Assembly: GCA_913020435.1 (NCBI GenBank)
Contig: CAJVZZ010000012.1
Location: forward strand, 1 to 64,000
Source: an uncultured Flavobacteriales bacterium
GTDB taxonomy: Bacteria; Bacteroidota; Bacteroidia; Flavobacteriales_G; Salibacteraceae
DNA length: 64,000 nucleotides
Direction: 5' to 3'
A program made the position numbers and the translations under genes. The notes under the pieces are model-generated. The model did not search any database. It worked only from the letters and a program-made list of their open reading frames with translations, and was not told where the DNA came from. Below are positions 1 to 64,000 of this stretch, piece after piece. The number at the start of each line of letters is the position of its first letter. Within the stretch, counting starts at the first letter, position 1.

Positions 1-143
1 AAGAAAATGCTCAGCTCCTATTATTCAATAACTTACAATCAGAATTATGGAATCAAACTGTTCTTTTCAGGCTTTACTCCTCTGAATTCTGTTACATAGA
101 ACAAGGTATTTCAAACTTATCCGTGATAGTTTATCTTTGAAGC
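1..143. other. Left edge, noncoding or end of an upstream gene
   Basis: Frame +1 is open from the first base to a TAG at 97-99 and could be the tail of an upstream gene, but its 32 residues match nothing I recognise. A TAnnTTTG-type box also reads outward on the minus strand at 119-112, which would suit a divergent gene starting beyond the left edge. The two readings conflict and I cannot settle them from this window. Confidence 0.3.
132..139 (+). promoter_or_regulatory. Bacteroidota -7 box (TATCTTTG) for the 207-residue barrel protein
   Basis: TATCTTTG fits the Bacteroidota consensus TAnnTTTG. It ends only 4 bases before the GTG start at 144, so the transcript would begin at or next to the start codon, which implies a leaderless or nearly leaderless mRNA. 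No clear -33 TTG is seen. Confidence 0.45.
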
Positions 144-767
144 GTGAAAAAGAGATTCAAAAAAATCATTTGTGCCTGCCTATTTGGCGCGATTTGCAGC
201 TTACCTAATTACGTAATAGGTCAACAATTTGAAAACACAGAAGAATCAGAGCCTGTGAACAAGAAGAAACCTGTCAAAGAAAAGTTTCTAAAGAAGGAGA
301 ATGTATTTGTTGGCGGTGGGCTTGGTGGTGGATTTGGCAACGGTGCCGGAATGATTCAAGCCTCTCCTTTAATTGGGTATAATGTTACTGAGAGTTTTCA
401 GACCGCTTTAAAAGTCACCTACACCTATATATATGGAACTGAAGGAATCACTGCTCAACGATATTCTGATCACATAGTTGCAGGTAGTCTGATTAATAGA
501 TATGTTGTATGGAAAGGGTTATTCCTGCAAGTGGAGCCTGAAGTAATGAATAGAAAAGATTATTCCTTACAAACTAACACCTTAGGAGTTGACGAATTAA
601 TATCGAAACGCATAAACGTATTCAACCTATATATTGGTGGAGGAGCCTATTTAGATTTTACCAGTAACTCTGGAGGCTTCCTTCTTTTACTCTACAACCT
701 TAACCAAACCGAAAACTCTTTTTACAGAAATCCTCATATTCAAGCGGGGTTTACTGTTGGGTTTTAA
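144..767 (+). CDS. Small predicted outer-membrane beta-barrel protein
   Basis: The product has 207 residues and starts with GTG. Residues 1-26 form a signal peptide (basic start, hydrophobic core, cut probably after VIGQ). A charged Lys/Glu-rich linker follows at about 30-52. From about residue 55 the sequence alternates polar and hydrophobic residues, is rich in Gly and aromatics, and ends in Phe, as in an outer-membrane barrel of about eight strands. No close family is recognised. Its stop codon overlaps that of the convergent gene at 764. The GTG start is supported by the TATCTTTG box directly upstream and by the signal peptide starting there. Confidence 0.6.
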   Translation: MKKRFKKIICACLFGAICSLPNYVIGQQFENTEESEPVNKKKPVKEKFLKKENVFVGGGLGGGFGNGAGMIQASPLIGYNVTESFQTALKVTYTYIYGTEGITAQRYSDHIVAGSLINRYVVWKGLFLQVEPEVMNRKDYSLQTNTLGVDELISKRINVFNLYIGGGAYLDFTSNSGGFLLLLYNLNQTENSFYRNPHIQAGFTVGF

Positions 768-1240
768 TCCGAAAGAATAAAAACTGCCAAGAATTTGAAG
801 TTAGAGTTCTTAGAAATAAATTTGTTTAATCGTATTGCCTTTCTCATAGAAATCTTCTTGTCTTTAGAATTAATTGAAAGCAAGCAATAATATGTATTGA
901 GACTTTTGGGAATGCATCTTGAAGAATCTGAGAAGAGCTGCGCAATTTCAAATTCTGTGACATCAAGCTGTTCAATTTTCAAAGCTTCATATCCATAACA
1001 ATCTGGTTCTTCATCATTAGGAAGGAGCATCATTTTATTAGAATCGAATATTCGTTTATAAAACTGCTGAGACAGCAGATTGCGATATTGTAGAGCAACG
1101 GTATTAGTGCCACACCAAATAATGCTGTCGCAATTCGAAGAAGTCACTTTTGATTCAATTTTAGACTTGAATCCATCATTTTGCCCGGACAGCGTGCCTA
1201 AAGCAAAAAATATCAAGCCTGAAATAATGAATTGCTTCAT
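764..1240 (-). CDS. Secreted hypothetical protein with several cysteines
   Basis: The product has 158 residues. The N-terminus is a typical signal peptide (MKQFIISGLIFFALGTLSGQ), so the mature protein should be periplasmic or outside. It contains five cysteines (near residues 37, 43, 81, 108 and 118), which may form disulfides. The rest is of mixed charge with a basic stretch near residues 125-140. It lies 10 bases downstream of purL on the same strand and is probably co-transcribed with it, though nothing suggests a role in purine synthesis. I do not recognise the family. Confidence 0.6.
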   Translation of the reverse strand: MKQFIISGLIFFALGTLSGQNDGFKSKIESKVTSSNCDSIIWCGTNTVALQYRNLLSQQFYKRIFDSNKMMLLPNDEEPDCYGYEALKIEQLDVTEFEIAQLFSDSSRCIPKSLNTYYCLLSINSKDKKISMRKAIRLNKFISKNSNFKFLAVFILSD

Positions 1241-1250
1241 AAAGCTTAAT

Positions 1251-4200
1251 TTACCGAGCTACCACCCACTCCTTTGCATTCTTGAACGCTAAAATCCAAG
1301 GACTTACATCTTCTTGTTTTTTATCGTTTGGATAATAGCCCCAATTCCATGGAAAAATTGATCGTTCAAAATGAGGCATGATTGCTAAATGCCTTCCATC
1401 CTTACTTGCAATACCCGCAACGTTATAATCAGAGCCGTTTGGGTTGGCTGGATAACTGTCATTAATGTACTTCCCAATTACATTATAGTTGGATTCCGCT
1501 TCTGGAAGATGGAACTTTCCTTCTCCGTGTGCTGCCCAAATACCCATTTTAGTTCCAGACAAACTTCCCAGCATTACTGAATTGTTTTCTGGTACTTCAA
1601 TGGCCAAAAAGCTTGATTCGAATTTACCAGAAGTGTTGTGCTCCAGTTTTGGGTGTTCGCTGTGTTCTGGATAAATTAAACCTAACTCGCCCATTAGCTG
1701 ACAACCGTTACAAATTCCAAGTGAAAGCGTATTTGGTCGAGCGTAAAAGTTATCTAATGCAGCTTTTGCTTTTTCATTGAACATAAATGCGCCTGCCCAT
1801 CCTTTAGCAGAACCCAATACATCAGAGTTGGAAAATCCACCTACAAAGGCAATCATATTAACATCAGACAAGTCTTCTCGACCGGATATTAGATCAGTCA
1901 TATGCACATCTTTAACATCAAAGCCAGCCAAGAACATAGCATAAGCCATTTCTCTATCGCCGTTCACTCCCTTTTCTCGAATAATAGCAGCTTTTATTCC
2001 AGATGCTGTTTTTCGATTAGGATTCAATCCTAATGCATCATAAGTTCCCTTGAAATTTTGTGGGAAAATGTAATTCAGCGGAAATTTGTCGTGATTATTA
2101 AAACGTGAATCCGCATGCTCTTTTCCCGATTGTTTTTGATCTAACAAATGAGAAGTCTTGTACCACGTCTTTCTTAAAGTTGGAACATCAAGAACATATG
2201 CATTTGAACTCGTTTTAATTTCTACACTATTCTCATTATTTACAGAACCTATTATGGCATAGCTTGCATGCACGGAATCTAATGCTGAGCTTACCATTGC
2301 ACTGTTTTCTTTTTCAACTTGAATTATAATTCCAGCTTTTTCAGAAAACAACAATTTAATATCGTCTGTTGAATTCAATGCAGCTAAATCAACCGATAAA
2401 CCGATAGTATTCTCAGGGAAACACATTTCTAATAAAGTAGTGACCATTCCTCCAGCCGAAATATCATGACCTGCAAGAATTCTGTCATCCAGAATTAACT
2501 GTTGAACTACGTTAAATGTAGCTGCGAATTTTTTAGCGTCTTTAATTCTTGGTGCTTCATTACCCAGTTGATTTAGAATTTGAGCAAATGATGAACCTCC
2601 TAATTTGCAACCGTCTTCAGAAAAATCGATATAGATTAATTGAGAACCTATGATCGGTTGCAATACTGGCTCAACAACTTTCTTTAAATTACTTACCTCA
2701 CCTACAGCAGAAATAATTACTGTTCCAGGAGCATAAACAACTCCGTCTTTGTATTTCTGAGTCATAGAAAGTGAATCTTTCCCTGTAGGCACATTTAAGC
2801 CAAGCTCACAAGCAAAATCACTAATTCCTTTTACCGCTTCGTACAAGCGATAATTTTCGCCTTCTTGTTTTGCTGGCCACATCCAGTTTGCACTTAACGA
2901 AACTCCTTGAATTCCTTGTTCAATTGGCGCCCAAATCAGGTTGGTTAATGCTTCTGCTATGGAAGCTTGAGAACCTGCAATTGGATCAATCAAAGCACTT
3001 ACCGGAGAATGCCCTAGCGAAGTTGCAATTCCTTTTACTCCACGATAATCAATTGCCATTACTCCGACATTATTCAGCGGAATTTGTAATGGTCCAGCAC
3101 ATTGTTGTTTCGCAACACGTCCAGTAACACATCGATCTACTTTATTGGTCAACCAATCTTTACAAGCAACTGCCTCTAATTGTAAAACAGCATTTAAATA
3201 ATCTTGAAATTTATTCGGATTGGTTTCATAATTCAATTCAGCATAAGTCGCTGTCTTTGAACTATCTTCTAATATCGTTTTTGGAGAAGAGCCAAACATA
3301 TGCGCCAAATCCCAATCCATTGGGTTCGTTTTCGTTTTCTTGTTTTCGAAAACAAAGCGTTTGTCATTGGTTGTTTCTCCTACTACATAAATTGGGGCTC
3401 TTTCGCGATCTGCAATTTTGGTCAGTAATTCAATATCTTTTTCTCGAATCACTAATCCCATTCGTTCTTGAGATTCATTTCCGATTATTTCTTTGTCAGA
3501 TAATGTTGGATCTCCAACAGGCAATTTGTTAACATCGATTCTTCCACCGGTTTCTTCAACTAACTCAGACAAACAGTTAAGGTGTCCACCTGCGCCATGA
3601 TCGTGAATAGAAACAATTGGGTTTTTGTCCAATTCGGCCATCGCACGCACAGCATTATAGACACGTTTTTGCATTTCAGGATTAGAACGTTGAATAGCAT
3701 TCAGCTCAATTCCACTTGAGAATTCGCCAGTTGCAACGGAAGACACAGCTCCGCCACCCATTCCTATTCGGTAATTATCACCACCCATTACAACGATTTT
3801 ATCGCCTGGGTCTGGAATATCTTTTAGTGCCTCTCCTTTCTTACCGTAACCAATACCGCCAGCTTGCATGATTACTTTATCGAAACCAAATCGCTTATCC
3901 CCTTCTTTGTGTTCGAAGGTTAATACCGAACCATTAATAAGTGGTTGACCAAATTTATTTCCAAAATCTGACGCTCCATTTGATGCTTTGATCAAAATAT
4001 CCATTGGAGTTTGATACAACCATGCACGCTCATCCATTCCGTTTTCCCAAGCTCTATCTTCGGTCAATCGAGAATATGCGGTCATATAAACTGCTGTTCC
4101 TGCCAAGGGCATAGAACCTTTTCCACCGGCCATTCTATCTCGAATTTCACCTCCACTTCCAGTGGCAGCTCCATTAAAAGGCTCAACCGTAGTTGGGAAG

Positions 4201-4949
4201 TTATGTGTTTCTGCTTTTATTGAAATTACACTATCAAATTCTTTGGTTTCAAAAAAGTCAGATTCGTCTTGGCGTTTTGGAGCAAATTGCTCAGCGCGGG
4301 GACCTTCAACAAAGGCAACGTTATCTTTATATGCGGATACTACTCTATTTGGGTTATCGGCGGTGGTTTTTTTAATCAGCTTGAATAATGAGGACGGCAT
4401 TTCCTTTCCGTCAATAATAAACTGACCGTTGAAAATCTTATGGCGGCAATGCTCAGAATTTACCTGAGAAAATCCAAAAATCTCGCTATCCGTTAATTTT
4501 CTTTTAAGTTGAGTAGCTACTCCTTTTAGGTATTCAATTTCTTCATCACTTAATGCTAGGCCTTCCTGCTTATTGTAGCTTGAAATATCATCTATGTAGA
4601 GAACCTCCTCTGGTTTTTTGTCTATTGTAAATAGATCTTGCCCAAGCTCCGAATACTTTACCTGAAGCATTGGATCAAAAGTCGGATTTTCAATAGTGAA
4701 GGAAAAAAACTCCTCAATTCTAAAAATCCCATGGACTCCCATGTTTTGAGTGATTTCAACTGCATTGGTACTCCAAGGAGTAATCATTTCTTTTCGAGGC
4801 CCCACAAAAATGCCAATAAGTGTTTCCTCCTCAACTGGTTTTGCACCACTAAATAGCCACTCGAGCTTTGGTAGATCGGAGCTATCTACATCATTTTGAA
4901 ATCCTACAGCAAAAATTTTGTCTTCACCAGACGAAAAGAACTTTATCAT
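1251..4949 (-). CDS. purL: Phosphoribosylformylglycinamidine synthase, single-chain PurL-PurQ
   Basis: This enzyme makes FGAM from FGAR, glutamine and ATP in purine synthesis. At 1232 residues it is the large form, with a PurL synthetase body followed by a class I glutamine amidotransferase domain. Visible marks are the N-terminal FGFSQVNSEHCRHKIF motif, KAETHNFPTTVEPFNGAATG, a DHGAGG motif in the first AIR-synthase half and HDISAGG in the second. The amidotransferase domain starts near residue 970, carries nucleophile Cys in LGICNGCQLMG, and ends with PHFERSIFPWNWGY. The length and architecture match the gammaproteobacterial and Bacteroidota form, so no separate purQ or purS is needed. The start codon lies about 55 bases downstream of a TAACTTTG box. 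Confidence 0.97.
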   Translation of the reverse strand: MIKFFSSGEDKIFAVGFQNDVDSSDLPKLEWLFSGAKPVEEETLIGIFVGPRKEMITPWSTNAVEITQNMGVHGIFRIEEFFSFTIENPTFDPMLQVKYSELGQDLFTIDKKPEEVLYIDDISSYNKQEGLALSDEEIEYLKGVATQLKRKLTDSEIFGFSQVNSEHCRHKIFNGQFIIDGKEMPSSLFKLIKKTTADNPNRVVSAYKDNVAFVEGPRAEQFAPKRQDESDFFETKEFDSVISIKAETHNFPTTVEPFNGAATGSGGEIRDRMAGGKGSMPLAGTAVYMTAYSRLTEDRAWENGMDERAWLYQTPMDILIKASNGASDFGNKFGQPLINGSVLTFEHKEGDKRFGFDKVIMQAGGIGYGKKGEALKDIPDPGDKIVVMGGDNYRIGMGGGAVSSVATGEFSSGIELNAIQRSNPEMQKRVYNAVRAMAELDKNPIVSIHDHGAGGHLNCLSELVEETGGRIDVNKLPVGDPTLSDKEIIGNESQERMGLVIREKDIELLTKIADRERAPIYVVGETTNDKRFVFENKKTKTNPMDWDLAHMFGSSPKTILEDSSKTATYAELNYETNPNKFQDYLNAVLQLEAVACKDWLTNKVDRCVTGRVAKQQCAGPLQIPLNNVGVMAIDYRGVKGIATSLGHSPVSALIDPIAGSQASIAEALTNLIWAPIEQGIQGVSLSANWMWPAKQEGENYRLYEAVKGISDFACELGLNVPTGKDSLSMTQKYKDGVVYAPGTVIISAVGEVSNLKKVVEPVLQPIIGSQLIYIDFSEDGCKLGGSSFAQILNQLGNEAPRIKDAKKFAATFNVVQQLILDDRILAGHDISAGGMVTTLLEMCFPENTIGLSVDLAALNSTDDIKLLFSEKAGIIIQVEKENSAMVSSALDSVHASYAIIGSVNNENSVEIKTSSNAYVLDVPTLRKTWYKTSHLLDQKQSGKEHADSRFNNHDKFPLNYIFPQNFKGTYDALGLNPNRKTASGIKAAIIREKGVNGDREMAYAMFLAGFDVKDVHMTDLISGREDLSDVNMIAFVGGFSNSDVLGSAKGWAGAFMFNEKAKAALDNFYARPNTLSLGICNGCQLMGELGLIYPEHSEHPKLEHNTSGKFESSFLAIEVPENNSVMLGSLSGTKMGIWAAHGEGKFHLPEAESNYNVIGKYINDSYPANPNGSDYNVAGIASKDGRHLAIMPHFERSIFPWNWGYYPNDKKQEDVSPWILAFKNAKEWVVAR

Positions 4950-5004
4950 TAGTAACCTTTTAGAGTGTTTTCAATTCCAGCAAACAAAATTCCTAGAATG
5001 GACG

Positions 5005-5012
5005 CAAAGTTA
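5005..5012 (-). promoter_or_regulatory. -7 box (TAACTTTG) for purL
   Basis: Read on the minus strand, 5012-5005 is TAACTTTG, a full match to TAnnTTTG. It would give purL a leader of about 50 bases. No purine riboswitch fold is apparent in this leader. Confidence 0.5.
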
Positions 5013-5132
5013 AAAATGAGTTTATCGAAAGGGTTTTAGAAAGGGTCTTTATTATTAACAGAAAAGACGTTTTTATCAAACCTTTGAAGCGGGTCAAAAT
5101 CACTTATTATATATAACATTGCTTCTGAGAAA

Positions 5133-6428
5133 ATGCTTTTCAATATTTCATACCTTATTTTCTGGTGGCTTATCCTTTTGTGGATACTTCCAAAAATTGG
5201 ATTGGTTAAAAACCTTGGTTTTTCTAACCTCCAAATTCAATGCTTATTTTCACTGAAAGTATTAGTTGGAATAGGGTTTACACTTTTCTATCAATACTAT
5301 TATGGTTCTCGCAATACAACAGATGCGTTTCGCTTTTACGATGATGCTAATTTACTTTTTGAAGTTTTTAAAAACGACCCGCTCACCTATTTCAAAGTTA
5401 TATTCGGAATAGATATGCAATCAGATACCGTTATCAATGCAACAGATCAGCTCAACAACTGGTACAAAAATCATTTGCATGGAGTTTTTAATGACAACAT
5501 GACTATCATTCGGTTTAACGCTTTCGTTCGACTTTTCAGTTTTGATGTTTATCACATTCATACCTTAATTATCAATCTAATGAGCTTTCTTGGTTTAGCG
5601 GCGCTAGTTAATGCAATCAAAAACTTTGGAGTAAACTCTAAACTTACCTTCTTAAGTATTTTGATTTTCCCTGGAATAATTTTTTGGAGTTCGGCTGTGC
5701 TAAAAGAAAGTCTTTTGGTTTTTGTAATGGGTTTTCTTACTTATTACGGAATCAAAACAATTTCGTCCTTTAACCTTAAACACTTAGGCTTTCTAATATT
5801 ATTCTTCCTATTGGGACTCACTATAAAAAGCTACGTGGCTATTTCTTTAATTGTTGGTTTTGGACTGCTTTTAGCTTTTAAATTTTCTTCCCTGAAATCA
5901 AGAATATTAATACCTACATACCTAGTGCTTGGAACAGCGTCAGTTATTCTTATGGACTTTCTTTTAAAGTTAAGAATACCCGAGCGTTTTTATCAAAAAC
6001 AGCACGACTTCCTGAATGAAATAGCGCTATCGAAACCAGGATCTGCATTTGAATTATTTATATTGGAACCAGAATGGAAAAGCCTCTTAGTAACTGCTCC
6101 GAATGCACTTTCCAACGCATTATTTCGTCCATTTATATGGGAGGCGCATTCCACAATAAGTTTAATAGCTTCTTTTGAGATTCTACTATTAATTTCATTG
6201 GCAATTATTGCGTTTTGGTTCAGAAAGCAACTTAATAATCAAAGTACTCAAATCATTGCTGCTTTTTCAATTTCTGCAGTTATTATCTTGTTAATAGCTG
6301 GCTGGGTCACTCCCGTTTTTGGTGCTTTGGTTCGATATAAAATACCTGCGTTAATTCTTATACTTCTTATTCTTAACATTTTGGTGGATACCAAAAGAAC
6401 TACTTTTATTCAAAAATGGTTAAACTAA
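5133..6428 (+). CDS. Polytopic membrane protein, possible GT-C type glycosyltransferase
   Basis: The product has 431 residues with about 10-11 hydrophobic segments spread over its length. After two N-terminal segments comes an acidic stretch (TTDAFRFYDDANLLFEVF, about residues 60-77) and a long loop holding NDNMTIIRFNAFVRLFSFD. Polytopic proteins with an early acidic loop followed by many helices are often lipid-linked sugar transferases or polysaccharide polymerases, but no diagnostic motif is clear and this is inference. The 3' end overlaps the next gene by 13 bases, so the two are translationally linked. Confidence 0.55.
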   Translation: MLFNISYLIFWWLILLWILPKIGLVKNLGFSNLQIQCLFSLKVLVGIGFTLFYQYYYGSRNTTDAFRFYDDANLLFEVFKNDPLTYFKVIFGIDMQSDTVINATDQLNNWYKNHLHGVFNDNMTIIRFNAFVRLFSFDVYHIHTLIINLMSFLGLAALVNAIKNFGVNSKLTFLSILIFPGIIFWSSAVLKESLLVFVMGFLTYYGIKTISSFNLKHLGFLILFFLLGLTIKSYVAISLIVGFGLLLAFKFSSLKSRILIPTYLVLGTASVILMDFLLKLRIPERFYQKQHDFLNEIALSKPGSAFELFILEPEWKSLLVTAPNALSNALFRPFIWEAHSTISLIASFEILLLISLAIIAFWFRKQLNNQSTQIIAAFSISAVIILLIAGWVTPVFGALVRYKIPALILILLILNILVDTKRTTFIQKWLN

Positions 6429-7912
6429 AACTCCTTATTCTTTTTGCGGTAACTGCCTCTGCGCTTCTCTCTTGTATAAAGCACAAAGACGCAGACTTAA
6501 TAGTTCATAATGGAACGATTTACACTTGCGATTTGGAGTTTAGCTCTTCGCAAGCAATGGCCATAAAAGACGGTGTTGTTTTAGAAATTGGTCCTGAACA
6601 TCAAATTCTAAACAAATACACTTCGACTGAGAAACTAGACTTAAAAAAGAGAACAGTTGTTCCTGCATTTTTCGACGCCCATAGCTATTTACTTGCAAAA
6701 ACTTTAAAAAGCAATGCAATTGAATATGTCAATTTGACTAAGGATCAGCTTGATAATTCAAAAATCAATTACATCTATAATGCTCCAATAAGAGAATTAC
6801 GGCAACTCGATTATCCTGACTTTCAATATGTAGCGCGATCCTCTTCTGGCAATACAATAAAAGTAGACCCCTTAACTTTCAACTCGGTTTTTGAAGCTGC
6901 GCGAAATGAGAGTCTCCTGATCTTTGATAAAGATTCGATTATTAAGGTCATCGATTATATAGAAAAAAGTCAATTAAATCAATTCTACAGTAAAAATTTA
7001 TCCTCAGAACTATTCAAAAATGGATATTCTGGTTGTACTAGTTTCGGTGTTAATTCCATCACAGCAGAAAAAATAATTACAGAAAATAACGCTACTTTTT
7101 ACCATCAATTGGTATTGGGTGGGAATCCTGAAAACTTTCAGTGGTTAACTAAAACGGGAAGACTCGATTCTGGATCTATTCATTTAAAAGGTCTTAGTTA
7201 TTTTATTGATGGTGGATTTGGGGAAAAAGAAGCGCTTTTGAAGGCGCACTATGTTTCTGATGTTACTTATGGTAAACTATACGCCGATTCTTTTCCATTG
7301 TATGAACTTCCAGAGTTGTGCGCTTCGTTAAACTTTCAATTGATATTCCATACTTATGGAGATTCAGCCTTTGCATTAGCGTCAACACAAATGGGGAAAG
7401 CCCTGAAATCTGTAAACGATAATCGCTGGCGAATTGAGCACAATCAACTGGTTCATCAGTCTGATTTCAAGAAATTAAAACCCTACAGTATTCTACCCAG
7501 CGTTCAGCCAACTCAGGCGACAATGGATAAAGGAAAAGTTGGTTCTATTATCGGAGAAAACCGAGATTGTTCCAGCTATAATTTTTCAGAACTATACACT
7601 CAAAATCAATTCCTTGCCTCTGGCTCATTGTTCCCAATTGGAGAGATGAATCCTTTTGAACAATTCAAAGCTTTAATCAAATCAGGCGAATGTTCTTATC
7701 CCATAGAAAGAAAACACGCTCTTAAAGCACTAACGATTTGGCCAGCTATGTTAGCTTTTTTTGATGATAAAACAGGAAGTTTAGAAGCCGGAAAAAATGC
7801 AGATTTTATTGTTTTAAACATTGACCTAATGAAGGCTCCTTTTGACAAAACAAGTGATACTCAAGTGCAGAGGACATATATTAAGGGGAAATTAGAGTTT
7901 AGCGTTAATTAG
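6416..7912 (+). CDS. Amidohydrolase family 3 (YtcJ-like) lipoprotein, probably catalytically inactive
   Basis: The product has 498 residues. A lipoprotein signal ends at Cys20 (SALLSC). The body follows YtcJ/NfdA-like amidohydrolases: LIVHNGTIYTCD at the start, the usual beta-sandwich return with GKNADFIVL at the end, and a TIM barrel between. Two family histidines are kept, in HTYGDSA (His312) and WRIEHNQ (His342). Three key positions are not: the HxH metal motif reads HSY (residues 89-91), the carbamylated-lysine position in the VKxFxDG-type motif is Ser261, and the GSDxPV aspartate is Leu405 (GSLFPI). I infer a pseudoenzyme or a binding protein in the periplasm or outer membrane. It overlaps the upstream membrane-protein gene. 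Confidence 0.75.
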   Translation: MVKLKLLILFAVTASALLSCIKHKDADLIVHNGTIYTCDLEFSSSQAMAIKDGVVLEIGPEHQILNKYTSTEKLDLKKRTVVPAFFDAHSYLLAKTLKSNAIEYVNLTKDQLDNSKINYIYNAPIRELRQLDYPDFQYVARSSSGNTIKVDPLTFNSVFEAARNESLLIFDKDSIIKVIDYIEKSQLNQFYSKNLSSELFKNGYSGCTSFGVNSITAEKIITENNATFYHQLVLGGNPENFQWLTKTGRLDSGSIHLKGLSYFIDGGFGEKEALLKAHYVSDVTYGKLYADSFPLYELPELCASLNFQLIFHTYGDSAFALASTQMGKALKSVNDNRWRIEHNQLVHQSDFKKLKPYSILPSVQPTQATMDKGKVGSIIGENRDCSSYNFSELYTQNQFLASGSLFPIGEMNPFEQFKALIKSGECSYPIERKHALKALTIWPAMLAFFDDKTGSLEAGKNADFIVLNIDLMKAPFDKTSDTQVQRTYIKGKLEFSVN

Positions 7913-7950
7913 TCTATTTATTATCTGTCTTTTTCGACCAACTCTTTATT

Positions 7951-7958
7951 TATATTTG
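7951..7958 (+). promoter_or_regulatory. -7 box (TATATTTG) for the acyl-CoA ligase operon
   Basis: TATATTTG is a full match to TAnnTTTG, 16 bases before the ATG at 7975. It would start a short-leader transcript through the three overlapping genes that follow. Confidence 0.5.
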
Positions 7959-7974
7959 AGCAAAACAGACATAT

Positions 7975-9741
7975 ATGTACGATCATGTAAAACGCTTATT
8001 CGATATACCACGCCACCAACAAAAAGCTTATCCTCAAAAAGATGCTTTTACGGCAAAAATCAATGGGAAATGGGAGCCTACTTCTATTGACACAATGCTT
8101 AGCGAGGCCATGCAAGTGAGTAAATCGCTTTTGAAACTGGGCATTGAAAAAGGAGATAAAATTGGCTTGATCTCAAATAACCGACCTGAATGGATATCTA
8201 TGGATTGCGGAATTCTGCAGGTTGGCGCAGTTGATGTACCTATATACCCAACGATATCAGCAGAAGATTACAAATATATTTTTAATGATGCTGAACTAAA
8301 ATATTGCTTTGTTAGCGATATGGAGCTGTTTGAAAAAGTAAACTCTATTAAAGATCAAGTTCCTAGCTTAAAGCATATTTATTCTTTTGAGCAATTGGAA
8401 GGAGTCGATCATTGGACAAAATTTCTTGCTGAAGGTGAAGGAAAAGAAGACGCTGAAGTTGAGTCCATAATGAATTCCATTAGTGAGAATGATTTAGCCA
8501 CACTTATATATACTAGTGGAACAACAGGTGTTCCTAAAGGAGTAATGCTCTCTCATAAAAATTTAGTGAGTAACGCATTGTCCTGTATTGAGCGATTACC
8601 GGTAGATAGTAATGGGAAGTCTTTAAGTTTCCTCCCTATATGTCACGTATATGAGCGTATGTTGATCTATTTATATATGATAACAGGAGTTTCTGTCTAT
8701 TTCGCTGAATCGATGGAAACGATTGGTGACAACCTCAGAGAAATAAAGCCTGAAGTTTTTACAGCAGTTCCTCGACTCCTCGAAAAGGTTTATGATAAAA
8801 TTGTTGCTAAAGGCTCAGAATTAACTGGAATAAAAAAAGTACTCTTCTTTTGGGCGCTTTCACTTGGAGAAAAATATGAACCTTATGGTGCAAATGGAGC
8901 TTGGTACGAATTTCAATTGAGCATTGCACGGAAAATTATATTTAGTAAGTGGAAAGAAGCTTTAGGTGGTAATGTATTGGCCGTTGCTTCTGGTTCTGCT
9001 GCTTTATCGCCAAGATTGGCTAGAGTATTTTTGGCTGCTGGAGTACCGATAATGGAGGGTTACGGATTAACAGAAACATCTCCTGTTGCAACAGTAAATG
9101 CATGGCACGATAAAGGATTAATGCTCGGCTCAGTTGGTAGAATTATCGACGGTGTAGAGGTGAAAATTGCAGCTGATGGAGAAATCCTGATTAAAGGACC
9201 GAACGTAATGCAGGGTTATTACAACCAACCTGAAAAAACAAAAGAAGTACTTACTTCAGATGGTTGGTTCTCGACAGGAGATATTGGAGAATTTATTGGT
9301 GATAGATTCTTAAAAATAACAGATCGTAAAAAAGAAATTTTCAAAACATCAGGTGGAAAGTATATCGCTCCCCAACCTATGGAAAATAAATTCAAAGAAT
9401 CTAGGTTCATTGAACAAATCATGGTTATCGGTGAAAGTCAGAAGCATCCTGCCGCATATGTGGTTCCTAATTTTGAGTTTCTAAAAGATTGGTGTGTCAG
9501 AAAAGGTATTGATTTTGGATCTAACTCCGCTGCAATAAAAAACGAAAAAGTTATTGCACGGATCAAAAAAGAAATTGACAAATTGAATGAGGGATTTGGA
9601 AGCTGGGAACAAGTCAAAAAGTTTGAATTAGTAGATTCAACTTGGTCCGTAGAAACTAAGGAGTTAACCCCTACTCTTAAACTCAAGCGAAAGTTTATAA
9701 TGGAAAAATACAAAGACCTTTTTGAGAAAATTTATGCTTAA
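7975..9741 (+). CDS. Long-chain acyl-CoA synthetase (AMP-forming)
   Basis: This enzyme activates fatty acids to acyl-CoA through an acyl-adenylate. At 588 residues it belongs to the FAA1/FadD15-like branch common in Bacteroidota. The P-loop-like motif LIYTSGTTGVPKGVMLSH starts near residue 177, the adenylate motif GYGLTETSP near 361, the STGDIG hinge near 433 and DRKKEIFKTSGGKYIAP near 449. The last contains the Lys-rich loop of the mobile C-terminal domain. No signal peptide is present, so it is cytoplasmic or membrane-associated. It is the first gene of an overlapping run with the M1 peptidase and the LpxH-like enzyme. The exact acyl chain preference cannot be read from the sequence. Confidence 0.9.
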   Translation: MYDHVKRLFDIPRHQQKAYPQKDAFTAKINGKWEPTSIDTMLSEAMQVSKSLLKLGIEKGDKIGLISNNRPEWISMDCGILQVGAVDVPIYPTISAEDYKYIFNDAELKYCFVSDMELFEKVNSIKDQVPSLKHIYSFEQLEGVDHWTKFLAEGEGKEDAEVESIMNSISENDLATLIYTSGTTGVPKGVMLSHKNLVSNALSCIERLPVDSNGKSLSFLPICHVYERMLIYLYMITGVSVYFAESMETIGDNLREIKPEVFTAVPRLLEKVYDKIVAKGSELTGIKKVLFFWALSLGEKYEPYGANGAWYEFQLSIARKIIFSKWKEALGGNVLAVASGSAALSPRLARVFLAAGVPIMEGYGLTETSPVATVNAWHDKGLMLGSVGRIIDGVEVKIAADGEILIKGPNVMQGYYNQPEKTKEVLTSDGWFSTGDIGEFIGDRFLKITDRKKEIFKTSGGKYIAPQPMENKFKESRFIEQIMVIGESQKHPAAYVVPNFEFLKDWCVRKGIDFGSNSAAIKNEKVIARIKKEIDKLNEGFGSWEQVKKFELVDSTWSVETKELTPTLKLKRKFIMEKYKDLFEKIYA

Positions 9742-12730
9742 ATCAAATTCAAGCACAAGAAAAGCCCTTTTGGGCTTTTTGTTTTTAGGGTTTTCTGGAA
9801 TAGCATCAGGGCAGCACGTTCGTGAATATTTTCAGCAAACAGTTAACTATGACATTCAAGTTGAACTGGATGATAGCAATCATGTTCTTCACGGTTATGA
9901 AGAACTTGAATACATAAATAATAGTCGCCATGGTATGGATACCATATGGTTTCATTTATGGCCCAATGCATACAAAAACAATGAAACTGCTCTTGGAAAA
10001 CAACTGTTAGAAAACGGGTCAACTACTTTTCAATTCACTGACAAGAAGGGACGAGGATTTATTGATTCACTAAACTTCAAGGTTAATAACGTTGAAATAA
10101 AGTGGGTGTATCATCCTAATCATATTGATGTCTGTGCTTTGATTTTGAATAAAAAACTAGCACCCAAAGAGCGTATTAAAATTTCGACTCCTTTTAGGGT
10201 GAAAATTCCAGCCGCAGGAATTAGTCGACTGGGACATTCAGGCAACTCTTATCAAATTACACAATGGTATCCAAAGCCTGCAGTATTTGATAAAGATGGA
10301 TGGCATGCTATGCCCTATTTAAATCAGGGTGAGTTTTATTCTGAATTCGGAACCTTTGATGTTCGCATAAGCGTTCCGAAGAATTACGTAATTGGAGCAA
10401 CAGGAGAATTAAAAACAAAATCTGAAATCGATTTTCTGCTAAAACGATCTGAATATAGCGTCTCCAAACCAGCTAAATATTTAGAATTTGATTCTATTTC
10501 AAGTAAAGAATACAAAACCTTGCATTATAATCAAGCTAATGTGCATGACTTTGCCTGGTTTGGACAAAAAGATTTTGTGGTTCTAAAGGATTCTGTACTG
10601 CTTCCGAACTCAAAAAGAACTGTTACTACTTGGGCCTATTTCGACAAGGAAAATTATGAAGAATGGAAAAAAGTTCCTCGCTATGTGAATCAAGCGGTAT
10701 ATCACTATTCAAAATACAATGGTGATTATCCCTATAAAAATTGCTCTGCAGTTGAGGCCAGTCTGGAAGCTGGCGGAGGAATGGAATACCCGATGATTAC
10801 GATTATTGATTACGGTATGAAAGGAAAAACTTTAGAAAATGTTATTGTTCACGAAGTTGGACACAATTGGTTTTACGGAATGCTCGGATTTAATGAACGC
10901 GATATGCCTAGTTTAGATGAAGGCATCAATTCTTTTTATGAAATGCGCTATTTCGAAGAATTGTATGGAGACTCTAGCCTTTCTGCTCAGGTTGATAGGA
11001 TACCAAATTTCCTGAATTCCTGGCTGGGTCTTGACTTGGTGACGGTAAGGGGTGAAAAGTATCTTACCTATTTGTTTACAGCTCGAAATAATACTGACCA
11101 AAAACTAACCGCTCATTCGGCAGATTACACTTATTTGAATTATGGGGCAATTGTATATGCAAAAATGGCCGTGAGTTTACAAATGCTGCGAGCAGCAATA
11201 GGTGATGACGTTTTTGACCGTTCTATGCGGCAGTTTTATACAAAATGGGAATTCAAACATCCCAATTTAAAGGATTTAAAGACAGAGTTTGAGTTGGTCT
11301 CTGAAGAAGACTTAAGTTGGTTTTTTGATCATTATCTGAATTCAACTGAGAAAATTAATGTAAAACTGAAAAAAGTTAAAACAAAAGATGAAATTCATTA
11401 TATCACGGTAAAAAATAAATCCTCAATTAATCTTCCGGTCACGATTAGTGCATTAGATAAAAATGGAAGTATTTTAATTAGTCATCAAATCAAATCACTT
11501 TCAGGAGTAACCAAAATAGAATTACCCAATACTGGTGCTAAGTCTATAATGGCTGATGTGCATTTAAATACAGTTGAAAAAAACAGAAAGGACAATACTT
11601 CAAGAACCCGCGGATTGCTTAAAAAAGTGGAACCAATACAATTGAAGTTTCTTGGTTCACTCGAAAACTCTAATAAAACACAGTTGTTTTATTTACCTAT
11701 GATTGGTTGGAATTCGAGCGATCAAACAATGTTAGGAATTGGATTGCATAACAAATCAATTCTAGAAAAGCCTTTTGAGTTTTTTGCAGCTCCTATGTAT
11801 TCCATACATCGCAATGAGTTAAATGGAATTTATAATGCAAATTATCACTTCTATTTTTCGAACTTTATTAAACGGCTTACCTTAAATGGAAACTTACAGC
11901 GATTTAGTTATTCTAATCCAACACTAGGATCTAATAGCACGCAGTATGAACGATATAATCCAAAAATTAATTTTGACTTTAAGAACAAAAATGCACGTTC
12001 GCCTTGGAGACATTATCTTTCAATAGGATCTATTTACACAACGGAACAAACCAATAGAGAAAGATTACCTATCGTAAATGAAGATAACTTGTATACAATC
12101 CTAGATTGGAATTCAAATCGTAATCGAGAATTAAGTCAATCCGAAATAAACTTCACCTCTACGGCCCACGAAGAATTTCAGTTGCTAGAATTGGAAGGAA
12201 TTCAAAATTGGAAATACCATAAAGGAAAAGAGAATATTACTCTTCGAGTGTATGCCGGTGTGTTTGCAAATAACCAGACTACTTCGCCTAGATATAACTT
12301 GAGAATGGACGGTCAATCAGGATGGTATGATTATACATTTAGTAACACCTTCGTTGAACGAGGAACTTCTCATGATTTTTGGCAACAGCAAATGAATGAT
12401 AATCAAGGAGGCTTTAAAACTCCTACAAATGTGGGTCAATCTAACGATTGGTTGCTTGCGTTTAATATAAAGGCCGATCTGCCGTTCGTATTGCCAATTG
12501 GGGTATATTCTGATATCGGAACCAGTTCAACAGAGTCTTTTATGTTTAATGCAGGAATTAAAATATCAATCTTGAGAGATATTCTTGAAGTCTTCTTACC
12601 GGTTCTTTGGAGCGATTCTATCGAACAGGCCTACTCGGCAAACAATGTTACCTATAACGAACAGATTCGATTTACTTTGCATTTGCATAAACTGAATCCA
12701 TACAAAGCACTGGACGAAATTGTAAAATGA
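9734..12730 (+). CDS. M1 family zinc aminopeptidase, secreted
   Basis: The product has 998 residues from the ATG at 9734, which overlaps the end of the ligase gene by 8 bases; a TTG four codons earlier is less likely. Residues 1-28 form a signal peptide ending near SGIASGQ. The catalytic domain shows the exopeptidase motif GGGMEYP near residue 347 and the zinc motif HEVGHNW near 372, with the third ligand in DEGINSFYE about 20 residues on. After residue about 620 lies a long region of alternating strand-like sequence, as in the large Bacteroidota M1 proteins, which may be a barrel-like or surface domain. The signal-peptide codons contain a terminator-like hairpin (see separate entry). It probably degrades peptides in the periplasm or at the cell surface. 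Confidence 0.88.
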   Translation: MLKSNSSTRKALLGFLFLGFSGIASGQHVREYFQQTVNYDIQVELDDSNHVLHGYEELEYINNSRHGMDTIWFHLWPNAYKNNETALGKQLLENGSTTFQFTDKKGRGFIDSLNFKVNNVEIKWVYHPNHIDVCALILNKKLAPKERIKISTPFRVKIPAAGISRLGHSGNSYQITQWYPKPAVFDKDGWHAMPYLNQGEFYSEFGTFDVRISVPKNYVIGATGELKTKSEIDFLLKRSEYSVSKPAKYLEFDSISSKEYKTLHYNQANVHDFAWFGQKDFVVLKDSVLLPNSKRTVTTWAYFDKENYEEWKKVPRYVNQAVYHYSKYNGDYPYKNCSAVEASLEAGGGMEYPMITIIDYGMKGKTLENVIVHEVGHNWFYGMLGFNERDMPSLDEGINSFYEMRYFEELYGDSSLSAQVDRIPNFLNSWLGLDLVTVRGEKYLTYLFTARNNTDQKLTAHSADYTYLNYGAIVYAKMAVSLQMLRAAIGDDVFDRSMRQFYTKWEFKHPNLKDLKTEFELVSEEDLSWFFDHYLNSTEKINVKLKKVKTKDEIHYITVKNKSSINLPVTISALDKNGSILISHQIKSLSGVTKIELPNTGAKSIMADVHLNTVEKNRKDNTSRTRGLLKKVEPIQLKFLGSLENSNKTQLFYLPMIGWNSSDQTMLGIGLHNKSILEKPFEFFAAPMYSIHRNELNGIYNANYHFYFSNFIKRLTLNGNLQRFSYSNPTLGSNSTQYERYNPKINFDFKNKNARSPWRHYLSIGSIYTTEQTNRERLPIVNEDNLYTILDWNSNRNRELSQSEINFTSTAHEEFQLLELEGIQNWKYHKGKENITLRVYAGVFANNQTTSPRYNLRMDGQSGWYDYTFSNTFVERGTSHDFWQQQMNDNQGGFKTPTNVGQSNDWLLAFNIKADLPFVLPIGVYSDIGTSSTESFMFNAGIKISILRDILEVFLPVLWSDSIEQAYSANNVTYNEQIRFTLHLHKLNPYKALDEIVK
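9760..9786 (+). terminator. Terminator-shaped hairpin inside the M1 signal-peptide codons
   Basis: Arms AAAAGCCC (9760-9767) and GGGCTTTT (9772-9779) pair perfectly around a TTTT loop, and are followed by a T-rich run to 9786. It sits 19 bases after the ligase stop codon and inside the M1 reading frame, where it encodes KALLGFLFL. In shape it is a standard intrinsic terminator. Whether it acts depends on ribosome cover, which is inference. Confidence 0.55.
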
Positions 12731-13479
12731 GTTTGAATAAAAAAATATATTTCGCATCTGATTTTCATTTAGGCGCACCAAGTCCCGAGAAAAGTCGAGA
12801 ACGAGAATTAAGAGTTATTCAATGGTTGAATGAAGTTTCAAAAGATGCTTCCGATATCTTTTTGGTTGGTGATGTCTTTGATTTTTGGTTTGAATATAAA
12901 CATTCTATTCCAAAGGGGTTTTCTAGACTGCAAGGCAAAATTGCGGAACTAACTGATGGCGGAATTAATGTCCACTATTTTATCGGAAACCATGATATGT
13001 GGGTATTCAATTATTTTGAAGAAGAATTGGGCGTTAAAATGTATCGAGACAATACCGATTTTGAATTTGGCGGAAAGAAATTCCTAATTGGTCACGGAGA
13101 TGGTTATGGACCCGGAGATTACGGCTACAAATTCATTAAAAAGGTGTTTGCTAATCCGATTTGCCAATGGATATTTGGCTGGATTCACCCTAATTTAGGT
13201 ATTGGTTTGGCAAATTTTTGGAGTGGAAAAAGTCGTTCGGCAAATAGTGGTTCCGATGAAAAATTCTTAGGAGAAGAAAATGAATGGTTAGCTATTTACT
13301 CCCGAGAAGTGCTCACAACTAAACATTATGACTACTTCATATTTGGCCACAGACATTTACCCTTAGATTTAAAGGTTGGCGAAACCAGTCGATACATAAA
13401 CCTTGGTGAATGGCTCAATTACAACACTTATGGTGTGTTTGATGGAGAACGCTTGGAATTAAAGGAGTTTCACAATTAG
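12727..13479 (+). CDS. LpxH-like UDP-2,3-diacylglucosamine diphosphatase
   Basis: This calcineurin-type phosphoesterase is expected to remove UMP from UDP-2,3-diacylglucosamine in lipid A synthesis. The product has 250 residues. Metal-binding motifs appear in order: DFHLGAP near residue 12, GDVFDFWFEY near 47, GNHDMW near 87, GHGDGYGPGDYGYK near 118 and FGHRHLPL near 205. The start codon overlaps the M1 stop codon (ATGA), so translation is coupled. The 3' end overlaps the convergent GAPDH gene by 4 bases. LpxH is the usual call for this Bacteroidota family; another nucleotide-lipid phosphatase role is possible. Confidence 0.85.
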   Translation: MSLNKKIYFASDFHLGAPSPEKSRERELRVIQWLNEVSKDASDIFLVGDVFDFWFEYKHSIPKGFSRLQGKIAELTDGGINVHYFIGNHDMWVFNYFEEELGVKMYRDNTDFEFGGKKFLIGHGDGYGPGDYGYKFIKKVFANPICQWIFGWIHPNLGIGLANFWSGKSRSANSGSDEKFLGEENEWLAIYSREVLTTKHYDYFIFGHRHLPLDLKVGETSRYINLGEWLNYNTYGVFDGERLELKEFHN

Positions 13480-14471
13480 ATTTTTTTCAAAAGATCCAAT
13501 AACCTATTTGAGTACCCGATTTCATTATCGTACCAACCCACAACTTTTACCATGTTTCCAATAACTGAAGTTAATTCAGCATCAAATAAACAGGAATGTG
13601 GGTTTCCAATAATATCAACCGATACTATTGGGTCTTCTGTGTAATCCAAAATTCCATTGAGGTAAGTCTTTGATGCAGCTTTGAATTTTTCATTAATCAA
13701 TTCAACACTTTGTGGGTTTTTAACGACACAAGTAATATCTGTCATTGAGCCATTAGGCACCGGAACACGAATACCACATCCTCCAATTTTACCTTCTAAA
13801 TGAGGAAATATTCTCGTAATGGCTTTTGCTGCACCTGTTGTGGTAGGTACAATTGAATTAGGAGCTGAACGCGCCCTTCTAAGATCTTTATGGGGTGCAT
13901 CATGCAGTTTTTGATCTGATGTATAAGAATGAACCGTAGTAATGTAAGCTGTTTCTATCTCGCACAATTCATCGATTATTTGAATTAATGGTGCTGCATT
14001 ATTAGTAGTGCAAGAAGCGTTTGAAACGATTACATCGTCTTTTGACAGAACGTCATTATTAACTCCTAACACAACTGTTTTTATATCCTTATCAGAAGAC
14101 GGCGCCGAAAGAATAACTTTTTTGGCCCCTGCTACTAAATGTTTAGAAGCTAATTTCCTTGTTCTGAAAAATCCTGTAGACTCAATGACAATATCAATGT
14201 TGAGTGATGCCCAAGGTAATTTCGAAGGATCTGATTCAGCAAACGTTTTAACGGCATTTCCATTTACTGTGATCTCATTTCCAGAATATGATATTTCCCC
14301 CTTAAAACCACCATGAACTGAATCGTATTTTAATAAGTGTGCAAGTGTTTTCGTATCCGCCAAATCATTAATGGCAACGACTTGAAACTGTCCAAATTCA
14401 TTGCTTCTTCTTACTAATTCTCGTAAGAAATTTCTTCCAATCCGACCAAATCCATTAATAGCTATTCGCAT
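13476..14471 (-). CDS. gap: Type I glyceraldehyde-3-phosphate dehydrogenase
   Basis: This glycolytic enzyme oxidises glyceraldehyde-3-phosphate to 1,3-bisphosphoglycerate. I place the start at the ATG giving MRIAINGFGRIGR, the standard NAD-binding N-terminus, for a product of 331 residues. A longer reading frame adds 20 hydrophobic residues that run across the promoter. The catalytic motif SNASCTTN lies near residue 150, followed by THSYTSDQ, RRARSAPNSIVPTTTGAAKA and the C-terminal WYDNEIGYSNR. A TATATTTG box lies 15 bases before the start. Bacteroidota often carry more than one GAPDH, and the cofactor preference of this one is not clear from sequence alone. Confidence 0.96.
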   Translation of the reverse strand: MRIAINGFGRIGRNFLRELVRRSNEFGQFQVVAINDLADTKTLAHLLKYDSVHGGFKGEISYSGNEITVNGNAVKTFAESDPSKLPWASLNIDIVIESTGFFRTRKLASKHLVAGAKKVILSAPSSDKDIKTVVLGVNNDVLSKDDVIVSNASCTTNNAAPLIQIIDELCEIETAYITTVHSYTSDQKLHDAPHKDLRRARSAPNSIVPTTTGAAKAITRIFPHLEGKIGGCGIRVPVPNGSMTDITCVVKNPQSVELINEKFKAASKTYLNGILDYTEDPIVSVDIIGNPHSCLFDAELTSVIGNMVKVVGWYDNEIGYSNRLLDLLKKI

Positions 14472-14486
14472 AAAATTCCTTTGACT

Positions 14487-14494
14487 CAAATATA
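14487..14494 (-). promoter_or_regulatory. -7 box (TATATTTG) for gap
   Basis: The minus strand reads TATATTTG from 14494 to 14487, a full TAnnTTTG match. The leader to the ATG at 14471 is about 10 bases and carries an AAAGGAA stretch that could serve as a ribosome-binding site, unusual for this genome. Confidence 0.55.
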
Positions 14495-14516
14495 CCGCGA
14501 TTAAAAAAATAGGCAT

Positions 14517-14546
14517 AAAAAAAGCCCTCACAAGGAGTACTTTTTT
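14517..14546 (-). terminator. Hairpin with T-run downstream of a vestigial gene end
   Basis: On the minus strand, TCCT and AGGG pair around TGTG, and an outer stem AAAAAAG / CTTTTTT closes with a three-base bulge and runs into T residues. It lies about 20 bases beyond a duplicated stretch encoding KFIKM-stop. This matches the spacing of the intact terminator after the large T9SS gene. Confidence 0.4.
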
Positions 14547-14561
14547 ATATGTATTTAATCA

Positions 14562-14584
14562 AGTTTACATTTTGATAAACTTGG
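14562..14584. repeat. 23-base direct repeat, copy 1 (vestigial T9SS gene 3' end)
   Basis: These 23 bases are identical to 14742-14764. Copy 2 encodes the last residues (KFIKM and stop) of the T9SS protein. On the minus strand copy 1 likewise reads KFIKM and stop, with an upstream in-frame stop about 14 codons before. The unit is itself a hairpin: AAGTTTA and TAAACTT around an 8-base centre. Confidence 0.6.
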
Positions 14585-14696
14585 TTAGGCTCTCAATGCA
14601 GCATGTTGACTTGAAGCATTAGATGATATTCTTGATTTCCAAAAAAGATTCTACTGAATTACGGTAAATTCTATTAAAATGTTTGAACAAAAAAAA

Positions 14697-14720
14697 GCCG
14701 CTCTAAATACTTAGAGCGGC
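14697..14720 (-). terminator. Intrinsic terminator of the T9SS beta-propeller gene
   Basis: GCCGCTCTAA and TTAGAGCGGC pair perfectly over 10 bases with a 4-base loop, and on the minus strand the hairpin is followed by a run of T (14696-14688). It lies 25 bases after the stop codon. Confidence 0.85.
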
Positions 14721-14741
14721 TTCTTAAAGAATTATGTTTTG

Positions 14742-14764
14742 AGTTTACATTTTGATAAACTTGG
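14742..14764. repeat. 23-base direct repeat, copy 2 (intact T9SS gene 3' end)
   Basis: This copy contains the final codons and stop of the T9SS beta-propeller gene. It is identical to 14562-14584, which lies exactly 180 bases away. Confidence 0.6.
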
Positions 14765-17700
14765 CAACTTTCTGAGAGTTTCCATCTATCAAATTAATGA
14801 AGTAAGTTCCTGAAGGTAAATCGTTAACAGAAACATTGATACTGTTCTCGCCTTCCAGTGCAGAAGGAGTGATAGTTTTCATAATATTTCCTGCAATAGA
14901 ATAAATTCTCATGGTAACCTCATCTGGATTTGCAACTGTATATTCAATTTGAATATTAAACTTTGCAGGATTTGGGAAGAGTTTAATTTCTGATTCCCAT
15001 ACTTTAGCACTGGTCAGGTTTGGTGCAACCCCAGTTACTACTGAACCTGACTTCCAAATTCCTCTGCCATGTGTACCTAAGTAAATAACCTCTCTGTTAC
15101 TTGCTTCACCAAAAGGCAATGTTTGTTGATCTATATCAATAACAGGAAAGTTTCCAATTGTTGAGTTTTCTTCAGCATATATTGGACTTGCAGCCCATAC
15201 GTCATTTGTTGTCCAAACACCCTTATCTGTACCCAATATAACTCGGTCAGAATTAGTCATATCAAAGATCGCATCGTATACTGGGAAATTAGGTAAATCA
15301 CCACCTACAGCTCTAGCAACAGGATTTGCTCCCATAGCACCAGTGACAACATATACATGTGACGAAGTAATACCATAATTTCCGGTAGTAACTAATAATG
15401 TTTCTGGATCATTCGGATGAATACTAATTCCTGTCACTGTTCCTCCTCCAAAACCAGAGATTCTAGTTCTTGTAACTTTATCAGCATCATCTTGTGTGTA
15501 AACATCGTTTATCCCATTCAATCGATCAACTGACCCACCTACTGATGCAAACAATTTATCTCCATTAGGAGAAAACACCATTCTGTATCCACTTCCACCT
15601 GGAACAAACAACCACTTCAGTTCTTCGGAAGTATTAATTGCATCTCTTCCCAACATAATTCCTGAAGTTCTACCTGAACAACTTCTAGCAGCATGAGACT
15701 GACCAGATAAACACTCTTGCGATGTCGACATTGCGATTATACTTTGAACTGGATCTTGGATTAATTCTACATCTCCAGGTTCGAGGTTTGTTGTTAGAAT
15801 GTGTTGTATTGGCAATTGCGCTGTTCTACTCCCTACATTAAGGACAGATCCTGCTTTATAGTTAGAAGCATAATAGGCATTTACTTTTGCATTTAATTGT
15901 GGTGGACTATTAAAGGTTACTGAAAACTCCATTGTAGTTTCATCCAAAGTACCAATACCGTTTCCTGTAAAACCTCCAGCTCCGTTGTATTTTAATCTAT
16001 CGTCAATCGTCCCAATTTCTATGCTTCCCAGAATAACCTCAGCAGCATCTTGAATTGGTTTAATTGTTCCACTGAATGTTTTTCTTATTCCAGTGCCCAA
16101 ATCAATTGCATCAGCTACAGTATCTGATTCGAAAGCAAGAAAAAACTTACTTGTTTTATCGTCTCTAGATTCCCATAAAGCCAGTTTTGTGTAAAAGTGT
16201 CCTTGGTCGTCACAATATTGACCACATGCAGCACCACCTTTAACATCTACAATTAGACCTCTTCCAACGTTATTATATTGAGCAGAGGTATACTTAACAT
16301 CAGCAATACTCGAAACTACGCAGTCAAAACCATCACCATTGGTAATGTTTTCATTAAACACTACTGCTCCAAAATCAGTATCACCAGGTCTCAGGGGAGA
16401 AACGATAATATTTCCATTGTCTTGTGTTCCGCCAATAACGTAATCGAAATTTGCAATATCGATACTGTAAAATTGGGTTGTCATATATCCCTTATTCACA
16501 TCAAAAAATTCATAGCCGCCATCTAAAGACTTAAATACGCCGCCGTCATTCCCAAAATACAATTGATTAGGATTCTTTTTGTTGTAAGTCATAATGTGGT
16601 GATCAACATGAACGAAAAATGGATTGTGCCCTCCATTTGCTCTTCCACCTACAGAAGCTTGCGTCCAGTTTCCATCAAACCTCCAAAGGTCAACTCCACC
16701 TATCCATATATTTTCTCTTGTAGAATCAGCAGTGTTTGGCACTACCTTAAATAATAAATCGTACCATGCCTGCGAATTTCCGAAAATATCGAAGTTTGGA
16801 TTACTTGTAGGAACATTTGGATTTATGGTTTTAAATGTTTTTCCTCCGTCTACCGATTCTATAATATCAATTAATACATCTCCAGCATCAGTAAGTGCGG
16901 CATATACCTTAAGAGGATTAATTACAGAAGCACTTAATTTCATTCTGTTTGACCCAGTAACCCAACCGTCAGCAACTTCAGTTCTAACAAACCCACACGT
17001 GTTAGTAGCTGAAATATCGTCTAAGTAAAAGAATCGGCCGTCATCAGATCCAACCCATAACATCTTTCCATCTAAACTAAATTCCAACGAATTAATATCT
17101 CCCACAAACGGAGGAGTTCCTGATCCACCAACACAAATTAGGTTATCTATCCATGTTAATCCGCCATCAAACGAAACCTGCAATCCTCTATATGTGGCAA
17201 CTGCAATAATCTTGGCATCGATAGGGCTAACTTTCACTTCATTGATCGTCCTGAATCGTTGATCCGTTCCAGCAACTTCAGTACTCTCTAGTAATGTCCA
17301 TGTTAATCCTTGGTCAATTGACTTCATTATACCTATTCCTGGTTCTTTTGGGGTTGAATTACCGTTTTCCGTTGATCCAGCTAGTTCAAAAGAGGCTGCT
17401 CCAGTAGCTAAATAAACGACCCCATCTGGACCTTGTGTTAAGTAGCTTGTAGTCAATGTTTTTTCTGTTCCGAAACTTGTCGTCCAGGTGTTGCCTCCAT
17501 TCAGGCTTCTAAAAACACCTCCAGTTACACTTGCTGCAATGATTATTTCTGGATCGTTAATATCAACGACTAACCCTCTAGTTCTACCTCCAATATTGGT
17601 TGGTCCAATTGGTTCAAACTCTAAACCAATTCCTCCAGCTCTACTCGCGCGCTTATTCTCAATTTGAGCAATTACACGATTATAATCTTCCTCTTTCACT

Positions 17701-17891
17701 TCTCCGTTTTCAACTGAACCTCTAATAGACTTCCAGTATTCAACAGCACCTTGCGCAGAAGCACTGTTACTATTGTTTTCTCTGACCTGATATGAGGCCT
17801 CGGCCACATTACTCTGATTTCTTTTTATACCACTGTAAATCAAAGCAGTAAGACCAGCTAGAACGGCAAGGGAAAGTATTTTAATCTTCAT
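14745..17891 (-). CDS. Secreted BNR/VPS10-like beta-propeller protein with T9SS type A sorting domain
   Basis: The product has 1048 residues. The N-terminus carries one hydrophobic segment (about residues 4-21) acting as a signal peptide. Through the body run repeated Asp-box-like blades such as SLNGGNTW, SIDQGLTW, SFDGGLTW, SVDGGKTF and SLDGGYEF, typical of sialidase/sortilin-type propellers that bind glycans or proteins. A block near residues 620-730 (VADAIDLGTGIRKTF to AQLPIQHIL) does not look like a blade and may be an inserted domain. The last about 80 residues match the T9SS type A sorting domain: LFPNPAKFNIQIEY, then MRIYSIAGNIMKTI, then LPSGTYFINL, ending KFIKM. This marks the protein for export across the outer membrane and likely surface attachment. 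The ligand is unknown. Confidence 0.85.
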   Translation of the reverse strand: MKIKILSLAVLAGLTALIYSGIKRNQSNVAEASYQVRENNSNSASAQGAVEYWKSIRGSVENGEVKEEDYNRVIAQIENKRASRAGGIGLEFEPIGPTNIGGRTRGLVVDINDPEIIIAASVTGGVFRSLNGGNTWTTSFGTEKTLTTSYLTQGPDGVVYLATGAASFELAGSTENGNSTPKEPGIGIMKSIDQGLTWTLLESTEVAGTDQRFRTINEVKVSPIDAKIIAVATYRGLQVSFDGGLTWIDNLICVGGSGTPPFVGDINSLEFSLDGKMLWVGSDDGRFFYLDDISATNTCGFVRTEVADGWVTGSNRMKLSASVINPLKVYAALTDAGDVLIDIIESVDGGKTFKTINPNVPTSNPNFDIFGNSQAWYDLLFKVVPNTADSTRENIWIGGVDLWRFDGNWTQASVGGRANGGHNPFFVHVDHHIMTYNKKNPNQLYFGNDGGVFKSLDGGYEFFDVNKGYMTTQFYSIDIANFDYVIGGTQDNGNIIVSPLRPGDTDFGAVVFNENITNGDGFDCVVSSIADVKYTSAQYNNVGRGLIVDVKGGAACGQYCDDQGHFYTKLALWESRDDKTSKFFLAFESDTVADAIDLGTGIRKTFSGTIKPIQDAAEVILGSIEIGTIDDRLKYNGAGGFTGNGIGTLDETTMEFSVTFNSPPQLNAKVNAYYASNYKAGSVLNVGSRTAQLPIQHILTTNLEPGDVELIQDPVQSIIAMSTSQECLSGQSHAARSCSGRTSGIMLGRDAINTSEELKWLFVPGGSGYRMVFSPNGDKLFASVGGSVDRLNGINDVYTQDDADKVTRTRISGFGGGTVTGISIHPNDPETLLVTTGNYGITSSHVYVVTGAMGANPVARAVGGDLPNFPVYDAIFDMTNSDRVILGTDKGVWTTNDVWAASPIYAEENSTIGNFPVIDIDQQTLPFGEASNREVIYLGTHGRGIWKSGSVVTGVAPNLTSAKVWESEIKLFPNPAKFNIQIEYTVANPDEVTMRIYSIAGNIMKTITPSALEGENSINVSVNDLPSGTYFINLIDGNSQKVAKFIKM

Positions 17892-18015
17892 ATTGTAATA
17901 ATTAATGTATTCAGCAAAATAGAGTGCAATTTAAATCATTTTCTCAAACAACTTTAATCAAATATTTTAGTGGCTTATTGTTTAAAATAAACAACTACGT
18001 AATAAGAACAAATGA

Positions 18016-18882
18016 CTAGAATAAATGTTTTTCAGCATGATAAGAAGAACGAACCAATGGACCGCTTTCTACAAATCTAAATCCCATTTCTAAACCAATT
18101 TCTTTGTATTTCTGAAAGCGTTCAGGCTTAACAAATTCATAAACCGGTAGATGCTTTTTTGTAGGTTGAAGGTATTGGCCTAAAGTCAACACATTGACTT
18201 CTACAGACCTTAGGTCCTCCATCGTTTCTATTATCTCCTTATCAGTTTCGCCTAAACCCAGCATAACACCACTTTTAGTTCGCATTCCACCTTTTTTCAA
18301 TCGGTACAACACCTCGAGACTTCTATCGTATTTTGCTTGGATTCTTACTTCTTTGGTAAGTCGCCTTACTGTTTCTAAATTGTGTGAGACAATCTCTGGA
18401 GCAACATCAATAACTCTTTGAAGGTTTTCCCAGTTTCCTGCAAAATCGGGAACTAAGGTTTCTAAAGTAGTTGTAGGACTTAATTCTCTAACCTTATTGA
18501 CGGTCTGCGCCCAAATATCTGAGCCACCATCTTTAAGGTCATCTCTGTCAACAGAAGTGATAACACAATGTTTCACTTTCATCAACTTAACCGATTTAGC
18601 TACTCGCAATGGCTCAAATGGATCAGCCCCTAAAGGTTTACCGGTAAGTACATTACAAAAACCACATGATCGAGTACAGATATTACCCAATATCATAAAA
18701 GTTGCAGTTCCTGCACCCCAACACTCTCCCATGTTAGGACAGTTACCGCTCTCACATATAGTGTTCAATTTGTGTTCAGAAACTATGTCACGAACGTGCT
18801 TATAGTTCTCACCAGTAGGAAGTTTAACCCGCAACCATTTTGGCTTGCTTATTTTTTGCTTCGATTCTAAAAGTTCACTCAT
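18016..18882 (-). CDS. lipA: Lipoyl synthase
   Basis: This radical SAM enzyme inserts two sulfurs into octanoyl groups on lipoyl domains. The product has 288 residues. The auxiliary cluster motif [12 protein letters not shown] comes first (near residue 43), then the radical SAM motif CTRSCGFC (near 68), and the C-terminal RSSYHAEK that is conserved in LipA. The upstream gene ends 2 bases before the lipA start, so both are in one operon. No lipB is in the window. Confidence 0.97.
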
Positions 18883-18884
18883 TA

Positions 18885-19643
18885 TTATAAATAGGTTTTT
18901 CTGCCAAACAGAAAACTGATATAGACATTAAAAAATACATTGTATTGGCGATTAAACGCCATTTGTGGAATTGGATCAATAAATCCATCTAAAATCACTC
19001 CAGCCTCAATCGCCTTAATTTCATCCTCTTCAGGTGAAAATTCAAAATTCAAAGCAAATTTAGCCGACGCTCCTGGAACAATGGTACTACTTCCCACACC
19101 TGAACGCCAAGGCCCTTTTCCCGAAATTCGCTCGTATGAATGGATATATGGATTGTATTGTTCTGTACTTGGTGTAGGATTTTCATTGAGGTCGCCCACC
19201 TGAACTTCCACAAAAACAGGTTTCAGCCATCCTGCAGTAAGCGCAAGATTATAGACGCTACTAATTTGAACTCCACGAATAACCAACTTTTTGAATATTA
19301 CCTTTTGTTGACCAACGCCTGCTCTAATCTGATAAAAACTATTCAGCTTTCCATAGACAATATTAGATTCATCCTGTCCTTGATTAAAACTCTTTTGCTC
19401 TTTAACATGCTTGATATTAGAAATATCTATATTCCAAAAGTTTTTTTGAGTAGCCGTGACGAATTTTTCTTGCCTAAACTCACCACCAATGCCAGTCGTA
19501 TGGACCTTAAAACCAAGGTTCCAACTCTTTCTGTAAATATTTTTACCGAAATTAGTTGAACTACTATCTTGACAAATTCCTTCCGTTATGAAAACTGCAG
19601 AAATCAGCAAAACAATAAAGATATTTAGATTCTTAATTAACAT
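18885..19643 (-). CDS. Predicted outer-membrane protein, lipA neighbour
   Basis: The product has 252 residues with a signal peptide of about 24 residues (cut after EGICQ). The mature part shows alternating strand patterns and ends [19 protein letters not shown], a barrel-like C-terminus. It is probably an outer-membrane beta-barrel of unknown function. From memory, a protein of this type often sits next to lipA in Bacteroidota; this is not checked. The gene is two bases from lipA on the same strand, and its own -7 box lies 9 bases upstream. Confidence 0.6.
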
Positions 19644-19651
19644 TGAATTAG

Positions 19652-19659
19652 CAAATATA
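19652..19659 (-). promoter_or_regulatory. -7 box (TATATTTG) for the 252-residue membrane protein and lipA
   Basis: The minus strand reads TATATTTG at 19659-19652, then C, with the ATG 9 bases later at 19643. The leader would be only a few bases. Confidence 0.5.
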
Positions 19660-19700
19660 CTTATATAAAAAGCTATTGATAACTATGGCAATTTGCAAAA

Positions 19701-19726
19701 AAAAAGGTTCTCGAGAGAACCTTTTT
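19701..19726 (-). terminator. Terminator after aconitase
   Basis: AAAAAGGTTCT and AGAACCTTTTT pair over 11 bases around CGAG. T-runs on both strands make it able to work both ways. It lies 19 bases beyond the aconitase stop codon. Confidence 0.85.
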
Positions 19727-19745
19727 CTTAAATTTTTATCTAAGA

Positions 19746-22007
19746 TTAAGCTCCTCTACTAATGAGATTTAATGCTGAACCTGCACGATACCAATCGATC
19801 TGCTGAGCATTGTAAGTGTGATTTACTTTAATTATATCCTTACCTCCATCAGCATGCACAACCTCTATTGTCAGTTGCTTTTCTGATGCAAAATCTTTTA
19901 GGTCAACAAAATTAAAAGTATCTGATTCTTGGATTTTATCGTAATCAGATTCTTGGTCGAATGTTAATCCTAACATTCCTTGCTTCTTCAGATTAGTTTC
20001 ATGAATTCTTGCAAACGATTTTACCAAAACAACTTTGACTCCTAAGTGCCTTGGCTCCATTGCAGCGTGTTCTCTAGAGGAACCCTCACCGTAGTTATGA
20101 TCTCCTACAACAATTGTTGAAACACCTGCAGCTTTGTATGCTCTTGCAGTTGCTGGAACCTCTCCCAGATCACCAGTTATCTGATTTTTAACAGAATTCA
20201 TTGCACCACCAAAAGCGTTTACAGCACCAATTAAGCAGTTATTAGAAATATTATCTAAATGCCCTCTATACCTTAACCAAGGCCCAGCCATTGAAATATG
20301 ATCAGTAGTGCATTTTCCGTGAGCTTTAATAAGCAAACGTACTCCAGTTAAATCACCGCCATCCCACTCTGCAAAAGGTGTCAATAATTGCAACCTCTCA
20401 GAGTCTTCTTTTACTACAACTTCTATCCCACTGCCGTTCGATGAGGGAGCTTGGTATCCATTGTCCTCAACATCAAATCCTTTTTCCGGCAATTCCCAAC
20501 CTGTTGGAGGGTCTAATTTCACTTCTTCACCAGCTTCGTTAGCCAATGTATCTGTAATTGGATTAAATCCTAAGTTCCCAGATATTGCAATTGCCGCTAC
20601 CATTTCTGGTGAAGTTACAAAGGCGTGCGTATTTGGGTTACCATCAGCACGTTTCGAGAAGTTTCTATTGAATGAATGTACAATCGTATTCTTCTTTTCT
20701 TTCTCAGCACCAGCTCTTGCCCACTGACCAATACAGGGACCACAAGCATTTGTAAATATAGTAGCATCTAGTTGCTCAAATGCATCTAAAATTCCATCTC
20801 GAGCAACAGTAAATCTTACTTGCTCAGAACCAGGGTTAATTCCAAATTCAGCTTTAATTTTAAGACCTTTTTCAACTGCTTGTTTTGCAATTGACGCTGC
20901 TCTTGATAAATCTTCATACGAGGAGTTTGTACAAGAACCAATTAATCCCCATTCAACTTTTGTTGGCCAATCGTTTGAAGCCGCCGCAGCTGCCATTTCA
21001 GAAACTGGTGTAGCCAAATCTGGTGTAAACGGACCATTCACATGTGGTTCCAGTTCCGATAAATTTATTTCAATAACCTGATCAAAGTATTGCTCAGGAT
21101 TAGCATAAACTTCATCGTCGCCTGTTAAGTGTTCTGCAACCTCATCAGCTAAAGTGACAACATCTGCTCTTCCAGTTGCACTTAAATATCTTCTCATTGA
21201 ATCATCGTAACCGAATGTTGAAGTAGTAGCTCCAATCTCAGCACCCATATTACAAATAGTACCTTTTCCTGTACATGAAATTGACTGAGCACCTTCACCG
21301 AAATATTCTACAATACAACCGGTACCACCTTTAACAGTCAATATACCTGCAACCTTCAGGATAACATCCTTAGGAGAGCTCCAGCCGCTTAATGTTCCAG
21401 TTAGCTTAATTCCTATCAATTTTGGAAATTTAAGTTCCCAAGGCATTCCTGCCATAACATCAACTGCATCTGCACCTCCAACTCCAATAGCCACCATTCC
21501 TAGTCCGCCTGCATTTACTGTGTGACTATCAGTACCTATCATCATTCCACCTGGAAATGCATAGTTTTCAAGTACCACTTGATGTATAATTCCAGCGCCT
21601 GGCTTCCAGAATCCTATTCCATATTTATTAGAAACCGAAGAAAGAAAATTGAAAACCTCGTTGTTTTTGTTTAAAGATTCTTGAAGATCTTTATCGGCAC
21701 CCATTCTAGCTTGAATAAGGTGATCTGCATGCACTGTCGAAGGCACAGAAGCTGAACTTTTGCCAGCTTGCATAAACTGCAACAAAGCCATCTGAGCCGT
21801 TGCATCCTGCATAGCTACTCTATCTGGCGCAAAATCAACATAGTTTTTTCCTCGGCCATATTCCGTTTCGGCTTTTCCGTCCCAAAGGTGCGTATACAGT
21901 ATTTTTTCAGAAAGCGTTAATGGTTTATTACGAATCTCTCGTGCTGCTTTTATCCTTTCAGGGTACCGTTGGTACACCTTTTTAATCATGTCCAAATCGA
22001 ATATCAT
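19746..22007 (-). CDS. acn: Aconitate hydratase
   Basis: This TCA-cycle enzyme interconverts citrate and isocitrate using a 4Fe-4S cluster. The product has 753 residues, like the mitochondrial-type aconitase of Bacteroidota and shorter than bacterial AcnA (about 890). Cluster ligands appear in [11 protein letters not shown] and [11 protein letters not shown]. The substrate loop [11 protein letters not shown] is near residue 160. The swivel domain carries [15 protein letters not shown]. The start could be the first ATG (MIFDLDM) or the Met at residue 7; I keep the longer form. It is a single gene followed by a strong terminator. Confidence 0.95.
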
Positions 22008-22049
22008 AACTTTGAATTTCTAATTTTACATTGGCTACTTTTCCGTGTA

Positions 22050-22057
22050 GCGAAGGT
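22050..22057 (-). promoter_or_regulatory. Possible -7 box (TACCTTCG) for acn
   Basis: The minus strand reads TACCTTCG, one mismatch from TAnnTTTG, about 43 bases before the acn start. It would be back to back with the permease box at 22073-22080. Confidence 0.35.
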
Positions 22058-22072
22058 AAAAAATTATACCTA

Positions 22073-22080
22073 TAATTTTG
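22073..22080 (+). promoter_or_regulatory. -7 box (TAATTTTG) for the ABC permease
   Basis: TAATTTTG matches TAnnTTTG. Only 7 bases separate it from the TTG start at 22088, so the mRNA would be leaderless or nearly so. Confidence 0.45.
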
Positions 22081-22087
22081 TTATAAA

Positions 22088-23320
22088 TTGAGAAAACAAG
22101 TACTAAAAGAGAATATTTACGTGGCTCTTAATGCCATTAAAAGTCAGACACTTAGAACGGTTTTAACTGCAATGATCATTGCTATTGGAATTACTGCGCT
22201 CATCGGAATATTGACCGCAATTGACTCGATTAAAGCCTCCATCCAATCTGAGTTTACCAACATGGGAGCAAACACTTTTGTTATTCGTCAGTATCGCTCA
22301 AGGGCAAAAGTTAAAAACGAAGACAATGAGAAGAAACGCATCACCTATTTCGAGGCTCAAAAATTTAGAAATGAGTTTGATTCAGATGCGAAAGTCTCCG
22401 TTTTCTTGAGCGCATCATTCAATTCTACTGTAAAGTATAAGAGTGAAAAAACCAACCAGAACGTCAGTGTTATGGGTATTGATCACAACTACCTAAAAAC
22501 AGCTGGATATTCAGTTGAAAAAGGCAGAAACATGAGTAATACCGATTTTCAAAATAATCGGAGAGTTGCACTAATAGGAAGCGAAGTCAATAAAACTTTA
22601 TTTAAAAATGTTGACGCAATAGGTAGCGAGATCTCCATTGATGGAGTTCGCTACACGATTGCAGGAGTTTTAAAAGAAAAAGGAAGTAGCTCAGGAATGG
22701 GAGGCGACCGCCTAGTTTTGCTGCCACTTGGTGTCACGAGGCAATATTTCGGCAACCCAAATGAAACTTTCACTCTAAACGTGATGACCGAGCGTCCAGA
22801 ACAATTAATTCCAACCATTGATGATGCCACAGGTAAATTCAGACAAATCAGAAAAATTCCATTGTCTAAACCTGATGATTTCGAAATTCGCAGAAGCGAT
22901 AGTTTAGCAACAAAACTGATTGAGAATATTAGAAATGTGACTATAGCAGCTGGGATAATCGGAATGATCACATTATTAGGAGCGGCAATAGGATTAATGA
23001 ATATTATGCTGGTTTCAGTCACAGAAAGAACGCACGAAATAGGAGTTCGGAAGTCTTTAGGGGCTTCTCCTTCGGTGATAAAAACTCAATTTTTAACTGA
23101 GGCAGTTCTTATTTGCCAAATGGGTGGAGTTGCTGGAATTGTTTTTGGAATAATTATAGGAAATGTCACTTCGCTGCTAACAGGAGGTGCATTCATAATT
23201 CCTTGGTTGTGGATTTTCTCAGGGTTTAGCTTGTGTTTTGTGGTTGGAGTACTTTCTGGATATTACCCTTCGGTAAAAGCTTCGAAACTCGATCCTATTG
23301 AGGCTTTACGGTATGAATAA
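22088..23320 (+). CDS. MacB/FtsX-type ABC transporter permease
   Basis: The product has 410 residues and starts with TTG (no earlier or nearby ATG keeps the first helix). It has the MacB layout: one N-terminal membrane helix (near residues 22-42, TVLTAMIIAIGITALIGIL), a periplasmic domain of about 230 residues (MacB_PCD-like, with GRNMSNTDFQNNRRVALIG), then three C-terminal helices of the FtsX domain, with the signature TERTHEIGVRKSLGA and the ending SGYYPSVKASKLDPIEALRYE. No ATP-binding subunit or membrane-fusion gene is adjacent, so partners must be elsewhere. The stop codon abuts that of the convergent gene. Confidence 0.88.
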   Translation: MRKQVLKENIYVALNAIKSQTLRTVLTAMIIAIGITALIGILTAIDSIKASIQSEFTNMGANTFVIRQYRSRAKVKNEDNEKKRITYFEAQKFRNEFDSDAKVSVFLSASFNSTVKYKSEKTNQNVSVMGIDHNYLKTAGYSVEKGRNMSNTDFQNNRRVALIGSEVNKTLFKNVDAIGSEISIDGVRYTIAGVLKEKGSSSGMGGDRLVLLPLGVTRQYFGNPNETFTLNVMTERPEQLIPTIDDATGKFRQIRKIPLSKPDDFEIRRSDSLATKLIENIRNVTIAAGIIGMITLLGAAIGLMNIMLVSVTERTHEIGVRKSLGASPSVIKTQFLTEAVLICQMGGVAGIVFGIIIGNVTSLLTGGAFIIPWLWIFSGFSLCFVVGVLSGYYPSVKASKLDPIEALRYE

Positions 23321-24343
23321 CTAATAATTAAGTCGATATCCAACATACAACCTCGCTTGACCTCTAGTGTAACCAAACCTACCCTCTCCACTATTAAATT
23401 TAAACTGCCGATAGTTATATTCTGCTGAAAAACCACCGAAAAACTTCGGACCATTATATCCAAGGCCAAAACGAATACCAAACCTAGGAATGATATTAGT
23501 TTTTTTGTAAACCAACAAACCTTCAGCATTTTTCAACCTTGTATTTGCTAAAGCAAGACCAGGAGAAAGTGTAAGGTTTGTAAAAACATGCTCAAAAAGA
23601 ACCAAAGTGTAAGAGTAACCAATCAATGGAGCTAAACTTCTAAACCTTGCATCTTGAAAAAAATTAGATGAATTTGAAGAATTCGAGAAAAAATCTGGAG
23701 AAATCACAGAATCTGCGATTATCGCAAAGGAATTTAAGGAGCTTCCTAAAAAAAATGATCCAGCACTTTTCTTCTGCCATTCAGATTGAGCATAAACGGA
23801 CTGAAGCGAGAATTTTTCATAATTAAATACATAATAAACACTGCCCCCTAAACATCTACTCCGCATGTCTAATCGCTGTGGATATGGGTTGCCTAAAGTC
23901 CAATCTTTGTTAAACGATGCTGGATTAGACAAATAGTAACCATTATAAAACTGGATATTTAGGTCTGCATCAAATTTCTTCGTAAATACATGGCCCTGAA
24001 AGTCTAATCGAGTAGTTTTTCCATGCGTTGACTCTGGCCCACCCCTATCTAAACGAGCAAAAGAAATCCCTAACTTTAACCACCTGTATATGACTCCAAA
24101 CCCCAAATCAACGTCCACATTTGGCTTATATTTACTTTCAAAAGTATTTCCAACATCAGAAATTGCGAAACTATTGGTTCGATTTAGTGTAAAAAGCTTG
24201 AAAGAAATTTTCCCGCTTAAATCACCTATGTAAGATGAATCTTGCATGTAGCTTTTCTTGAACAACGAGTCAGGTACAGCTGAACTGGCGAATCCTGAGA
24301 CCGAGATTCCAATAACAAAAAGTATAAATAAAGACCGAATCAT
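23321..24343 (-). CDS. DUF4421-like outer-membrane protein
   Basis: The product has 340 residues with a signal peptide of about 20 residues. The sequence is rich in aromatic and Gly residues in alternating patterns through to a C-terminal GQARLYVGYRLNY, as in a beta-barrel. The layout (early SFKLFTLNRTNSFAI, then LGFGVIYRWLKLGISFA) resembles the Bacteroidota DUF4421 family; this is from memory of the pattern. Function is unknown. It abuts the permease gene tail to tail. A TATATTTG box lies 10 bases before its start. Confidence 0.6.
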   Translation of the reverse strand: MIRSLFILFVIGISVSGFASSAVPDSLFKKSYMQDSSYIGDLSGKISFKLFTLNRTNSFAISDVGNTFESKYKPNVDVDLGFGVIYRWLKLGISFARLDRGGPESTHGKTTRLDFQGHVFTKKFDADLNIQFYNGYYLSNPASFNKDWTLGNPYPQRLDMRSRCLGGSVYYVFNYEKFSLQSVYAQSEWQKKSAGSFFLGSSLNSFAIIADSVISPDFFSNSSNSSNFFQDARFRSLAPLIGYSYTLVLFEHVFTNLTLSPGLALANTRLKNAEGLLVYKKTNIIPRFGIRFGLGYNGPKFFGGFSAEYNYRQFKFNSGEGRFGYTRGQARLYVGYRLNY

Positions 24344-24353
24344 AACATATTTA

Positions 24354-24361
24354 CAAATATA
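24354..24361 (-). promoter_or_regulatory. -7 box (TATATTTG) for the DUF4421-like gene
   Basis: The minus strand reads TATATTTG at 24361-24354, 10 bases before the ATG at 24343. It sits between that gene and the dnaK terminator, so it marks an independent unit. Confidence 0.5.
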
Positions 24362-24377
24362 GAAGTAGATCTCAAAT

Positions 24378-24408
24378 AAAAAAGAGCCGGCATAACCGGC
24401 TCTTTTTT
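24378..24408 (-). terminator. dnaK terminator
   Basis: AAAAAAGAGCCGG and CCGGCTCTTTTTT form a 13-base perfect stem with a CATAA loop, 22 bases after the dnaK stop codon. It is symmetric and could work on both strands. Confidence 0.88.
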
Positions 24409-24430
24409 GACTAGTAATATGTAGCGACTT

Positions 24431-26338
24431 TTATTTTACTTCTTCAAAATCAACATCAGTAACCTCATCCTCAGCTTTTGCGTCTGAACCTTCTTGCGAA
24501 GCATCAGCACCGGGCTGTCCTTGCGCACCGCCTTCAGCAGCCTGTGCAGCATACATTTCTTCTGATGCAGCTTGAAATGCAGTGTTCAGTGTTTCCATTG
24601 CAGCATCAATTGCTTCAATATTTTCTGATTTATGAACTTCTTTCAACTCGTTTAATGCAGTTTCAATAGGCTCTTTCTTTTCAGCAGGAATTTTATCACC
24701 GTACTCCTTCAATTGTTTTTCCGTTTGGAAAATTAAATTGTCAGCAGCATTTAACTTATCAACTTTTTCTTTCGCTTTGTTGTCAGCTTCAGCATTTGCT
24801 TCTGCTTCTTCTTTCATTTTTTCAATTTCTGCGTCAGACAAACCACTAGAAGCTTCAATTCTAATTGACTGTTCTTTTCCTGTTGCTTTATCTTTTGCGG
24901 AAACATTTAAAATTCCGTTAGCATCAATATCAAATGTTACTTCAATTTGAGGTGTTCCTCTTTGTGCTGGTGGAATATCAGAAAGGTGAAATCTTCCAAT
25001 TGTTCTGTTATCCTTCGCCATTGGACGCTCTCCTTGCAAAACATGAATCTCAACCGAAGGCTGATTATCCGAAGCAGTAGAGAAAGTCTCTGATTTTTTT
25101 GTTGGAATAGTAGTATTCGATTCTATTAATCGAGTACTTACACCACCCATTGTTTCGATACCCAAAGAAAGAGGAGTAACGTCTAATAAAAGAACATCTT
25201 TTACTTCTCCAGTCATAACACCACCTTGAATCGCCGCTCCTAAAGCAACTACTTCATCAGGGTTAACACCTTTACTTGGCTCTTTTCCAAAGAATGCTTT
25301 TACAGCATCTTGAACTGCTGGGATTCTAGTAGAACCACCTACCAAAATAACTTCATCAATATCTGCTGGGGTCATATCAGCATTTTTCAATGCAGACCTA
25401 CAAGGCTCAATTGTTCTTTTAATCAGCTCATCTGCTAATTGCTCAAATTTTGCTCTAGATAAAGATCTTACCAAGTGTTTTGGCACACCGTCAACTGGCA
25501 TTATGTATGGCAAGTTAATTTCGGTGGAAGTAGTTGAAGACAATTCAATTTTAGCTTTTTCAGCAGCTTCTTTCAAACGCTGCAATGCCATTGGATCTTT
25601 AGATACATCTAATCCGTTCTCATCCTTAAATTCGGCAACTAACCAGTCGATGATTACATGATCAAAATCATCACCACCAAGGTGTGTGTCTCCGTCGGTA
25701 GACTTCACTTCAAAAACTCCGTCACCCAATTCTAATATGGATACATCATGGGTTCCACCACCGCAGTCAAAAACTGCAATTTTAATATCTTGACCTTTCT
25801 TGTCCATGCCATAAGCAAGTGACGCAGCCGTTGGTTCGTTAATAATTCGTTTAACTGTAAGACCCGCAATTTCGCCGGCTTCTTTTGTTGCTTGTCTTTG
25901 GCTATCGTTGAAATAAGCAGGAACCGTTATTACCGCTTCAGTAACTTCATGTCCAAGATAATCTTCTGCTGTTTTCTTCATTTTCTGAAGAACCATTGCA
26001 GATATTTCTTGAGGAGTAAAAAGACGATCGTCGATTTTTACTTTTGGTAATACGCCATCTTTTTCAATTTTGTAAGAAACTCTTTTTATTTCGCTTGAAA
26101 TTTCAGCAAACGTATGGCCCATAAAACGCTTAATCGAATTAACCGTTTTGGTAGGATTTGTAATAGCCTGACGTTTTGCAGGATCGCCTACTTTTCTTTC
26201 ACCACCTTCAATAAATGCAACAATTGAAGGGGTTGTTCTTTTTCCTTCACTATTTGGGATTACCACAGGCTCGTTACCTTCCATAACGGCAACGCACGAG
26301 TTGGTAGTTCCTAAATCAATTCCAATAATTTTTCCCAT
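24431..26338 (-). CDS. dnaK: Molecular chaperone DnaK (Hsp70)
   Basis: This is the ATP-driven Hsp70 chaperone. The product has 635 residues. The N-terminal ATPase opens with [21 protein letters not shown], with phosphate loops [16 protein letters not shown] and [14 protein letters not shown]. The linker [16 protein letters not shown] leads to the substrate domain. The C-terminal lid ends in a low-complexity acidic tail finishing [11 protein letters not shown], typical of DnaK. The phosphate-2 motif has Cys and His (DCGGGTHD) where many have DLGGGTFD; this Cys/His form also occurs in Bacteroidota. No dnaJ or grpE is adjacent, and no CIRCE-like inverted repeat is seen upstream. Confidence 0.98.
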
Positions 26339-26462
26339 GACTTAATTTTGTAATTCGTTTTATAATCTTATTTGAACCCAATAGACAAGCAGTATGCCAT
26401 TAGAATTTAAAGGCCTTCTAGCTGACAAAGCTTCTAACTATTTAAGAAAAAAAAGAAATTAG

Positions 26463-26475
26463 TGACAGCTTGTCA
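26463..26475 (-). terminator. Weak hairpin after the DUF4249-like lipoprotein gene
   Basis: TGACA and TGTCA arms around a 3-base centre lie 2 bases beyond the stop codon. On the minus strand a T-rich run follows 6-7 bases later. The stem is short, so this is a tentative call. Confidence 0.35.
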
Positions 26476-26476
26476 G

Positions 26477-27628
26477 TTATTGGCAAGCCGATGGAAATTT
26501 ATGTGATGGGTCAGAGCAAAATGCCTTAGCTCCCGTCAGACCGAGCAGAACTCCTGTTGCCAATTCATCATCTGATGCACTGCTTAACAAAAATTCTACG
26601 GGCAGGAATCCATGCGCAATTAATTGCTCATTCATGGTTATTACTTGCCTTCCAGCTAGAACTCCAAATCCATTTACAACATTGGTATATTCTGGTCTAT
26701 CTTGGGCTATACCCTCTCCAGAGTTTTTAACTTGTCGATAATAAAATAAATCTTCAGAAACAGCAATCATCTTAAAGTCTATTGGTCCCGATTTTCGATA
26801 CAACAAGTTTGGCGTTTCTGAAGCATCCGGAATTACAGCTGCTATTCTTTCATAAAAGCCTCTCCCCGAAAATTTCACATCAGTTGGTTTAGGATTTTGC
26901 GAATCATTAAAGACTTTTTCACCCAATTCGAACTCTATAGTTTTTTCTACTTCTTCTGTGGCTCCCAAATAAACTTCATAATAAGTGAAAATCATTTTTA
27001 AGCTTCCGACCTTCGTTCCATTAGGATATGTTAAATCAAATTCTAAATCGCTTACATTAACTCCGTTAATAAGAGAAACCGCTCTATTAGCGCGCGAACG
27101 AAACCCATTAGCAGAACTAAGAAAAAATGGCGCATTAAGACTCTCTTTTACTATACTAAAATTACCTCCGATTTCCTTACCGTCGACCGTCCCTTCTAAT
27201 CTGAAATCAGATTCTGAGTTAAAGTACATAGCATCATCAGGATTGTTCTTTGTTGGATAAACATGATAAAGAATTTGATCAGGTCCAAAAAATTCGCCCA
27301 ATTCCTTATTACTAACTTCTGTTCTTATTAAATTCATTCGACGCCGTTCTTCACCAAAAAGTGACTCAACAAGAACCAAGTCTACGTCTCTAAAATAGTT
27401 AGAATCTGGATTTTTGGCATATGCTTGAGGATTACCTACACCCGAAAAAGATTTTGTTATTCTAAAAACCTGAACAGAATCGTATGGGTTTATAACGCCA
27501 TAAACTATAGCCTGCGCGTCATATTCGGCATTAACCTGAAGATCATTTTTACAACCTAAAAAGAAAGCTACGATGGTCAATAATGACAGTGCTTTAATAA
27601 AAACCGAATTGTAATTTTTTGTGTTCAT
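26477..27628 (-). CDS. Lipoprotein, possibly DUF4249-like
   Basis: The product has 383 residues. The signal ends in a lipobox at Cys26 (FFLGC), so it is lipid-anchored. It opens with an immunoglobulin-like strand pattern (QAIVYGVINPYDSVQVFRITKSF) like that of Bacteroidota DUF4249 proteins, which are often near TonB receptors, but there is no receptor here. The C-terminus ends with a Cys-containing stretch (GAKAFCSDPSHKFPSACQ) that may form a disulfide. Function is unknown. A TATCTTTG box lies about 49 bases upstream on the minus strand, inside an inverted repeat shared with the panB leader. Confidence 0.55.
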   Translation of the reverse strand: MNTKNYNSVFIKALSLLTIVAFFLGCKNDLQVNAEYDAQAIVYGVINPYDSVQVFRITKSFSGVGNPQAYAKNPDSNYFRDVDLVLVESLFGEERRRMNLIRTEVSNKELGEFFGPDQILYHVYPTKNNPDDAMYFNSESDFRLEGTVDGKEIGGNFSIVKESLNAPFFLSSANGFRSRANRAVSLINGVNVSDLEFDLTYPNGTKVGSLKMIFTYYEVYLGATEEVEKTIEFELGEKVFNDSQNPKPTDVKFSGRGFYERIAAVIPDASETPNLLYRKSGPIDFKMIAVSEDLFYYRQVKNSGEGIAQDRPEYTNVVNGFGVLAGRQVITMNEQLIAHGFLPVEFLLSSASDDELATGVLLGLTGAKAFCSDPSHKFPSACQ

Positions 27629-27647
27629 TCAAGACTTTATAGTAAAT

Positions 27648-27655
27648 TATATTTG
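27648..27655 (+). promoter_or_regulatory. -7 box (TATATTTG) for panB
   Basis: TATATTTG followed by CACC is a full TAnnTTTG match. The panB start lies 95 bases downstream, the longest leader I see in the window, and the leader contains an inverted repeat. Confidence 0.5.
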
Positions 27656-27667
27656 CACCTTTTAATT

Positions 27668-27698
27668 GCAAGCCAGCAAAGATAATAATTTGGCTTGC
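27668..27698. repeat. Inverted repeat in the panB leader and divergent promoter
   Basis: GCAAGCCA (27668-27675) and TGGCTTGC (27691-27698) are perfect 8-base arms 15 bases apart. The spacer holds a minus-strand TATCTTTG box (27684-27677) for the divergent lipoprotein gene. On the plus strand it would fold as a hairpin in the panB leader. It could be an operator, an RNA structure, or both. Confidence 0.45.
27677..27684 (-). promoter_or_regulatory. -7 box (TATCTTTG) for the DUF4249-like lipoprotein
   Basis: The minus strand reads TATCTTTG at 27684-27677, a full TAnnTTTG match lying between the arms of an inverted repeat. The leader to the ATG at 27628 is about 43 bases. Confidence 0.45.
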
Positions 27699-27750
27699 CT
27701 TTGAAATAAGATTTTATAAATGGACAATATGCGCCTACAAATGGTAAATT

Positions 27751-28584
27751 ATGAGTACTCAAATTAATAAAACAGTAAGTTCTAAAGCAAAAAAGGTGAC
27801 CACTCATGTTCTTCTTGAAATGAAAGAAAAAGGAGAAAAGATTGCAATGCTTACTGCATATGATTTTTCTATGGCTCGCTTAATTGACCAAGCAGGAATT
27901 GACGTCATTTTAGTAGGTGATTCTGCTTCAAATGTTATGGCTGGTCACGAAACTACGCTTCCTATTACATTAGACCAGATGATATATCATGCAGCATCGG
28001 TAATTCGGGGCATAACAAGTTCTTTGGTTGTGGTGGATTTACCCTTTGGTACTTACCAAGGGAATAGCAAGGAAGCTCTAAATTCTTCTATTAGAATAAT
28101 GAAAGAATCTGGAGCACATGCCGTTAAAATGGAAGGTGGTAGTGAAATAATGGAATCAGTTCAAAGGATTTTTTCTGCAGGAATTCCTGTTATGGGTCAC
28201 CTCGGACTTATGCCACAAAGTATCTATAAATATGGCACTTATGTAGTAAGGGCTAAGGAATCAGAGGAAGCAGATAAATTGATTGAAGATGCTATTAAAT
28301 TAGAAGCAGCAGGTTGTTTTGCCATTGTTTTGGAAAAGATACCTGCTACTTTAGCAGAAAAAGTTGCAAAAACAGTTCGAATTCCGGTGATCGGAATTGG
28401 CGCTGGTGGTGAAGTTGATGGTCAAGTTTTAGTACTTCATGATATGTTAGGCATTACTCAAGAGTTTTCTCCAAGATTCTTAAGACGCTATGGAAACCTT
28501 GCTGATCAAATAAAAAGTGGCGTATCGGCATACATTGAAGATGTAAAGCGGTCCGATTTTCCCAACAAAAATGAACAGTACTGA
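27751..28584 (+). CDS. panB: 3-methyl-2-oxobutanoate hydroxymethyltransferase
   Basis: This enzyme makes ketopantoate from 2-oxoisovalerate and methylene-tetrahydrofolate, the first committed step to pantothenate. The product has 277 residues. Family motifs are [34 protein letters not shown], the metal-binding [22 protein letters not shown] and the catalytic Glu in FAIVLEKIP, then IGIGAG and HDMLGI near the end. A short basic extension of about 20 residues precedes the domain. The stop codon overlaps the next start by one base (TGATG), so panB and the RluA-family gene are translationally coupled. Confidence 0.97.
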
Positions 28585-29261
28585 TGATTAACGTCATTTT
28601 TGAAGACAATCATTTAATTGTTGTAAATAAAAAAGCAACCGAGCTAGTTCAAGGTGATATCACTGGCGATGAGCCTTTATTGGAAAAAGTTAGAACTTAC
28701 CTTAAAATAAAATATGACAAGCCCGGTAACGTATTTGTCGGTCTTCCTCACAGATTAGACAGGCCTACTAGTGGAGTTGTAGTTTTCACTAAAACGAGTA
28801 AGGCATTAAGTCGAATGAATGATGTTTTCAGAGAACGTACCGTTCAAAAAACATATTGGGCAGTTGTAAAGAACAAGCCTCAGGAAACTGAAGGACTTTT
28901 AGTTAACTATCTAAAAAAATCGGAAGAAAAGAATAAATCATATATCGAGAAAAACGATAATAATGGTGCAAAATATGCAGACTTACGTTACAGACTAATC
29001 GGTTCCTCAGGAGGATTTCACTTACTTGAAGTGAGCCCGAAAACTGGTCGGCATCACCAAATAAGATTGCAGCTTTCTGCAATGGGTTCTGCAATAAAAG
29101 GTGATTTAAAATACGGGTCAGATCTTGCAAATAAAGACGGTTCCATTCATTTACATGCTCGTAAAATTGAATTTATCCACCCTGTAAAAAAAGAACCCGT
29201 TTCTTTTGAAGCACAGGTACCTAATGAGAAATTATGGAATGCTTTTAGAAAGTTACTCTAG
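28584..29261 (+). CDS. RluA-family pseudouridine synthase
   Basis: The product has 225 residues and should convert specific uridines in rRNA or tRNA to pseudouridine. The catalytic motif is GLPHRLDRPTSGVVVFTKT, where the Asp after HRL is the nucleophile. The C-terminal motif KTGRHHQIRLQLSAMG is typical of the family. There is no N-terminal S4 domain, so it is a short RluA/RluC-type enzyme and its target cannot be assigned. It follows panB with a one-base overlap. Its 3' end overlaps the convergent PKD-protein gene by 9 bases. Confidence 0.92.
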   Translation: MINVIFEDNHLIVVNKKATELVQGDITGDEPLLEKVRTYLKIKYDKPGNVFVGLPHRLDRPTSGVVVFTKTSKALSRMNDVFRERTVQKTYWAVVKNKPQETEGLLVNYLKKSEEKNKSYIEKNDNNGAKYADLRYRLIGSSGGFHLLEVSPKTGRHHQIRLQLSAMGSAIKGDLKYGSDLANKDGSIHLHARKIEFIHPVKKEPVSFEAQVPNEKLWNAFRKLL

Positions 29262-30449
29262 CTCTGAATTAATCAATAGACTATTACCGTATTCACTAAT
29301 TTTACCGTTAACATCCTTAACCTGGGCAACCCAGTAAAATAGGTCTCCATTGGAAACTTTCATGTTTTCAGCTGTTGATCCGTCCCACTCATTGCTTGAG
29401 TCAATAGAAGTAAATACCGTTTTACCTGCTTGATCAATAATTCTCAATCTGAAACTAACCCCTTCTTTTTTGAGCCCTAATGGAAACCATTTACCAACGT
29501 CAGGATTATAGACAGTCGTAGCCATTAAATTATAACCTCTTAATATTCTTACCGATTTTACTGAAGAATCCTTGCAACCAGCTGAGGATCTCACAACCAT
29601 TTTAACACTGTACATTCCTTTCGAAGCAAAAGTGTATTCAAATTCGTCTGCGGAAGCAATTGGTTCTCCATCAACATACCACTCATAATCAGCACTATTC
29701 AACGAATTCATTGCGCTAAATTGCACATATGGGTTATCAATATCATAGTTCTTTTTGTAGCCAATTCTCGCCATTGGGGCTTGACAAACAACGTGAACCT
29801 GTTGAATGATCTTACCATTTTCCAGTACCTGAAATACTGTATTTCCAGCACTAGAAAGCTTAAACTGTTTAAATTCGTCAAGAGTCATTCTCTTATTATT
29901 CCACTTAAATGACAAGCTTTCTGTTGATTTAGAATCTGAAATAAACTCTAATTTCTCACCTATACAATAGGTTGTTTTATGCATTATAAATTTTGGTAAT
30001 TGACGATTTAACTTCTCATTTACGGGAGTATAGGCTTCCTCATTAAGAACAATTAGCTCTTGTTTTTTTATATCCGAAGAATTACCTGCGTGCAAAACTG
30101 AATTAGTTGCTGATCCCTCTTCTGTTTTATTCGGTTCCTCTGCAGTCACTCTAGCACTAACACTAGAGATTGGAGTTTTACTTTCTTCCAATGGAGTGTT
30201 TAAAGCAACATTACTCTCTGCAACTTCAATTTGCTGTTTATCATTTAAAGTTGTTGTACTAAAATGAATTAAGCCAAGGGCGATACAAGCCACCATGCTA
30301 AAGGCTGCTCCAACCATAAACTTAGATTTACTAAGTAAATATCTTCTGTTGTTGTCTAAAACCTTAGACTCAATTGCACTCCAATCTCCCTTTCGGAATT
30401 CGTTTTCAAACCCGTCAAATAGATTTTTTATGTTTTTATCAGCTTGCAT
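29253..30449 (-). CDS. Membrane partner of the ECF sigma factor with PKD and T9SS type B-like C-terminal domain
   Basis: The product has 398 residues. Residues 1-43 are a soluble, charged N-terminus (NIKNLFDGFENEFRKGDWSAIESK) of the kind found in Bacteroidota anti-sigma-like proteins. One membrane helix spans 44-63. A Ser/Thr/Glu-rich linker leads to a PKD-like domain (about 210-300, with YEWYVDGEPIASADEFEYTF). The last about 95 residues resemble the gliding-motility-associated C-terminal (T9SS type B) domain: YNPDVGKWFPLG, then FRLRIIDQAGKTVFTS, NEWDGSTAEN and GDLFYWVAQV. The gene overlaps the sigma gene by 11 bases. I infer a transmembrane regulator holding the sigma factor, not a secreted protein, because the N-terminus has no standard signal peptide. 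Confidence 0.65.
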   Translation of the reverse strand: MQADKNIKNLFDGFENEFRKGDWSAIESKVLDNNRRYLLSKSKFMVGAAFSMVACIALGLIHFSTTTLNDKQQIEVAESNVALNTPLEESKTPISSVSARVTAEEPNKTEEGSATNSVLHAGNSSDIKKQELIVLNEEAYTPVNEKLNRQLPKFIMHKTTYCIGEKLEFISDSKSTESLSFKWNNKRMTLDEFKQFKLSSAGNTVFQVLENGKIIQQVHVVCQAPMARIGYKKNYDIDNPYVQFSAMNSLNSADYEWYVDGEPIASADEFEYTFASKGMYSVKMVVRSSAGCKDSSVKSVRILRGYNLMATTVYNPDVGKWFPLGLKKEGVSFRLRIIDQAGKTVFTSIDSSNEWDGSTAENMKVSNGDLFYWVAQVKDVNGKISEYGNSLLINSELE

Positions 30450-31026
30450 ATTTTGCCTCCAATAATTTTTTAATATCTTTTCTCAATTTCTTTTTTGCCT
30501 TAAATAAATTAGACTTCGATGTTCCCTCTGAAACTTCTAAGATTTCAGCAACCTCTCCATGAGTAAAACCTTCAATAACAAAAAGATTAAAAACTGCTCG
30601 ATACATTGGAGAGAGGTTTTGAATGGCCTTAACTAGGTTTTCACGACCAATAGAAATTAGAAGCTCATTTTCTTCCATTTCCTCTTGTTCGGTACTTCCT
30701 ATGAGGTAGTCCTCATTATCACCTTCATTAATACTCAAAAACTGCATCTTCTGTTTCCGAATTTTATCTAAAGCCATGTTAACAAAAACTCGCTTTAGCC
30801 AACCTTCAAACGAACCATTACCATCGAAACTATCAATTTTATCAAAGACCTTTATGAACCCATCTTGAACGATATCCTCTGCATCCTGACTGCAACTACA
30901 ATAACGATAGCAAGTTGACATCATTAATCCAAAAAATCGATTGTAAAGTTCTTTCTGACATCTAGCGTCACGATCTTTACAGCCTCTAATGATTTCGGAT
31001 ATTTGCACATTAATAAATCGTTCCAT
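30439..31026 (-). CDS. ECF-type sigma-70 family RNA polymerase sigma factor
   Basis: The product has 195 residues from the ATG giving MERFINVQISEII; a longer frame adds 18 residues with no sigma similarity. Region 2 reads ELYNRFFGLMMSTCYRYC then AEDIVQDGFIKVFDKIDSF, region 2.4-like EGWLKRVFVNMALDKIRKQKM, and region 4 LSPMYRAVFNLFVIEGFTHGEVAEILEVSEGTSKSNLFKAKKKLRK. Five cysteines lie in the N-terminal 45 residues (16, 23, 39, 43 and 45), more than usual. The downstream overlapping gene encodes its likely membrane regulator. The promoter set it controls is unknown; no repeat of a distinctive box is seen near it. Confidence 0.9.
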   Translation of the reverse strand: MERFINVQISEIIRGCKDRDARCQKELYNRFFGLMMSTCYRYCSCSQDAEDIVQDGFIKVFDKIDSFDGNGSFEGWLKRVFVNMALDKIRKQKMQFLSINEGDNEDYLIGSTEQEEMEENELLISIGRENLVKAIQNLSPMYRAVFNLFVIEGFTHGEVAEILEVSEGTSKSNLFKAKKKLRKDIKKLLEAKYAS

Positions 31027-31159
31027 ATGGAATTCTATAAGGAGACGCAACTTTAATAATATAGTTGCCTGTAGATTCAAATTTACCCAAATGAATTTGT
31101 TCGTTGCAATATTTTAATATAATTCAATCTTCTAAACCAATAAAAGTGAAGAGATTATC

Positions 31160-31167
31160 TACTTTTG
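31160..31167 (+). promoter_or_regulatory. -7 box (TACTTTTG) for mdh
   Basis: TACTTTTG matches TAnnTTTG and is 27 bases before the ATG at 31195. It overlaps the alternative TTG start at 31165, which is why I reject that start. Confidence 0.55.
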
Positions 31168-31194
31168 CAAGCCAAATTCAAATCACAAAATAAC

Positions 31195-32115
31195 ATGAAA
31201 GTAACAGTAGTTGGAGCAGGTGCAGTAGGAGCAAGTTGCGCAGAATATATTGCAATTAAAGATTTTGCATCGGAAGTAGTGTTGATAGATATTAAAGAAG
31301 GATTTGCTGAAGGTAAAGCCATGGATTTAATGCAAACGGCTTCATTAAACAGTTTTGATACTAAAATTACTGGAACTACAAATGATTATTCAAAGACTGC
31401 CAGTAGTGATGTAGCTGTTATCACTTCAGGTATTCCGAGAAAACCAGGAATGACTAGAGAAGAACTTATATCTACTAATGCTAGTATTGTAAAATCTGTA
31501 GCTGAAAATTTAATTAAACATTCTCCAGAGGTTATCATAATTGTTGTTTCCAATCCAATGGATACGATGACATACTTAGCACACCAAGCTATAGGTATTC
31601 CAAAAAATAGAATTATAGGAATGGGTGGAGCACTAGATTCTGCACGATTCAAGTATCGTCTTGCTGAAGCTTTGGGATGCCCAGGTTCTGACGTTGACGG
31701 AATGGTAATCGGTGGACACAGTGATACCGGAATGATTCCACTCACAAGATTAGCGACAAGAAATAGTGTTCCTGTTTCTGAATTTTTGAGTGATGACCAA
31801 ATGTCTGATGTAAAAGAAGAGACTAAAGTTGGTGGTGCTACTTTAACAAAACTTTTAGGAACTTCTGCTTGGTATGCACCTGGTGCTGCTGTATCAGCAA
31901 TGGTTCAAGCAATTGGTTGTGATACTCAAAAAATGTTCCCTTGCTCTTGCCTTCTTGCTGGCGAATATGGGCTTAGTGATATTTGTATCGGAGTACCTGC
32001 AATAATTGGTAAAAATGGCATTGAAAAAATTGTGGAAATCAATTTAGATGCTGACGAAAAAGCAAAACTTGAAGAATCTGCAGCTGCAGTTAGAAAAACA
32101 AATGGACTACTGTAG
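31195..32115 (+). CDS. mdh: Malate dehydrogenase (LDH-like type)
   Basis: This enzyme interconverts malate and oxaloacetate in the TCA cycle. The product has 306 residues from MKVTVVGAGAVGASCAEYI, which holds the NAD-binding glycine motif. Other motifs are TSGIPRKPGMTREEL (substrate loop), VVSNPMDTMTYL, GMGGALDSARFKYRLAE and the catalytic-His stretch GGHSDTGMIPLTR. The Arg-Lys pair in the substrate loop region and the overall length fit the LDH-like MDH group used by Bacteroidota. A strong terminator follows, so it is a single-gene unit. Confidence 0.95.
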   Translation: MKVTVVGAGAVGASCAEYIAIKDFASEVVLIDIKEGFAEGKAMDLMQTASLNSFDTKITGTTNDYSKTASSDVAVITSGIPRKPGMTREELISTNASIVKSVAENLIKHSPEVIIIVVSNPMDTMTYLAHQAIGIPKNRIIGMGGALDSARFKYRLAEALGCPGSDVDGMVIGGHSDTGMIPLTRLATRNSVPVSEFLSDDQMSDVKEETKVGGATLTKLLGTSAWYAPGAAVSAMVQAIGCDTQKMFPCSCLLAGEYGLSDICIGVPAIIGKNGIEKIVEINLDADEKAKLEESAAAVRKTNGLL

Positions 32116-32141
32116 TCTCTAGATTTAAACAGAATTTAAAA

Positions 32142-32177
32142 GCCTCTTTTGACGAATTCAAAAGGGGCCTTTTTTTT
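32142..32177 (+). terminator. mdh terminator
   Basis: GCCTCTTTTGA and TTCAAAAGGGGC pair with one T-G wobble around a short loop (32142-32168), followed by a run of eight T from 32170. It lies 27 bases after the mdh stop. Confidence 0.85.
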
Positions 32178-32334
32178 GTCAAAATTCCAGTCAACTTAAC
32201 TGAATAAATTCTCGCAATGCACTTGATATGAATTCAAAAAATCATTATTAGTGGATTTAAATACAAGTAAACACTTTGTTTTTCAGCTACTTAATACTCA
32301 TAAAAGTAGTATGTTACCATATAGACCGAAGTTC

Positions 32335-32342
32335 TATATTTG
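32335..32342 (+). promoter_or_regulatory. -7 box (TATATTTG) for secDF
   Basis: TATATTTG followed by CACG is a full match, 33 bases before the ATG at 32376. It overlaps the alternative TTG start at 32340, which is therefore rejected. Confidence 0.55.
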
Positions 32343-32375
32343 CACGCTTTAATTTTAACTAAACAGTGGCAACAA

Positions 32376-35300
32376 ATGCAAAACAAAACGGCTATATGGC
32401 TCTTTACAATTTTACTGACAGCAGCCAGTATTTATCAGCTTTCGTTTACTTGGATAACCAACAGTGTTGAAAATGATGCTGAGTCATACGCCAGCGGAAA
32501 ACTTGACTCATTATTAGTCGTCAAACCTGGAATGAGCAATTATGCTCAAGATTCAGCTTTTACTACAATTGAAAGCAATTACTTGCTTGATGTTGGTTCA
32601 AAAGAAGCCTATCCCCTACTAGGTTATACTTATCGTGAATGCAAACTTCGAGAATTAAACAAAGGTCTTGACCTGCAAGGTGGCATGAACGTTACTCTTG
32701 AAGTTTCAGTGGTTGAGCTTGTCAAAGTAATGGCAGCAGAAAGTAAAGATGAAACATTCCTCAAGTCTATTAACGATGCTATTGAATTGCAGAAAAATAG
32801 TCAAGAAGATTTCACTTCTCTATTTGGACAAGCAGTAGAAGCTAATGATCCTGAATTCAAGTTAAGCTCTATATTTCATAATAGAGAAAACAAAGATCTT
32901 TTTCCTCGTGAAGCTACAAACGCTGAAGTTCTTGATATAATTAAGAATGAAGCTGAAGATGCTGTAAAAAGAACAGAACAAGTTCTAAGAAAACGGATTG
33001 ATGGTTTAGGAGTTGTTCAACCAAAAATCCAAAGACTTGCTACCTCAGACAGAATTATTGTTGAATTACCCGGCGTTAGTGATAAAAAAAGGGTTCGTAA
33101 AATCCTTCAAGGAACAGCTAAGTTAGAATTCTGGGAAACATATGACAATCGCGAAGTTTTTCAAGGTTTTGAAAAAGCAAACGAATACATGCGCGAACTC
33201 AATAAAGCAGGTAGCTCAAGCAAAGACTCTTCAGTTACAGAAGATAGTGTGAACGAAAGTTTAAGCGAATTAGAACTTGGAGATGCTGCAATAGACTCTA
33301 CTATAATTGATTCAACCACGTCAACAGATACCGAAGATTTACTCTCATCATTAGAAGGAGAAAGTAATGACACGTCAGCTGCTGCAAGAGATCAATCATT
33401 TAATGAATTCGCAGCTGAAAACCCTCTATACAGTATTGTTCAAATGAATGTATATCAAGGTACTGAAGCAGAAGGCTTAACAGTTGGTGAAGGCCCGGTA
33501 GTAGGATATGTTAGTCTGAAAAATAAAGCAGAAGTAGATGCTCTTTTAGCTGACAGGAACATTCTTAAAAATTTCCCATCTGATATTAAGTTCATGTGGA
33601 GTGCTAAACCAATCCTAGGTGATGATAGAAAACCTACTGATGTTTATGCACTGCATGCAATTAAAGTACTGAGGCGAGATGGAAAAGCAAGATTAGAAGG
33701 CGATGCAATATCTAACGCTACCGTAACAGCTGACCCGCTTGGGCAACCTGAAATCTCAATGTCAATGAATGCTACAGGTGCTAAAATGTGGAAGCAGATG
33801 ACACGTGAAGCTTCACAAGGAAACGTAAATGGTACTCCTGCGAATAAAAGTATTGCTGTCGTATTGGATAATTTAGTGTATTCAGCGCCTGTTGTTAATG
33901 GTGAAATTCCTGGTGGTCAATCAAGTATTTCGGGACAATTTAGTCCAGAAGAAGCTCAAGATTTAGCTAACGTGCTTAAAGCGGGTAAACTTCCAGTGCC
34001 GGCTCAAATTATTGAAGAAGCTATTGTTGGACCTTCATTAGGTCAAGAGGCTATTCAGTCTGGAATGATGTCATTCCTAGTTGCTTTTATACTAGTACTA
34101 CTTTACATGGCATTCTTTTACTCAAGCGCTGGTCTAATCGCCGATATAGCATTGATAGCAAACGTGTTTTTTGTATTTGGAGTGCTTACCAGTATTGGAG
34201 CAACATTAACGCTTCCTGGAATAGCAGGTATCGTTCTTACAATTGGCATGTCGGTAGATGCCAACGTATTACTTTATGAACGAATTAGAGAAGAACTTCG
34301 ATCTGGAAAAGGTTTAAAGCTAGCAATTAGCGAGGCATTTAGTATTCGAGGTGCAATACCTTCCATTATGGATGCCAACATTACTACAGGCTTAACAGGT
34401 CTTATCCTATTGGTCTTTGGAACTGGTCCAATTAAAGGATTCGCGACTACTTTAATTATTGGTATTGCTACTTCATTGTTTTGTGCAATTTTCATCACTC
34501 GATTAATCTTTGAATGGCAATTGAGAAGAAAAGAAACTTTATCATTCTCTACTCGATGGACTGAAAATGCTTTTAGAAATATGAACGTCAAGTTCATTAT
34601 GAGAAGAAAATCATACTATGTACTTTCTTCTATTGTTGTGCTTGCAGGAATCGCTTCTCTAGCGATTCGAGGATTAGACTCTGGGGTTGATTTTACGGGA
34701 GGCAGAAGTTACTTAGTTCGTTTTGTTAATCCAGTTGAAGTTGAGAATGTAGGAAGTACTTTAGAAACAGTCTTTGTTTCTAAAGACGGAATTAAACAAC
34801 GTCCAGAAGTAAAAACTTATGGAACTTCAAATCAAGTAAAGATTACTACTAAATACTTAATAGAGGAAAAAGGTAGTGACATAGAAGATCTTGTTGAAGC
34901 AAAACTTAAAACCGGCTTAAACACCATTGGAGATGATTTTGAAATAATGAGTTCGCAATTGGTTGAGCCGACCATTGCTGATGATATTAAGCAATCGGCC
35001 ATCTGGTCTGTTCTATTTTCACTTGTAGTAATCTTTTTGTATATACTATTTAGATTTAGAAGATGGCAGTATGGGTTAGGAGCCTTGGCAGCTATGTTCC
35101 ATGATGTATTAGTGGTGTTAGGTATTTTCTCCTTATTCTATGGTATTGCTCCTTGGTCAATGGAAATTGATCAGGCATTTATTGCCGCAATTCTTACGGT
35201 AGTAGGTTATTCTATTAACGATACAGTTGTTGTATTCGATAGGATTAGAGAATTCCTTGGTTTACACAAGAAAATGCCATATAAAACTGTTGTGAATAAT

Positions 35301-35510
35301 GCGTTAAATAGCACATTGAGTCGAACAATTAATACTTCTATGAGTACAATTTTAGTATTACTCATGATCTTTATTTTTGGAGGCGAAGTTATTAGAGGAT
35401 TCGTTTTCGCTCTTATGGTTGGTGTTATCGTAGGAACATATAGTTCCCTATGTATAGCTTCTCCAATTGTTGTTGATCTTGCTAACAAAGACGATAGAGA
35501 CAAAACATAA
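32376..35510 (+). CDS. secDF: Fused SecD-SecF protein translocase subunit
   Basis: This proton-driven motor pulls exported proteins through the SecYEG channel. The product has 1044 residues and joins SecD and SecF in one chain, as in most Bacteroidota. The first helix is near residues 5-24. The large periplasmic P1 domain begins with KGLDLQGGMNVTLE and carries an acidic Ser/Thr/Asp-rich insert of about 60 residues (roughly 275-335). The SecD membrane half shows GIVLTIGMSVDANVLLYERIREE, and the SecF half shows RGLDSGVDFTGGRSYLV and AAILTVVGYSINDTVVVFDRIRE. About 12 membrane helices are present. The start is set by the promoter box. Confidence 0.96.
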   Translation: MQNKTAIWLFTILLTAASIYQLSFTWITNSVENDAESYASGKLDSLLVVKPGMSNYAQDSAFTTIESNYLLDVGSKEAYPLLGYTYRECKLRELNKGLDLQGGMNVTLEVSVVELVKVMAAESKDETFLKSINDAIELQKNSQEDFTSLFGQAVEANDPEFKLSSIFHNRENKDLFPREATNAEVLDIIKNEAEDAVKRTEQVLRKRIDGLGVVQPKIQRLATSDRIIVELPGVSDKKRVRKILQGTAKLEFWETYDNREVFQGFEKANEYMRELNKAGSSSKDSSVTEDSVNESLSELELGDAAIDSTIIDSTTSTDTEDLLSSLEGESNDTSAAARDQSFNEFAAENPLYSIVQMNVYQGTEAEGLTVGEGPVVGYVSLKNKAEVDALLADRNILKNFPSDIKFMWSAKPILGDDRKPTDVYALHAIKVLRRDGKARLEGDAISNATVTADPLGQPEISMSMNATGAKMWKQMTREASQGNVNGTPANKSIAVVLDNLVYSAPVVNGEIPGGQSSISGQFSPEEAQDLANVLKAGKLPVPAQIIEEAIVGPSLGQEAIQSGMMSFLVAFILVLLYMAFFYSSAGLIADIALIANVFFVFGVLTSIGATLTLPGIAGIVLTIGMSVDANVLLYERIREELRSGKGLKLAISEAFSIRGAIPSIMDANITTGLTGLILLVFGTGPIKGFATTLIIGIATSLFCAIFITRLIFEWQLRRKETLSFSTRWTENAFRNMNVKFIMRRKSYYVLSSIVVLAGIASLAIRGLDSGVDFTGGRSYLVRFVNPVEVENVGSTLETVFVSKDGIKQRPEVKTYGTSNQVKITTKYLIEEKGSDIEDLVEAKLKTGLNTIGDDFEIMSSQLVEPTIADDIKQSAIWSVLFSLVVIFLYILFRFRRWQYGLGALAAMFHDVLVVLGIFSLFYGIAPWSMEIDQAFIAAILTVVGYSINDTVVVFDRIREFLGLHKKMPYKTVVNNALNSTLSRTINTSMSTILVLLMIFIFGGEVIRGFVFALMVGVIVGTYSSLCIASPIVVDLANKDDRDKT

Positions 35511-35529
35511 TTTAAAATATGAATGAATT

Positions 35530-35554
35530 AAAAAGGGGCTTTTAGCCCCTTTTT
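35530..35554 (+). terminator. secDF terminator
   Basis: AAAAAGGGGCT and AGCCCCTTTTT pair over 11 bases with a TTT loop, followed by T. It lies between secDF and tatA, 20 bases beyond the secDF stop and 16 bases before the tatA start. Confidence 0.88.
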
Positions 35555-35570
35555 TGATGATATTAGCTGT

Positions 35571-35795
35571 ATGGTTTTACTCTTTTTTAGTTTGGGCGGT
35601 GGAGAAATATTCATCATCTTATTAGTGATTCTTCTGTTATTTGGTTCGAAAAGAATTCCTGAAATTGCACGTGGTATGGGAAAAGGTATTCGTCAGTTTA
35701 AAGACGCTACTAATGACATTCAGAGCGACCTTACGGATAGTATTAAAGATGTTAAAAAAGAAATTGACCAGACTAAAAAGGGCCTAGATAAATAA
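35571..35795 (+). CDS. tatA: Twin-arginine translocase subunit TatA/TatE
   Basis: The product has 74 residues. It has the short N-terminal membrane helix (GGGEIFIILLVILLLFGSKRIPEIARGMGKGIRQFK), the FGxKRIPE hinge and the amphipathic helix expected of TatA, then a charged tail with acidic and Lys residues. It forms the pore for folded proteins with Tat signals. No tatC is adjacent. It lies directly after the secDF terminator, with only 16 bases left for its own signals, so it may depend on read-through or a promoter inside secDF. Confidence 0.92.
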   Translation: MVLLFFSLGGGEIFIILLVILLLFGSKRIPEIARGMGKGIRQFKDATNDIQSDLTDSIKDVKKEIDQTKKGLDK

Positions 35796-35819
35796 TTTCT
35801 TTGAAAAGATAAAATCCGC

Positions 35820-37814
35820 GTGAATATTTCCAAGACAGAAAACATTCGCTTTGCTTTGTTAGGAAACTTAAGGTTGGTTCTTGCTTTTATGCTCGCAATT
35901 GCATCATTTGAATTATCGGCGCAAACTATAATCGCACAAAAGGATTCGAATAATAGTGAGGATAAGGTTCCAAAATCCTTTATCTTTAATCAGTTTTCTG
36001 TCAACCAAATACATCCAGATACGATTGTCATGGAAGCAATGGATAGCACCTTTGCTTCTTTTTTCAACTACGACAATCATCTTTCTAACTTTAATATTAA
36101 CCTTGGAAATCATGGCTCCGCAACCAAAAGTTTGTTGGTTAATGATTCAATTCTAACTGGACTTAATTATTCGTTCGATAATCTTGACGCATTTAGATGG
36201 GGAAAAAAGAATCTAAGGTTCAAGGAACTATCACAGCCTTATGCCAGTGTAATGTACTTCAACGGCGCTCAAAACGAGGAAGGAGTTGAGTTGCATTTAT
36301 CCCAAAATGTAAGAGAAAATTGGAATATTGGAGTTGGATATAGAAAAATAAGTAGCGTAGGATTTTACATTAGGCAGCGCAATGCAATTAACAATTTCTA
36401 CATCAACCAGCATCTAAAATCGAAAAACCACCGTTATCAGCTTATTTTTTATGGAATATATAATGAATCTTATAATGAAGAAAATGGGGGTATTCAAAAC
36501 GATACTTTATTTACAGACTCACCTGAAAAAATCTCACGTAAAGGTTTTCCCGTCAATTTTACTGAAGCTATTAACAGGAGTCGCCAACAAGAGTATTTAC
36601 TAAAGCAGCGTTTCAATTTCGGTCCCTCTAGAAGGTTCTATTATCGGGATGCAAAAGATTCCCTTTATCCAGATTCAATAATTAAAACACAGATTATCCC
36701 AAGAATCACCCTTGAGCATACCTTCCAGTATCAGCATCAAGAGTTTGTTTTTGAGGATAAAAATGTAGACTCAACTAACTATTCTTTTAAGCCTATCCCA
36801 AGTGGTACCGCAATCTTTGATAAAACACTGTTCAATAAATTTGATAATGAAATAGGCATAATATTACGTCCATGGATAAAAACAGACTCCACTTTCTTAA
36901 GTGGTTTAAGGTTTCGTGGTGCAACAGGTTTTGAGTATGGAACCTACGATCAGAATAGTTTTGGTGTCAACCAAACGGATATTTTTCAGAACAATGTTTA
37001 CGTTAGCTCATCCTTATATAATCTTTCATTTATGAAAAATCATCTAGTATTAAACGGAAAACTTGTTCTCGCAGGTTATAACGAAGCCGACTTCATGATT
37101 ACTGGCAAATACTCGACTGCTGTGTCTAAGAAAATACGCTTAAGTCTTAAAACAGCCTTTGGTTCTCAAAAACCTGCTTTATTGTATGATCGATATTCGG
37201 TTTCTGGCTGGAATTGGAATTCAATCCTTAATAAAATGTCTATTTCCAAGGCAGATTTAAACATGAAAATTGATAGCAACTTTTTCACAGTTGGTATTGC
37301 TGGACAATCAATAACCAATTACACCTACTTCGGTTGGGATGGTTTACCTCGTCAATATTCTGGCGTCATCAATACTTTCCGCCCCTATATCGAGAAACTT
37401 TTTAATCTCGGAAGTTTTCATTTGAAATTGAAGGGTGGGTATCAATTAACAGATCAAGCTGGAATCATGAACCTACCTGAAATATACACACACAACTCAT
37501 TATATTTCGAAACAAAATTATTTCAATCGGAAATGTTGATTCGTTTAGGTTCTGACGTTTTCTATGTCTCAGCTTATAGTGCCGATAGATATAATCCTTC
37601 TACAAGACAATTTTATATTCAGAACGAGCAGATGGTTGGAGGATATCCATGGCTTGAGCCATATCTAATGGTCAATGTAGAGCGATTTTTCTTTTTTGCC
37701 AGAATGGCAAATGTAGGTGAAGGTATTCCTAATTATAGTTATTTAGCCCGACCAGGGTATCCACTGCAAGATCGAGCATTTAAATTTGCTATTAAATGGA
37801 CGTTTATTAATTAA
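35820..37814 (+). CDS. Putative porin (Porin_10-type outer-membrane barrel)
   Basis: The product has 664 residues from a GTG start. The signal peptide has a long basic N-region and ends near LSAQ (residue 35). The body matches the Bacteroidota Porin_10 pattern: QPYASVMYFNGAQNEEG, LHLSQNVRENWNIGVGYRKI, HRYQLIFYGIYNESYNEENGGI, then a run of barrel strands ending DRAFKFAIKWTFIN. It should form an outer-membrane channel of unknown substrate. It lies 24 bases after tatA, so the two may be co-transcribed. Its end overlaps the convergent ThiE-like gene by 8 bases. Confidence 0.78.
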   Translation: MNISKTENIRFALLGNLRLVLAFMLAIASFELSAQTIIAQKDSNNSEDKVPKSFIFNQFSVNQIHPDTIVMEAMDSTFASFFNYDNHLSNFNINLGNHGSATKSLLVNDSILTGLNYSFDNLDAFRWGKKNLRFKELSQPYASVMYFNGAQNEEGVELHLSQNVRENWNIGVGYRKISSVGFYIRQRNAINNFYINQHLKSKNHRYQLIFYGIYNESYNEENGGIQNDTLFTDSPEKISRKGFPVNFTEAINRSRQQEYLLKQRFNFGPSRRFYYRDAKDSLYPDSIIKTQIIPRITLEHTFQYQHQEFVFEDKNVDSTNYSFKPIPSGTAIFDKTLFNKFDNEIGIILRPWIKTDSTFLSGLRFRGATGFEYGTYDQNSFGVNQTDIFQNNVYVSSSLYNLSFMKNHLVLNGKLVLAGYNEADFMITGKYSTAVSKKIRLSLKTAFGSQKPALLYDRYSVSGWNWNSILNKMSISKADLNMKIDSNFFTVGIAGQSITNYTYFGWDGLPRQYSGVINTFRPYIEKLFNLGSFHLKLKGGYQLTDQAGIMNLPEIYTHNSLYFETKLFQSEMLIRLGSDVFYVSAYSADRYNPSTRQFYIQNEQMVGGYPWLEPYLMVNVERFFFFARMANVGEGIPNYSYLARPGYPLQDRAFKFAIKWTFIN

Positions 37815-38442
37815 CCTGTTCTTCTACCCTTTTGGTTTCTTTATAAATTTCTTCAAACATTGCGGACCTATCGTGTTTCTCTTTCCAAATAGCACTGTGT
37901 ATTGCAACTCCCTCAAAACCAGTCCTTCTTGCCAACTCTATTCTTGAATAAATTACACCACCTAAAGCAATTACTTGATGTCCACTTTTATACAATACTG
38001 ATCGCAACTGCTTCTCTGAATACGCAGCACTAAACTCTTGCATTTCATGTCTATCAAAAACTGGGCTTAAAAAGACATAATCATATTGTTTTTTATCATT
38101 CATCAAACTTTGTATGGAGTGAAACGATTTTGTCAATTTTAAATTTCGTTTGAAATATCTGGCAATCCCAAATCCAATATCTCCCCAAAACGAAGTATGC
38201 TTTTTATGAGAAGATATGTGTATACCTCTTAAATTAAATCGAGTTGCCAAAGAATAGTGAGAGTGCAATACAACTCTACTCCTAAATTCCTCAGGTATCA
38301 TAGAGAGATAATCAACCATTTGTCTTCTTGTGAATTTTTTCTTCTTCACATGAAATACATCAATTCCGATTTTCATAAAATCGATTAAATAACCAATTTC
38401 TGATTTCGATTTATTAGGACTAGAAACAACAATTAACTTCAT
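37807..38442 (-). CDS. ThiE/TenI-like protein with altered active site
   Basis: The product has 211 residues from the ATG at 38442; a TTG two codons earlier would overlap the upstream stop. The fold pattern is that of thiamine-phosphate synthase/TenI TIM barrels: IDVFHVKKKKFTRRQM, VVLHSHYSLATRFNLRGIHIS, YDYVFLSPVFD and HQVIALGGV. Canonical ThiE has GxHLGQxD, and a T-K loop after GPIF; here these read GIHISSHKK and LSPVFDRHEMQE. I infer a TenI-like or repurposed protein and am unsure that it makes thiamine phosphate. No other thi gene or TPP riboswitch is nearby. It is the last gene of an operon with the GGGP-synthase-type and phosphopantetheinyl transferase genes. Confidence 0.7.
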   Translation of the reverse strand: MKLIVVSSPNKSKSEIGYLIDFMKIGIDVFHVKKKKFTRRQMVDYLSMIPEEFRSRVVLHSHYSLATRFNLRGIHISSHKKHTSFWGDIGFGIARYFKRNLKLTKSFHSIQSLMNDKKQYDYVFLSPVFDRHEMQEFSAAYSEKQLRSVLYKSGHQVIALGGVIYSRIELARRTGFEGVAIHSAIWKEKHDRSAMFEEIYKETKRVEEQVN

Positions 38443-38444
38443 GC

Positions 38445-39167
38445 TCAATTATTAATGTGTTTAATTGTATTCAAAAACTCAGGATCATCTTCAATTGCAG
38501 TTCCGATTACAACTAAATTAGCACCAGCAGCAAAAGCACTTTCTATATTTTGCTTTGTTCTAATACCACCACCAACTATCATAGGTAATTCAATTTCTTT
38601 TCTAACCGCAGTAATAAACTCGCTTGAAATAGGTCTTGTAGCACCACTTCCAGCATCTAAATAAATCAATTTAAAGCCTAACATTTCACCAGCTAGTGCA
38701 GTTGCAGCACCAATTTGAGGCTTATCGGCAGGAACAGGTTTCGTATTACTAATATAGGATGCTGTAGTCTCTTTGCCACTATCAACTAAGATATAACCAG
38801 TTGCAATACTCTCTAATCCTTGCTTTTTAATGTACGGAGCACTCATAACCTGATGTCCAATTAAAAACTCAGGATTTCTTCCCGATAAAAGAGATAGAAA
38901 CAAAATGGCATCGGCCTTTGCGGATACTTGTAGTCCCGATCCAGGAAAAAGTATAACAGGTGTATCAGTGTGCTTTTTTATTATCTTAATAATTTCGTCT
39001 ACCTCCGCTCCGTGCACCAAACTTCCTCCAACAAAAATGAATTTTACATTAGCCGAATTAATCCCTTTAATTAGTGACTCTAATCCAGTATTTGTTACTT
39101 TATCTGGATCAATTAAAATCGCAATATCTTTCGATTTTGAAGAAAGTTCAAATAGATTTTCAAGCAT
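38445..39167 (-). CDS. Geranylgeranylglyceryl / heptaprenylglyceryl phosphate synthase family protein
   Basis: This TIM-barrel prenyltransferase family joins a polyprenyl chain to glycerol-1-phosphate, the first step of archaeal ether lipids; bacterial members also exist. The product has 240 residues. Motifs are IAILIDPDK, FIFVGGSLVHG, VILFPGSGLQVSAKADAILFLSLLSGRNPEFLIG, LIYLDAGSGA and IVGGGIRTKQNIESAFAAGANLVVIGTAIE, covering the phosphate- and prenyl-binding loops. The residues look intact, so an active enzyme is likely. Chain length preference cannot be read. It sits between a phosphopantetheinyl transferase and a ThiE-like gene in one operon. Confidence 0.88.
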   Translation of the reverse strand: MLENLFELSSKSKDIAILIDPDKVTNTGLESLIKGINSANVKFIFVGGSLVHGAEVDEIIKIIKKHTDTPVILFPGSGLQVSAKADAILFLSLLSGRNPEFLIGHQVMSAPYIKKQGLESIATGYILVDSGKETTASYISNTKPVPADKPQIGAATALAGEMLGFKLIYLDAGSGATRPISSEFITAVRKEIELPMIVGGGIRTKQNIESAFAAGANLVVIGTAIEDDPEFLNTIKHINN

Positions 39168-39186
39168 AATGCAATAATAAATGATT

Positions 39187-39789
39187 CTAATTTGAATGCA
39201 CTAATATAAAGTCTTCAATAAGACTGTAAGAAAGGACGTCTCGTATCTTAGTGCCATCTGCAAACTCAATCGTTGAATTTAGTACCCTCGAATTTTCGTC
39301 GATAGTCTCTATCGCTATTTGTTGTTTAAAAATAAGATGTTCCTTTTGAGAATACTTTTTAAAGAGTGCTTCTTTCGCTGACCAAATAAGCGTCTTATGA
39401 TAATTCTCGTTCATAGAATCAATAATCAAAAAATCATTTTTATGAATGAATTTTCTAGAAACCTTTACAGCCTTATTGCTTATTAATTCAATATCGAGAC
39501 CTAGATGATTTTCACCAATCCCAATAACTAGGTTTAAATTAGAATGAGAAATTGAAATAAATTTATCTGATTTAGTTAAGGCAGGCTTTCCTTGAACATC
39601 ATATGAAAGCTGAAGTTGATCAAAAAAATTATCAAGAACATAGCGAATCGCCATTTTCTCCAGCCTTCTGGATGCATTCTTAATATTACATAAATCCGGA
39701 ATCAATTGATACTCCAAAAAATCTTCTTCAATTCGCCAAACAATAATTTGCGTTTGATTGTCTAAAAATACATGTCGAAGTAATGGCAT
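39187..39789 (-). CDS. 4'-phosphopantetheinyl transferase superfamily protein
   Basis: The product has 200 residues and should move the phosphopantetheine arm of CoA onto carrier proteins. The family signature is present: ISISHSNL, then GLDIELI with the Mg-binding Asp and Glu, and [12 protein letters not shown] with the WxxKEAxxK motif. The size fits the Sfp-like group. The gene is the first of a three-gene operon and diverges from ahcY. The carrier protein it serves is not in the window; fatty-acid or flexirubin-type pathways are possible elsewhere. Confidence 0.88.
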
Positions 39790-39809
39790 ATCAATTAAAA
39801 AAAAGCAAA

Positions 39810-39839
39810 TTGTATTAATCTATCTAATTACTACATTTG
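39810..39839 (+). promoter_or_regulatory. Full Bacteroidota promoter for ahcY (TTG-N19-TACATTTG)
   Basis: TTG at 39810-39812, a 19-base spacer and TACATTTG at 39832-39839 match the -33/-7 consensus exactly. The ATG at 39863 follows after a leader of about 18 bases. This is the best promoter match in the window. Confidence 0.65.
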
Positions 39840-39862
39840 CAAAAATTTTCAGAAACAAAATT

Positions 39863-41182
39863 ATGAGTAATACAAGTACACAATCCAAACCTAAGTATAA
39901 AGTCAAAGATATTTCTTTAGCTGACTGGGGAAGAAAAGAAATAAATTTAGCTGAAGCAGAAATGCCAGGTCTAATGGCTTTAAGAGAAGAGTTCGGAGAA
40001 TCAAAACCACTTAAAGGCGCTAGAATTGCTGGTTGTCTTCATATGACAATTCAAACTGCTGTTTTAATAGAAACGCTAGTTGAATTAGGTGCAGATGTTA
40101 CTTGGTCTTCTTGTAATATCTTTTCAACACAAGATCATGCCGCTGCAGCTATTGCTGCTGCTGGAGTTCCTGTTTATGCTTGGAAAGGTATGAATGACGA
40201 AGAATTTGATTGGTGTATTGAGCAAACATTATTTGCTTTTGAAGGTGATCAGCCTCTTAATATGATTCTTGATGATGGTGGTGATTTAACTAATATGGTT
40301 TTTGATCGTTTTCCAGAATTAACGAAAGATATCAAAGGGCTAAGTGAAGAAACTACTACTGGAGTTCACAGATTATACGAAAGATTAAAAAATGGCACTT
40401 TAGTTATGCCTGCAATCAACGTTAATGATTCTGTCACAAAATCAAAATTTGATAATAAGTATGGTTGTAAAGAGTCCTTAGTAGATTCTATTAGAAGAGC
40501 AACCGATACTATGATGGCTGGAAAAGTAGCTGTTGTTTGTGGATATGGTGATGTTGGTAAAGGCTCTGCTGCTTCTTTGCAAGGTGCTGGAGCAAGAGTA
40601 ATTGTAACTGAAGTTGATCCAATTTGCGCGCTTCAAGCAGCAATGGACGGATTCGCTGTAAGAACATTGGAAAATGCATTACACGAAGTTGATATCGTTG
40701 TTACCACTACTGGAAACAAAGACATTGTTCTGGGTCATCATTTCGAAGCAATGAAAGACAAGACCATTGTTTGTAATATTGGACATTTCGATAATGAAAT
40801 TGACATGTCATGGTTAATTGACAACTACGGATCTTCTAAAATTGAAATCAAACCTCAAGTTGATTTATACAATGTCAAAGGGAACGATATTATTATTTTA
40901 GCTGAAGGTAGATTGGTAAATCTTGGTTGCGCAACTGGACACCCATCTTTTGTAATGAGTAACTCATTTACTAACCAAACTTTAGCTCAACTAGAACTAT
41001 GGAATAACAGTTCTGCATATGAAAATGAAGTTTACATGCTACCTAAACATCTTGACGAAAAAGTAGCTAAACTTCACCTTGCAAAAATTGGTGTTGAACT
41101 TACTGAATTAAGAAAGGATCAAGCTGATTATATTGGAGTCGATGTTAAAGGGCCATACAAACCTGAGCATTACAGATACTAA
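39863..41182 (+). CDS. ahcY: Adenosylhomocysteinase
   Basis: This enzyme splits S-adenosylhomocysteine to adenosine and homocysteine in the methylation cycle. The product has 439 residues from [23 protein letters not shown]; a longer frame would start within the divergent gene and run through the promoter. Motifs are [37 protein letters not shown], the NAD-binding [14 protein letters not shown] near residue 225, and the C-terminal [11 protein letters not shown]. The gene ends in a terminator shared with the next convergent gene. Confidence 0.97.
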
Positions 41183-41202
41183 GGTTTAATAATCCACAAT
41201 TA

Positions 41203-41239
41203 AAAAAGGCGTTAATCTCAAGTAGGTTAGCGCCTTTTT
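41203..41239. terminator. Bidirectional terminator between ahcY and the Rieske-like gene
   Basis: AAAAAGGCG (41203-41211) and CGCCTTTTT (41231-41239) pair over 9 bases with a further TAA/TTA pairing inside. The right arm overlaps the first base of the stop codon of the minus-strand gene. It can serve both converging transcripts. Confidence 0.8.
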
Positions 41240-41666
41240 AGTTATAAACATGCAGCGTGCCTTGAGATTCTTGGGTCTGATATTGAAGTAACGGCACAGA
41301 AGCATCTCCTGTTGCTACCGTTCCATCTAATAGGTAGTATTTAATTCCATCACACTCCTCCACAGCGTAAATTCCGGAACTATCAGCAGAAACAAAAGCA
41401 CATTCTTCATTACTCCTATGTGGTGAATGCCTTTCATATGCTTTATAAGAATCAATCGTTCGGTAAACGATTACCCCCCTTGCTCCTTCGTTTAAATATA
41501 CGTATCCACCAATAGCTGATAAATTAAAATATGCAGGTTGATCCAGCTGTAAATAAACGTTTATCCCTATTTGTGGAATGTTCTCATATTGGTTTATATT
41601 GCCCTCATTCTTTTTACAAGACATGAAAGACAACAGAACAAAAACCAGAAACAGAGCTTTTCGCAT
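41238..41666 (-). CDS. Rieske-like lipoprotein with degenerate cluster motif
   Basis: The product has 142 residues from MRKALFLVFVLLSFMSC, a lipoprotein signal with Cys17; a longer frame adds 14 residues of no signal character. The rest follows the layout of small Bacteroidota Rieske-like proteins: GVIVYRTIDSYKAYERHSPHRSNEECAF, then GIYAVEECDGIKYYLLDGT and VPLLQYQT. In true Rieske proteins CxH and CxxH bind a 2Fe-2S cluster. Here the first motif has His-Ser-Pro-His in place of CxH, and the second has Cys but no matching His. I infer that no normal cluster is held. The start codon faces that of the next gene with one base between. Confidence 0.6.
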   Translation of the reverse strand: MRKALFLVFVLLSFMSCKKNEGNINQYENIPQIGINVYLQLDQPAYFNLSAIGGYVYLNEGARGVIVYRTIDSYKAYERHSPHRSNEECAFVSADSSGIYAVEECDGIKYYLLDGTVATGDASVPLLQYQTQESQGTLHVYN

Positions 41667-41667
41667 A

Positions 41668-41997
41668 ATGCACAAAGTTAACGCTCTATGCATTATAGTA
41701 TCAGTCATTTTTTCAATTTGTACTCAGAGCTCTTTTGCTCAACAAAAAATTGAATCCAAAAGGAAAATAAGACAGAAAAACAAAAAGATTACAGACAAAA
41801 GGGAGGAAGATAGAGCTGCTGAAATAAACATCTCCGAAGATCTCAGAAAACTGCACATTTCCAACCAAAATAAGCAAGTGAGGAAAAGAATGAAGAAAAA
41901 CAAAAAACGAGCTAAGCGATACAACGATAATAAAAAAAAATTCTTTTTATTTCGATGGTTTAAAGAGGTGGAATTAAAAATACGTATGCTATTTTAG
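41668..41997 (+). CDS. Small, very basic secreted protein
   Basis: The product has 109 residues from the ATG giving MHKVNALCIIVSVIFSICTQSSFAQQ, a clear signal peptide. The mature part is rich in Lys and Arg (for example KRKIRQKNKKITDKREEDR and VRKRMKKNKKRAKRY) and probably helical, ending in an aromatic-basic stretch (FFLFRWFKEVELKIRMLF). I recall similar short basic secreted proteins in Flavobacteriia, but no function. The gene starts one base from the divergent Rieske-like gene; no full plus-strand TAnnTTTG box is found near it, so its promoter is unclear. Confidence 0.55.
   Translation: MHKVNALCIIVSVIFSICTQSSFAQQKIESKRKIRQKNKKITDKREEDRAAEINISEDLRKLHISNQNKQVRKRMKKNKKRAKRYNDNKKKFFLFRWFKEVELKIRMLF
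41673..41680 (-). promoter_or_regulatory. -7 box (TAACTTTG) for the Rieske-like lipoprotein, inside the divergent gene
   Basis: The minus strand reads TAACTTTG at 41680-41673, a full match, 6 bases from the ATG at 41666. It lies within codons 2-5 of the plus-strand basic protein. The transcript would be leaderless or nearly so. Confidence 0.45.
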
Positions 41998-42080
41998 CCA
42001 TCAAATCTTCAGTTAACTCATTGGTTAAAAAACGACTACAAAAACAATCCCACGAATCGTAAAAACCGTTAAATAACAAG

Positions 42081-42100
42081 GTCTACCGAACGTTCGATAG
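42081..42100. promoter_or_regulatory. 20-base near-perfect palindrome, candidate operator
   Basis: TCTACCGAACGTTCGATAGA matches its own reverse complement at 18 of 20 bases, with the perfect core CGAACGTTCG. The next outer pair (42080/42101) also matches. No T-run follows, so it is not a terminator. It lies about 30-50 bases upstream of the likely -7 box of the TonB receptor operon, a fitting position for a dimeric regulator. Confidence 0.5.
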
Positions 42101-42128
42101 ACTCGTCGGAGGTAAACATTTATTTATA

Positions 42129-42136
42129 TCTTTACC
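42129..42136 (+). promoter_or_regulatory. Likely -7 box (TATCTTTA) for the export cassette
   Basis: TATCTTTA differs from TAnnTTTG at one base. It lies 48 bases before the ATG at 42185 and downstream of the palindrome at 42081. Confidence 0.4.
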
Positions 42137-42184
42137 GCCTTAATTTCGCTTCATTTTTGATTTAATAACATTAATCAAGTATAT

Positions 42185-45100
42185 ATGCTTAAAAAATACT
42201 TTGCCTTAATTATCACGACTTTAATGTTGTTTACTATTGGGCATGCTCAAACCGGATCCGGAGGAATAAAAGGTAAAGTCCTAGACCAAGAAACGGGCGA
42301 AGCACTTCCGTTTGTAAATGTTGTTGTTGAACAAAACGGAAGGCAGGTCTCTGGTGCCTCCACTGATTTTGACGGTAAATTTTTCATCAAGCCTCTTTCA
42401 GCTGGAACTTATGATATAAAAGTAAAGTTTGTTGGTTACGCACCTCTTCAACAAAGTGGTGTTGTTGTAAATTCGGATAAAATTACGTTTACTGACATGA
42501 GCATGAAATCAAGTGCATTTGAAATGGATGTTTATGAAGTAGTATCTTACAAGGTTCCTTTAATTTCAAAAGATAATACAAGTTCAGGAGCTACAATCGG
42601 TGGTGAGGACATGGATAAAATGGCAACTCGTTCTGTTGCTGGTATTGCGCAGCAAGTAGGTGGTGTAGTGGCTTCGGACAACGGAGATGCTTCATTAAAC
42701 TTCAGAGGCGCACGTAGTGATGCCAACTACTATTTCATTGACGGTATAAAGGTTAGAGCTTCGGCAAACAGTTTACCTCAGGCAGCAATTGAGCAGGTTT
42801 CTGTTACTACTGGTGGAATTCCTGCCCAGTATGGTGACGTTACTGGTGGCATTATAAGCATTACGACTAAAGGCGCAGCAAGTACTTATGGTGGATCTAT
42901 AGAATATGTTAGCTCTGGATTCCGGAATAAAAACACAGGAAAAGTTTCTGGTTTTGATTCCTATGCATACAATCTAGTAGAGTTTAGTGCCTATGGTCCT
43001 ATTCTATGGAAAAAAGACAGTGCTAACAAAAAAGAAAGTCCAATTCTTGGTTTCTTTCTGTCAGGTAATTTTAACTATGTGGCCGACCCTAGACCTTCTC
43101 ATATCGGCTATTGGAAAGTTAAGGATGATGTTAGAAATAACTTAATTGATCAGCCATTGAGATATAACCCAAGCGGTGATGGAACTGTGCACCAAGGAGA
43201 GTTCTTAAGAATGAATGATCTTGAAAATGTACGAACTAAACCAAATGCTCAGCAATATAGCAGTAGTATTCAAGGTAAATTTGATATAAATACAAGTAAA
43301 AACACCAACTTAACGGTTGGTGGTAATTTAACCTACAACAATAATAAAGGTGTTGGCGCCAATAGTTTTTATGGTGATGGAACTGGGACAGGGAGTTTAT
43401 ATCCAAAAGCCCTAATGAATTGGAATAATAATCCTAGGAGAGTTTCTTATGATTCAAGGGGCTTTGTTAGGTTTACTCAACGCTTTAATGATGGAGCAAA
43501 CGATGCTGAAAATAGCTCGGTTATTAAAAACGCATTTTACACGGTACAGTTTGATTACTCCAATACCTCAAGAAGAACTTTTAATGACGTGCACAAAGAC
43601 GACATTTGGAAATATGGTTACGTAGGTAAATTTCAAAGCTTTGAGAACAAAACATATCGCTTAGAGACAGATTCTGTATTTCAACGACAAGGTTGGATTC
43701 ACCAAACTTTTGAAGATACTCTTATTGGCTTTACTCCTAGTAGTGATAACGTAGCTTTAGCAAATTACACCTCTCAATATTATGACCTATTTGGCTGGAA
43801 GGGTTATGATGCTGAAGGAAACCCAGTATTTGATGCAGCAGCGGCTAGTGATCCAAATGATCCAACTAGAACAAATAAGTTTCTTTCAGACAGAACTACA
43901 ATGCAAACTAACGGTGCTCTATTCAATGGTGATTCACCAAGAGAAATTTTAGGTATGTGGGAAAGCCCAGCAGACCAGTACAATAGCAATGCTAGAGTGA
44001 ATCAAAATCAGTATCGACTTTCTGCTAGTGGATCTGCAGACATTGGGGATCATAACATACTAATTGGTTTTGAATACGAGCAGCGTATTGACAGATCATA
44101 CACAGTCAGTCCAGCTGCAAGCGCAGGAGGAACTAACGGACTTTGGGCTCTGGGTCGTTTATATACGAACTCTCATATTACAGAAAAAGATGTTTTTAAT
44201 CCAGTTATTGACTTTATTCCAGGATTTGAAGGTGCTCCAAGTTACACTTATCCTAGACTTAATTCAGCTCCTGGTGATTATACTGCTGAAGATGCACAAT
44301 CTTTCTTTGATTACAATTTAAGAGATAAAAACTCTGATTTAGCTCCTGGTGGTACTGATGGAATTGATTTTGTTGATTTCGATAATATAGATCCAGATAA
44401 GTTGAGTATTGATTATTTTTCTGCTGATGAACTGCTGAATAATGGTAATGGAATCGTTAGTTACTTTGGATACGATGCTTATGGAAATAAAACAACAGAC
44501 AACCCTACTATTGATGATTTCTTTCAATCTGAAGATGATTTTGGGAACAAAACGAGACCAATTGGAGCTTTTAGACCTATATATATAGCGGGCTATATTC
44601 AAGATAAATTTGCTTTTGATGACTTAGTGTTCAATGTCGGTCTTAGAATTGATCGATACGACGCAAACCAAAAAGTTTTGAGCGACCCATTTGTATTCTT
44701 TCCTACAGTGAAAGCTGGCGAAGATCAAGCCTTAGAATTAGCAGATGGAGCTCACCCCGATAACATCGGTGAAGATTTTGTAGTTTATGTAGATGATATT
44801 AATCAACCTACAGGAATTCAAGGATACCGAGATGGAGCAACGTGGTACAATAAAGAAGGAGTGGAAATTGCAAATCCAGACGTTTTAGCAACATCATCAG
44901 GAATTGCTCCACTTCTAGTAAATCCTGAAAGAACTCGTTCCGAACAGATAAACTCTGATGCATTTGAGGATTATAAACCACAAACGAACTTTATGCCACG
45001 TATTGCATTTTCATTCCCAATATCTGATGAGGCTCTATTCTTCGCTCATTATGATATATTGACGAAAAGACCCACAACTGGAGATCGGCTTGATCCAACT

Positions 45101-46048
45101 GATTATTTGTTTCTAGAATCAACAAGTGGCACGGCTAGAAGAAACAACCCGAACCTACAATCCGAAAAAACTATAGATTATGAAGCTGGGTTTCAACAAA
45201 AATTGACAAATTCAAGTTCTATAAAGATATCAACCTTCTACAGAGAATTTAGAGATCAAGTTCAAGTGGTTAGAGTAAAACAAGCTTTTCCAAGAGAATA
45301 TACTACCTACGGTAATGTTGATTTTGGAACAGTTAAAGGATTAACATTTGCTTATGATCTTAGAAGAACAGGAAATATCTCAGTGAGGGGTTCATATACC
45401 ATCCAGTTTGCCGAAGGTACTGGATCAGATGCTACCACTGCAGCTTCATTAGTAAATGCAGGCTTTGATAACCTTAAAGTAACATCACCTCTAAATTACG
45501 ACCAAAGACATACAATTCAAGCTGTAATTGACTACAGATATGCAGATGGAAAAGACTACAATGGACCAATTATAGCTGGAAAACAAATATTAGCTAATAC
45601 AGGAGCCAACTTAACAATGCTCACGAACTCGGGGAGACCTTTTAATGGTCAGTCTGAATCAACTGGGAATGCTTTTACCACTAATGTTGGTAACGCGTTT
45701 TTAGATGGCACGATCAATGGAAACAATGTCCCTTGGAGTTTTAAAATTGATGCTAGAGTTGACAAAGACTTTTCTCTTAAAATTGGAAAAGAAAAAGAGA
45801 CATCTTTAGACATGACCGTATATCTTCAAATACTCAATGTATTGAATAGTCAAAACATCTTAGGTGTTTACAGATACACTTCTGATCCTCTTGACGATGG
45901 TTACCTTGCAGACGCTAGATGGCAAGGAGATATTGCCGCACAAAACGACACACAATCCTTTGAAGAATTGTATCGAATCAAGAATGCAGTTGGTTCTAAT
46001 TTCAACCTACCTCGTAGACTTAGATTAGGTTTAAGAGTAGCATTTTAA
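42185..46048 (+). CDS. TonB-dependent outer-membrane receptor with carboxypeptidase-like domain
   Basis: The product has 1287 residues. A signal peptide (cut near GHAQ, residue 21) is followed by a carboxypeptidase regulatory-like beta domain (about 27-110, GGIKGKVLDQETGEALPFVNVVV). The plug domain follows (about 145-235), with RGARSDANYYFIDGIKVR and GGIPAQYGDVTGGIISITTKG. The remainder is a 22-strand-type barrel ending in LRLGLRVAF with a terminal Phe. It should import or bind a ligand with TonB energy. Context suggests a different role: it is the first gene of a trio with a huge surface protein and a PorV-like barrel, spaced 28-29 bases apart. It is not beside a SusD gene, so it is not a standard glycan uptake pair. 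Confidence 0.88.
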   Translation: MLKKYFALIITTLMLFTIGHAQTGSGGIKGKVLDQETGEALPFVNVVVEQNGRQVSGASTDFDGKFFIKPLSAGTYDIKVKFVGYAPLQQSGVVVNSDKITFTDMSMKSSAFEMDVYEVVSYKVPLISKDNTSSGATIGGEDMDKMATRSVAGIAQQVGGVVASDNGDASLNFRGARSDANYYFIDGIKVRASANSLPQAAIEQVSVTTGGIPAQYGDVTGGIISITTKGAASTYGGSIEYVSSGFRNKNTGKVSGFDSYAYNLVEFSAYGPILWKKDSANKKESPILGFFLSGNFNYVADPRPSHIGYWKVKDDVRNNLIDQPLRYNPSGDGTVHQGEFLRMNDLENVRTKPNAQQYSSSIQGKFDINTSKNTNLTVGGNLTYNNNKGVGANSFYGDGTGTGSLYPKALMNWNNNPRRVSYDSRGFVRFTQRFNDGANDAENSSVIKNAFYTVQFDYSNTSRRTFNDVHKDDIWKYGYVGKFQSFENKTYRLETDSVFQRQGWIHQTFEDTLIGFTPSSDNVALANYTSQYYDLFGWKGYDAEGNPVFDAAAASDPNDPTRTNKFLSDRTTMQTNGALFNGDSPREILGMWESPADQYNSNARVNQNQYRLSASGSADIGDHNILIGFEYEQRIDRSYTVSPAASAGGTNGLWALGRLYTNSHITEKDVFNPVIDFIPGFEGAPSYTYPRLNSAPGDYTAEDAQSFFDYNLRDKNSDLAPGGTDGIDFVDFDNIDPDKLSIDYFSADELLNNGNGIVSYFGYDAYGNKTTDNPTIDDFFQSEDDFGNKTRPIGAFRPIYIAGYIQDKFAFDDLVFNVGLRIDRYDANQKVLSDPFVFFPTVKAGEDQALELADGAHPDNIGEDFVVYVDDINQPTGIQGYRDGATWYNKEGVEIANPDVLATSSGIAPLLVNPERTRSEQINSDAFEDYKPQTNFMPRIAFSFPISDEALFFAHYDILTKRPTTGDRLDPTDYLFLESTSGTARRNNPNLQSEKTIDYEAGFQQKLTNSSSIKISTFYREFRDQVQVVRVKQAFPREYTTYGNVDFGTVKGLTFAYDLRRTGNISVRGSYTIQFAEGTGSDATTAASLVNAGFDNLKVTSPLNYDQRHTIQAVIDYRYADGKDYNGPIIAGKQILANTGANLTMLTNSGRPFNGQSESTGNAFTTNVGNAFLDGTINGNNVPWSFKIDARVDKDFSLKIGKEKETSLDMTVYLQILNVLNSQNILGVYRYTSDPLDDGYLADARWQGDIAAQNDTQSFEELYRIKNAVGSNFNLPRRLRLGLRVAF

Positions 46049-46076
46049 TTAATTTCTGATTTCATATTAAAGTAAG

Positions 46077-49000
46077 ATGAAAAATTTCCTTCTAATATTA
46101 GCAGCAGTTTTAATAAGTACCTTCTCATTTGCTAGAGAAAGTGAAAAGTCAGGAAGTCGTTCTGGCAAAAAGCCCAATGGTAGCCTTGCTGCGAACTGTT
46201 CTCCTGCAACCCAGAGTACTGAGCTAGATATTAATAATACTAGAGCTCTTATTCAAACCGGTGGTGACATGTGGTGGGATTTTACAAGACCGCAATATGA
46301 AATTCCAAAAAACAGTGGACAAACGGCTTTATTTGCCGGATCACTATGGATGGGTGGTAGAGATATCTCAGGACAACTTAAAGTGGCTGCTCAAATGTTT
46401 AGAGCAAGTGGTCAGGATTTTTGGACTGGCCCATTGAGCCTTATTGACGCTGAAATTGATCCAGCTACTTGTGTCGAGTATGATAGACACTTCCCTACGA
46501 CTAGATCTGAAGTCTCGGAATTTGTAGGTTGGTATGAAGCAGGTATCAATGATGCTGCTAACGGAACGGCGACACAAGCAGATCAATACCCTGGATATTC
46601 TGTTCCAAGAAGTATTTTAGATTATCCCGCAAAAGGAAGAGCCTTCGCTCCTTATAACGAATCTGACGATTTAGCTCCATATGTTGATAGAAATGGAGAT
46701 GGAGATTATGATCCTACTCAAGGTGACTACCCTGCCTATGATTTAAACAATTCTAGTGACTGTAAGGAGCGTATCGTTAACTTATTCGGTGATCAAAACC
46801 TTTGGTGGGTTTTCAACGATAAAGGAAATGTTCATACAGAAACTGGAGCATCGTCGATTGGAATGGAAATTAGAGCACAAGCATTTGCTTTTGCTACTAA
46901 TGATGAGATCAATAACATGACTTTTTACAATTACGAGCTTGTAAACAGAAGTACGTTTACACTAACTGACACTTATTTTGGTCAATGGGTTGATGCCGAT
47001 TTAGGCTGTAGTGCAGATGATTATGTTGGATGTGACGTTCAAAGAGGACTTGGTTATTGTTATAATGGAGATAATAATGATGAAGATTGTAATGGTGTAA
47101 CTGGTTATGGAAATCTACCTCCAGCAATTGGTGTAGATTTTTTCCAAGGGCCATTTCAAGACAACGACGGAGTTGACAACCCATTAACTGAAAAATATGC
47201 AGAAGCTATAAAAAACGATGGTATTCCTTATAAAGGTATTGGAATTGGATATGGTGATGGCGTCATTGATAATGAGCGTTTTGGAATGCGTAAATTTCTT
47301 TATCACAATAGAAGTTCAGGACCTCAAGCAACTCAAGACCCTCAGACTGGTGTTGAATTCTATAACTATTTACGCAGTGTTTGGAGAGATGGTAGTAAAA
47401 TGTTGTACGGCGGTACAGGGCATCAAGGTGATAGTAAGGCAGACCCAAATACTGAGGCAGATTATATGTTTCCTAATGACACCGATCCAATAGGTTGGGG
47501 TACTGGAGGAAGACCTCAAGACCCTTGGACTGAAGTTACTGCTGGAAATGCGCCAAATGACAGAAGGTTTATGCAATCTGCGGGACCTTTTACACTAGAA
47601 CCTGGCGCCGTAAATAATATAACAGTAGGTGTAGTTTGGGCTAGAGCCACGAACGGAAACAATCTAAGTTCCATTGATGTGTTAAAAAAAGCAGATGATA
47701 AAACACAAGCATTATTCGACAACTGCTTCAGAATCCTAAGTGGTCCGGACGCTCCGAATCTTTCTATTCGTGAAATGGAAAATGAGCTTATTCTATACTT
47801 AGAAAATCCTCTACTTTCAAACAACTACAACGAAGCTTACCGAGAAACTGATCCTACGATTATTGCTCCTGATTCAGTTCAAGGGAGACCAATAACTGAT
47901 GGTGAAATTGAAGATTTTAAAACCTATTTCTTCCAAGGTTATATGATTTATCAATTGAAAGATGATGCTGTTTCTACTGGTGACTTAAAAGATCCAGCTA
48001 AAGCAAGATTAATTGGTCAGGTTGATGTTAGAGATTCCGTAACTAAAATTATCAATCTACCTTTTGATAGTGATTTAGGTACTGAAGTTCCTACTCTTGA
48101 AGTGGTAGGAGAAAACAATGGAATTAGCACCTCATTCTTAATTGATCAAGATGCTTTTGCTGAAGGTGTAACTCAACTTGTAAATAATAGAGCTTATTAT
48201 TACTTAGCAGTTGCGTACGGATTTAACCCTAATTCTCAGAACAGAAAATTCATTGGTAGTCGTAAATCTCCAACTGGTGCCATTAAAGCAATAAAAGGAA
48301 TACCACATCAAGTAGATAATCAGAACGGTGGTACTGTATTGAATGCTAAATATGGTGATGGAGTAGAAATTACAAGAGTTGAAGGAATCGGAAATGGCGG
48401 AAATGTCCTTAAGATTACTCAAAAAAGTATAGACGCTATTTTAGCTTCACCAGATCACAGAGTTAAAGAACTTACCTATGAAAAAGGCGCGGGCCCTGTA
48501 ACGGTTAAAGTTGTTGACCCTGTTGCAATAAAAGGTGGTGATTATACCATTTGGTTAAGAGACACCAACAGGTATACAAAAGGTGACTTGACCGATGCAT
48601 TCTGGATGGTAACGAGTTCAAAATTTGCAGACACAATTTTCTCAACAAGATCTATTGAAGTTGGTACAGAAAAAATACTTACCGACTTAGGGATTTCAAT
48701 CACTCTTGGTCAAGTGCATAATTCAGGTGAAAAAGAGGTTCGAGATTTAGATAATGGATTCCTATTCTCAGAAGTTGTGTTTAAAGATCCTTCTAAAGCT
48801 TGGTTAAGCGGTGTTGCTGATGCTGACGGAACTATTGAATCTAACTGGATTTTAAGTGGAACCAGTGCTTTGGAAGATGCTGCTGGATCTCCTATAGATG
48901 AAAGCAAATTTGATGATTGGAACTACTACTTCGGTTCAACACCAGGATTTACTAACGTTTCCAAAAAAGGCAAGGGACTCGATGATTTGCAAAAATTCGA

Positions 49001-50603
49001 ACAAATTGAAGGTGGTACAATTGCTCCTTTCAGAATGACCTCATACAAATCTGCGAATGGACCAGTACCTGGCTATTTACAAGCTGAAGTTAAATTAAGT
49101 ATTGGTTCTCCCATTTTTGGTGCTGGACATTTATGGCAATATGACATTAGAGGAATAGACAGACAAAGTGATTCAGATAGAGTTCAGCAACTATTTATTC
49201 CTGCTGATTCTATCAATCAATTGAACTATTTGCACGGTGTTAACATTGTTATTACTGATAATAAAGAACATTGGTCACGTTGTCCTGTATTAGAAATGAG
49301 AGATACAATATCTGAAAGTGAAGGAAATGCTATTCGAGGTCAACTCCGTGATGCTGCTTCTGTAGATAAGGAAGGTAATCCTGCTACAGATACAACTGCA
49401 GCGGGTAGTAGTAATCCAAGTGATCCTAATTATATAGCATCAAAAGGTATGGGTTGGTTCCCTGGTTACGCAATTGATGTTGAAACAGGTGAACGATTAA
49501 ATATGGCTTTTGGAGAAGATTCTTACCTTATCGAAGAAAATGGCCGTGATATGGTCTGGAACCCAACTTCTACAGAATTTGAAGGTCCTAGAAGAGCATT
49601 TAGAGGAGGAGGAAAACATATTATCTATGTCTTCAGAAATAATGCTGTAGAAGATGAAATAATAAATTTTGATGATTATTCTACTGCTGATTACAACAGA
49701 GCAAAGTTCTTCTTGGATTTAAATTACAATAATCCAGAGAACAGAATGCCTCGTTATGATGCAGGAAAATGGATGGCAGCTAAGCTTAAAGATGTTAGAG
49801 GTTATCTTGATCCAAGGTTCAAGAAAGAGGATACTTTAATGCATAATAATGCAGCTAACGTATTCCGTGCTGGAATGTGGGTTGTAAATCCTCTATTGGA
49901 AGAAGGGCAAGAATTCATGAGTACCGATGTAACAATCCGATTGAGAGTGCAACAAGAATATAAGGCTTGGGGTATAGGTGATCCAATTGAAGCTAACGCG
50001 ACACTTGAGGCTGGGAAAAGCTATTATGTGAATGCAGGACCTGTTAAAGTAATCGATGTGAGTAGTTTTAGTGATACACTTAATGATACAACGGTATACA
50101 AAAGAGGTATGACCATTAGTCCTAAAAAGGCTACAAATTATACCTTAGAGTATAAAAATGGCAGATCTGGTACTGATATAGATTCTGTTTTAATCGAACA
50201 AACAAATGGTGGAATGCCAATGTATACATTCTCTTTAGAGGGAATGCAGCCTACTTTTAATAGTCAAACAGTTGCTAAAGACGCACTAGAGGATATTAAG
50301 ATTGTTCCAAATCCATATTATGCTTATAGTAAATATGAGACTAGTAAATTGGATAATAGAATCATTATTACTAATTTACCTAAAACTGTTACAGTTCGAG
50401 TGTATACCATAAATGGTACGTTGGTTAGAACATTAGAGAAAGATGACGATACAATAACATTCTTAGAATGGGACTTGAAAAATCAGTCACGCGTTCCTAT
50501 TGCCTCAGGTATGTATATATACCATATTGACGCACCGGGAATTGGCGAGACTATTCTTAAATGGATGGCTGTTATGAGACCAGTTGATTTAGATAACTTT
50601 TAG
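46077..50603 (+). CDS. Large secreted protein with non-standard C-terminal sorting-like domain
   Basis: The product has 1508 residues with a signal peptide (about 1-19, cut near SFA). The N-terminal part reads TRALIQTGGDMWWD, YEIPKNSGQTALFAGSLWMGG and FWTGPLSL, a pattern I associate with large Bacteroidota/Ignavibacteria surface proteins. A calcium-loop-like DRNGDGDYDP lies near residue 204. The C-terminus begins IKIVPNPYYAYSKYE near residue 1407, then ITNLPKTVTVRVYTINGTLVRTL and PIASGMYIYHI, and ends LKWMAVMRPVDLDNF. This has the PNP start and strand order of T9SS type A domains, but the ending differs from the usual K-rich finish. I infer a surface-displayed protein exported with help of the PorV-like neighbour. 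Enzyme motifs are not seen. Confidence 0.75.
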   Translation: MKNFLLILAAVLISTFSFARESEKSGSRSGKKPNGSLAANCSPATQSTELDINNTRALIQTGGDMWWDFTRPQYEIPKNSGQTALFAGSLWMGGRDISGQLKVAAQMFRASGQDFWTGPLSLIDAEIDPATCVEYDRHFPTTRSEVSEFVGWYEAGINDAANGTATQADQYPGYSVPRSILDYPAKGRAFAPYNESDDLAPYVDRNGDGDYDPTQGDYPAYDLNNSSDCKERIVNLFGDQNLWWVFNDKGNVHTETGASSIGMEIRAQAFAFATNDEINNMTFYNYELVNRSTFTLTDTYFGQWVDADLGCSADDYVGCDVQRGLGYCYNGDNNDEDCNGVTGYGNLPPAIGVDFFQGPFQDNDGVDNPLTEKYAEAIKNDGIPYKGIGIGYGDGVIDNERFGMRKFLYHNRSSGPQATQDPQTGVEFYNYLRSVWRDGSKMLYGGTGHQGDSKADPNTEADYMFPNDTDPIGWGTGGRPQDPWTEVTAGNAPNDRRFMQSAGPFTLEPGAVNNITVGVVWARATNGNNLSSIDVLKKADDKTQALFDNCFRILSGPDAPNLSIREMENELILYLENPLLSNNYNEAYRETDPTIIAPDSVQGRPITDGEIEDFKTYFFQGYMIYQLKDDAVSTGDLKDPAKARLIGQVDVRDSVTKIINLPFDSDLGTEVPTLEVVGENNGISTSFLIDQDAFAEGVTQLVNNRAYYYLAVAYGFNPNSQNRKFIGSRKSPTGAIKAIKGIPHQVDNQNGGTVLNAKYGDGVEITRVEGIGNGGNVLKITQKSIDAILASPDHRVKELTYEKGAGPVTVKVVDPVAIKGGDYTIWLRDTNRYTKGDLTDAFWMVTSSKFADTIFSTRSIEVGTEKILTDLGISITLGQVHNSGEKEVRDLDNGFLFSEVVFKDPSKAWLSGVADADGTIESNWILSGTSALEDAAGSPIDESKFDDWNYYFGSTPGFTNVSKKGKGLDDLQKFEQIEGGTIAPFRMTSYKSANGPVPGYLQAEVKLSIGSPIFGAGHLWQYDIRGIDRQSDSDRVQQLFIPADSINQLNYLHGVNIVITDNKEHWSRCPVLEMRDTISESEGNAIRGQLRDAASVDKEGNPATDTTAAGSSNPSDPNYIASKGMGWFPGYAIDVETGERLNMAFGEDSYLIEENGRDMVWNPTSTEFEGPRRAFRGGGKHIIYVFRNNAVEDEIINFDDYSTADYNRAKFFLDLNYNNPENRMPRYDAGKWMAAKLKDVRGYLDPRFKKEDTLMHNNAANVFRAGMWVVNPLLEEGQEFMSTDVTIRLRVQQEYKAWGIGDPIEANATLEAGKSYYVNAGPVKVIDVSSFSDTLNDTTVYKRGMTISPKKATNYTLEYKNGRSGTDIDSVLIEQTNGGMPMYTFSLEGMQPTFNSQTVAKDALEDIKIVPNPYYAYSKYETSKLDNRIIITNLPKTVTVRVYTINGTLVRTLEKDDDTITFLEWDLKNQSRVPIASGMYIYHIDAPGIGETILKWMAVMRPVDLDNF

Positions 50604-50632
50604 AATTATTGTTTAGGGAGAATAATCAAGAT

Positions 50633-51712
50633 ATGATGAGAAATAGACATAATAATACTTTATTCCTGTTGATGTTTTTTAGTTTGTTGTTATCGAGCGT
50701 AGCTTTTGCTGGTAATAAAGATAGAATTGGACAAAATGGGGCCAATGAATTATCTATTAACCCTTGGACTAGGAGTGCTGGATTCGCAAATGCTAATTCA
50801 ACTTCTGTAATTGGATTGGAATCTTTAGCTTCTAATATTTCAGGATTGGCATTTACACCTAAAACTGAAATTCAATATGGATTTACAAGATTTATGGGTG
50901 GTGCTTCTAACATTAACACATTTGGACTTGCTCAAAAAGTAGGTGAGGGAAATGTTATTGGATTTTCCATCACGAATATGGCCTTTGGGGACATTGATGT
51001 GACTACTGAAGATAATCCAGAAGGTGGAATTGGAGTATATGCTCCACAATTTCTCAATTTGAACTTAGCATACGCAAGGGCATTCTCAAACAGTATTTAT
51101 GCTGGTATAGCAGTAAAAATGATTTCAGAATCTATTACGGATGTTAAAACTCAAGGTGTTGCTTTTGATATAGGAATTAGATATGTGACCGGTAAAGACG
51201 ATAACCTGAAATTTGGAATTGCTTTAAGAAATATTGGACCTAAATTAAAATTTGAGGGTAATGGACTTTCTGTAAAAACAGATTTTGAGGATAAAGAATT
51301 TACATTTAATCAGAGATCAGAAGCATTTGAAATGCCCGCTGAATTAAACATGGGAGTGGCTTACGACTTTTATGTAGGCTCTGTAAGCGATACTTCAGGT
51401 AAAAGCGAAAAAACAGAACATCGGATAACACCTGCAGGAACATTTGTGTCTAAATCTTTTGGTAAAGATGAATTGAGAGTAGGCGCTGAATATGCATGGC
51501 GAGAAATGGTAATGGGTAGAGTAGGTTTAATGTATGAGCAAGGGATTTTCTCAAATAATGATCGGTCTACTATGTATACAGGCCCTTCTGCAGGACTTAG
51601 CTTTGTATATCCAATCAATGAAAATGGAACTACAATTGCGATCGATTACTCATATGTATTTACTAATCCTTATGGTGGAAATCATTTATTTGGATTGCGT
51701 TTGAACCTATAA
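50633..51712 (+). CDS. PorV/PorQ-family outer-membrane barrel protein
   Basis: The product has 359 residues from the ATG at 50633; an upstream TTG adds eight residues before the signal peptide. After the signal (cut near VAFAG) the mature start resembles PorV/PorQ: NELSINPWTRSAGFANANSTSVIGLESLASNISGLAFTPKTEIQYGFTRF. Barrel strands follow to LFGLRLNL at the end. In known T9SS, PorV is the outer-membrane shuttle that takes cargo from the translocon to the attachment complex. This paralogue is the third gene of the trio with the receptor and the 1508-residue protein, and is followed by a strong terminator, so it is probably their dedicated partner. Confidence 0.8.
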   Translation: MMRNRHNNTLFLLMFFSLLLSSVAFAGNKDRIGQNGANELSINPWTRSAGFANANSTSVIGLESLASNISGLAFTPKTEIQYGFTRFMGGASNINTFGLAQKVGEGNVIGFSITNMAFGDIDVTTEDNPEGGIGVYAPQFLNLNLAYARAFSNSIYAGIAVKMISESITDVKTQGVAFDIGIRYVTGKDDNLKFGIALRNIGPKLKFEGNGLSVKTDFEDKEFTFNQRSEAFEMPAELNMGVAYDFYVGSVSDTSGKSEKTEHRITPAGTFVSKSFGKDELRVGAEYAWREMVMGRVGLMYEQGIFSNNDRSTMYTGPSAGLSFVYPINENGTTIAIDYSYVFTNPYGGNHLFGLRLNL

Positions 51713-51738
51713 AAGTTAAATCAAATATTATTTTATTG

Positions 51739-51763
51739 ATGGAATCCTGAATCAGGATTCCAT
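51739..51763 (+). terminator. Terminator of the export cassette
   Basis: ATGGAATCCTGA and TCAGGATTCCAT are perfect 12-base arms around one base, followed by TTTTTT. It lies 27 bases after the PorV-like gene and ends the operon. Confidence 0.85.
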
Positions 51764-51799
51764 TTTTTCATTTAAATCATATTCTAAAATCAAGTAATT

Positions 51800-52273
51800 A
51801 TGTCTAAAGTTGCTTATTATACCGAAGAAGGGTTACAAAATATACGTGACGAGGTTCACAATTTAAAAACAGTTGAAAGACCTAGTATATCTCAGCAAAT
51901 TGGAGACGCAAGGGATAAAGGTGATTTATCCGAAAATGCTGAATACGATGCAGCAAAGGAAGCCCAAGGTCTTCTTGAGCTGAAAATTAGTCAGCTAGAA
52001 AATTTGATCTCGAACGCGCGTATTGTCGATGAGAGTATCATGGATAACTCCAAAGTGCGTATTCTATCAAAAGTTACTATCGAAAATCAGGCGAACAAAA
52101 CCAAAATGATGTACACTTTGGTTGCAGAGAACGAACAAGATCTTAAAGCTGGTAAAATTAGCGTTGACTCACCTATCGGTAAAGGTCTTTTAGGAAAAGC
52201 AAAGGGTGAGATTGCTGATGTTGTAATTCCTGCAGGCGAGCTTAATTTCAAGATCTTGGATATAACTAGGTAG
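51800..52273 (+). CDS. greA: Transcription elongation factor GreA
   Basis: GreA rescues stalled RNA polymerase by stimulating RNA cleavage. The product has 157 residues. The N-terminal coiled coil carries GDARDKGDLSENAEYDAAKEAQG, with the acidic tip residues, and the C-terminal domain carries SPIGKGLLGKAKGEIADVVIPAGELNFKILDI. The length is normal. The stop codon overlaps the next start (TAGTG) by one base, so greA and the HIT gene are coupled. Confidence 0.96.
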   Translation: MSKVAYYTEEGLQNIRDEVHNLKTVERPSISQQIGDARDKGDLSENAEYDAAKEAQGLLELKISQLENLISNARIVDESIMDNSKVRILSKVTIENQANKTKMMYTLVAENEQDLKAGKISVDSPIGKGLLGKAKGEIADVVIPAGELNFKILDITR

Positions 52274-52665
52274 TGGCTTCAATTTTCACCAAAATAATTA
52301 GAGGTGATATACCTTGTTATAAAATAGCTGAAAACGAATACTGTTTCAGTTTCTTGGACATAAATCCTCTTCAAAAAGGTCATGTTCTAGTGGTGTCCAA
52401 AACTGAAGCGGATCAACTATTTGATTTGGATGATAAAGCCTATTCGGAACTATTAGCATATACCAAAATCATTTCTATTGCAATAAAAAAAGCTTTTCCT
52501 TGCAACAGAATAGGGATGTCTGTAATTGGATTGGAGGTTCCTCATGCACACATTCATTTAATTCCAATTAATCTAGAAAAGGATATGAACTTTGCTCAAA
52601 CAAAAAAATCTTTTTCCATAGTAGAATTTGAATCCATTGTGGCACAAATTAAAGCCTACCTCTAG
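52273..52665 (+). CDS. HIT family nucleotide-binding protein
   Basis: The product has 130 residues from a GTG start overlapping the greA stop. The histidine triad reads [10 protein letters not shown] near residue 90, and the N-terminal part is typical of Hint-type hydrolases ([37 protein letters not shown]). It should hydrolyse nucleoside phosphoramidates or similar. It is paired with greA, an order common in Bacteroidota. The end overlaps the convergent ruvC by 4 bases. Confidence 0.93.
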
Positions 52666-53210
52666 CGTGCCTTTTTAGGGTTATTCTTAACGAATGACTC
52701 CCAACCAGAGTACTTCTTACCTCCCGTACCTGCACCACCTTGAAAATAGTGACAAACAGCTGCAGCCAATCCATCAGTTGCATCTAAATGCTTAGGCATT
52801 TCCTCTATCTTCAATAATGACTTTAACATCGCCGCAACTTGCTCTTTACTTGCGTTTCCATTGCCAGTAATCGATTGCTTTATTTTTCTAGGCGCATATT
52901 CCATAATAGGAATATCTCGATACAGCGCAGCCGCCATTGACACTCCTTGAGCTCTACCTAGTTTTAGCATCGATTGGACATTTTTACCGTAAAATGGTGC
53001 TTCAACGGCAAATTCATCCGGATTATAAGTATCGATAAGTTGAAGTGTCCGTTCAAATATTCTCTTTAGTTTATCTGAGTGCTCAGGTAGCTTACTTAGA
53101 TGAATAACACCCATAGTAACCAAATGCAGTTTCTTATTCTTAACATGCACAATTCCATATCCCATTAGCGATGTACCAGGATCCATACCTAGAATTATTT
53201 TATCCTCCAT
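52662..53210 (-). CDS. ruvC: Crossover junction endodeoxyribonuclease RuvC
   Basis: RuvC cuts Holliday junctions during recombination. The product has 182 residues. Catalytic acidic residues appear in [25 protein letters not shown] and [15 protein letters not shown]. The Lys- and Arg-rich [14 protein letters not shown] loop is as in the family. The tail ([20 protein letters not shown]) is longer than in Escherichia coli but usual for Bacteroidota. No ruvA or ruvB is adjacent. Confidence 0.96.
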
Positions 53211-53226
53211 TTATCTATTCAAGCTA

Positions 53227-53234
53227 TACTTTTG
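53227..53234 (+). promoter_or_regulatory. -7 box (TACTTTTG) for the YbhN-like gene
   Basis: TACTTTTG matches TAnnTTTG and lies 33 bases before the GTG at 53267. It would drive the two-gene unit with the glycosyltransferase. Confidence 0.45.
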
Positions 53235-53266
53235 AAGCGGTTAAGATAATAATTTAAAAACAAGAA

Positions 53267-54244
53267 GTGAATTCATCAAAACGTACCTATATATTTTTTG
53301 CCATTAAAATTTTGATGGTTTTAGCTGTGTTTTACTGGGTTGTCTCTAAATCTTTAAATCACTACTCATCTAAAGAAATTATTGACTTTCAATATTCTAT
53401 ATTTTCAGAATATGAAAATTTGATATGGCTTACTTTTGTAATTATCCTAATGCCCTTGAATTGGTTTATTGAAAGTAAAAAATGGTCAATCTCCTTACGG
53501 AAGATTCATCCAATTTCTCGCATATCTTCTATTAAGTCAGTTCTTGCTGGTGTGGCACTTGGAATATTTACCCCAAATCGAATAGGAGAATTCGCCGGTC
53601 GAGTATTAACTATTCCCGAAGGATTTAGAACACAAGGTGTTTTTTCTAACGCCATTTGCAGTTTATCTCAACTTACTATAACACTTGTTATTGGATCTAT
53701 CTGCCTAATAGGATTAATCCCTTATTACTTAATCTTCGAAACTAGTTTTATAGTAATCCTAGTGCAAATCATATTAGCTGCTTTCGCTATTTTAGTTTTG
53801 CTATTCTACACTCGTTCGACTAGATTACTGAAATTCATTTCTAACATAAAGTGGTTAAAAAAAATCATAAAAGAACCTGAATTTAAAGTTGCGATATCAA
53901 GAAGTACACTAACACCACTTATTGGAAATAGCATTTTCAGATATTTTATTTTCTTTATTCAATTTATAGCCATCCTTACCTTTTACAACGTAGAACTTAA
54001 TAGCCTTTTTAGTATTTTTCATATTCCAATTATATATTTAACTCTAGCAATCGTGCCAACTATAGCATTATCCGAATTAGGGATAAGAGAAGGTGTTTCT
54101 ATTGCAGTTTTATCTGGAATTTCAGAAAATACACTCGGTATTATTTCTGCTTCATTTACGTTGTGGATAATCAACATTGCTGTACCAGCTTTATTGGGCA
54201 GCTTAGTTCTACTTCGAATTAAATTTCAATCAAAATCATTCTAA
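53267..54244 (+). CDS. YbhN / lysylphosphatidylglycerol synthase-like membrane protein
   Basis: The product has 325 residues from a GTG start, with about eight membrane helices. It carries the features of the LPG_synthase_TM (UPF0104) family: KKWSISLRKI, the central GVALGIFTPNRIGEFAGRVL and a late ALSELGIREGVSIAVL. Members move or modify membrane lipids and often flank glycosyltransferases. It overlaps the downstream family 2 glycosyltransferase by one base (TAATG), suggesting that the two act on the same lipid-linked sugar. The substrate is not known. Confidence 0.78.
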   Translation: MNSSKRTYIFFAIKILMVLAVFYWVVSKSLNHYSSKEIIDFQYSIFSEYENLIWLTFVIILMPLNWFIESKKWSISLRKIHPISRISSIKSVLAGVALGIFTPNRIGEFAGRVLTIPEGFRTQGVFSNAICSLSQLTITLVIGSICLIGLIPYYLIFETSFIVILVQIILAAFAILVLLFYTRSTRLLKFISNIKWLKKIIKEPEFKVAISRSTLTPLIGNSIFRYFIFFIQFIAILTFYNVELNSLFSIFHIPIIYLTLAIVPTIALSELGIREGVSIAVLSGISENTLGIISASFTLWIINIAVPALLGSLVLLRIKFQSKSF

Positions 54245-55335
54245 TGATGTTATGGATATTTGGACTATTGGCAGTTCATTTTGCGGTGCTTTGGTGGCTA
54301 AATCAAGGCGTACAAAATATCGTTAATTTCACTCAAAAAACTGGTTCTGAGTCAGAAACTAAATTCACGATAGTAATTCCATTTAGAAACGAAGAAAAAA
54401 GCATTCCTAAGTTATTTGAATCTTTACGAAACCAAAACCACGAAAAAAATTCAGTCCATATTATTTTTATAAATGATGATTCTACTGACAGCTCCGTTTC
54501 GCAGCTCAAAGAACTAATCAAAGGCGATTTTCCATTCAAAACAAAACTTTTGAACCTTGAAAATAGTGAGGGTCAGGGAAAAAAGAAGGCACTATTTAAA
54601 GCAATTCAATGCGCCACAACACAATTCATTATTCAAATTGATTGCGATATTGTCATAAAACAACAATGGTTAGAATCAGTTATTCAAAACATAAATAAAG
54701 AAACTGATTTATTGGTTTTACCAGTTAGTATAAATGGACGAAAGCAATGGTTTCAAGAGTTTGAGTTTAGTGCTTTGCAATTTGTCACTTTTGGCATGGC
54801 GGGCAATAAAACCCCCATTCTTTGCAATGGAGCAAACTTAGTTTATAGAAAATCCGCATGGCTAGATGCTTTTGATGCTATTAAAGAAGGTGATTCTGGT
54901 GACGATATTTTCCTTCTCCAAGAATTTTTAAAGAAAAAATTAACTATAAAATATGCTTTATCCAAAAACTTAGTTGCTAAAACACCTAGCGTTAAAAGTC
55001 TAAATAAATATTTTGACCAAAGGCTGCGCTGGGCGGGAAAAAACAAAAATGTTTCAATTCCAAAATATGGTGCAGTAACGTTCTACTTGGGTATTATGCA
55101 ACTCATTCCGTTTTTTGTTTGTGGAATAAGTTGGAAAATTGGAGCACCTATCCTGCTCTTTAAAATATTAACTGATTATTATTTTGTACGTAAATATCGA
55201 AAATTAAATAAGGAGGAAACTAGTATTGTTCTCTTTTTGGTATCAGGATTAATCATGCCATTTTACCTGATAGCTCTATTGATTTTACCATTATTTACTG
55301 CTCCTAACTGGAAAGGACGAAAAGTGAATGTATAA
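54244..55335 (+). CDS. Family 2 glycosyltransferase, membrane-bound
   Basis: The product has 363 residues. One N-terminal helix (1-18) precedes a GT-A domain opening FTIVIPFRNEEKSIPKLFESL, with FINDDSTDSS, the DxD-like metal motif in QIDCDIVI near residue 132 and QRLRW near 258, as in processive-type transferases. Two or three C-terminal helices follow. The active site should face the cytoplasm. It is coupled to the upstream YbhN-like gene, so a joint role in making a lipid- or surface-linked glycan is likely. Confidence 0.85.
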   Translation: MMLWIFGLLAVHFAVLWWLNQGVQNIVNFTQKTGSESETKFTIVIPFRNEEKSIPKLFESLRNQNHEKNSVHIIFINDDSTDSSVSQLKELIKGDFPFKTKLLNLENSEGQGKKKALFKAIQCATTQFIIQIDCDIVIKQQWLESVIQNINKETDLLVLPVSINGRKQWFQEFEFSALQFVTFGMAGNKTPILCNGANLVYRKSAWLDAFDAIKEGDSGDDIFLLQEFLKKKLTIKYALSKNLVAKTPSVKSLNKYFDQRLRWAGKNKNVSIPKYGAVTFYLGIMQLIPFFVCGISWKIGAPILLFKILTDYYFVRKYRKLNKEETSIVLFLVSGLIMPFYLIALLILPLFTAPNWKGRKVNV

Positions 55336-55400
55336 AGCATTTTACCTTGCTCAATTTAGGCAATTAGTCTAATTTGCAACTTCAATTAAAAAAATAACAA

Positions 55401-56390
55401 ATGGTTTCAGGAAGGGATAGAGATCCGGGATATAATAAAAAGAAAGTAACAAAACCACTAGAGCAAACACCTGTGACTGATAAAACGACTCCTAATCCAA
55501 CAGATAACTTAGAGCAAGAGCCAACATCAGCCCCTAATACTGTTGAAACTCCAAAGATTACTGCTCCAGTTGTACCTGTGAAAGATATTCCAAAACGAGA
55601 ACCTATCGCAGTATCTTCACCGGTAGAAAAAAAACCTGAACCTAGACAAGAAAATACTAAAAGTACTCCACCGGTAACACCCCCTCCTATTGTTCCACCA
55701 GTAAAAAAACACAATTCACACAAGACAAGTCGAAAAAGTAAGCTGCTAGGAATAATTATTGCCGTTTTAATTTTGATTGGATTGATTACCTTGGGATATA
55801 CTATCATTTCTTCAATAATGGAAAAAGAAGCAACAGAAAAATCCGATGATTCCATTAAAAATGACGGGCTTAAATCTAACGGGTCAAATAGTACAGATGC
55901 CCTTTATGATAATGAATCTATTGAGGGCTTAGAAGCAGCTCCGCAAGCGGGAGCGATTGGTGACGGTTTTGAATCCATGGGAAATAAGGGAACGAATAAT
56001 TCTAAGGAAACAGAGCTCTCTACTGAAAATAGTATGGAATCTGAAATGAAAGAGGCCAGAGAAGGGTTTTCTGATAAAAGCTCACCTGATCAAGAAAAAG
56101 AGGCAATTAAAACAAAAATCATTCGTAAAAAGGGTGAATTTGAAATACCAAGTTGGATTATTGCCTTTAGTGCAAATTCTAAAAAACCGCTTGCAAATAC
56201 GAATTATAGTACACTTGAAGCATTGGGTTATGATGCTGGAATTTATTGGATTCCTAAATATTTTCCTGGTGGAAGCGAAATGTATAAGGTTTATGTCGGA
56301 CCCTATAAATCGGAAAAGGAAGCTGAAAGCATGTTGCCAGCTATTAAAAACCTGCAACTCGATGCTTATGTGCTGAAAATTGAAGAATAA
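55401..56390 (+). CDS. SPOR domain membrane protein
   Basis: The product has 329 residues. The first about 110 residues are a low-complexity cytoplasmic region rich in Pro, Thr and Lys. One membrane helix lies at about 114-137 (LLGIIIAVLILIGLITLGYTII). A long Ser/Glu/Asn-rich linker leads to a SPOR-type domain at about 246-329 (WIIAFSANSKKPLAN, YKVYVGPYKSEKEAESML and LDAYVLKI). SPOR domains bind denuded peptidoglycan at division sites. The topology (cytoplasmic tail, one helix, periplasmic SPOR) fits a FtsN-like or division-linked protein, but no specific orthologue is recognised. Confidence 0.78.
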   Translation: MVSGRDRDPGYNKKKVTKPLEQTPVTDKTTPNPTDNLEQEPTSAPNTVETPKITAPVVPVKDIPKREPIAVSSPVEKKPEPRQENTKSTPPVTPPPIVPPVKKHNSHKTSRKSKLLGIIIAVLILIGLITLGYTIISSIMEKEATEKSDDSIKNDGLKSNGSNSTDALYDNESIEGLEAAPQAGAIGDGFESMGNKGTNNSKETELSTENSMESEMKEAREGFSDKSSPDQEKEAIKTKIIRKKGEFEIPSWIIAFSANSKKPLANTNYSTLEALGYDAGIYWIPKYFPGGSEMYKVYVGPYKSEKEAESMLPAIKNLQLDAYVLKIEE

Positions 56391-56478
56391 CCTCAACATT
56401 ACTTTTTATCAATTATCATGTTCTTTGCTTAATTATTAATTGAACCCGGTAGTATTACTATTTTTTTAAAATCTAAAC

Positions 56479-59400
56479 ATGAAATATTTAGGCCTAATAA
56501 TATTATCATTTTTTCTGTCTAATTCCGCCTTCTCAGCTAAAGAGATAGAAACCAACGAAAAGAAAGACGATTCAAAACTCAACAGTGGCGCACTTTCTTC
56601 ATTTAAATTCCGAGCAGTTGGTCCGGCATTAACCTCAGGAAGAGTTGCAGATATTGCTATAAACGAAAAAATACCGGGCACCTATTATGTGGCTTCAGCT
56701 GCAGGTGGTGTTTGGAAAACCGAAAATTGGGGCACCACTTACGAGCCCATTTTTGACAAACAAGGCTCCTCTTCCATTGGATGCATTACCATTGACCCAA
56801 GTAATCCGCATACGATTTGGGTGGGTACTGGTGAAAACAATAATCAACGTTCGGTAGGTTATGGCGATGGTCTTTACAAATCAGATGATGGTGGAAAATC
56901 TTGGAAGAATGTAGGACTTAAAAATTCAGAACATATTGGAATGATTAAAGTCGATCCTAGAAACTCTAATCGTGTGCTTGTGGCAGCTTATGGTCCTCTC
57001 TGGAGCACTGGTGGTGATAGAGGAATTTACTTAACAGAAGACGGTGGTGAAACATGGAACAACATTTTAGAAGTTAGTGAGCATACCGGGTTCAACGAAA
57101 TTCATTTTGATCCTAGAAACCCAGATGTGATATACGCAGCGGCTCACCAGCGCAGAAGACATGTCTTTACCTATATCAGCGGTGGTCCAGAATCGGCAGT
57201 TTACAAATCAACAGACGGTGGAAAAACCTTCAATAAATTAGAGAATGGTCTACCTAAAGGAGATGTCGGAAGAATCGCTTTGGCAATTGAACCTCAAAAT
57301 CCAGATGTATTGTATGCTATGGTTGAAGCTACTGAGAAAAATCAGGGGTTATATCGCTCTGAAAATCGTGGCGCCAGCTGGAAAAAAGTAAATAAATATG
57401 CTTCAAGTGGAAACTACTATGTCGAGTTGGTTTGTGACCCTCATATTGAAGGACGAATTTATAGTATGGATACTTGGGCTCAAGTTTCAAACGATGGTGG
57501 AACAACTTGGAAAAAACTGGGCGAAAAAAGTAAACATGTGGATAATCACTGCATGTGGATTAACCCCAAAAACAAAAATCATTACTTGATGGGATGCGAT
57601 GGTGGAATCTATGAAAGTTTTGATGCTGCTTCCACATGGCAATTCAAACCCAATTTACCGATCACCCAATTTTACAAAGTAGCATTAGATAACGCTGAAC
57701 CATTCTATAATATCGCAGGTGGAACACAGGATAATTTCTCGTTAATGGGTCCTTCTAAAACGAATGACAAGCGAGGAATTGTAAATTCGGATTGGTTTGT
57801 CACTAAAGGTGGAGACGGATTTGAATCAGCAATTGATCCAACGGATCCAAATATTGTTTATGCTCAAAGTCAGTATGGCTATTTGGTGCGCTACGATAAG
57901 GCATCTGGTGAAACGGTTGATATTAAACCTCAACCTAAAAAAGATGAAGCAGCTTTTCGATGGAATTGGGATGCTCCTCTAATCATTTCACCGCACAACC
58001 ATAAGCGTCTGTATTTTGCTGCAAACAAAGTATTCCAATCTGATGATCAAGGAAACACCTGGAAGGCTATTAGTGGTGATTTAACACGTCAAATAGATCG
58101 CAATACTTTGCCTGTTATGGGAAAGGTGTGGAGTATGGACGCTGTTGCTAAAAATAAATCGACGACCATTTACGGAAATATTGTGGCGCTCTCAGAATCT
58201 CCTAAACTCGAGAACTTGCTTTATGTAGGAACTGATGACGGATTGATTCAAATTACAACTGACGCTGGTAACACTTGGAAAAAAATTGAATCGATAGAGG
58301 GAGTTCCTTCTAAAACTTATGTGAACATGTTACTGGCCTCTCAGCACAGTGAAAGTACGGCTTATGCAGTATTCAATAATCACAAGAACGGCGACTTCAA
58401 GCCTTACGTTTACCGATCACGAGACAAGGGAGCTACGTGGACTTCAATCATTGGCAACTTACCCGAAAGGGGCTCTGTTTATTGTATCGCTGAAGATCAT
58501 GTCGATCCTAATTTATTGTTTGCAGGAACTGAATTTGGTGTTTTTGTAACGGTCGATGGCGGCACTAAATGGACCCAATTGAAATCAGGACTTCCAACAG
58601 TTGCTGTTCGGGACATGGAGATTCAAAAACGTGAAAATGATTTGGTATTGGCCACATTTGGTCGAGGGTTTTATGTCCTTGATAATTACGCTCCTCTTAG
58701 AGAAATTACTGAAGATTTGCTTGCAGATGGTCCTGCAAAAATCTTTGCCATTAAAGATGCTGAAATGTATATAGAAGGCTCAAGACTTGGACGAAGAGGA
58801 AAAACCTTTCAAGGAGAATCATACTTCACTACTCCTAATCCCAGAATTGGAGCTGAAATTAAGTACTTCGTAAAAGAAGCACCAAAGTCTTTGAAAGCAA
58901 AACGTTTAGAAATAGAAAAAAAACAAGCGAAAAACAATACCGATATAACCTATCCTAGTTTCGATGAAATGCGAGCAGAGGACGATGAAAACGATCCCTA
59001 CTATTTATTTGAGATTAGCGATAATTCAGGAAACGTATTGCGAAGATTAAAACAACCTGCAGTTTCGGGAATAAACTCCGTTTTATGGGATTTACGTTAC
59101 GAATCCCAATCTCCGATTAGCTTAACATCCAAAGAACCAAAAAACATCTATCAAGGCTATGATTTCGGACGAATGGCTTTACCAGGGAAATACTCTGTAA
59201 AGGGTTTCCAAGTTGTCCGTGGAGAAGTTACTGAATTGACTGGTTCACAGGAATTTGGACTCAAGTTTTTAGAAATCAATAAACAAATGGGCTATGACAG
59301 AAGTGGAATTGAAAAATTTGCACAAGAAGTAGCAAATGCAAGAAACCAATTAGGGAAACTGAATAAGGTAAATAGCGACTTTAGCAAAAGAGCTGAGTAT

Positions 59401-59763
59401 TTACACCAAGCTGTAATTGCCACACCAAAAGCGGATATAACGTTGATTGAAAATCTAACACAGATTGACAATCAATTAAACAACTTAAGCATAAAACTTT
59501 ATGGCGATAACAGTGTTTCTAAACATGAGTTTGAAACTGCTCCTTCAATAAACAACAGATTAGGAACAGTTGTCTATTACCTATGGAGAACTACCTCTAA
59601 TCCTACTTCAACTCAACGAGAACAAGTCACTATCGCTAAAGAAGGTTTGACTTTTGTACAAGATGAACTGGAATCAATAAAAACTCAAATAATTGACATT
59701 CAAAATCAATTGAAGGCGGCTGGGGTTAGTTATACTCCAGGCTGGTTGCCGGATGTAGAATAA
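56479..59763 (+). CDS. Secreted BNR/VPS10-like beta-propeller protein without sorting domain
   Basis: The product has 1094 residues with a signal peptide (about 1-20, cut near AFSAK). About ten Asp-box-like blade motifs run through residues 60-720, for example SDDGGKSW, TEDGGETW, STDGGKTF, SNDGGTTW, SDDQGNTW and SRDKGATW. This is the sortilin/glycosyl-hydrolase-like double propeller seen in many Bacteroidota. After about residue 800 the sequence changes to an Ig-like then a helical segment with coiled-coil character (RNQLGKLNKVNSDF to DIQNQLKAAG). No T9SS C-terminal domain is present, so it should stay in the periplasm or leave by another route. It lies 7 bases before the next gene. Confidence 0.8.
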   Translation: MKYLGLIILSFFLSNSAFSAKEIETNEKKDDSKLNSGALSSFKFRAVGPALTSGRVADIAINEKIPGTYYVASAAGGVWKTENWGTTYEPIFDKQGSSSIGCITIDPSNPHTIWVGTGENNNQRSVGYGDGLYKSDDGGKSWKNVGLKNSEHIGMIKVDPRNSNRVLVAAYGPLWSTGGDRGIYLTEDGGETWNNILEVSEHTGFNEIHFDPRNPDVIYAAAHQRRRHVFTYISGGPESAVYKSTDGGKTFNKLENGLPKGDVGRIALAIEPQNPDVLYAMVEATEKNQGLYRSENRGASWKKVNKYASSGNYYVELVCDPHIEGRIYSMDTWAQVSNDGGTTWKKLGEKSKHVDNHCMWINPKNKNHYLMGCDGGIYESFDAASTWQFKPNLPITQFYKVALDNAEPFYNIAGGTQDNFSLMGPSKTNDKRGIVNSDWFVTKGGDGFESAIDPTDPNIVYAQSQYGYLVRYDKASGETVDIKPQPKKDEAAFRWNWDAPLIISPHNHKRLYFAANKVFQSDDQGNTWKAISGDLTRQIDRNTLPVMGKVWSMDAVAKNKSTTIYGNIVALSESPKLENLLYVGTDDGLIQITTDAGNTWKKIESIEGVPSKTYVNMLLASQHSESTAYAVFNNHKNGDFKPYVYRSRDKGATWTSIIGNLPERGSVYCIAEDHVDPNLLFAGTEFGVFVTVDGGTKWTQLKSGLPTVAVRDMEIQKRENDLVLATFGRGFYVLDNYAPLREITEDLLADGPAKIFAIKDAEMYIEGSRLGRRGKTFQGESYFTTPNPRIGAEIKYFVKEAPKSLKAKRLEIEKKQAKNNTDITYPSFDEMRAEDDENDPYYLFEISDNSGNVLRRLKQPAVSGINSVLWDLRYESQSPISLTSKEPKNIYQGYDFGRMALPGKYSVKGFQVVRGEVTELTGSQEFGLKFLEINKQMGYDRSGIEKFAQEVANARNQLGKLNKVNSDFSKRAEYLHQAVIATPKADITLIENLTQIDNQLNNLSIKLYGDNSVSKHEFETAPSINNRLGTVVYYLWRTTSNPTSTQREQVTIAKEGLTFVQDELESIKTQIIDIQNQLKAAGVSYTPGWLPDVE

Positions 59764-59770
59764 TTTTAAA

Positions 59771-61150
59771 ATGAGAAATATCATCAAAACAGTTCTGGTT
59801 ATTATTGCATTTATAAATATTGCGTGCAATAAAGAGTCAGCAGATTATAGTCAAAGGTTAGTGGCCCAAAATGAAGCCGATATTGAGACTGGATTGCCTC
59901 CGATAATAAACTTTGAAAGGTCTTGCAACCCCAAAGAACTTATCCGAAATAATTCTAATATTGAGGGATATACAGATAAACAAAGCTATGCAGTTGGGGA
60001 GAGAGTCTTTTTTTACATCCATAGCAGAACCCCTTCTTATTCATTTGAGTTATATCGCTTTGGTCAAAACCAACAATTAATTTATTCGGAAAACCGGAAT
60101 GATGGTGCAATTCAAAACTACCTATGCTACTCCTATTCACATGGTTGCGACTGGAATTCAACTTTTAATTACGCACTCTCAGGAAGTCTTCGAACTGGAT
60201 ATTATAGCGCTAAAATTGAAAATGAAAACGGTTCTTCTTGGATTACATTTATTGTAAAACCTTTTTCAAAAACGAGTGATATTGCTTTAATCGCATCAAC
60301 ATTTACCTGGTGTGCCTATAATGATTGGGGTGGTGGATCTTTCTATACTAACAGAATTGAAGAGGAGTCTCCCGTTTCCGAAAATATAGCTTTTCTTAGA
60401 CCAAACCCATCGGCAAGTCCTTTCGAAAACTCTCATTTAACTGGTTCTGAGCTTCATTTAGTAAAGTGGTTAGAACAAAACAACTATGCGTATGATCAAT
60501 TTTCTGATGTTGATTTACATGAATCGCCAGATGATATAAAAAAGTATAAAACGATTATAATTCAAACACACCCAGAATATTATTCTCAAGAAATGTACAG
60601 CGCTCTTTTAGAATATATAAACGAAGGTGGACATTTAATGTATTTGGGTGCAAATGGAATTTATTCTAAGGTTGTTTTTAACCCTCTCTTGAAAATTCTA
60701 GAAACTCGAAAGACTGGAGGAACTCATTTTTATGAAGAAAGCCAAGGTGGACTCTGGCGAGACTTGGAACTCCATGAATCATCCCTGATCGGAGTTCAAT
60801 ACGATAGAAGAGGCTACAACACCTATAAGCCATACAAGGTAAAAAATGCTTCACATTGGGTATATTCGAATACTAACCTTAAAAACGATGATACGTTTGG
60901 AGAGTCTTGCGGAAGAGACGGTGCATCTGGCCATGAAACCGATAAAATCACAAACTTTTCACCCACAAATATTATTCATTTAGCTAAAGGTACAAATTCT
61001 AATAATGGCGGCGCAGATATGACATACTATGAAAATAACAATGGCGGTAAAGTTTTTTCTGTAGGATCTATTACTTACACTTCATGTATTAATGATGATC
61101 CAGTAATATCTCAAATTACTGAAAATGTTTTAAACGAGTTTCTTAAATAA
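59771..61150 (+). CDS. Lipoprotein resembling the N,N-dimethylformamidase large-subunit C-terminal domain
   Basis: The product has 459 residues. The lipoprotein signal ends at Cys19 (FINIAC). An Ig-like front (QSYAVGERVFFYIHSRTPSYSFELYRFG, then GYYSAKIENENGSSWITFIVKP) leads to a Rossmann/amidotransferase-like core: STFTWCAYNDWGGGSFY, WLEQNNYAYDQFSDVDLH, TIIIQTHPEYYSQEMYSALLEYINEGGHLMYLGANGIY. This order matches my memory of dimethylformamidase beta-subunit-like proteins, which cleave amides with a metal; that it acts on dimethylformamide is unlikely. It is lipid-anchored, unlike the characterised enzyme. It is the second gene of a unit with the BNR propeller. Confidence 0.65.
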   Translation: MRNIIKTVLVIIAFINIACNKESADYSQRLVAQNEADIETGLPPIINFERSCNPKELIRNNSNIEGYTDKQSYAVGERVFFYIHSRTPSYSFELYRFGQNQQLIYSENRNDGAIQNYLCYSYSHGCDWNSTFNYALSGSLRTGYYSAKIENENGSSWITFIVKPFSKTSDIALIASTFTWCAYNDWGGGSFYTNRIEEESPVSENIAFLRPNPSASPFENSHLTGSELHLVKWLEQNNYAYDQFSDVDLHESPDDIKKYKTIIIQTHPEYYSQEMYSALLEYINEGGHLMYLGANGIYSKVVFNPLLKILETRKTGGTHFYEESQGGLWRDLELHESSLIGVQYDRRGYNTYKPYKVKNASHWVYSNTNLKNDDTFGESCGRDGASGHETDKITNFSPTNIIHLAKGTNSNNGGADMTYYENNNGGKVFSVGSITYTSCINDDPVISQITENVLNEFLK

Positions 61151-61958
61151 AGAAATCAGGTAACAAATCATTTCCCGGCACCTGCTGATATTGATCAAAG
61201 TCCGCTACTCCAGCCTTCGAAAGTACTTCCTCATCTATAAAATAGTTTCCTGACGTATCTCTACTTGGTTTGCTCAAAATCTCAAATGCTGCATCAGCAA
61301 CAATCTGGGGTATTCTAGCTCGTTTTATAACTTCCTCTCCTCCCAATAAGTTTCGGACTGCAGCAGTGGCGATAACTGTCTTAGGCCAAAGCGCATTTAC
61401 ACCTATCCCCAATGGTTTTAATTCTTCTGCTAAGCCTAAAACACATAAGCTCATTCCATATTTAGCAATTGAATATCCTAAATGCGGACCAAACCATTTC
61501 GATTCAAAATTCAAAGGTGGACTTAGGTTTAAAATATGTGGATTGTCTGCCACTTTAAGGTATGGAATCGCAATCTTACTAGTCATATAGGTTCCTCTCA
61601 CATTGACCTGATGCATTAAATCAAAACGCTTCATCTCTAAGTGCTGAGCATCACTAAGATTAATAGCACTGGCATTATTAATTACGATATCAATTCCCCC
61701 AAAATGATCAGCAGCTTTTTTCAGCGCTAGTTCCACTTGATCTTCATACCGCACATCCATTTCTATGGCTAAGCTATCACCACCGGCATCTTTCATTTCT
61801 TGAGCACTAGTGTGTATAGTCCCCGCTAGTTTGGGATGTGGTTCTGTTGATTTACCGGTTACAACAATATTCGCTCCTGCTTCAGCTAATTTCAACCCTA
61901 TTGCTTTGCCGATTCCACGAGAAGCACCTGTTATAAAGACTGTCTTGTTTTTGAACAT
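61143..61958 (-). CDS. Short-chain dehydrogenase/reductase (HSDL2-like)
   Basis: The product has 271 residues. The NAD(P)-binding GASRGIGKAIGLKLAEAG opens the protein, IVINNASAINLSD follows, and the catalytic Tyr-Lys pair is YSIAKYG. The C-terminal stretch (SRDTSGNYFIDEEVL) fits the HSDL2-like group, which acts on unknown fatty-acid or steroid-like substrates. The 3' end overlaps the convergent lipoprotein gene by 8 bases. Confidence 0.9.
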   Translation of the reverse strand: MFKNKTVFITGASRGIGKAIGLKLAEAGANIVVTGKSTEPHPKLAGTIHTSAQEMKDAGGDSLAIEMDVRYEDQVELALKKAADHFGGIDIVINNASAINLSDAQHLEMKRFDLMHQVNVRGTYMTSKIAIPYLKVADNPHILNLSPPLNFESKWFGPHLGYSIAKYGMSLCVLGLAEELKPLGIGVNALWPKTVIATAAVRNLLGGEEVIKRARIPQIVADAAFEILSKPSRDTSGNYFIDEEVLSKAGVADFDQYQQVPGNDLLPDFFI

Positions 61959-62035
61959 GATTTTAGGTTTTAAGATTTAAAAGTACAGCTATTAAAAAAT
62001 AAAGATTGGTAAATGTTTGGCTCTTTTTTTGAATT

Positions 62036-62194
62036 ATGAAAATCGACATCTACACTATTGATAGCGAGGCGATATGAGCTTGGCTTACAAAAGCAATTAA
62101 TTCTGAAAGAATCAAGTCAAGAAAAAGCAATTGGGTTTATGAAACATTACTTGAGAATTTGGCTTTATCCCAGATCTTAAAACTAAAACGCTAA
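62036..62194 (+). pseudogene. Possible remnant of a small gene with one in-frame stop
   Basis: From ATG at 62036 the frame reads 13 codons to a TGA (62075-62077), then a further 38 codons to a TAA. The second part (for example KAINSERIKSRKSNWVYETLL) has a protein-like composition with two Trp. I do not recognise the family. It may be a decayed gene or chance. Confidence 0.25.
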
Positions 62195-62280
62195 ATAGGA
62201 AGAAGACTCCTTAAGCGAAAATTATATTTCTATCTTCTGGAAAGAAGTTGCCAAACCTTAATTTAAACCCATAAAAAAAA

Positions 62281-62306
62281 GCCGTATCCAAACAAATGAA
62301 TACGAC
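62281..62306 (-). terminator. typA terminator
   Basis: On the minus strand GTCGTAT and ATACGGC pair over 7 bases with one wobble around a 12-base loop, followed by a run of T (62280-62273). It lies about 24 bases beyond the typA stop. Confidence 0.75.
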
Positions 62307-62329
62307 TTTAATAAAATTTTAGACTAACC

Positions 62330-64000
62330 TTAGTTATTCTTTCTTCTTTCGTTTTCTTTCAATTTGATTTTACGCATTCTGATACTCTTTGGAGTAAACT
62401 CAACGTATTCATCTTTTTGAATGTATTCCAATGTTTCTTCTAGAGAAAAAATAATTGGGGGAGCCAAACGAACTTTATCATCAGTACTCTGAGTACGCAT
62501 GTTCGTTAACTTTTTCGTTTTCGTAATATTGATAGTTAAATCAGTTGCACGAATGTGCTCTCCTAAAATTTGACCTTCGTAAATCTCAGTTCCTGGAGCA
62601 ATATAGAACTTACCTCTATCTTGCAACTTATCCAAAGCAAAAGGAATAGCCATTCCAGTTTCTAAAGCAATCAAAGTACCATTCTTACGAGTTGGAATAT
62701 CTCCTTTCCATGCTTCATAACCTGTAAAGCGGTGCGCCATAATAGCCTCACCAGCACTCACGTTAAGAATACTTGTTCTAAGTCCAATAATTCCTCTTGA
62801 AGGAATATTGAATTCCAAATGAATCAAATCACCTTTCGGCTCCATGATTACCATTTCACCTTTACGTTGATTTACCAACTCAATAACCTTTCCTGAACTT
62901 GCTTCTGGAACGTCAATGGTCATTAATTCCATTGGCTCAGATTTTTTTCCGTCAATTTCCTTTATGATTACTTGAGGTTGACCTACTTGTAATTCGTAAC
63001 CTTCTCTTCGCATGGTTTCAATCAATACACTCAAGTGCATAATTCCACGTCCATAAACCATCAACTGATCTGGAGAAGAAGTATCCTCAACCTTAAGTGC
63101 TAAATTCTTTTCCATTTCTTTCATCAATCGATCTCTCAAATGACGAGAAGTAACAAAATCTCCTTCCTTACCAAAGAATGGTGAATTGTTAATGGTAAAC
63201 ATCATGCTCATTGTAGGCTCATCAATGCTCATAGCTTTCATTCCTTCTGGTGACTCAAAATCGGCAATGGTATCACCAATTTCAAATTCAGGAATTCCGG
63301 TTAAAGCACACAAATCTCCTGCAGGAACTTCAGTTACCTTTTTACGAGATAAACCGTCAAAAGTAAAAAGCTCCTTAGTTCTTGATTTTATAATACTACC
63401 ATCACGCTTAACCAAACTAACTGGCATATTTTCTTTCATAGTGCCACGAGAAACTCTACCAATTGCTATTCTACCGACATAAGAAGAATAATCAATAGTG
63501 GTAATCTGCATTTGAAGCGTACCTGGCGCTATTTCTGGAACTGGAACTTTATCCAGAATCATATCTAATAATGGCTCAATGTTATCTGTTTTATCTGAAG
63601 GATCTAAACTCATCCATTCATCCTTTGCAGAACCATAAACACTAGAGAAATCTAATTGTTCTTCTGTAGCATCTAAGTTGAACATCAAATCAAAAACCAT
63701 TTCATGAACCTCTTCAGGTCTACAATTTGGTTTATCAACTTTGTTTATTACCACGATTGGCTTCAATCCTAATTCTAAAGATTTAGAAAGTACATAACGC
63801 GTTTGAGGCATAGGGCCTTCAAAAGCATCTACCAATAAAAGCACACCATCAGCCATGTTTAACACACGCTCTACCTCACCACCAAAATCGGCGTGACCAG
63901 GAGTATCAATAATATTGATTTTGGTTCCTTTATAGGTTACCGAAACGTTCTTTGAGAAAATAGTGATTCCACGTTCTCTTTCTTGATCGTTGCTATCTAA
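62330..64000 (-). CDS. typA: GTP-binding protein TypA/BipA, 5' end outside the window
   Basis: This translation-factor-like GTPase binds ribosomes and helps in stress and ribosome assembly. The window covers 556 codons plus the stop; the frame remains open to the right edge, where it reads LDSNDQERERGITI, the switch I region. About 40 N-terminal residues with the P-loop lie outside. Seen are DTPGHADFGGEVERVLNMADG (G3), VVINKVDKPNCRPEEV (G4), elongation-factor domains II and III/V, and the TypA C-terminal domain with HFRDRLMKEM-like and YEAWKGDIPTRKNGTLIALETG regions. The tail is Lys/Arg-rich. A terminator follows. Confidence 0.96.
   Translation of the reverse strand, partial: LDSNDQERERGITIFSKNVSVTYKGTKINIIDTPGHADFGGEVERVLNMADGVLLLVDAFEGPMPQTRYVLSKSLELGLKPIVVINKVDKPNCRPEEVHEMVFDLMFNLDATEEQLDFSSVYGSAKDEWMSLDPSDKTDNIEPLLDMILDKVPVPEIAPGTLQMQITTIDYSSYVGRIAIGRVSRGTMKENMPVSLVKRDGSIIKSRTKELFTFDGLSRKKVTEVPAGDLCALTGIPEFEIGDTIADFESPEGMKAMSIDEPTMSMMFTINNSPFFGKEGDFVTSRHLRDRLMKEMEKNLALKVEDTSSPDQLMVYGRGIMHLSVLIETMRREGYELQVGQPQVIIKEIDGKKSEPMELMTIDVPEASSGKVIELVNQRKGEMVIMEPKGDLIHLEFNIPSRGIIGLRTSILNVSAGEAIMAHRFTGYEAWKGDIPTRKNGTLIALETGMAIPFALDKLQDRGKFYIAPGTEIYEGQILGEHIRATDLTINITKTKKLTNMRTQSTDDKVRLAPPIIFSLEETLEYIQKDEYVEFTPKSIRMRKIKLKENERRKNN

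Follow-up and report, generated by a model that had tools for sequence, protein, structure and literature searches.

NfdA is a YtcJ-like amidohydrolase of the Amidohydro_3 family. In another member of this family (PF07969), the metallo bile salt hydrolase BwBSH1, six residues (H110, H112, K373, H441, H474, and D583) are predicted to be the metal ligands and the bridging carboxylated lysine, and a preprint reports that alanine at any one of them abolished activity, as it did at His196, the proposed carbonyl polariser (PMC13081902). Other amidohydrolase-superfamily proteins are described as inactive. CRMP-4 is reported to have no enzyme activity: two of the six metal residues are left and the bridging lysine is replaced by leucine, although the cavity is kept, and its N- and C-terminal ends jointly form a beta-sandwich capping the TIM barrel (PMC4051505). 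Similarly, an inactive dihydroorotase (PyrC') is needed for the assembly of Pseudomonas aspartate transcarbamoylase, to go by a title cited in PMC4581275.

Pseudoenzymes are usually viewed as single end states. Here, we describe intact, apparently dead full-length, shorter, and absent forms of an amidohydrolase at one chromosomal locus in one bacterial family, with two losses on a species marker tree.

The locus and its protein

The window is a stretch of 64,000 nucleotides of contig CAJVZZ010000012.1 (assembly GCA_913020435.1), from an uncultured Flavobacteriales bacterium (genome G000). Its relevant features are as follows.

1251..4949, minus strand: purL-type gene (named by eye), conserved upstream flank
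5133..6428, plus strand: polytopic membrane protein of 431 aa, without Pfam or NCBIfam family, whose gene overlaps the lipoprotein gene
6416..7912, plus strand: predicted YtcJ/Amidohydro_3-type lipoprotein pseudoenzyme of 498 aa (from the ORF, PF07969 match, alignment, and dN/dS)
6416..6475, plus strand: signal peptide and lipobox ALLSC with Cys20 (lipidation by pattern)
6476..6667, plus strand: putative N-terminal beta-sandwich part, residues 21-84 (domain extent deduced from the superfamily)
6680..6688, plus strand: HxH reduced to H89-S90-Y91 (sequence reading and alignments)
6851..6853, plus strand: Asn146 at the family's conserved DGH histidine (alignment)
7196..7198, plus strand: Ser261 in place of the bridging (carboxylated) lysine (alignments)
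7349..7351, plus strand: His312, metal-ligand position kept (alignment)
7439..7441, plus strand: His342, metal-ligand position kept (alignment)
7628..7630, plus strand: Leu405 in place of the metal-ligating aspartate (alignments)
7706..7909, plus strand: C-terminal region, residues 431-498, which should hold the C-terminal beta-sandwich part (conserved positions)
7975..9741, plus strand: AMP-binding, acyl-CoA synthetase-type gene, conserved downstream flank

The lipoprotein ORF runs from ATG to stop over 498 codons, with zero internal stops. Its product scores 85.3 bits against PF07969 (cut-off 29.7), which places it in the family by profile, the match involving protein residues 241-492 and only positions 211-469 of the 472 in the profile. 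The nearest solved structures, 3icj and 3igh, are uncharacterised metal-dependent hydrolases. An AlphaFold2 model built on a two-sequence alignment reached a pLDDT of 29 and a pTM of 0.19, and no relatives that would deepen this alignment were found in the viral contigs scanned. Within G000, the best Amidohydro_3 match is the window gene itself (77 bits, as compared to 277-331 for complete intact locus copies and 215 for a split one in G027), and the window protein used as query matched only itself in the genome, so that a second, intact copy was not found in G000. At the N-terminus, Cys20 lies in an ALLSC lipobox, as expected at the pattern level for a bacterial lipoprotein. The lipobox pattern used for scoring fits 10 of the 11 eroded copies introduced below and 39 of the 50 other proteins aligned; the lipobox cysteine column holds a cysteine in 11/11 and 48/50 of them, respectively.

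Loss of active-site residues

HMMER alignment to 3icj and 3igh sets residues of the window protein opposite the H-x-H motif, the GVKLF-DG lysine, the two later histidines, and the STDSPI aspartate. The corresponding contexts are D87-A-H89-S90-Y91, S261 in GLSYFIDG, H312 in FHTYGD, H342 in WRIEH, and L405 in GSLFPIG, and profile alignments of the intact and eroded groups to 3igh yield the same correspondence. At the six metal-site columns, where the dinuclear set is HxH, K, H, H, and D, the window protein thus reads H, Y, S, H, H, and L, as do all four genomes examined in its genus. A sequencing or alignment error behind these substitutions is ruled out, as four genomes share them and the profile alignments concur. 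A first-pass annotation of this DNA had already read HSY, Ser261, and Leu405 at these positions, together with the kept H312 and H342, and the ORF, the HMMER alignment, the 61-row alignment presented below, and the profile alignments all bear it out. Its list of losses included neither the DGH histidine, which is present in 50/50 intact proteins and is Asn146 in the window protein, nor the GWDQNxW stretch, which is gone as well. The Asn146 column probably corresponds to catalytic His196 of BwBSH1.

The window protein may thus be classified, from its sequence, as a pseudoenzyme, i.e. a homologue of an enzyme family which has lost essential catalytic residues. Because each of the six equivalent residues, as well as His196, is essential in BwBSH1 and three of the six are changed here, we regard the protein as very probably catalytically dead, and it would be devoid of activity.

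Intact and eroded orthologues

The order-level search covered 42 genomes, 37 of which contain a relative at E <= 1e-10. At the class level, matches at E <= 1e-30 came from 170 of 395 genomes, and 24 proteins were taken from among the best 30 loci. The 61-row alignment consists of these 37 order-level and 24 class-level proteins, the G006 copy, which is cut at a contig edge, having been left out by length. As the class set was drawn from the best 30 loci, it may well have missed eroded copies in other parts of the class. All six residues (H, H, K, H, H, and D) are present in 50 of the 61 aligned homologues, including all 27 rows from outside f1, the family of the window bacterium, and the 11 homologues without the full set all belong to f1. 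The order search included 35 f1 genomes: 22 carry an intact copy at the locus (that of G027 being split by a frame break), 11 an eroded copy, and one (G034) none, while G023 could not be judged because its contig ends at the membrane-protein gene. Two more intact rows, G041b and G004, are not locus copies.

The gene order at the locus is shared: purL, membrane protein, amidohydrolase, in some cases a gene with a CAP domain (assigned to PF00188 in both copies scanned), and acyl-CoA synthetase. The CAP gene lies within 190 nt after the enzyme in 22 of 24 intact loci, and the longest frames of the two genes overlap in 18 of these 22. The acyl-CoA synthetase gene directly follows the eroded gene in G000, G039, G040, G041, G015, G035, and G016, and the CAP gene is kept beside the eroded copy of G014. 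A CAP search conducted with one query in 15 genomes produced matches in G014 (through one TAG), G030, G031, G032, and G033, and none in G000, G039, G040, G041, G015, G016, G034, G035, and G013, nor in intact G011. In G034, the membrane-protein and acyl-CoA synthetase frames are 53 nt apart, with nothing between them.

The shared locus indicates that eroded copies are direct orthologues of the enzyme rather than a paralogous side branch. The window protein thus belongs to the YtcJ/Amidohydro_3 family (PF07969) by descent, since intact members at the conserved locus are its orthologues. Orthologues with full motifs, which the first-pass annotation had counted against a pseudoenzyme, do occur at the same locus in other genera. 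Their existence does not imply an active window copy, however: intact orthologues at the same locus point to the loss of an ancestral enzyme.

Graded erosion of the barrel

Eroded copies are 498, 498, 499, and 495 aa long in the window genus, 505 aa in G015 (where HxH is kept and the lysine and aspartate are lost), 504 aa in G035, 511 aa in G014, 381 aa in G016 (from a start that we chose), and 333 aa in both G031 and G032, the 250-aa copy of G013 running off its contig. The series thus goes from 495-511 aa to 381 aa, then to 333 aa, and finally to absence in one genome (G034). As a yardstick for retention, we took the positions, 81 in total, at which at least 48 of the 50 intact proteins agree. 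Retention common to all four members of the genus is complete before the barrel (4/4) and at the C-terminus (10/10); within the barrel, 4/27 positions remain in the first half and 28/40 in the second. The corresponding numbers for positions kept by all three short copies are 4/4, 3/27, 3/40, and 6/10, and 6 of the 10 C-terminal positions are kept in all seven long eroded copies. N32, G59, and P83 before the barrel, as well as Cys20, are kept in all seven long and three short copies. When columns occupied in 90% or more of the intact set are considered, the window protein lacks 50 (mainly in the barrel), G016 lacks 171, and G031 and G032 lack 213 each. Pfam matches of the G016 and G031 proteins are located near their C-terminal ends only, and the 381-aa and 333-aa forms have lost most of the six residues and carry large barrel deletions.

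The first-pass annotation had suggested a pseudoenzyme maintained for binding; the features common to all eroded forms are the lipobox cysteine plus both end regions, and the pocket is not among them. Since the ends of CRMP-4 form a barrel-capping beta-sandwich and the end regions are kept here, we infer that the anchor and the sandwich persist while the barrel is trimmed. H89, H312, D265, R337, R339, E341, and Q344 are unchanged in all seven long eroded copies, and H342 is kept in six of them; the seven unchanged residues leave room for a binding pocket in these long forms.

Selection on the eroded gene

Within the genus, dN/dS ratios (Nei-Gojobori) are 0.245 between G000 and G040, which carries the nearest relative of the window protein (86% identical), 0.123 between G000 and G039, and 0.107 between G040 and G039, synonymous sites being saturated in the three pairs involving G041. 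The 333-codon pair G031-G032 has a dN/dS of 0.108. For the same three genus pairs, neighbouring genes yield 0.14-0.16 (membrane protein) and 0.04-0.08 (acyl-CoA synthetase). With an open frame and a dN/dS of 0.11-0.25 in three pairs, a pseudogene is ruled out for the window gene. The first-pass annotation had considered that the intact 498-codon frame is not that of a decayed gene, and the open frame, together with the dN/dS measured against the nearest and the next relative, agrees with this view. Selective maintenance of a pseudoenzyme that bears a lipoprotein signal, as it proposed, is likewise supported by the lipobox, the lost residues, and the dN/dS values.

The ratio of differences in the gene to differences in the acyl-CoA synthetase gene has a median of 3.40 in the genus (5 pairs) versus 1.84 for intact copies (12 pairs, range 1.40-3.30), although one intact pair was as high as 3.30 and the pairs do not count as independent. 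Constraint on the eroded gene of the genus thus looks relaxed, yet present.

Number of losses

An RpoB search in 29 genomes yielded matches in 24, which were used for the tree (leaving out G014, G036, G010, G021, and G001; G005 and G007 contribute incomplete rows). This tree groups nine eroded or gene-less genomes (97/96) and places G031 and G032 as sister to intact G030 (100/99). It requires two changes, and one change suffices in 0% of 200 bootstrap trees. In the acyl-CoA synthetase tree (28 rows), G015, G034, and G016 fall together with the genus (100/99), and the placement of G035 is unresolved. By contrast, the amidohydrolase gene tree joins all 11 eroded copies, with 85/81 support (83% of 200 bootstrap trees); several of these copies form long branches flagged by the program as possibly false joins. 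As we trusted the RpoB tree over a gene tree with long branches, a single origin of all eroded copies was set aside. The gene tree still counts against two origins.

By parsimony, the ancestor shared by the window bacterium and its relatives (genera g1, g5, g6, g7, g11, and g12, all in one family) had already lost the metal centre, or minimally its lysine and aspartate. We assume a single loss inside this larger eroded clade, parallel losses being possible.

The upstream membrane-protein gene

The stop codon of the upstream gene (5133-6428) lies past the start of the lipoprotein gene, resulting in an overlap of 13 nt (the first-pass annotation had noticed that the genes overlap), and the same substitutions are found beside the same membrane-protein gene in the other three genus genomes examined. 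That annotation had also proposed a special coupling between the two genes, which our results do not support. The overlap amounts to 10-14 nt in the genus and G035, and the gene also overlaps intact enzymes, by 4 nt, in G005, G007, G018, G021, G022, G024, and G028. Seven of the 11 eroded loci and 15 of the 24 intact ones have it on the same strand at most 300 nt upstream. It exists without the amidohydrolase in G034 and G001-G003, and no relative was found at E <= 1e-5 in G031, G032, and G014 (the latter genome being 54% complete), all of which carry eroded copies. Thus, the coupling with the membrane protein is old and is not tied to the dead form.

The window membrane protein matches no family in Pfam and NCBIfam. 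Among 18 members, one matches DUF2142 and two match SPOB_a weakly, while a search of the PDB with their profile returned nothing significant (best matches to ribosomal proteins, E 0.14, then to a DUF3367 protein, E 0.23). In three genomes without the amidohydrolase, the gene is located near glycosyltransferase-like genes, as read by eye. Our guess is that it may encode a GT-C type glycosyltransferase.

Interpretation

The most likely explanation, which we consider probable, is that the window protein is a catalytically dead pseudoenzyme, under purifying selection and maintained because its anchored beta-sandwich has a role in the envelope that needs no catalysis. Its ancestor, to which it would be linked by direct orthology, would have been an active, lipid-anchored, dinuclear-metal amidohydrolase of the YtcJ/Amidohydro_3 type. 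Loss of the metal centre would have left a protein without hydrolysis, whose role in the envelope, most likely binding or structural, would rest on the anchored sandwich formed by the N- and C-terminal parts, the former barrel being a dispensable and shrinking part. Lipidation, envelope location, fold, and non-catalytic role are all predicted for the window protein. Conceivably, although we hold this with some doubt, the sandwich had a conserved non-catalytic envelope function of its own before catalysis was lost, and two f1 lineages in which catalysis was no longer needed would then, independently of each other, have dropped the active site and, subsequently, stretches of the barrel, down to a 333-aa lipoprotein lacking the metal centre.

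Some observations count against the sandwich explanation. The retention of H89 and H312 in all long copies and of H342 in all but one makes a remnant metal or ligand site, or even residual activity, possible. In addition, the faster divergence and the absence of the gene in G034 would also fit a slow decay toward loss.

For the long eroded forms, the three histidines might build, with D265, R337, R339, E341, and Q344, a one-metal or metal-free pocket which, in a receptor or sensor, would still bind the ancestral substrate but no longer cleave it. That all these residues but H342 are unchanged in 7/7 long copies, those from other genera being just 29-34% identical to the window protein, is what such a pocket would predict. 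Yet we find it unlikely, as even the genus has lost most of the first barrel half (4/27 positions kept), including GWDQNxW and DGH, and the 381-aa and 333-aa forms, with their large barrel deletions, do without most of the six residues. The same three histidines could hold one metal in an enzyme of altered chemistry relying on another general base. We consider this very improbable: four residues have gone (the lysine, the aspartate, the second HxH histidine, and the histidine of DGH), the eroded clade shows no shared replacement acid or base at those positions, and single changes at equivalent residues kill BwBSH1 (PMC13081902).

Alternatively, function may have been lost with an abandoned pathway, the gene being on its way out and frames still open as little time has passed. 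Divergence relative to the neighbouring gene, which is faster than in intact copies, the graded truncation, and the absence of the gene in G034 would all fit such slow decay, as would the nine eroded-clade genomes in which the one CAP query found no match. It is nevertheless difficult to reconcile with a dN/dS well below 1 in every finite pair, with full-length frames in all four genus genomes and matching stop-free 333-aa frames in G031 and G032, and with a loss older than several genera, making it rather improbable. A role for the anchored sandwich thus remains our preferred explanation.

A link to the BAM canopy of Bacteroidota, which comprises surface lipoproteins, was also considered and rejected, as the word 'amidohydrolase' is absent from the main texts of the two papers on it and BamH and BamM are described with other folds (PMC12611786). 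A literature search on inactive amidohydrolase, YtcJ, or Amidohydro_3 forms and bacterial lipoproteins, covering titles and the beginnings of abstracts and mostly excluding subscription papers, returned no title on the eroded group.

If the sandwich did have such a function before catalysis was lost, a bacterial enzyme is being turned stepwise into a non-enzyme while its sandwich is kept. The series of forms makes it possible to test directly which portion of the protein is responsible for its non-catalytic role. In addition, the label 'amidohydrolase' at this locus may name a protein incapable of the usual enzyme chemistry.

Comparison with known systems

The window protein shares with YtcJ-like/Amidohydro_3 enzymes (3icj, 3igh, NfdA, and BwBSH1) the profile family and the order of elements, and it has intact orthologues at the same locus. 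It differs by substitutions at three of the six residues essential in BwBSH1 and at the DGH histidine, and by the 50 columns that it lacks relative to most intact copies, mainly in the barrel.

PyrC' is cytosolic and, to our knowledge, neither CRMPs nor PyrC' is a lipoprotein. Like the window protein, CRMPs (dihydropyrimidinase-like proteins) belong to the amidohydrolase superfamily and are reported to have no enzyme activity (PMC4051505). They are, however, neuronal and cytosolic Amidohydro_1 proteins, whereas the window protein is a predicted bacterial lipoprotein of the Amidohydro_3 family with graded loss of the barrel; the part of PMC4051505 consulted describes no barrel deletion in CRMPs. 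PyrC' is likewise a bacterial amidohydrolase-superfamily protein and is required in an inactive form, judging from the title cited above, but it has a known partner, while the window protein has a lipoprotein signal. By analogy, the window protein may work like CRMPs or PyrC', as a former enzyme serving a non-catalytic role.

Gene neighbourhood of intact and eroded amidohydrolases

Intact amidohydrolase genes, which encode all six metal-site residues, are followed in 22 of 24 loci by a gene for a CAP-domain secreted protein, and the two genes mostly overlap. One of these loci, L079 from genome G027, provides an example:

L079:9823-10485, CAP-domain secreted-protein gene, downstream of the intact enzyme

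When searched with one CAP query, nine genomes of the eroded clade yielded no match. Taken together, these gene arrangements suggest that the intact amidohydrolase and the CAP protein form one functional unit. The G027 amidohydrolase itself (L079:8192-9634, motifs intact) looks split, as a 480-aa frame is followed by a short frame extending the profile match; this appears to reflect either a frameshift or an assembly error.

The purL neighbour of the window (1251-4949) has full-length matches of 64-96% in the genus and in G015, G016, G005, and G007, but matches most other examined loci at only 22-25% over partial length; there, a shorter type (743 aa in L079) occupies the same place. The 431-aa membrane protein of the window (5133-6428) has no Pfam or NCBIfam name, and in three genomes of another family (loci L094, L095, and L096) a member of its family lies near glycosyltransferase-like genes. 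At the G016 locus, a large opposite-strand ORF (L051:5346-7385), resembling by eye a FeoB-type transporter, separates the membrane-protein gene from a 381-aa eroded copy. In G034 (L093), the gap from the membrane-protein gene to the acyl-CoA synthetase gene contains no amidohydrolase gene.

Synonymous divergence along the probable pseudoenzyme gene

Between the window's probable pseudoenzyme gene (compared over 6476-7909) and its 86% identical relative in L032, synonymous divergence is uneven: dS is 0.63-0.70 for codons 21-240, compared with 0.13-0.16 for codons 241-498. The sequences look as if the 3' half had undergone recombinational exchange.

Follow-up and report, generated by a model that had tools for sequence, protein, structure and literature searches.

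A TonB receptor, surface protein and PorV/PorQ-family barrel cassette that probably encodes an undescribed surface complex of Bacteroidota

Organisation of the cassette

Within the window, meaning the whole stretch of 64,000 nucleotides from an uncultured Flavobacteriales bacterium that was analysed, three genes on the + strand follow one another at distances of 28 and 29 bases, which bears out the original prediction of three same-strand genes with short gaps. The genes and the features recognised in and around them are as follows.

42185-46048, + strand: P0001, 1287 aa, TonB-dependent receptor and first gene of the cassette (open reading frame and Pfam)
46077-50603, + strand: P0002, 1508 aa, proposed surface cargo of the cassette (open reading frame)
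46197-47738, + strand: residues 41-554 of P0002, predicted beta-supersandwich (AlphaFold model and VIA-align)
50286-50600, + strand: residues 1404-1508 of P0002, C-terminal domain (CTD) of a distinct subclass of T9SS CTDs (alignment and PDB comparison)
50562-50600, + strand: class-defining tail of 13 residues, WMAVMRPVDLDNF, which follows the conserved Lys1495 at the C-terminus
50633-51712, + strand: P0003, 359 aa, outer membrane barrel of the PorV/PorQ family (NF033709 and tree)
51739-51763, + strand: Rho-independent terminator-like hairpin at the operon end, with perfect 11-bp arms, a 3-base loop and a T run

The hairpin corresponds to the strong terminator that had been said to close the cassette, and a hairpin with a T run is found at the same position in relatives, with differing sequences. 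Upstream of P0001, a stretch with TATATCTTTACCGCC (42114-42140) is common to the related loci L033, L035, L037 and L038 and is likely the promoter. The 10-bp palindrome CGAACGTTCG, which had been described as opening the cassette, is present before P0001 (42087-42096), but it is missing from the congeneric locus L035 and was therefore dropped as a part of the cassette.

The TonB-dependent receptor

P0001 is a TonB-dependent receptor. It matches the Pfam models CarbopepD_reg_2, a carboxypeptidase-regulatory-like domain, in its N-terminal part (61.3 bits, above the cut-off) and Plug (40.7 bits against a cut-off of 23.9), while its barrel region gives weak matches to models of TonB receptors. Residues of the Plug region are invariant across relatives. 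The suggestion that this receptor is an energy partner in the export of P0002 found no support; since export is powered by the T9SS motor (PMC10994853), such a role is unnecessary. On the simplest reading P0001 would be a transporter working with the displayed P0002.

The barrel protein and its relatives

P0003 matches the PorV/PorQ subfamily model NF033709 over its full length (124.8 bits, cut-off 90), and lies below the equivalog cut-offs of PorV (52.3 versus 250 bits), PorQ (59.2 versus 220) and PorV2 (41.3 versus 325); the PorP/SprF model gave 15.6 bits against a cut-off of 90.55. Thus P0003 is a member of the PorV/PorQ family that is neither PorV, PorQ nor PorV2. The same genome encodes a PorV (449 bits on its equivalog model), located beside PorU, and a PorQ (303 bits), which together with P0003 and a fourth barrel, PorVx, make up its family members above the cut-off; a fifth match falls under it.

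In a phylogenetic tree of the barrels, drawn from genomes of mixed quality, PorV, PorQ and PorVx are each monophyletic (100/100), and the barrels of the P0003 type (P3), whether near, far or among four divergent ones, form a single clade (100/98). PorVx and seven divergent triad barrels constitute the sister clade of P3 (99/94). A 99/97 branch separates PorV plus PorQ from all TonB-linked barrels, which, the tree being midpoint rooted, is a split and not a proven order.

PorVx belongs to a second operon, located on the - strand of contig C3 of the same genome at about 41.2-53.4 kb (L141:5210-11765 and L145:1814-7384). Besides PorVx and a TonB receptor it encodes C445, the 701-aa protein P701, whose CTD is of the PNPYY type, a protein with a type A CTD and two lipoproteins, one of them of the NHL type; its seven (or six) genes are kept in all ten relatives checked. 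The operon follows the same logic of TonB receptor, CTD protein and barrel as the P0001-P0003 cassette.

Conservation of the cassette and co-occurrence with T9SS

Every one of the 35 family genomes searched has relatives of P0002 (P2), and GTDB genomes yielded 526 confirmed stretches. The P2 gene is also present on two MAG contigs labelled as a Euryarchaeota archaeon and a Sphingomonadales bacterium (L072, L092), which are probably mislabelled or contaminated bins.

In a phylum-wide sample, taken mostly outside the class of the window and of mixed genome quality, a P0003-type barrel is encoded by 104 of 395 genomes, with 131 genes in total. A CTD match lies directly 5' of the barrel in at least 95 of these 131 genes, among the matches listed, at a median distance of 83 bp. 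Reading of 40 loci selected by barrel matches revealed the row TonB receptor, P2 and barrel in nearly all of them, and a script found the complete row in the same order for 91 of 105 barrels examined, the P0001 orthologue being located 5' of P2 in each of the 91 triads. Of the other 14, eight are explained by the end of a contig or region, by a frameshift or by overlapping open reading frames, leaving six real exceptions, two without the receptor and four without P2. The three genes are thus not separated in most relatives, and their linkage is far beyond chance.

Apparently 'solo' P2 loci were considered as cases of broken linkage and rejected, because the receptor and barrel genes are present elsewhere in all 21 such genomes. 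Wherever the gap between receptor and barrel could be read (18 genomes), a full P2 gene lies inside it (18/18), and the solo loci are therefore extra P2 copies. A linked barrel was missing for nine of 20 CTD-class matches checked; such proteins may be served by PorV or another barrel. One far genome (G392) carries two tandem cassettes and an extra barrel (L205:3030-18566), a cassette duplication, with a third CTD match nearby (G392:C18:197251-197538).

The distribution of the cassette is nested within that of T9SS: among the 395 genomes, the 104 with the barrel all fall within the 182 with the CTD class, and these within the 266 that are PorU-positive, with no exceptions. Fisher tests of this co-occurrence give extreme values that ignore shared ancestry.

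The C-terminal domain of P0002

The CTD of P0002, which runs from PNPYYAYSKYE to MRPVDLDNF, had been said to resemble the type A sorting signal and to differ from it, and both parts of this description hold. The alignment shows that it begins VPNPYY and retains motifs B (Y..G), D (GxY) and E (a Lys close to the C-terminus). On the type A model TIGR04183 its score of 19.7 bits stays under the cut-off of 23, and the domain is not among the 126 places recognised by PF18962 in its own genome, so that it does not score as an ordinary type A domain. PorU, PorZ and P701 are the other own-genome CTDs outside these 126 places. As regards type B, P0002 matches neither TIGR04131 nor PF13585 at E up to 1, and no ChiA-type (type C) model appears among its matches in the Pfam and NCBIfam libraries, which are not confirmed to include one.

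The nearest relatives of the domain are found in PorZ and PorU. The best NCBIfam match to P0002 is the C-terminal part of the PorZ model (28.8 bits, under the whole-protein cut-off of that model), which is also the best match in a far P2 relative. Comparison of the CTD model with the PDB placed PorZ first (Z 10.3, 2.5 A over 88 residues) and PorU second (Z 9.2), followed by the cleaved-type CTDs of mirolase (7.9), RemA (7.2), NucA (7.2) and RemZ (7.1). A search of solved-structure sequences with a CTD profile gave weak matches only (PorZ, E 0.047; PorU, E 0.95). As modelled, the domain has the fold of a type A-like Ig-like beta-sandwich.

The tail after the conserved Lys is exactly 13 residues long in 92 of 92 P2 proteins encoded 5' of P3-clade barrels; the far loci were selected via the barrel and not the CTD, and therefore the count for them is not circular. 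CTDs paired with the sister barrel clade have a 5-residue end (18/18), which means that the CTD subclass tracks the barrel clade. Five residues also follow the conserved Lys in PorU, PorZ and the CTD protein of the second cassette, and in 20 type A CTDs from the genome of the window four to five residues remain past the conserved Lys or Arg. Extra P2 copies of the near set all have the 13-residue tail (27/27), while far orphan P2 proteins with no linked barrel have tails of 8-13 residues.

Among the orphans, those at L253:7182-10544 and L254:91-6655 end in ..KLAVIQREW and ..KAAIIQREW, an 8-residue tail, with neither receptor nor barrel adjoining; L254 has two of them in tandem, and they possibly form a further subclass. 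Seven triads (L245, L247 and L257-L261) encode a CTD without the 13-residue tail and a barrel of the PorVx clade, and offer a natural comparison for the function of the tail.

The idea that P0002 has a sorting signal class of its own therefore stands at the sequence level, through the fixed tail and a CTD divergence that follows the barrel clade. It does not extend to a new kind of signal: with type A-like fold and motifs, nearest to PorZ and PorU, the domain is a subclass.

Retention of the CTD is known for PorU and PorZ, in PorZ by binding PorQ (PMC10202324, PMC11285876), and a cognate barrel has been proposed to shield CTDs from cleavage (PMC10202324). Both proteins tolerate a C-terminal extension (PMC11285876), so a longer tail alone need not alter recognition, which counts against a dedicated carrier. 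Alternatively, P0002 could be ordinary type A-like cargo shuttled by the canonical PorV, and P0003 a later anchor or a FadL-like porin, with no separate branch of the system. The retained motifs B, D and E, the conserved Lys and the type A-like beta-sandwich suit this explanation, as do the presence of PorU in every cassette genome and the predicted binding of PorV to short and long CTDs alike (PMC11969387). However, if PorV alone read the CTD, neither the exact match of tail length and CTD subclass to the barrel clade nor the failure of type A models to recognise the domain would be explained, and we regard this account as unlikely, though it deserves serious consideration.

The N-terminal half of P0002

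P0002 begins with a hydrophobic segment resembling a signal peptide. A lipobox is absent from this region (MKNFLLILAAVLISTFSFARE) and no SusD match was obtained in the Pfam and NCBIfam profile searches, hence P0002 is not a surface lipoprotein of the SusD type. It has no Pfam match at E up to 1, and sequence searches of solved structures with the whole of P0002 or P0003 gave no significant match.

The AlphaFold model of the N-terminal half has a pLDDT of 85.6. Residues 41-554, and these only, resemble the N-terminal domain of GH94, GH65, GH116 and GH15 enzymes, with VIA-align Z scores of 17-19 over about 250 residues, and the best 50 VIA-align rows are mostly carbohydrate enzymes of these types; Foldseek alone gave poor TM scores, and residues from about 555 to 1400 are barely touched by the rows of the structural search. 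The similarity suggests a carbohydrate-facing domain, a hint from the fold that is no proof of glycan binding. In the family genomes the same domain is also encoded outside P2, in smaller proteins of about 550-870 aa, which are a family of their own.

These features bear on another explanation, namely that the complex serves structure or assembly, a barrel of the FadL family keeping the surface protein next to the TonB-type barrel, with no nutrient uptake. A precedent exists in the BAM complex of Bacteroidota, where the FadL-family barrel BamG binds BamH, a surface lipoprotein, and keeps it next to BamA (PMC12578637, PMC12611786), and the presence of the cassette in all 35 family genomes would fit. 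Yet a purely structural barrel would have no need of the well-scoring Plug domain and invariant Plug-region residues of P0001, and the N-terminal half of P0002 is similar to domains of carbohydrate enzymes; this explanation is improbable. Mere co-transcription of neighbouring genes whose products have no physical partnership is very hard to reconcile with an order and direction fixed across the classes of the phylum (91/105) and with a tail that matches the barrel clade.

Proposed surface complex

We consider it rather likely that the cassette encodes a T9SS-assisted, three-part surface complex of the outer membrane, in which P0003 is the carrier and anchor of P0002, and P0001 is the transporter. 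A dedicated carrier is the best reading because of the triad linkage, the co-occurrence with T9SS, a CTD nearest to those of PorZ and PorU, the tail length, the four family barrels and four CTDs outside the PF18962 places in the same genome, and the existence of a second cassette. To this extent the original prediction of a PorV paralogue acting as a dedicated shuttle is retained, and it withstood two of its three refuting conditions, an ordinary type A score of the CTD and separation of the genes in most relatives. Its restriction to a single private cargo goes too far: many genomes have a single barrel for several P2 copies, all with the tail of the same kind.

According to this proposal, P0002 would cross the inner membrane via Sec and the outer membrane via the SprA/Sov translocon, from which P0003 would then extract and hold it by binding the CTD, including the fixed 13-residue tail. 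The CTD is probably uncleaved, as is that of PorZ on PorQ, which would make P0003 both a carrier and a permanent anchor. TonB-dependent transport through the complex would fall to P0001, with the N-terminal beta-supersandwich of P0002 as an external capture or cap domain, comparable to SusD with SusC and delivered by T9SS. A Plug-bearing receptor adjoining a P0002 with a possibly carbohydrate-facing domain is most simply read as a transporter whose capture protein is delivered by T9SS and mounted on its own barrel. The occurrence of the cassette in every genome of the family may indicate envelope housekeeping rather than the uptake of a single nutrient.

Type B cargo is documented to have carriers of its own; for type A-like CTDs the open-access literature searched discusses only PorV, and PorQ for PorZ. 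A cassette spanning classes would show that the PorV/PorQ family has diversified into matched pairs of carrier and cargo, and would also unite T9SS with TonB-dependent transport in a single complex. How T9SS separates resident surface proteins from cleaved cargo would then become directly testable via the 13-residue tail. More tentatively, and with the balance somewhat against it, the P3 and PorVx clades may be dedicated carriers, each recognising a matching CTD subclass by the exact length of its C-terminus and building a TonB-transporter complex whose lid is delivered by T9SS. Such complexes would be an ancient alternative to SusCD uptake systems throughout the phylum. If true, this would add a new layer of address codes to T9SS, and much of the PorV/PorQ family would not be T9SS machinery.

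Comparison with known systems

No description of a cassette of TonB receptor, P2 and barrel was found in the open-access literature. The closest parallels are the pairs PorZ-PorQ and PorU-PorV, in which a CTD protein is retained through a barrel of the PorV/PorQ family, as proposed for P0002, and whose CTDs are nearest to that of P0002 in fold and profile matches. However, PorZ and PorU are parts of the T9SS machine with a 5-residue tail, while the tail of P0002 has 13 residues; and porQ does not adjoin porZ in the same genome, whereas the P0003 gene directly follows that of P0002 in an operon with a TonB receptor.

Type B cargo and its cognate PorP/SprF shuttles (PMC12618676) share with the cassette the order of a cargo gene followed by its own carrier barrel, as well as orphans that share one carrier, but the CTD of P0002 is not of type B and P0003 belongs to the PorV/PorQ family. 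In SusC-SusD, the gene of a TonB-dependent transporter likewise lies beside that of a large surface protein; P0002, unlike SusD, is a non-lipoprotein with no SusD match, and has a T9SS CTD and a proposed barrel of its own. Finally, BamG-BamH (PMC12611786) is similar in that a surface protein is held next to a larger barrel by one of the FadL family, although BamH is a lipoprotein, the partner is BamA, and no T9SS signal takes part.
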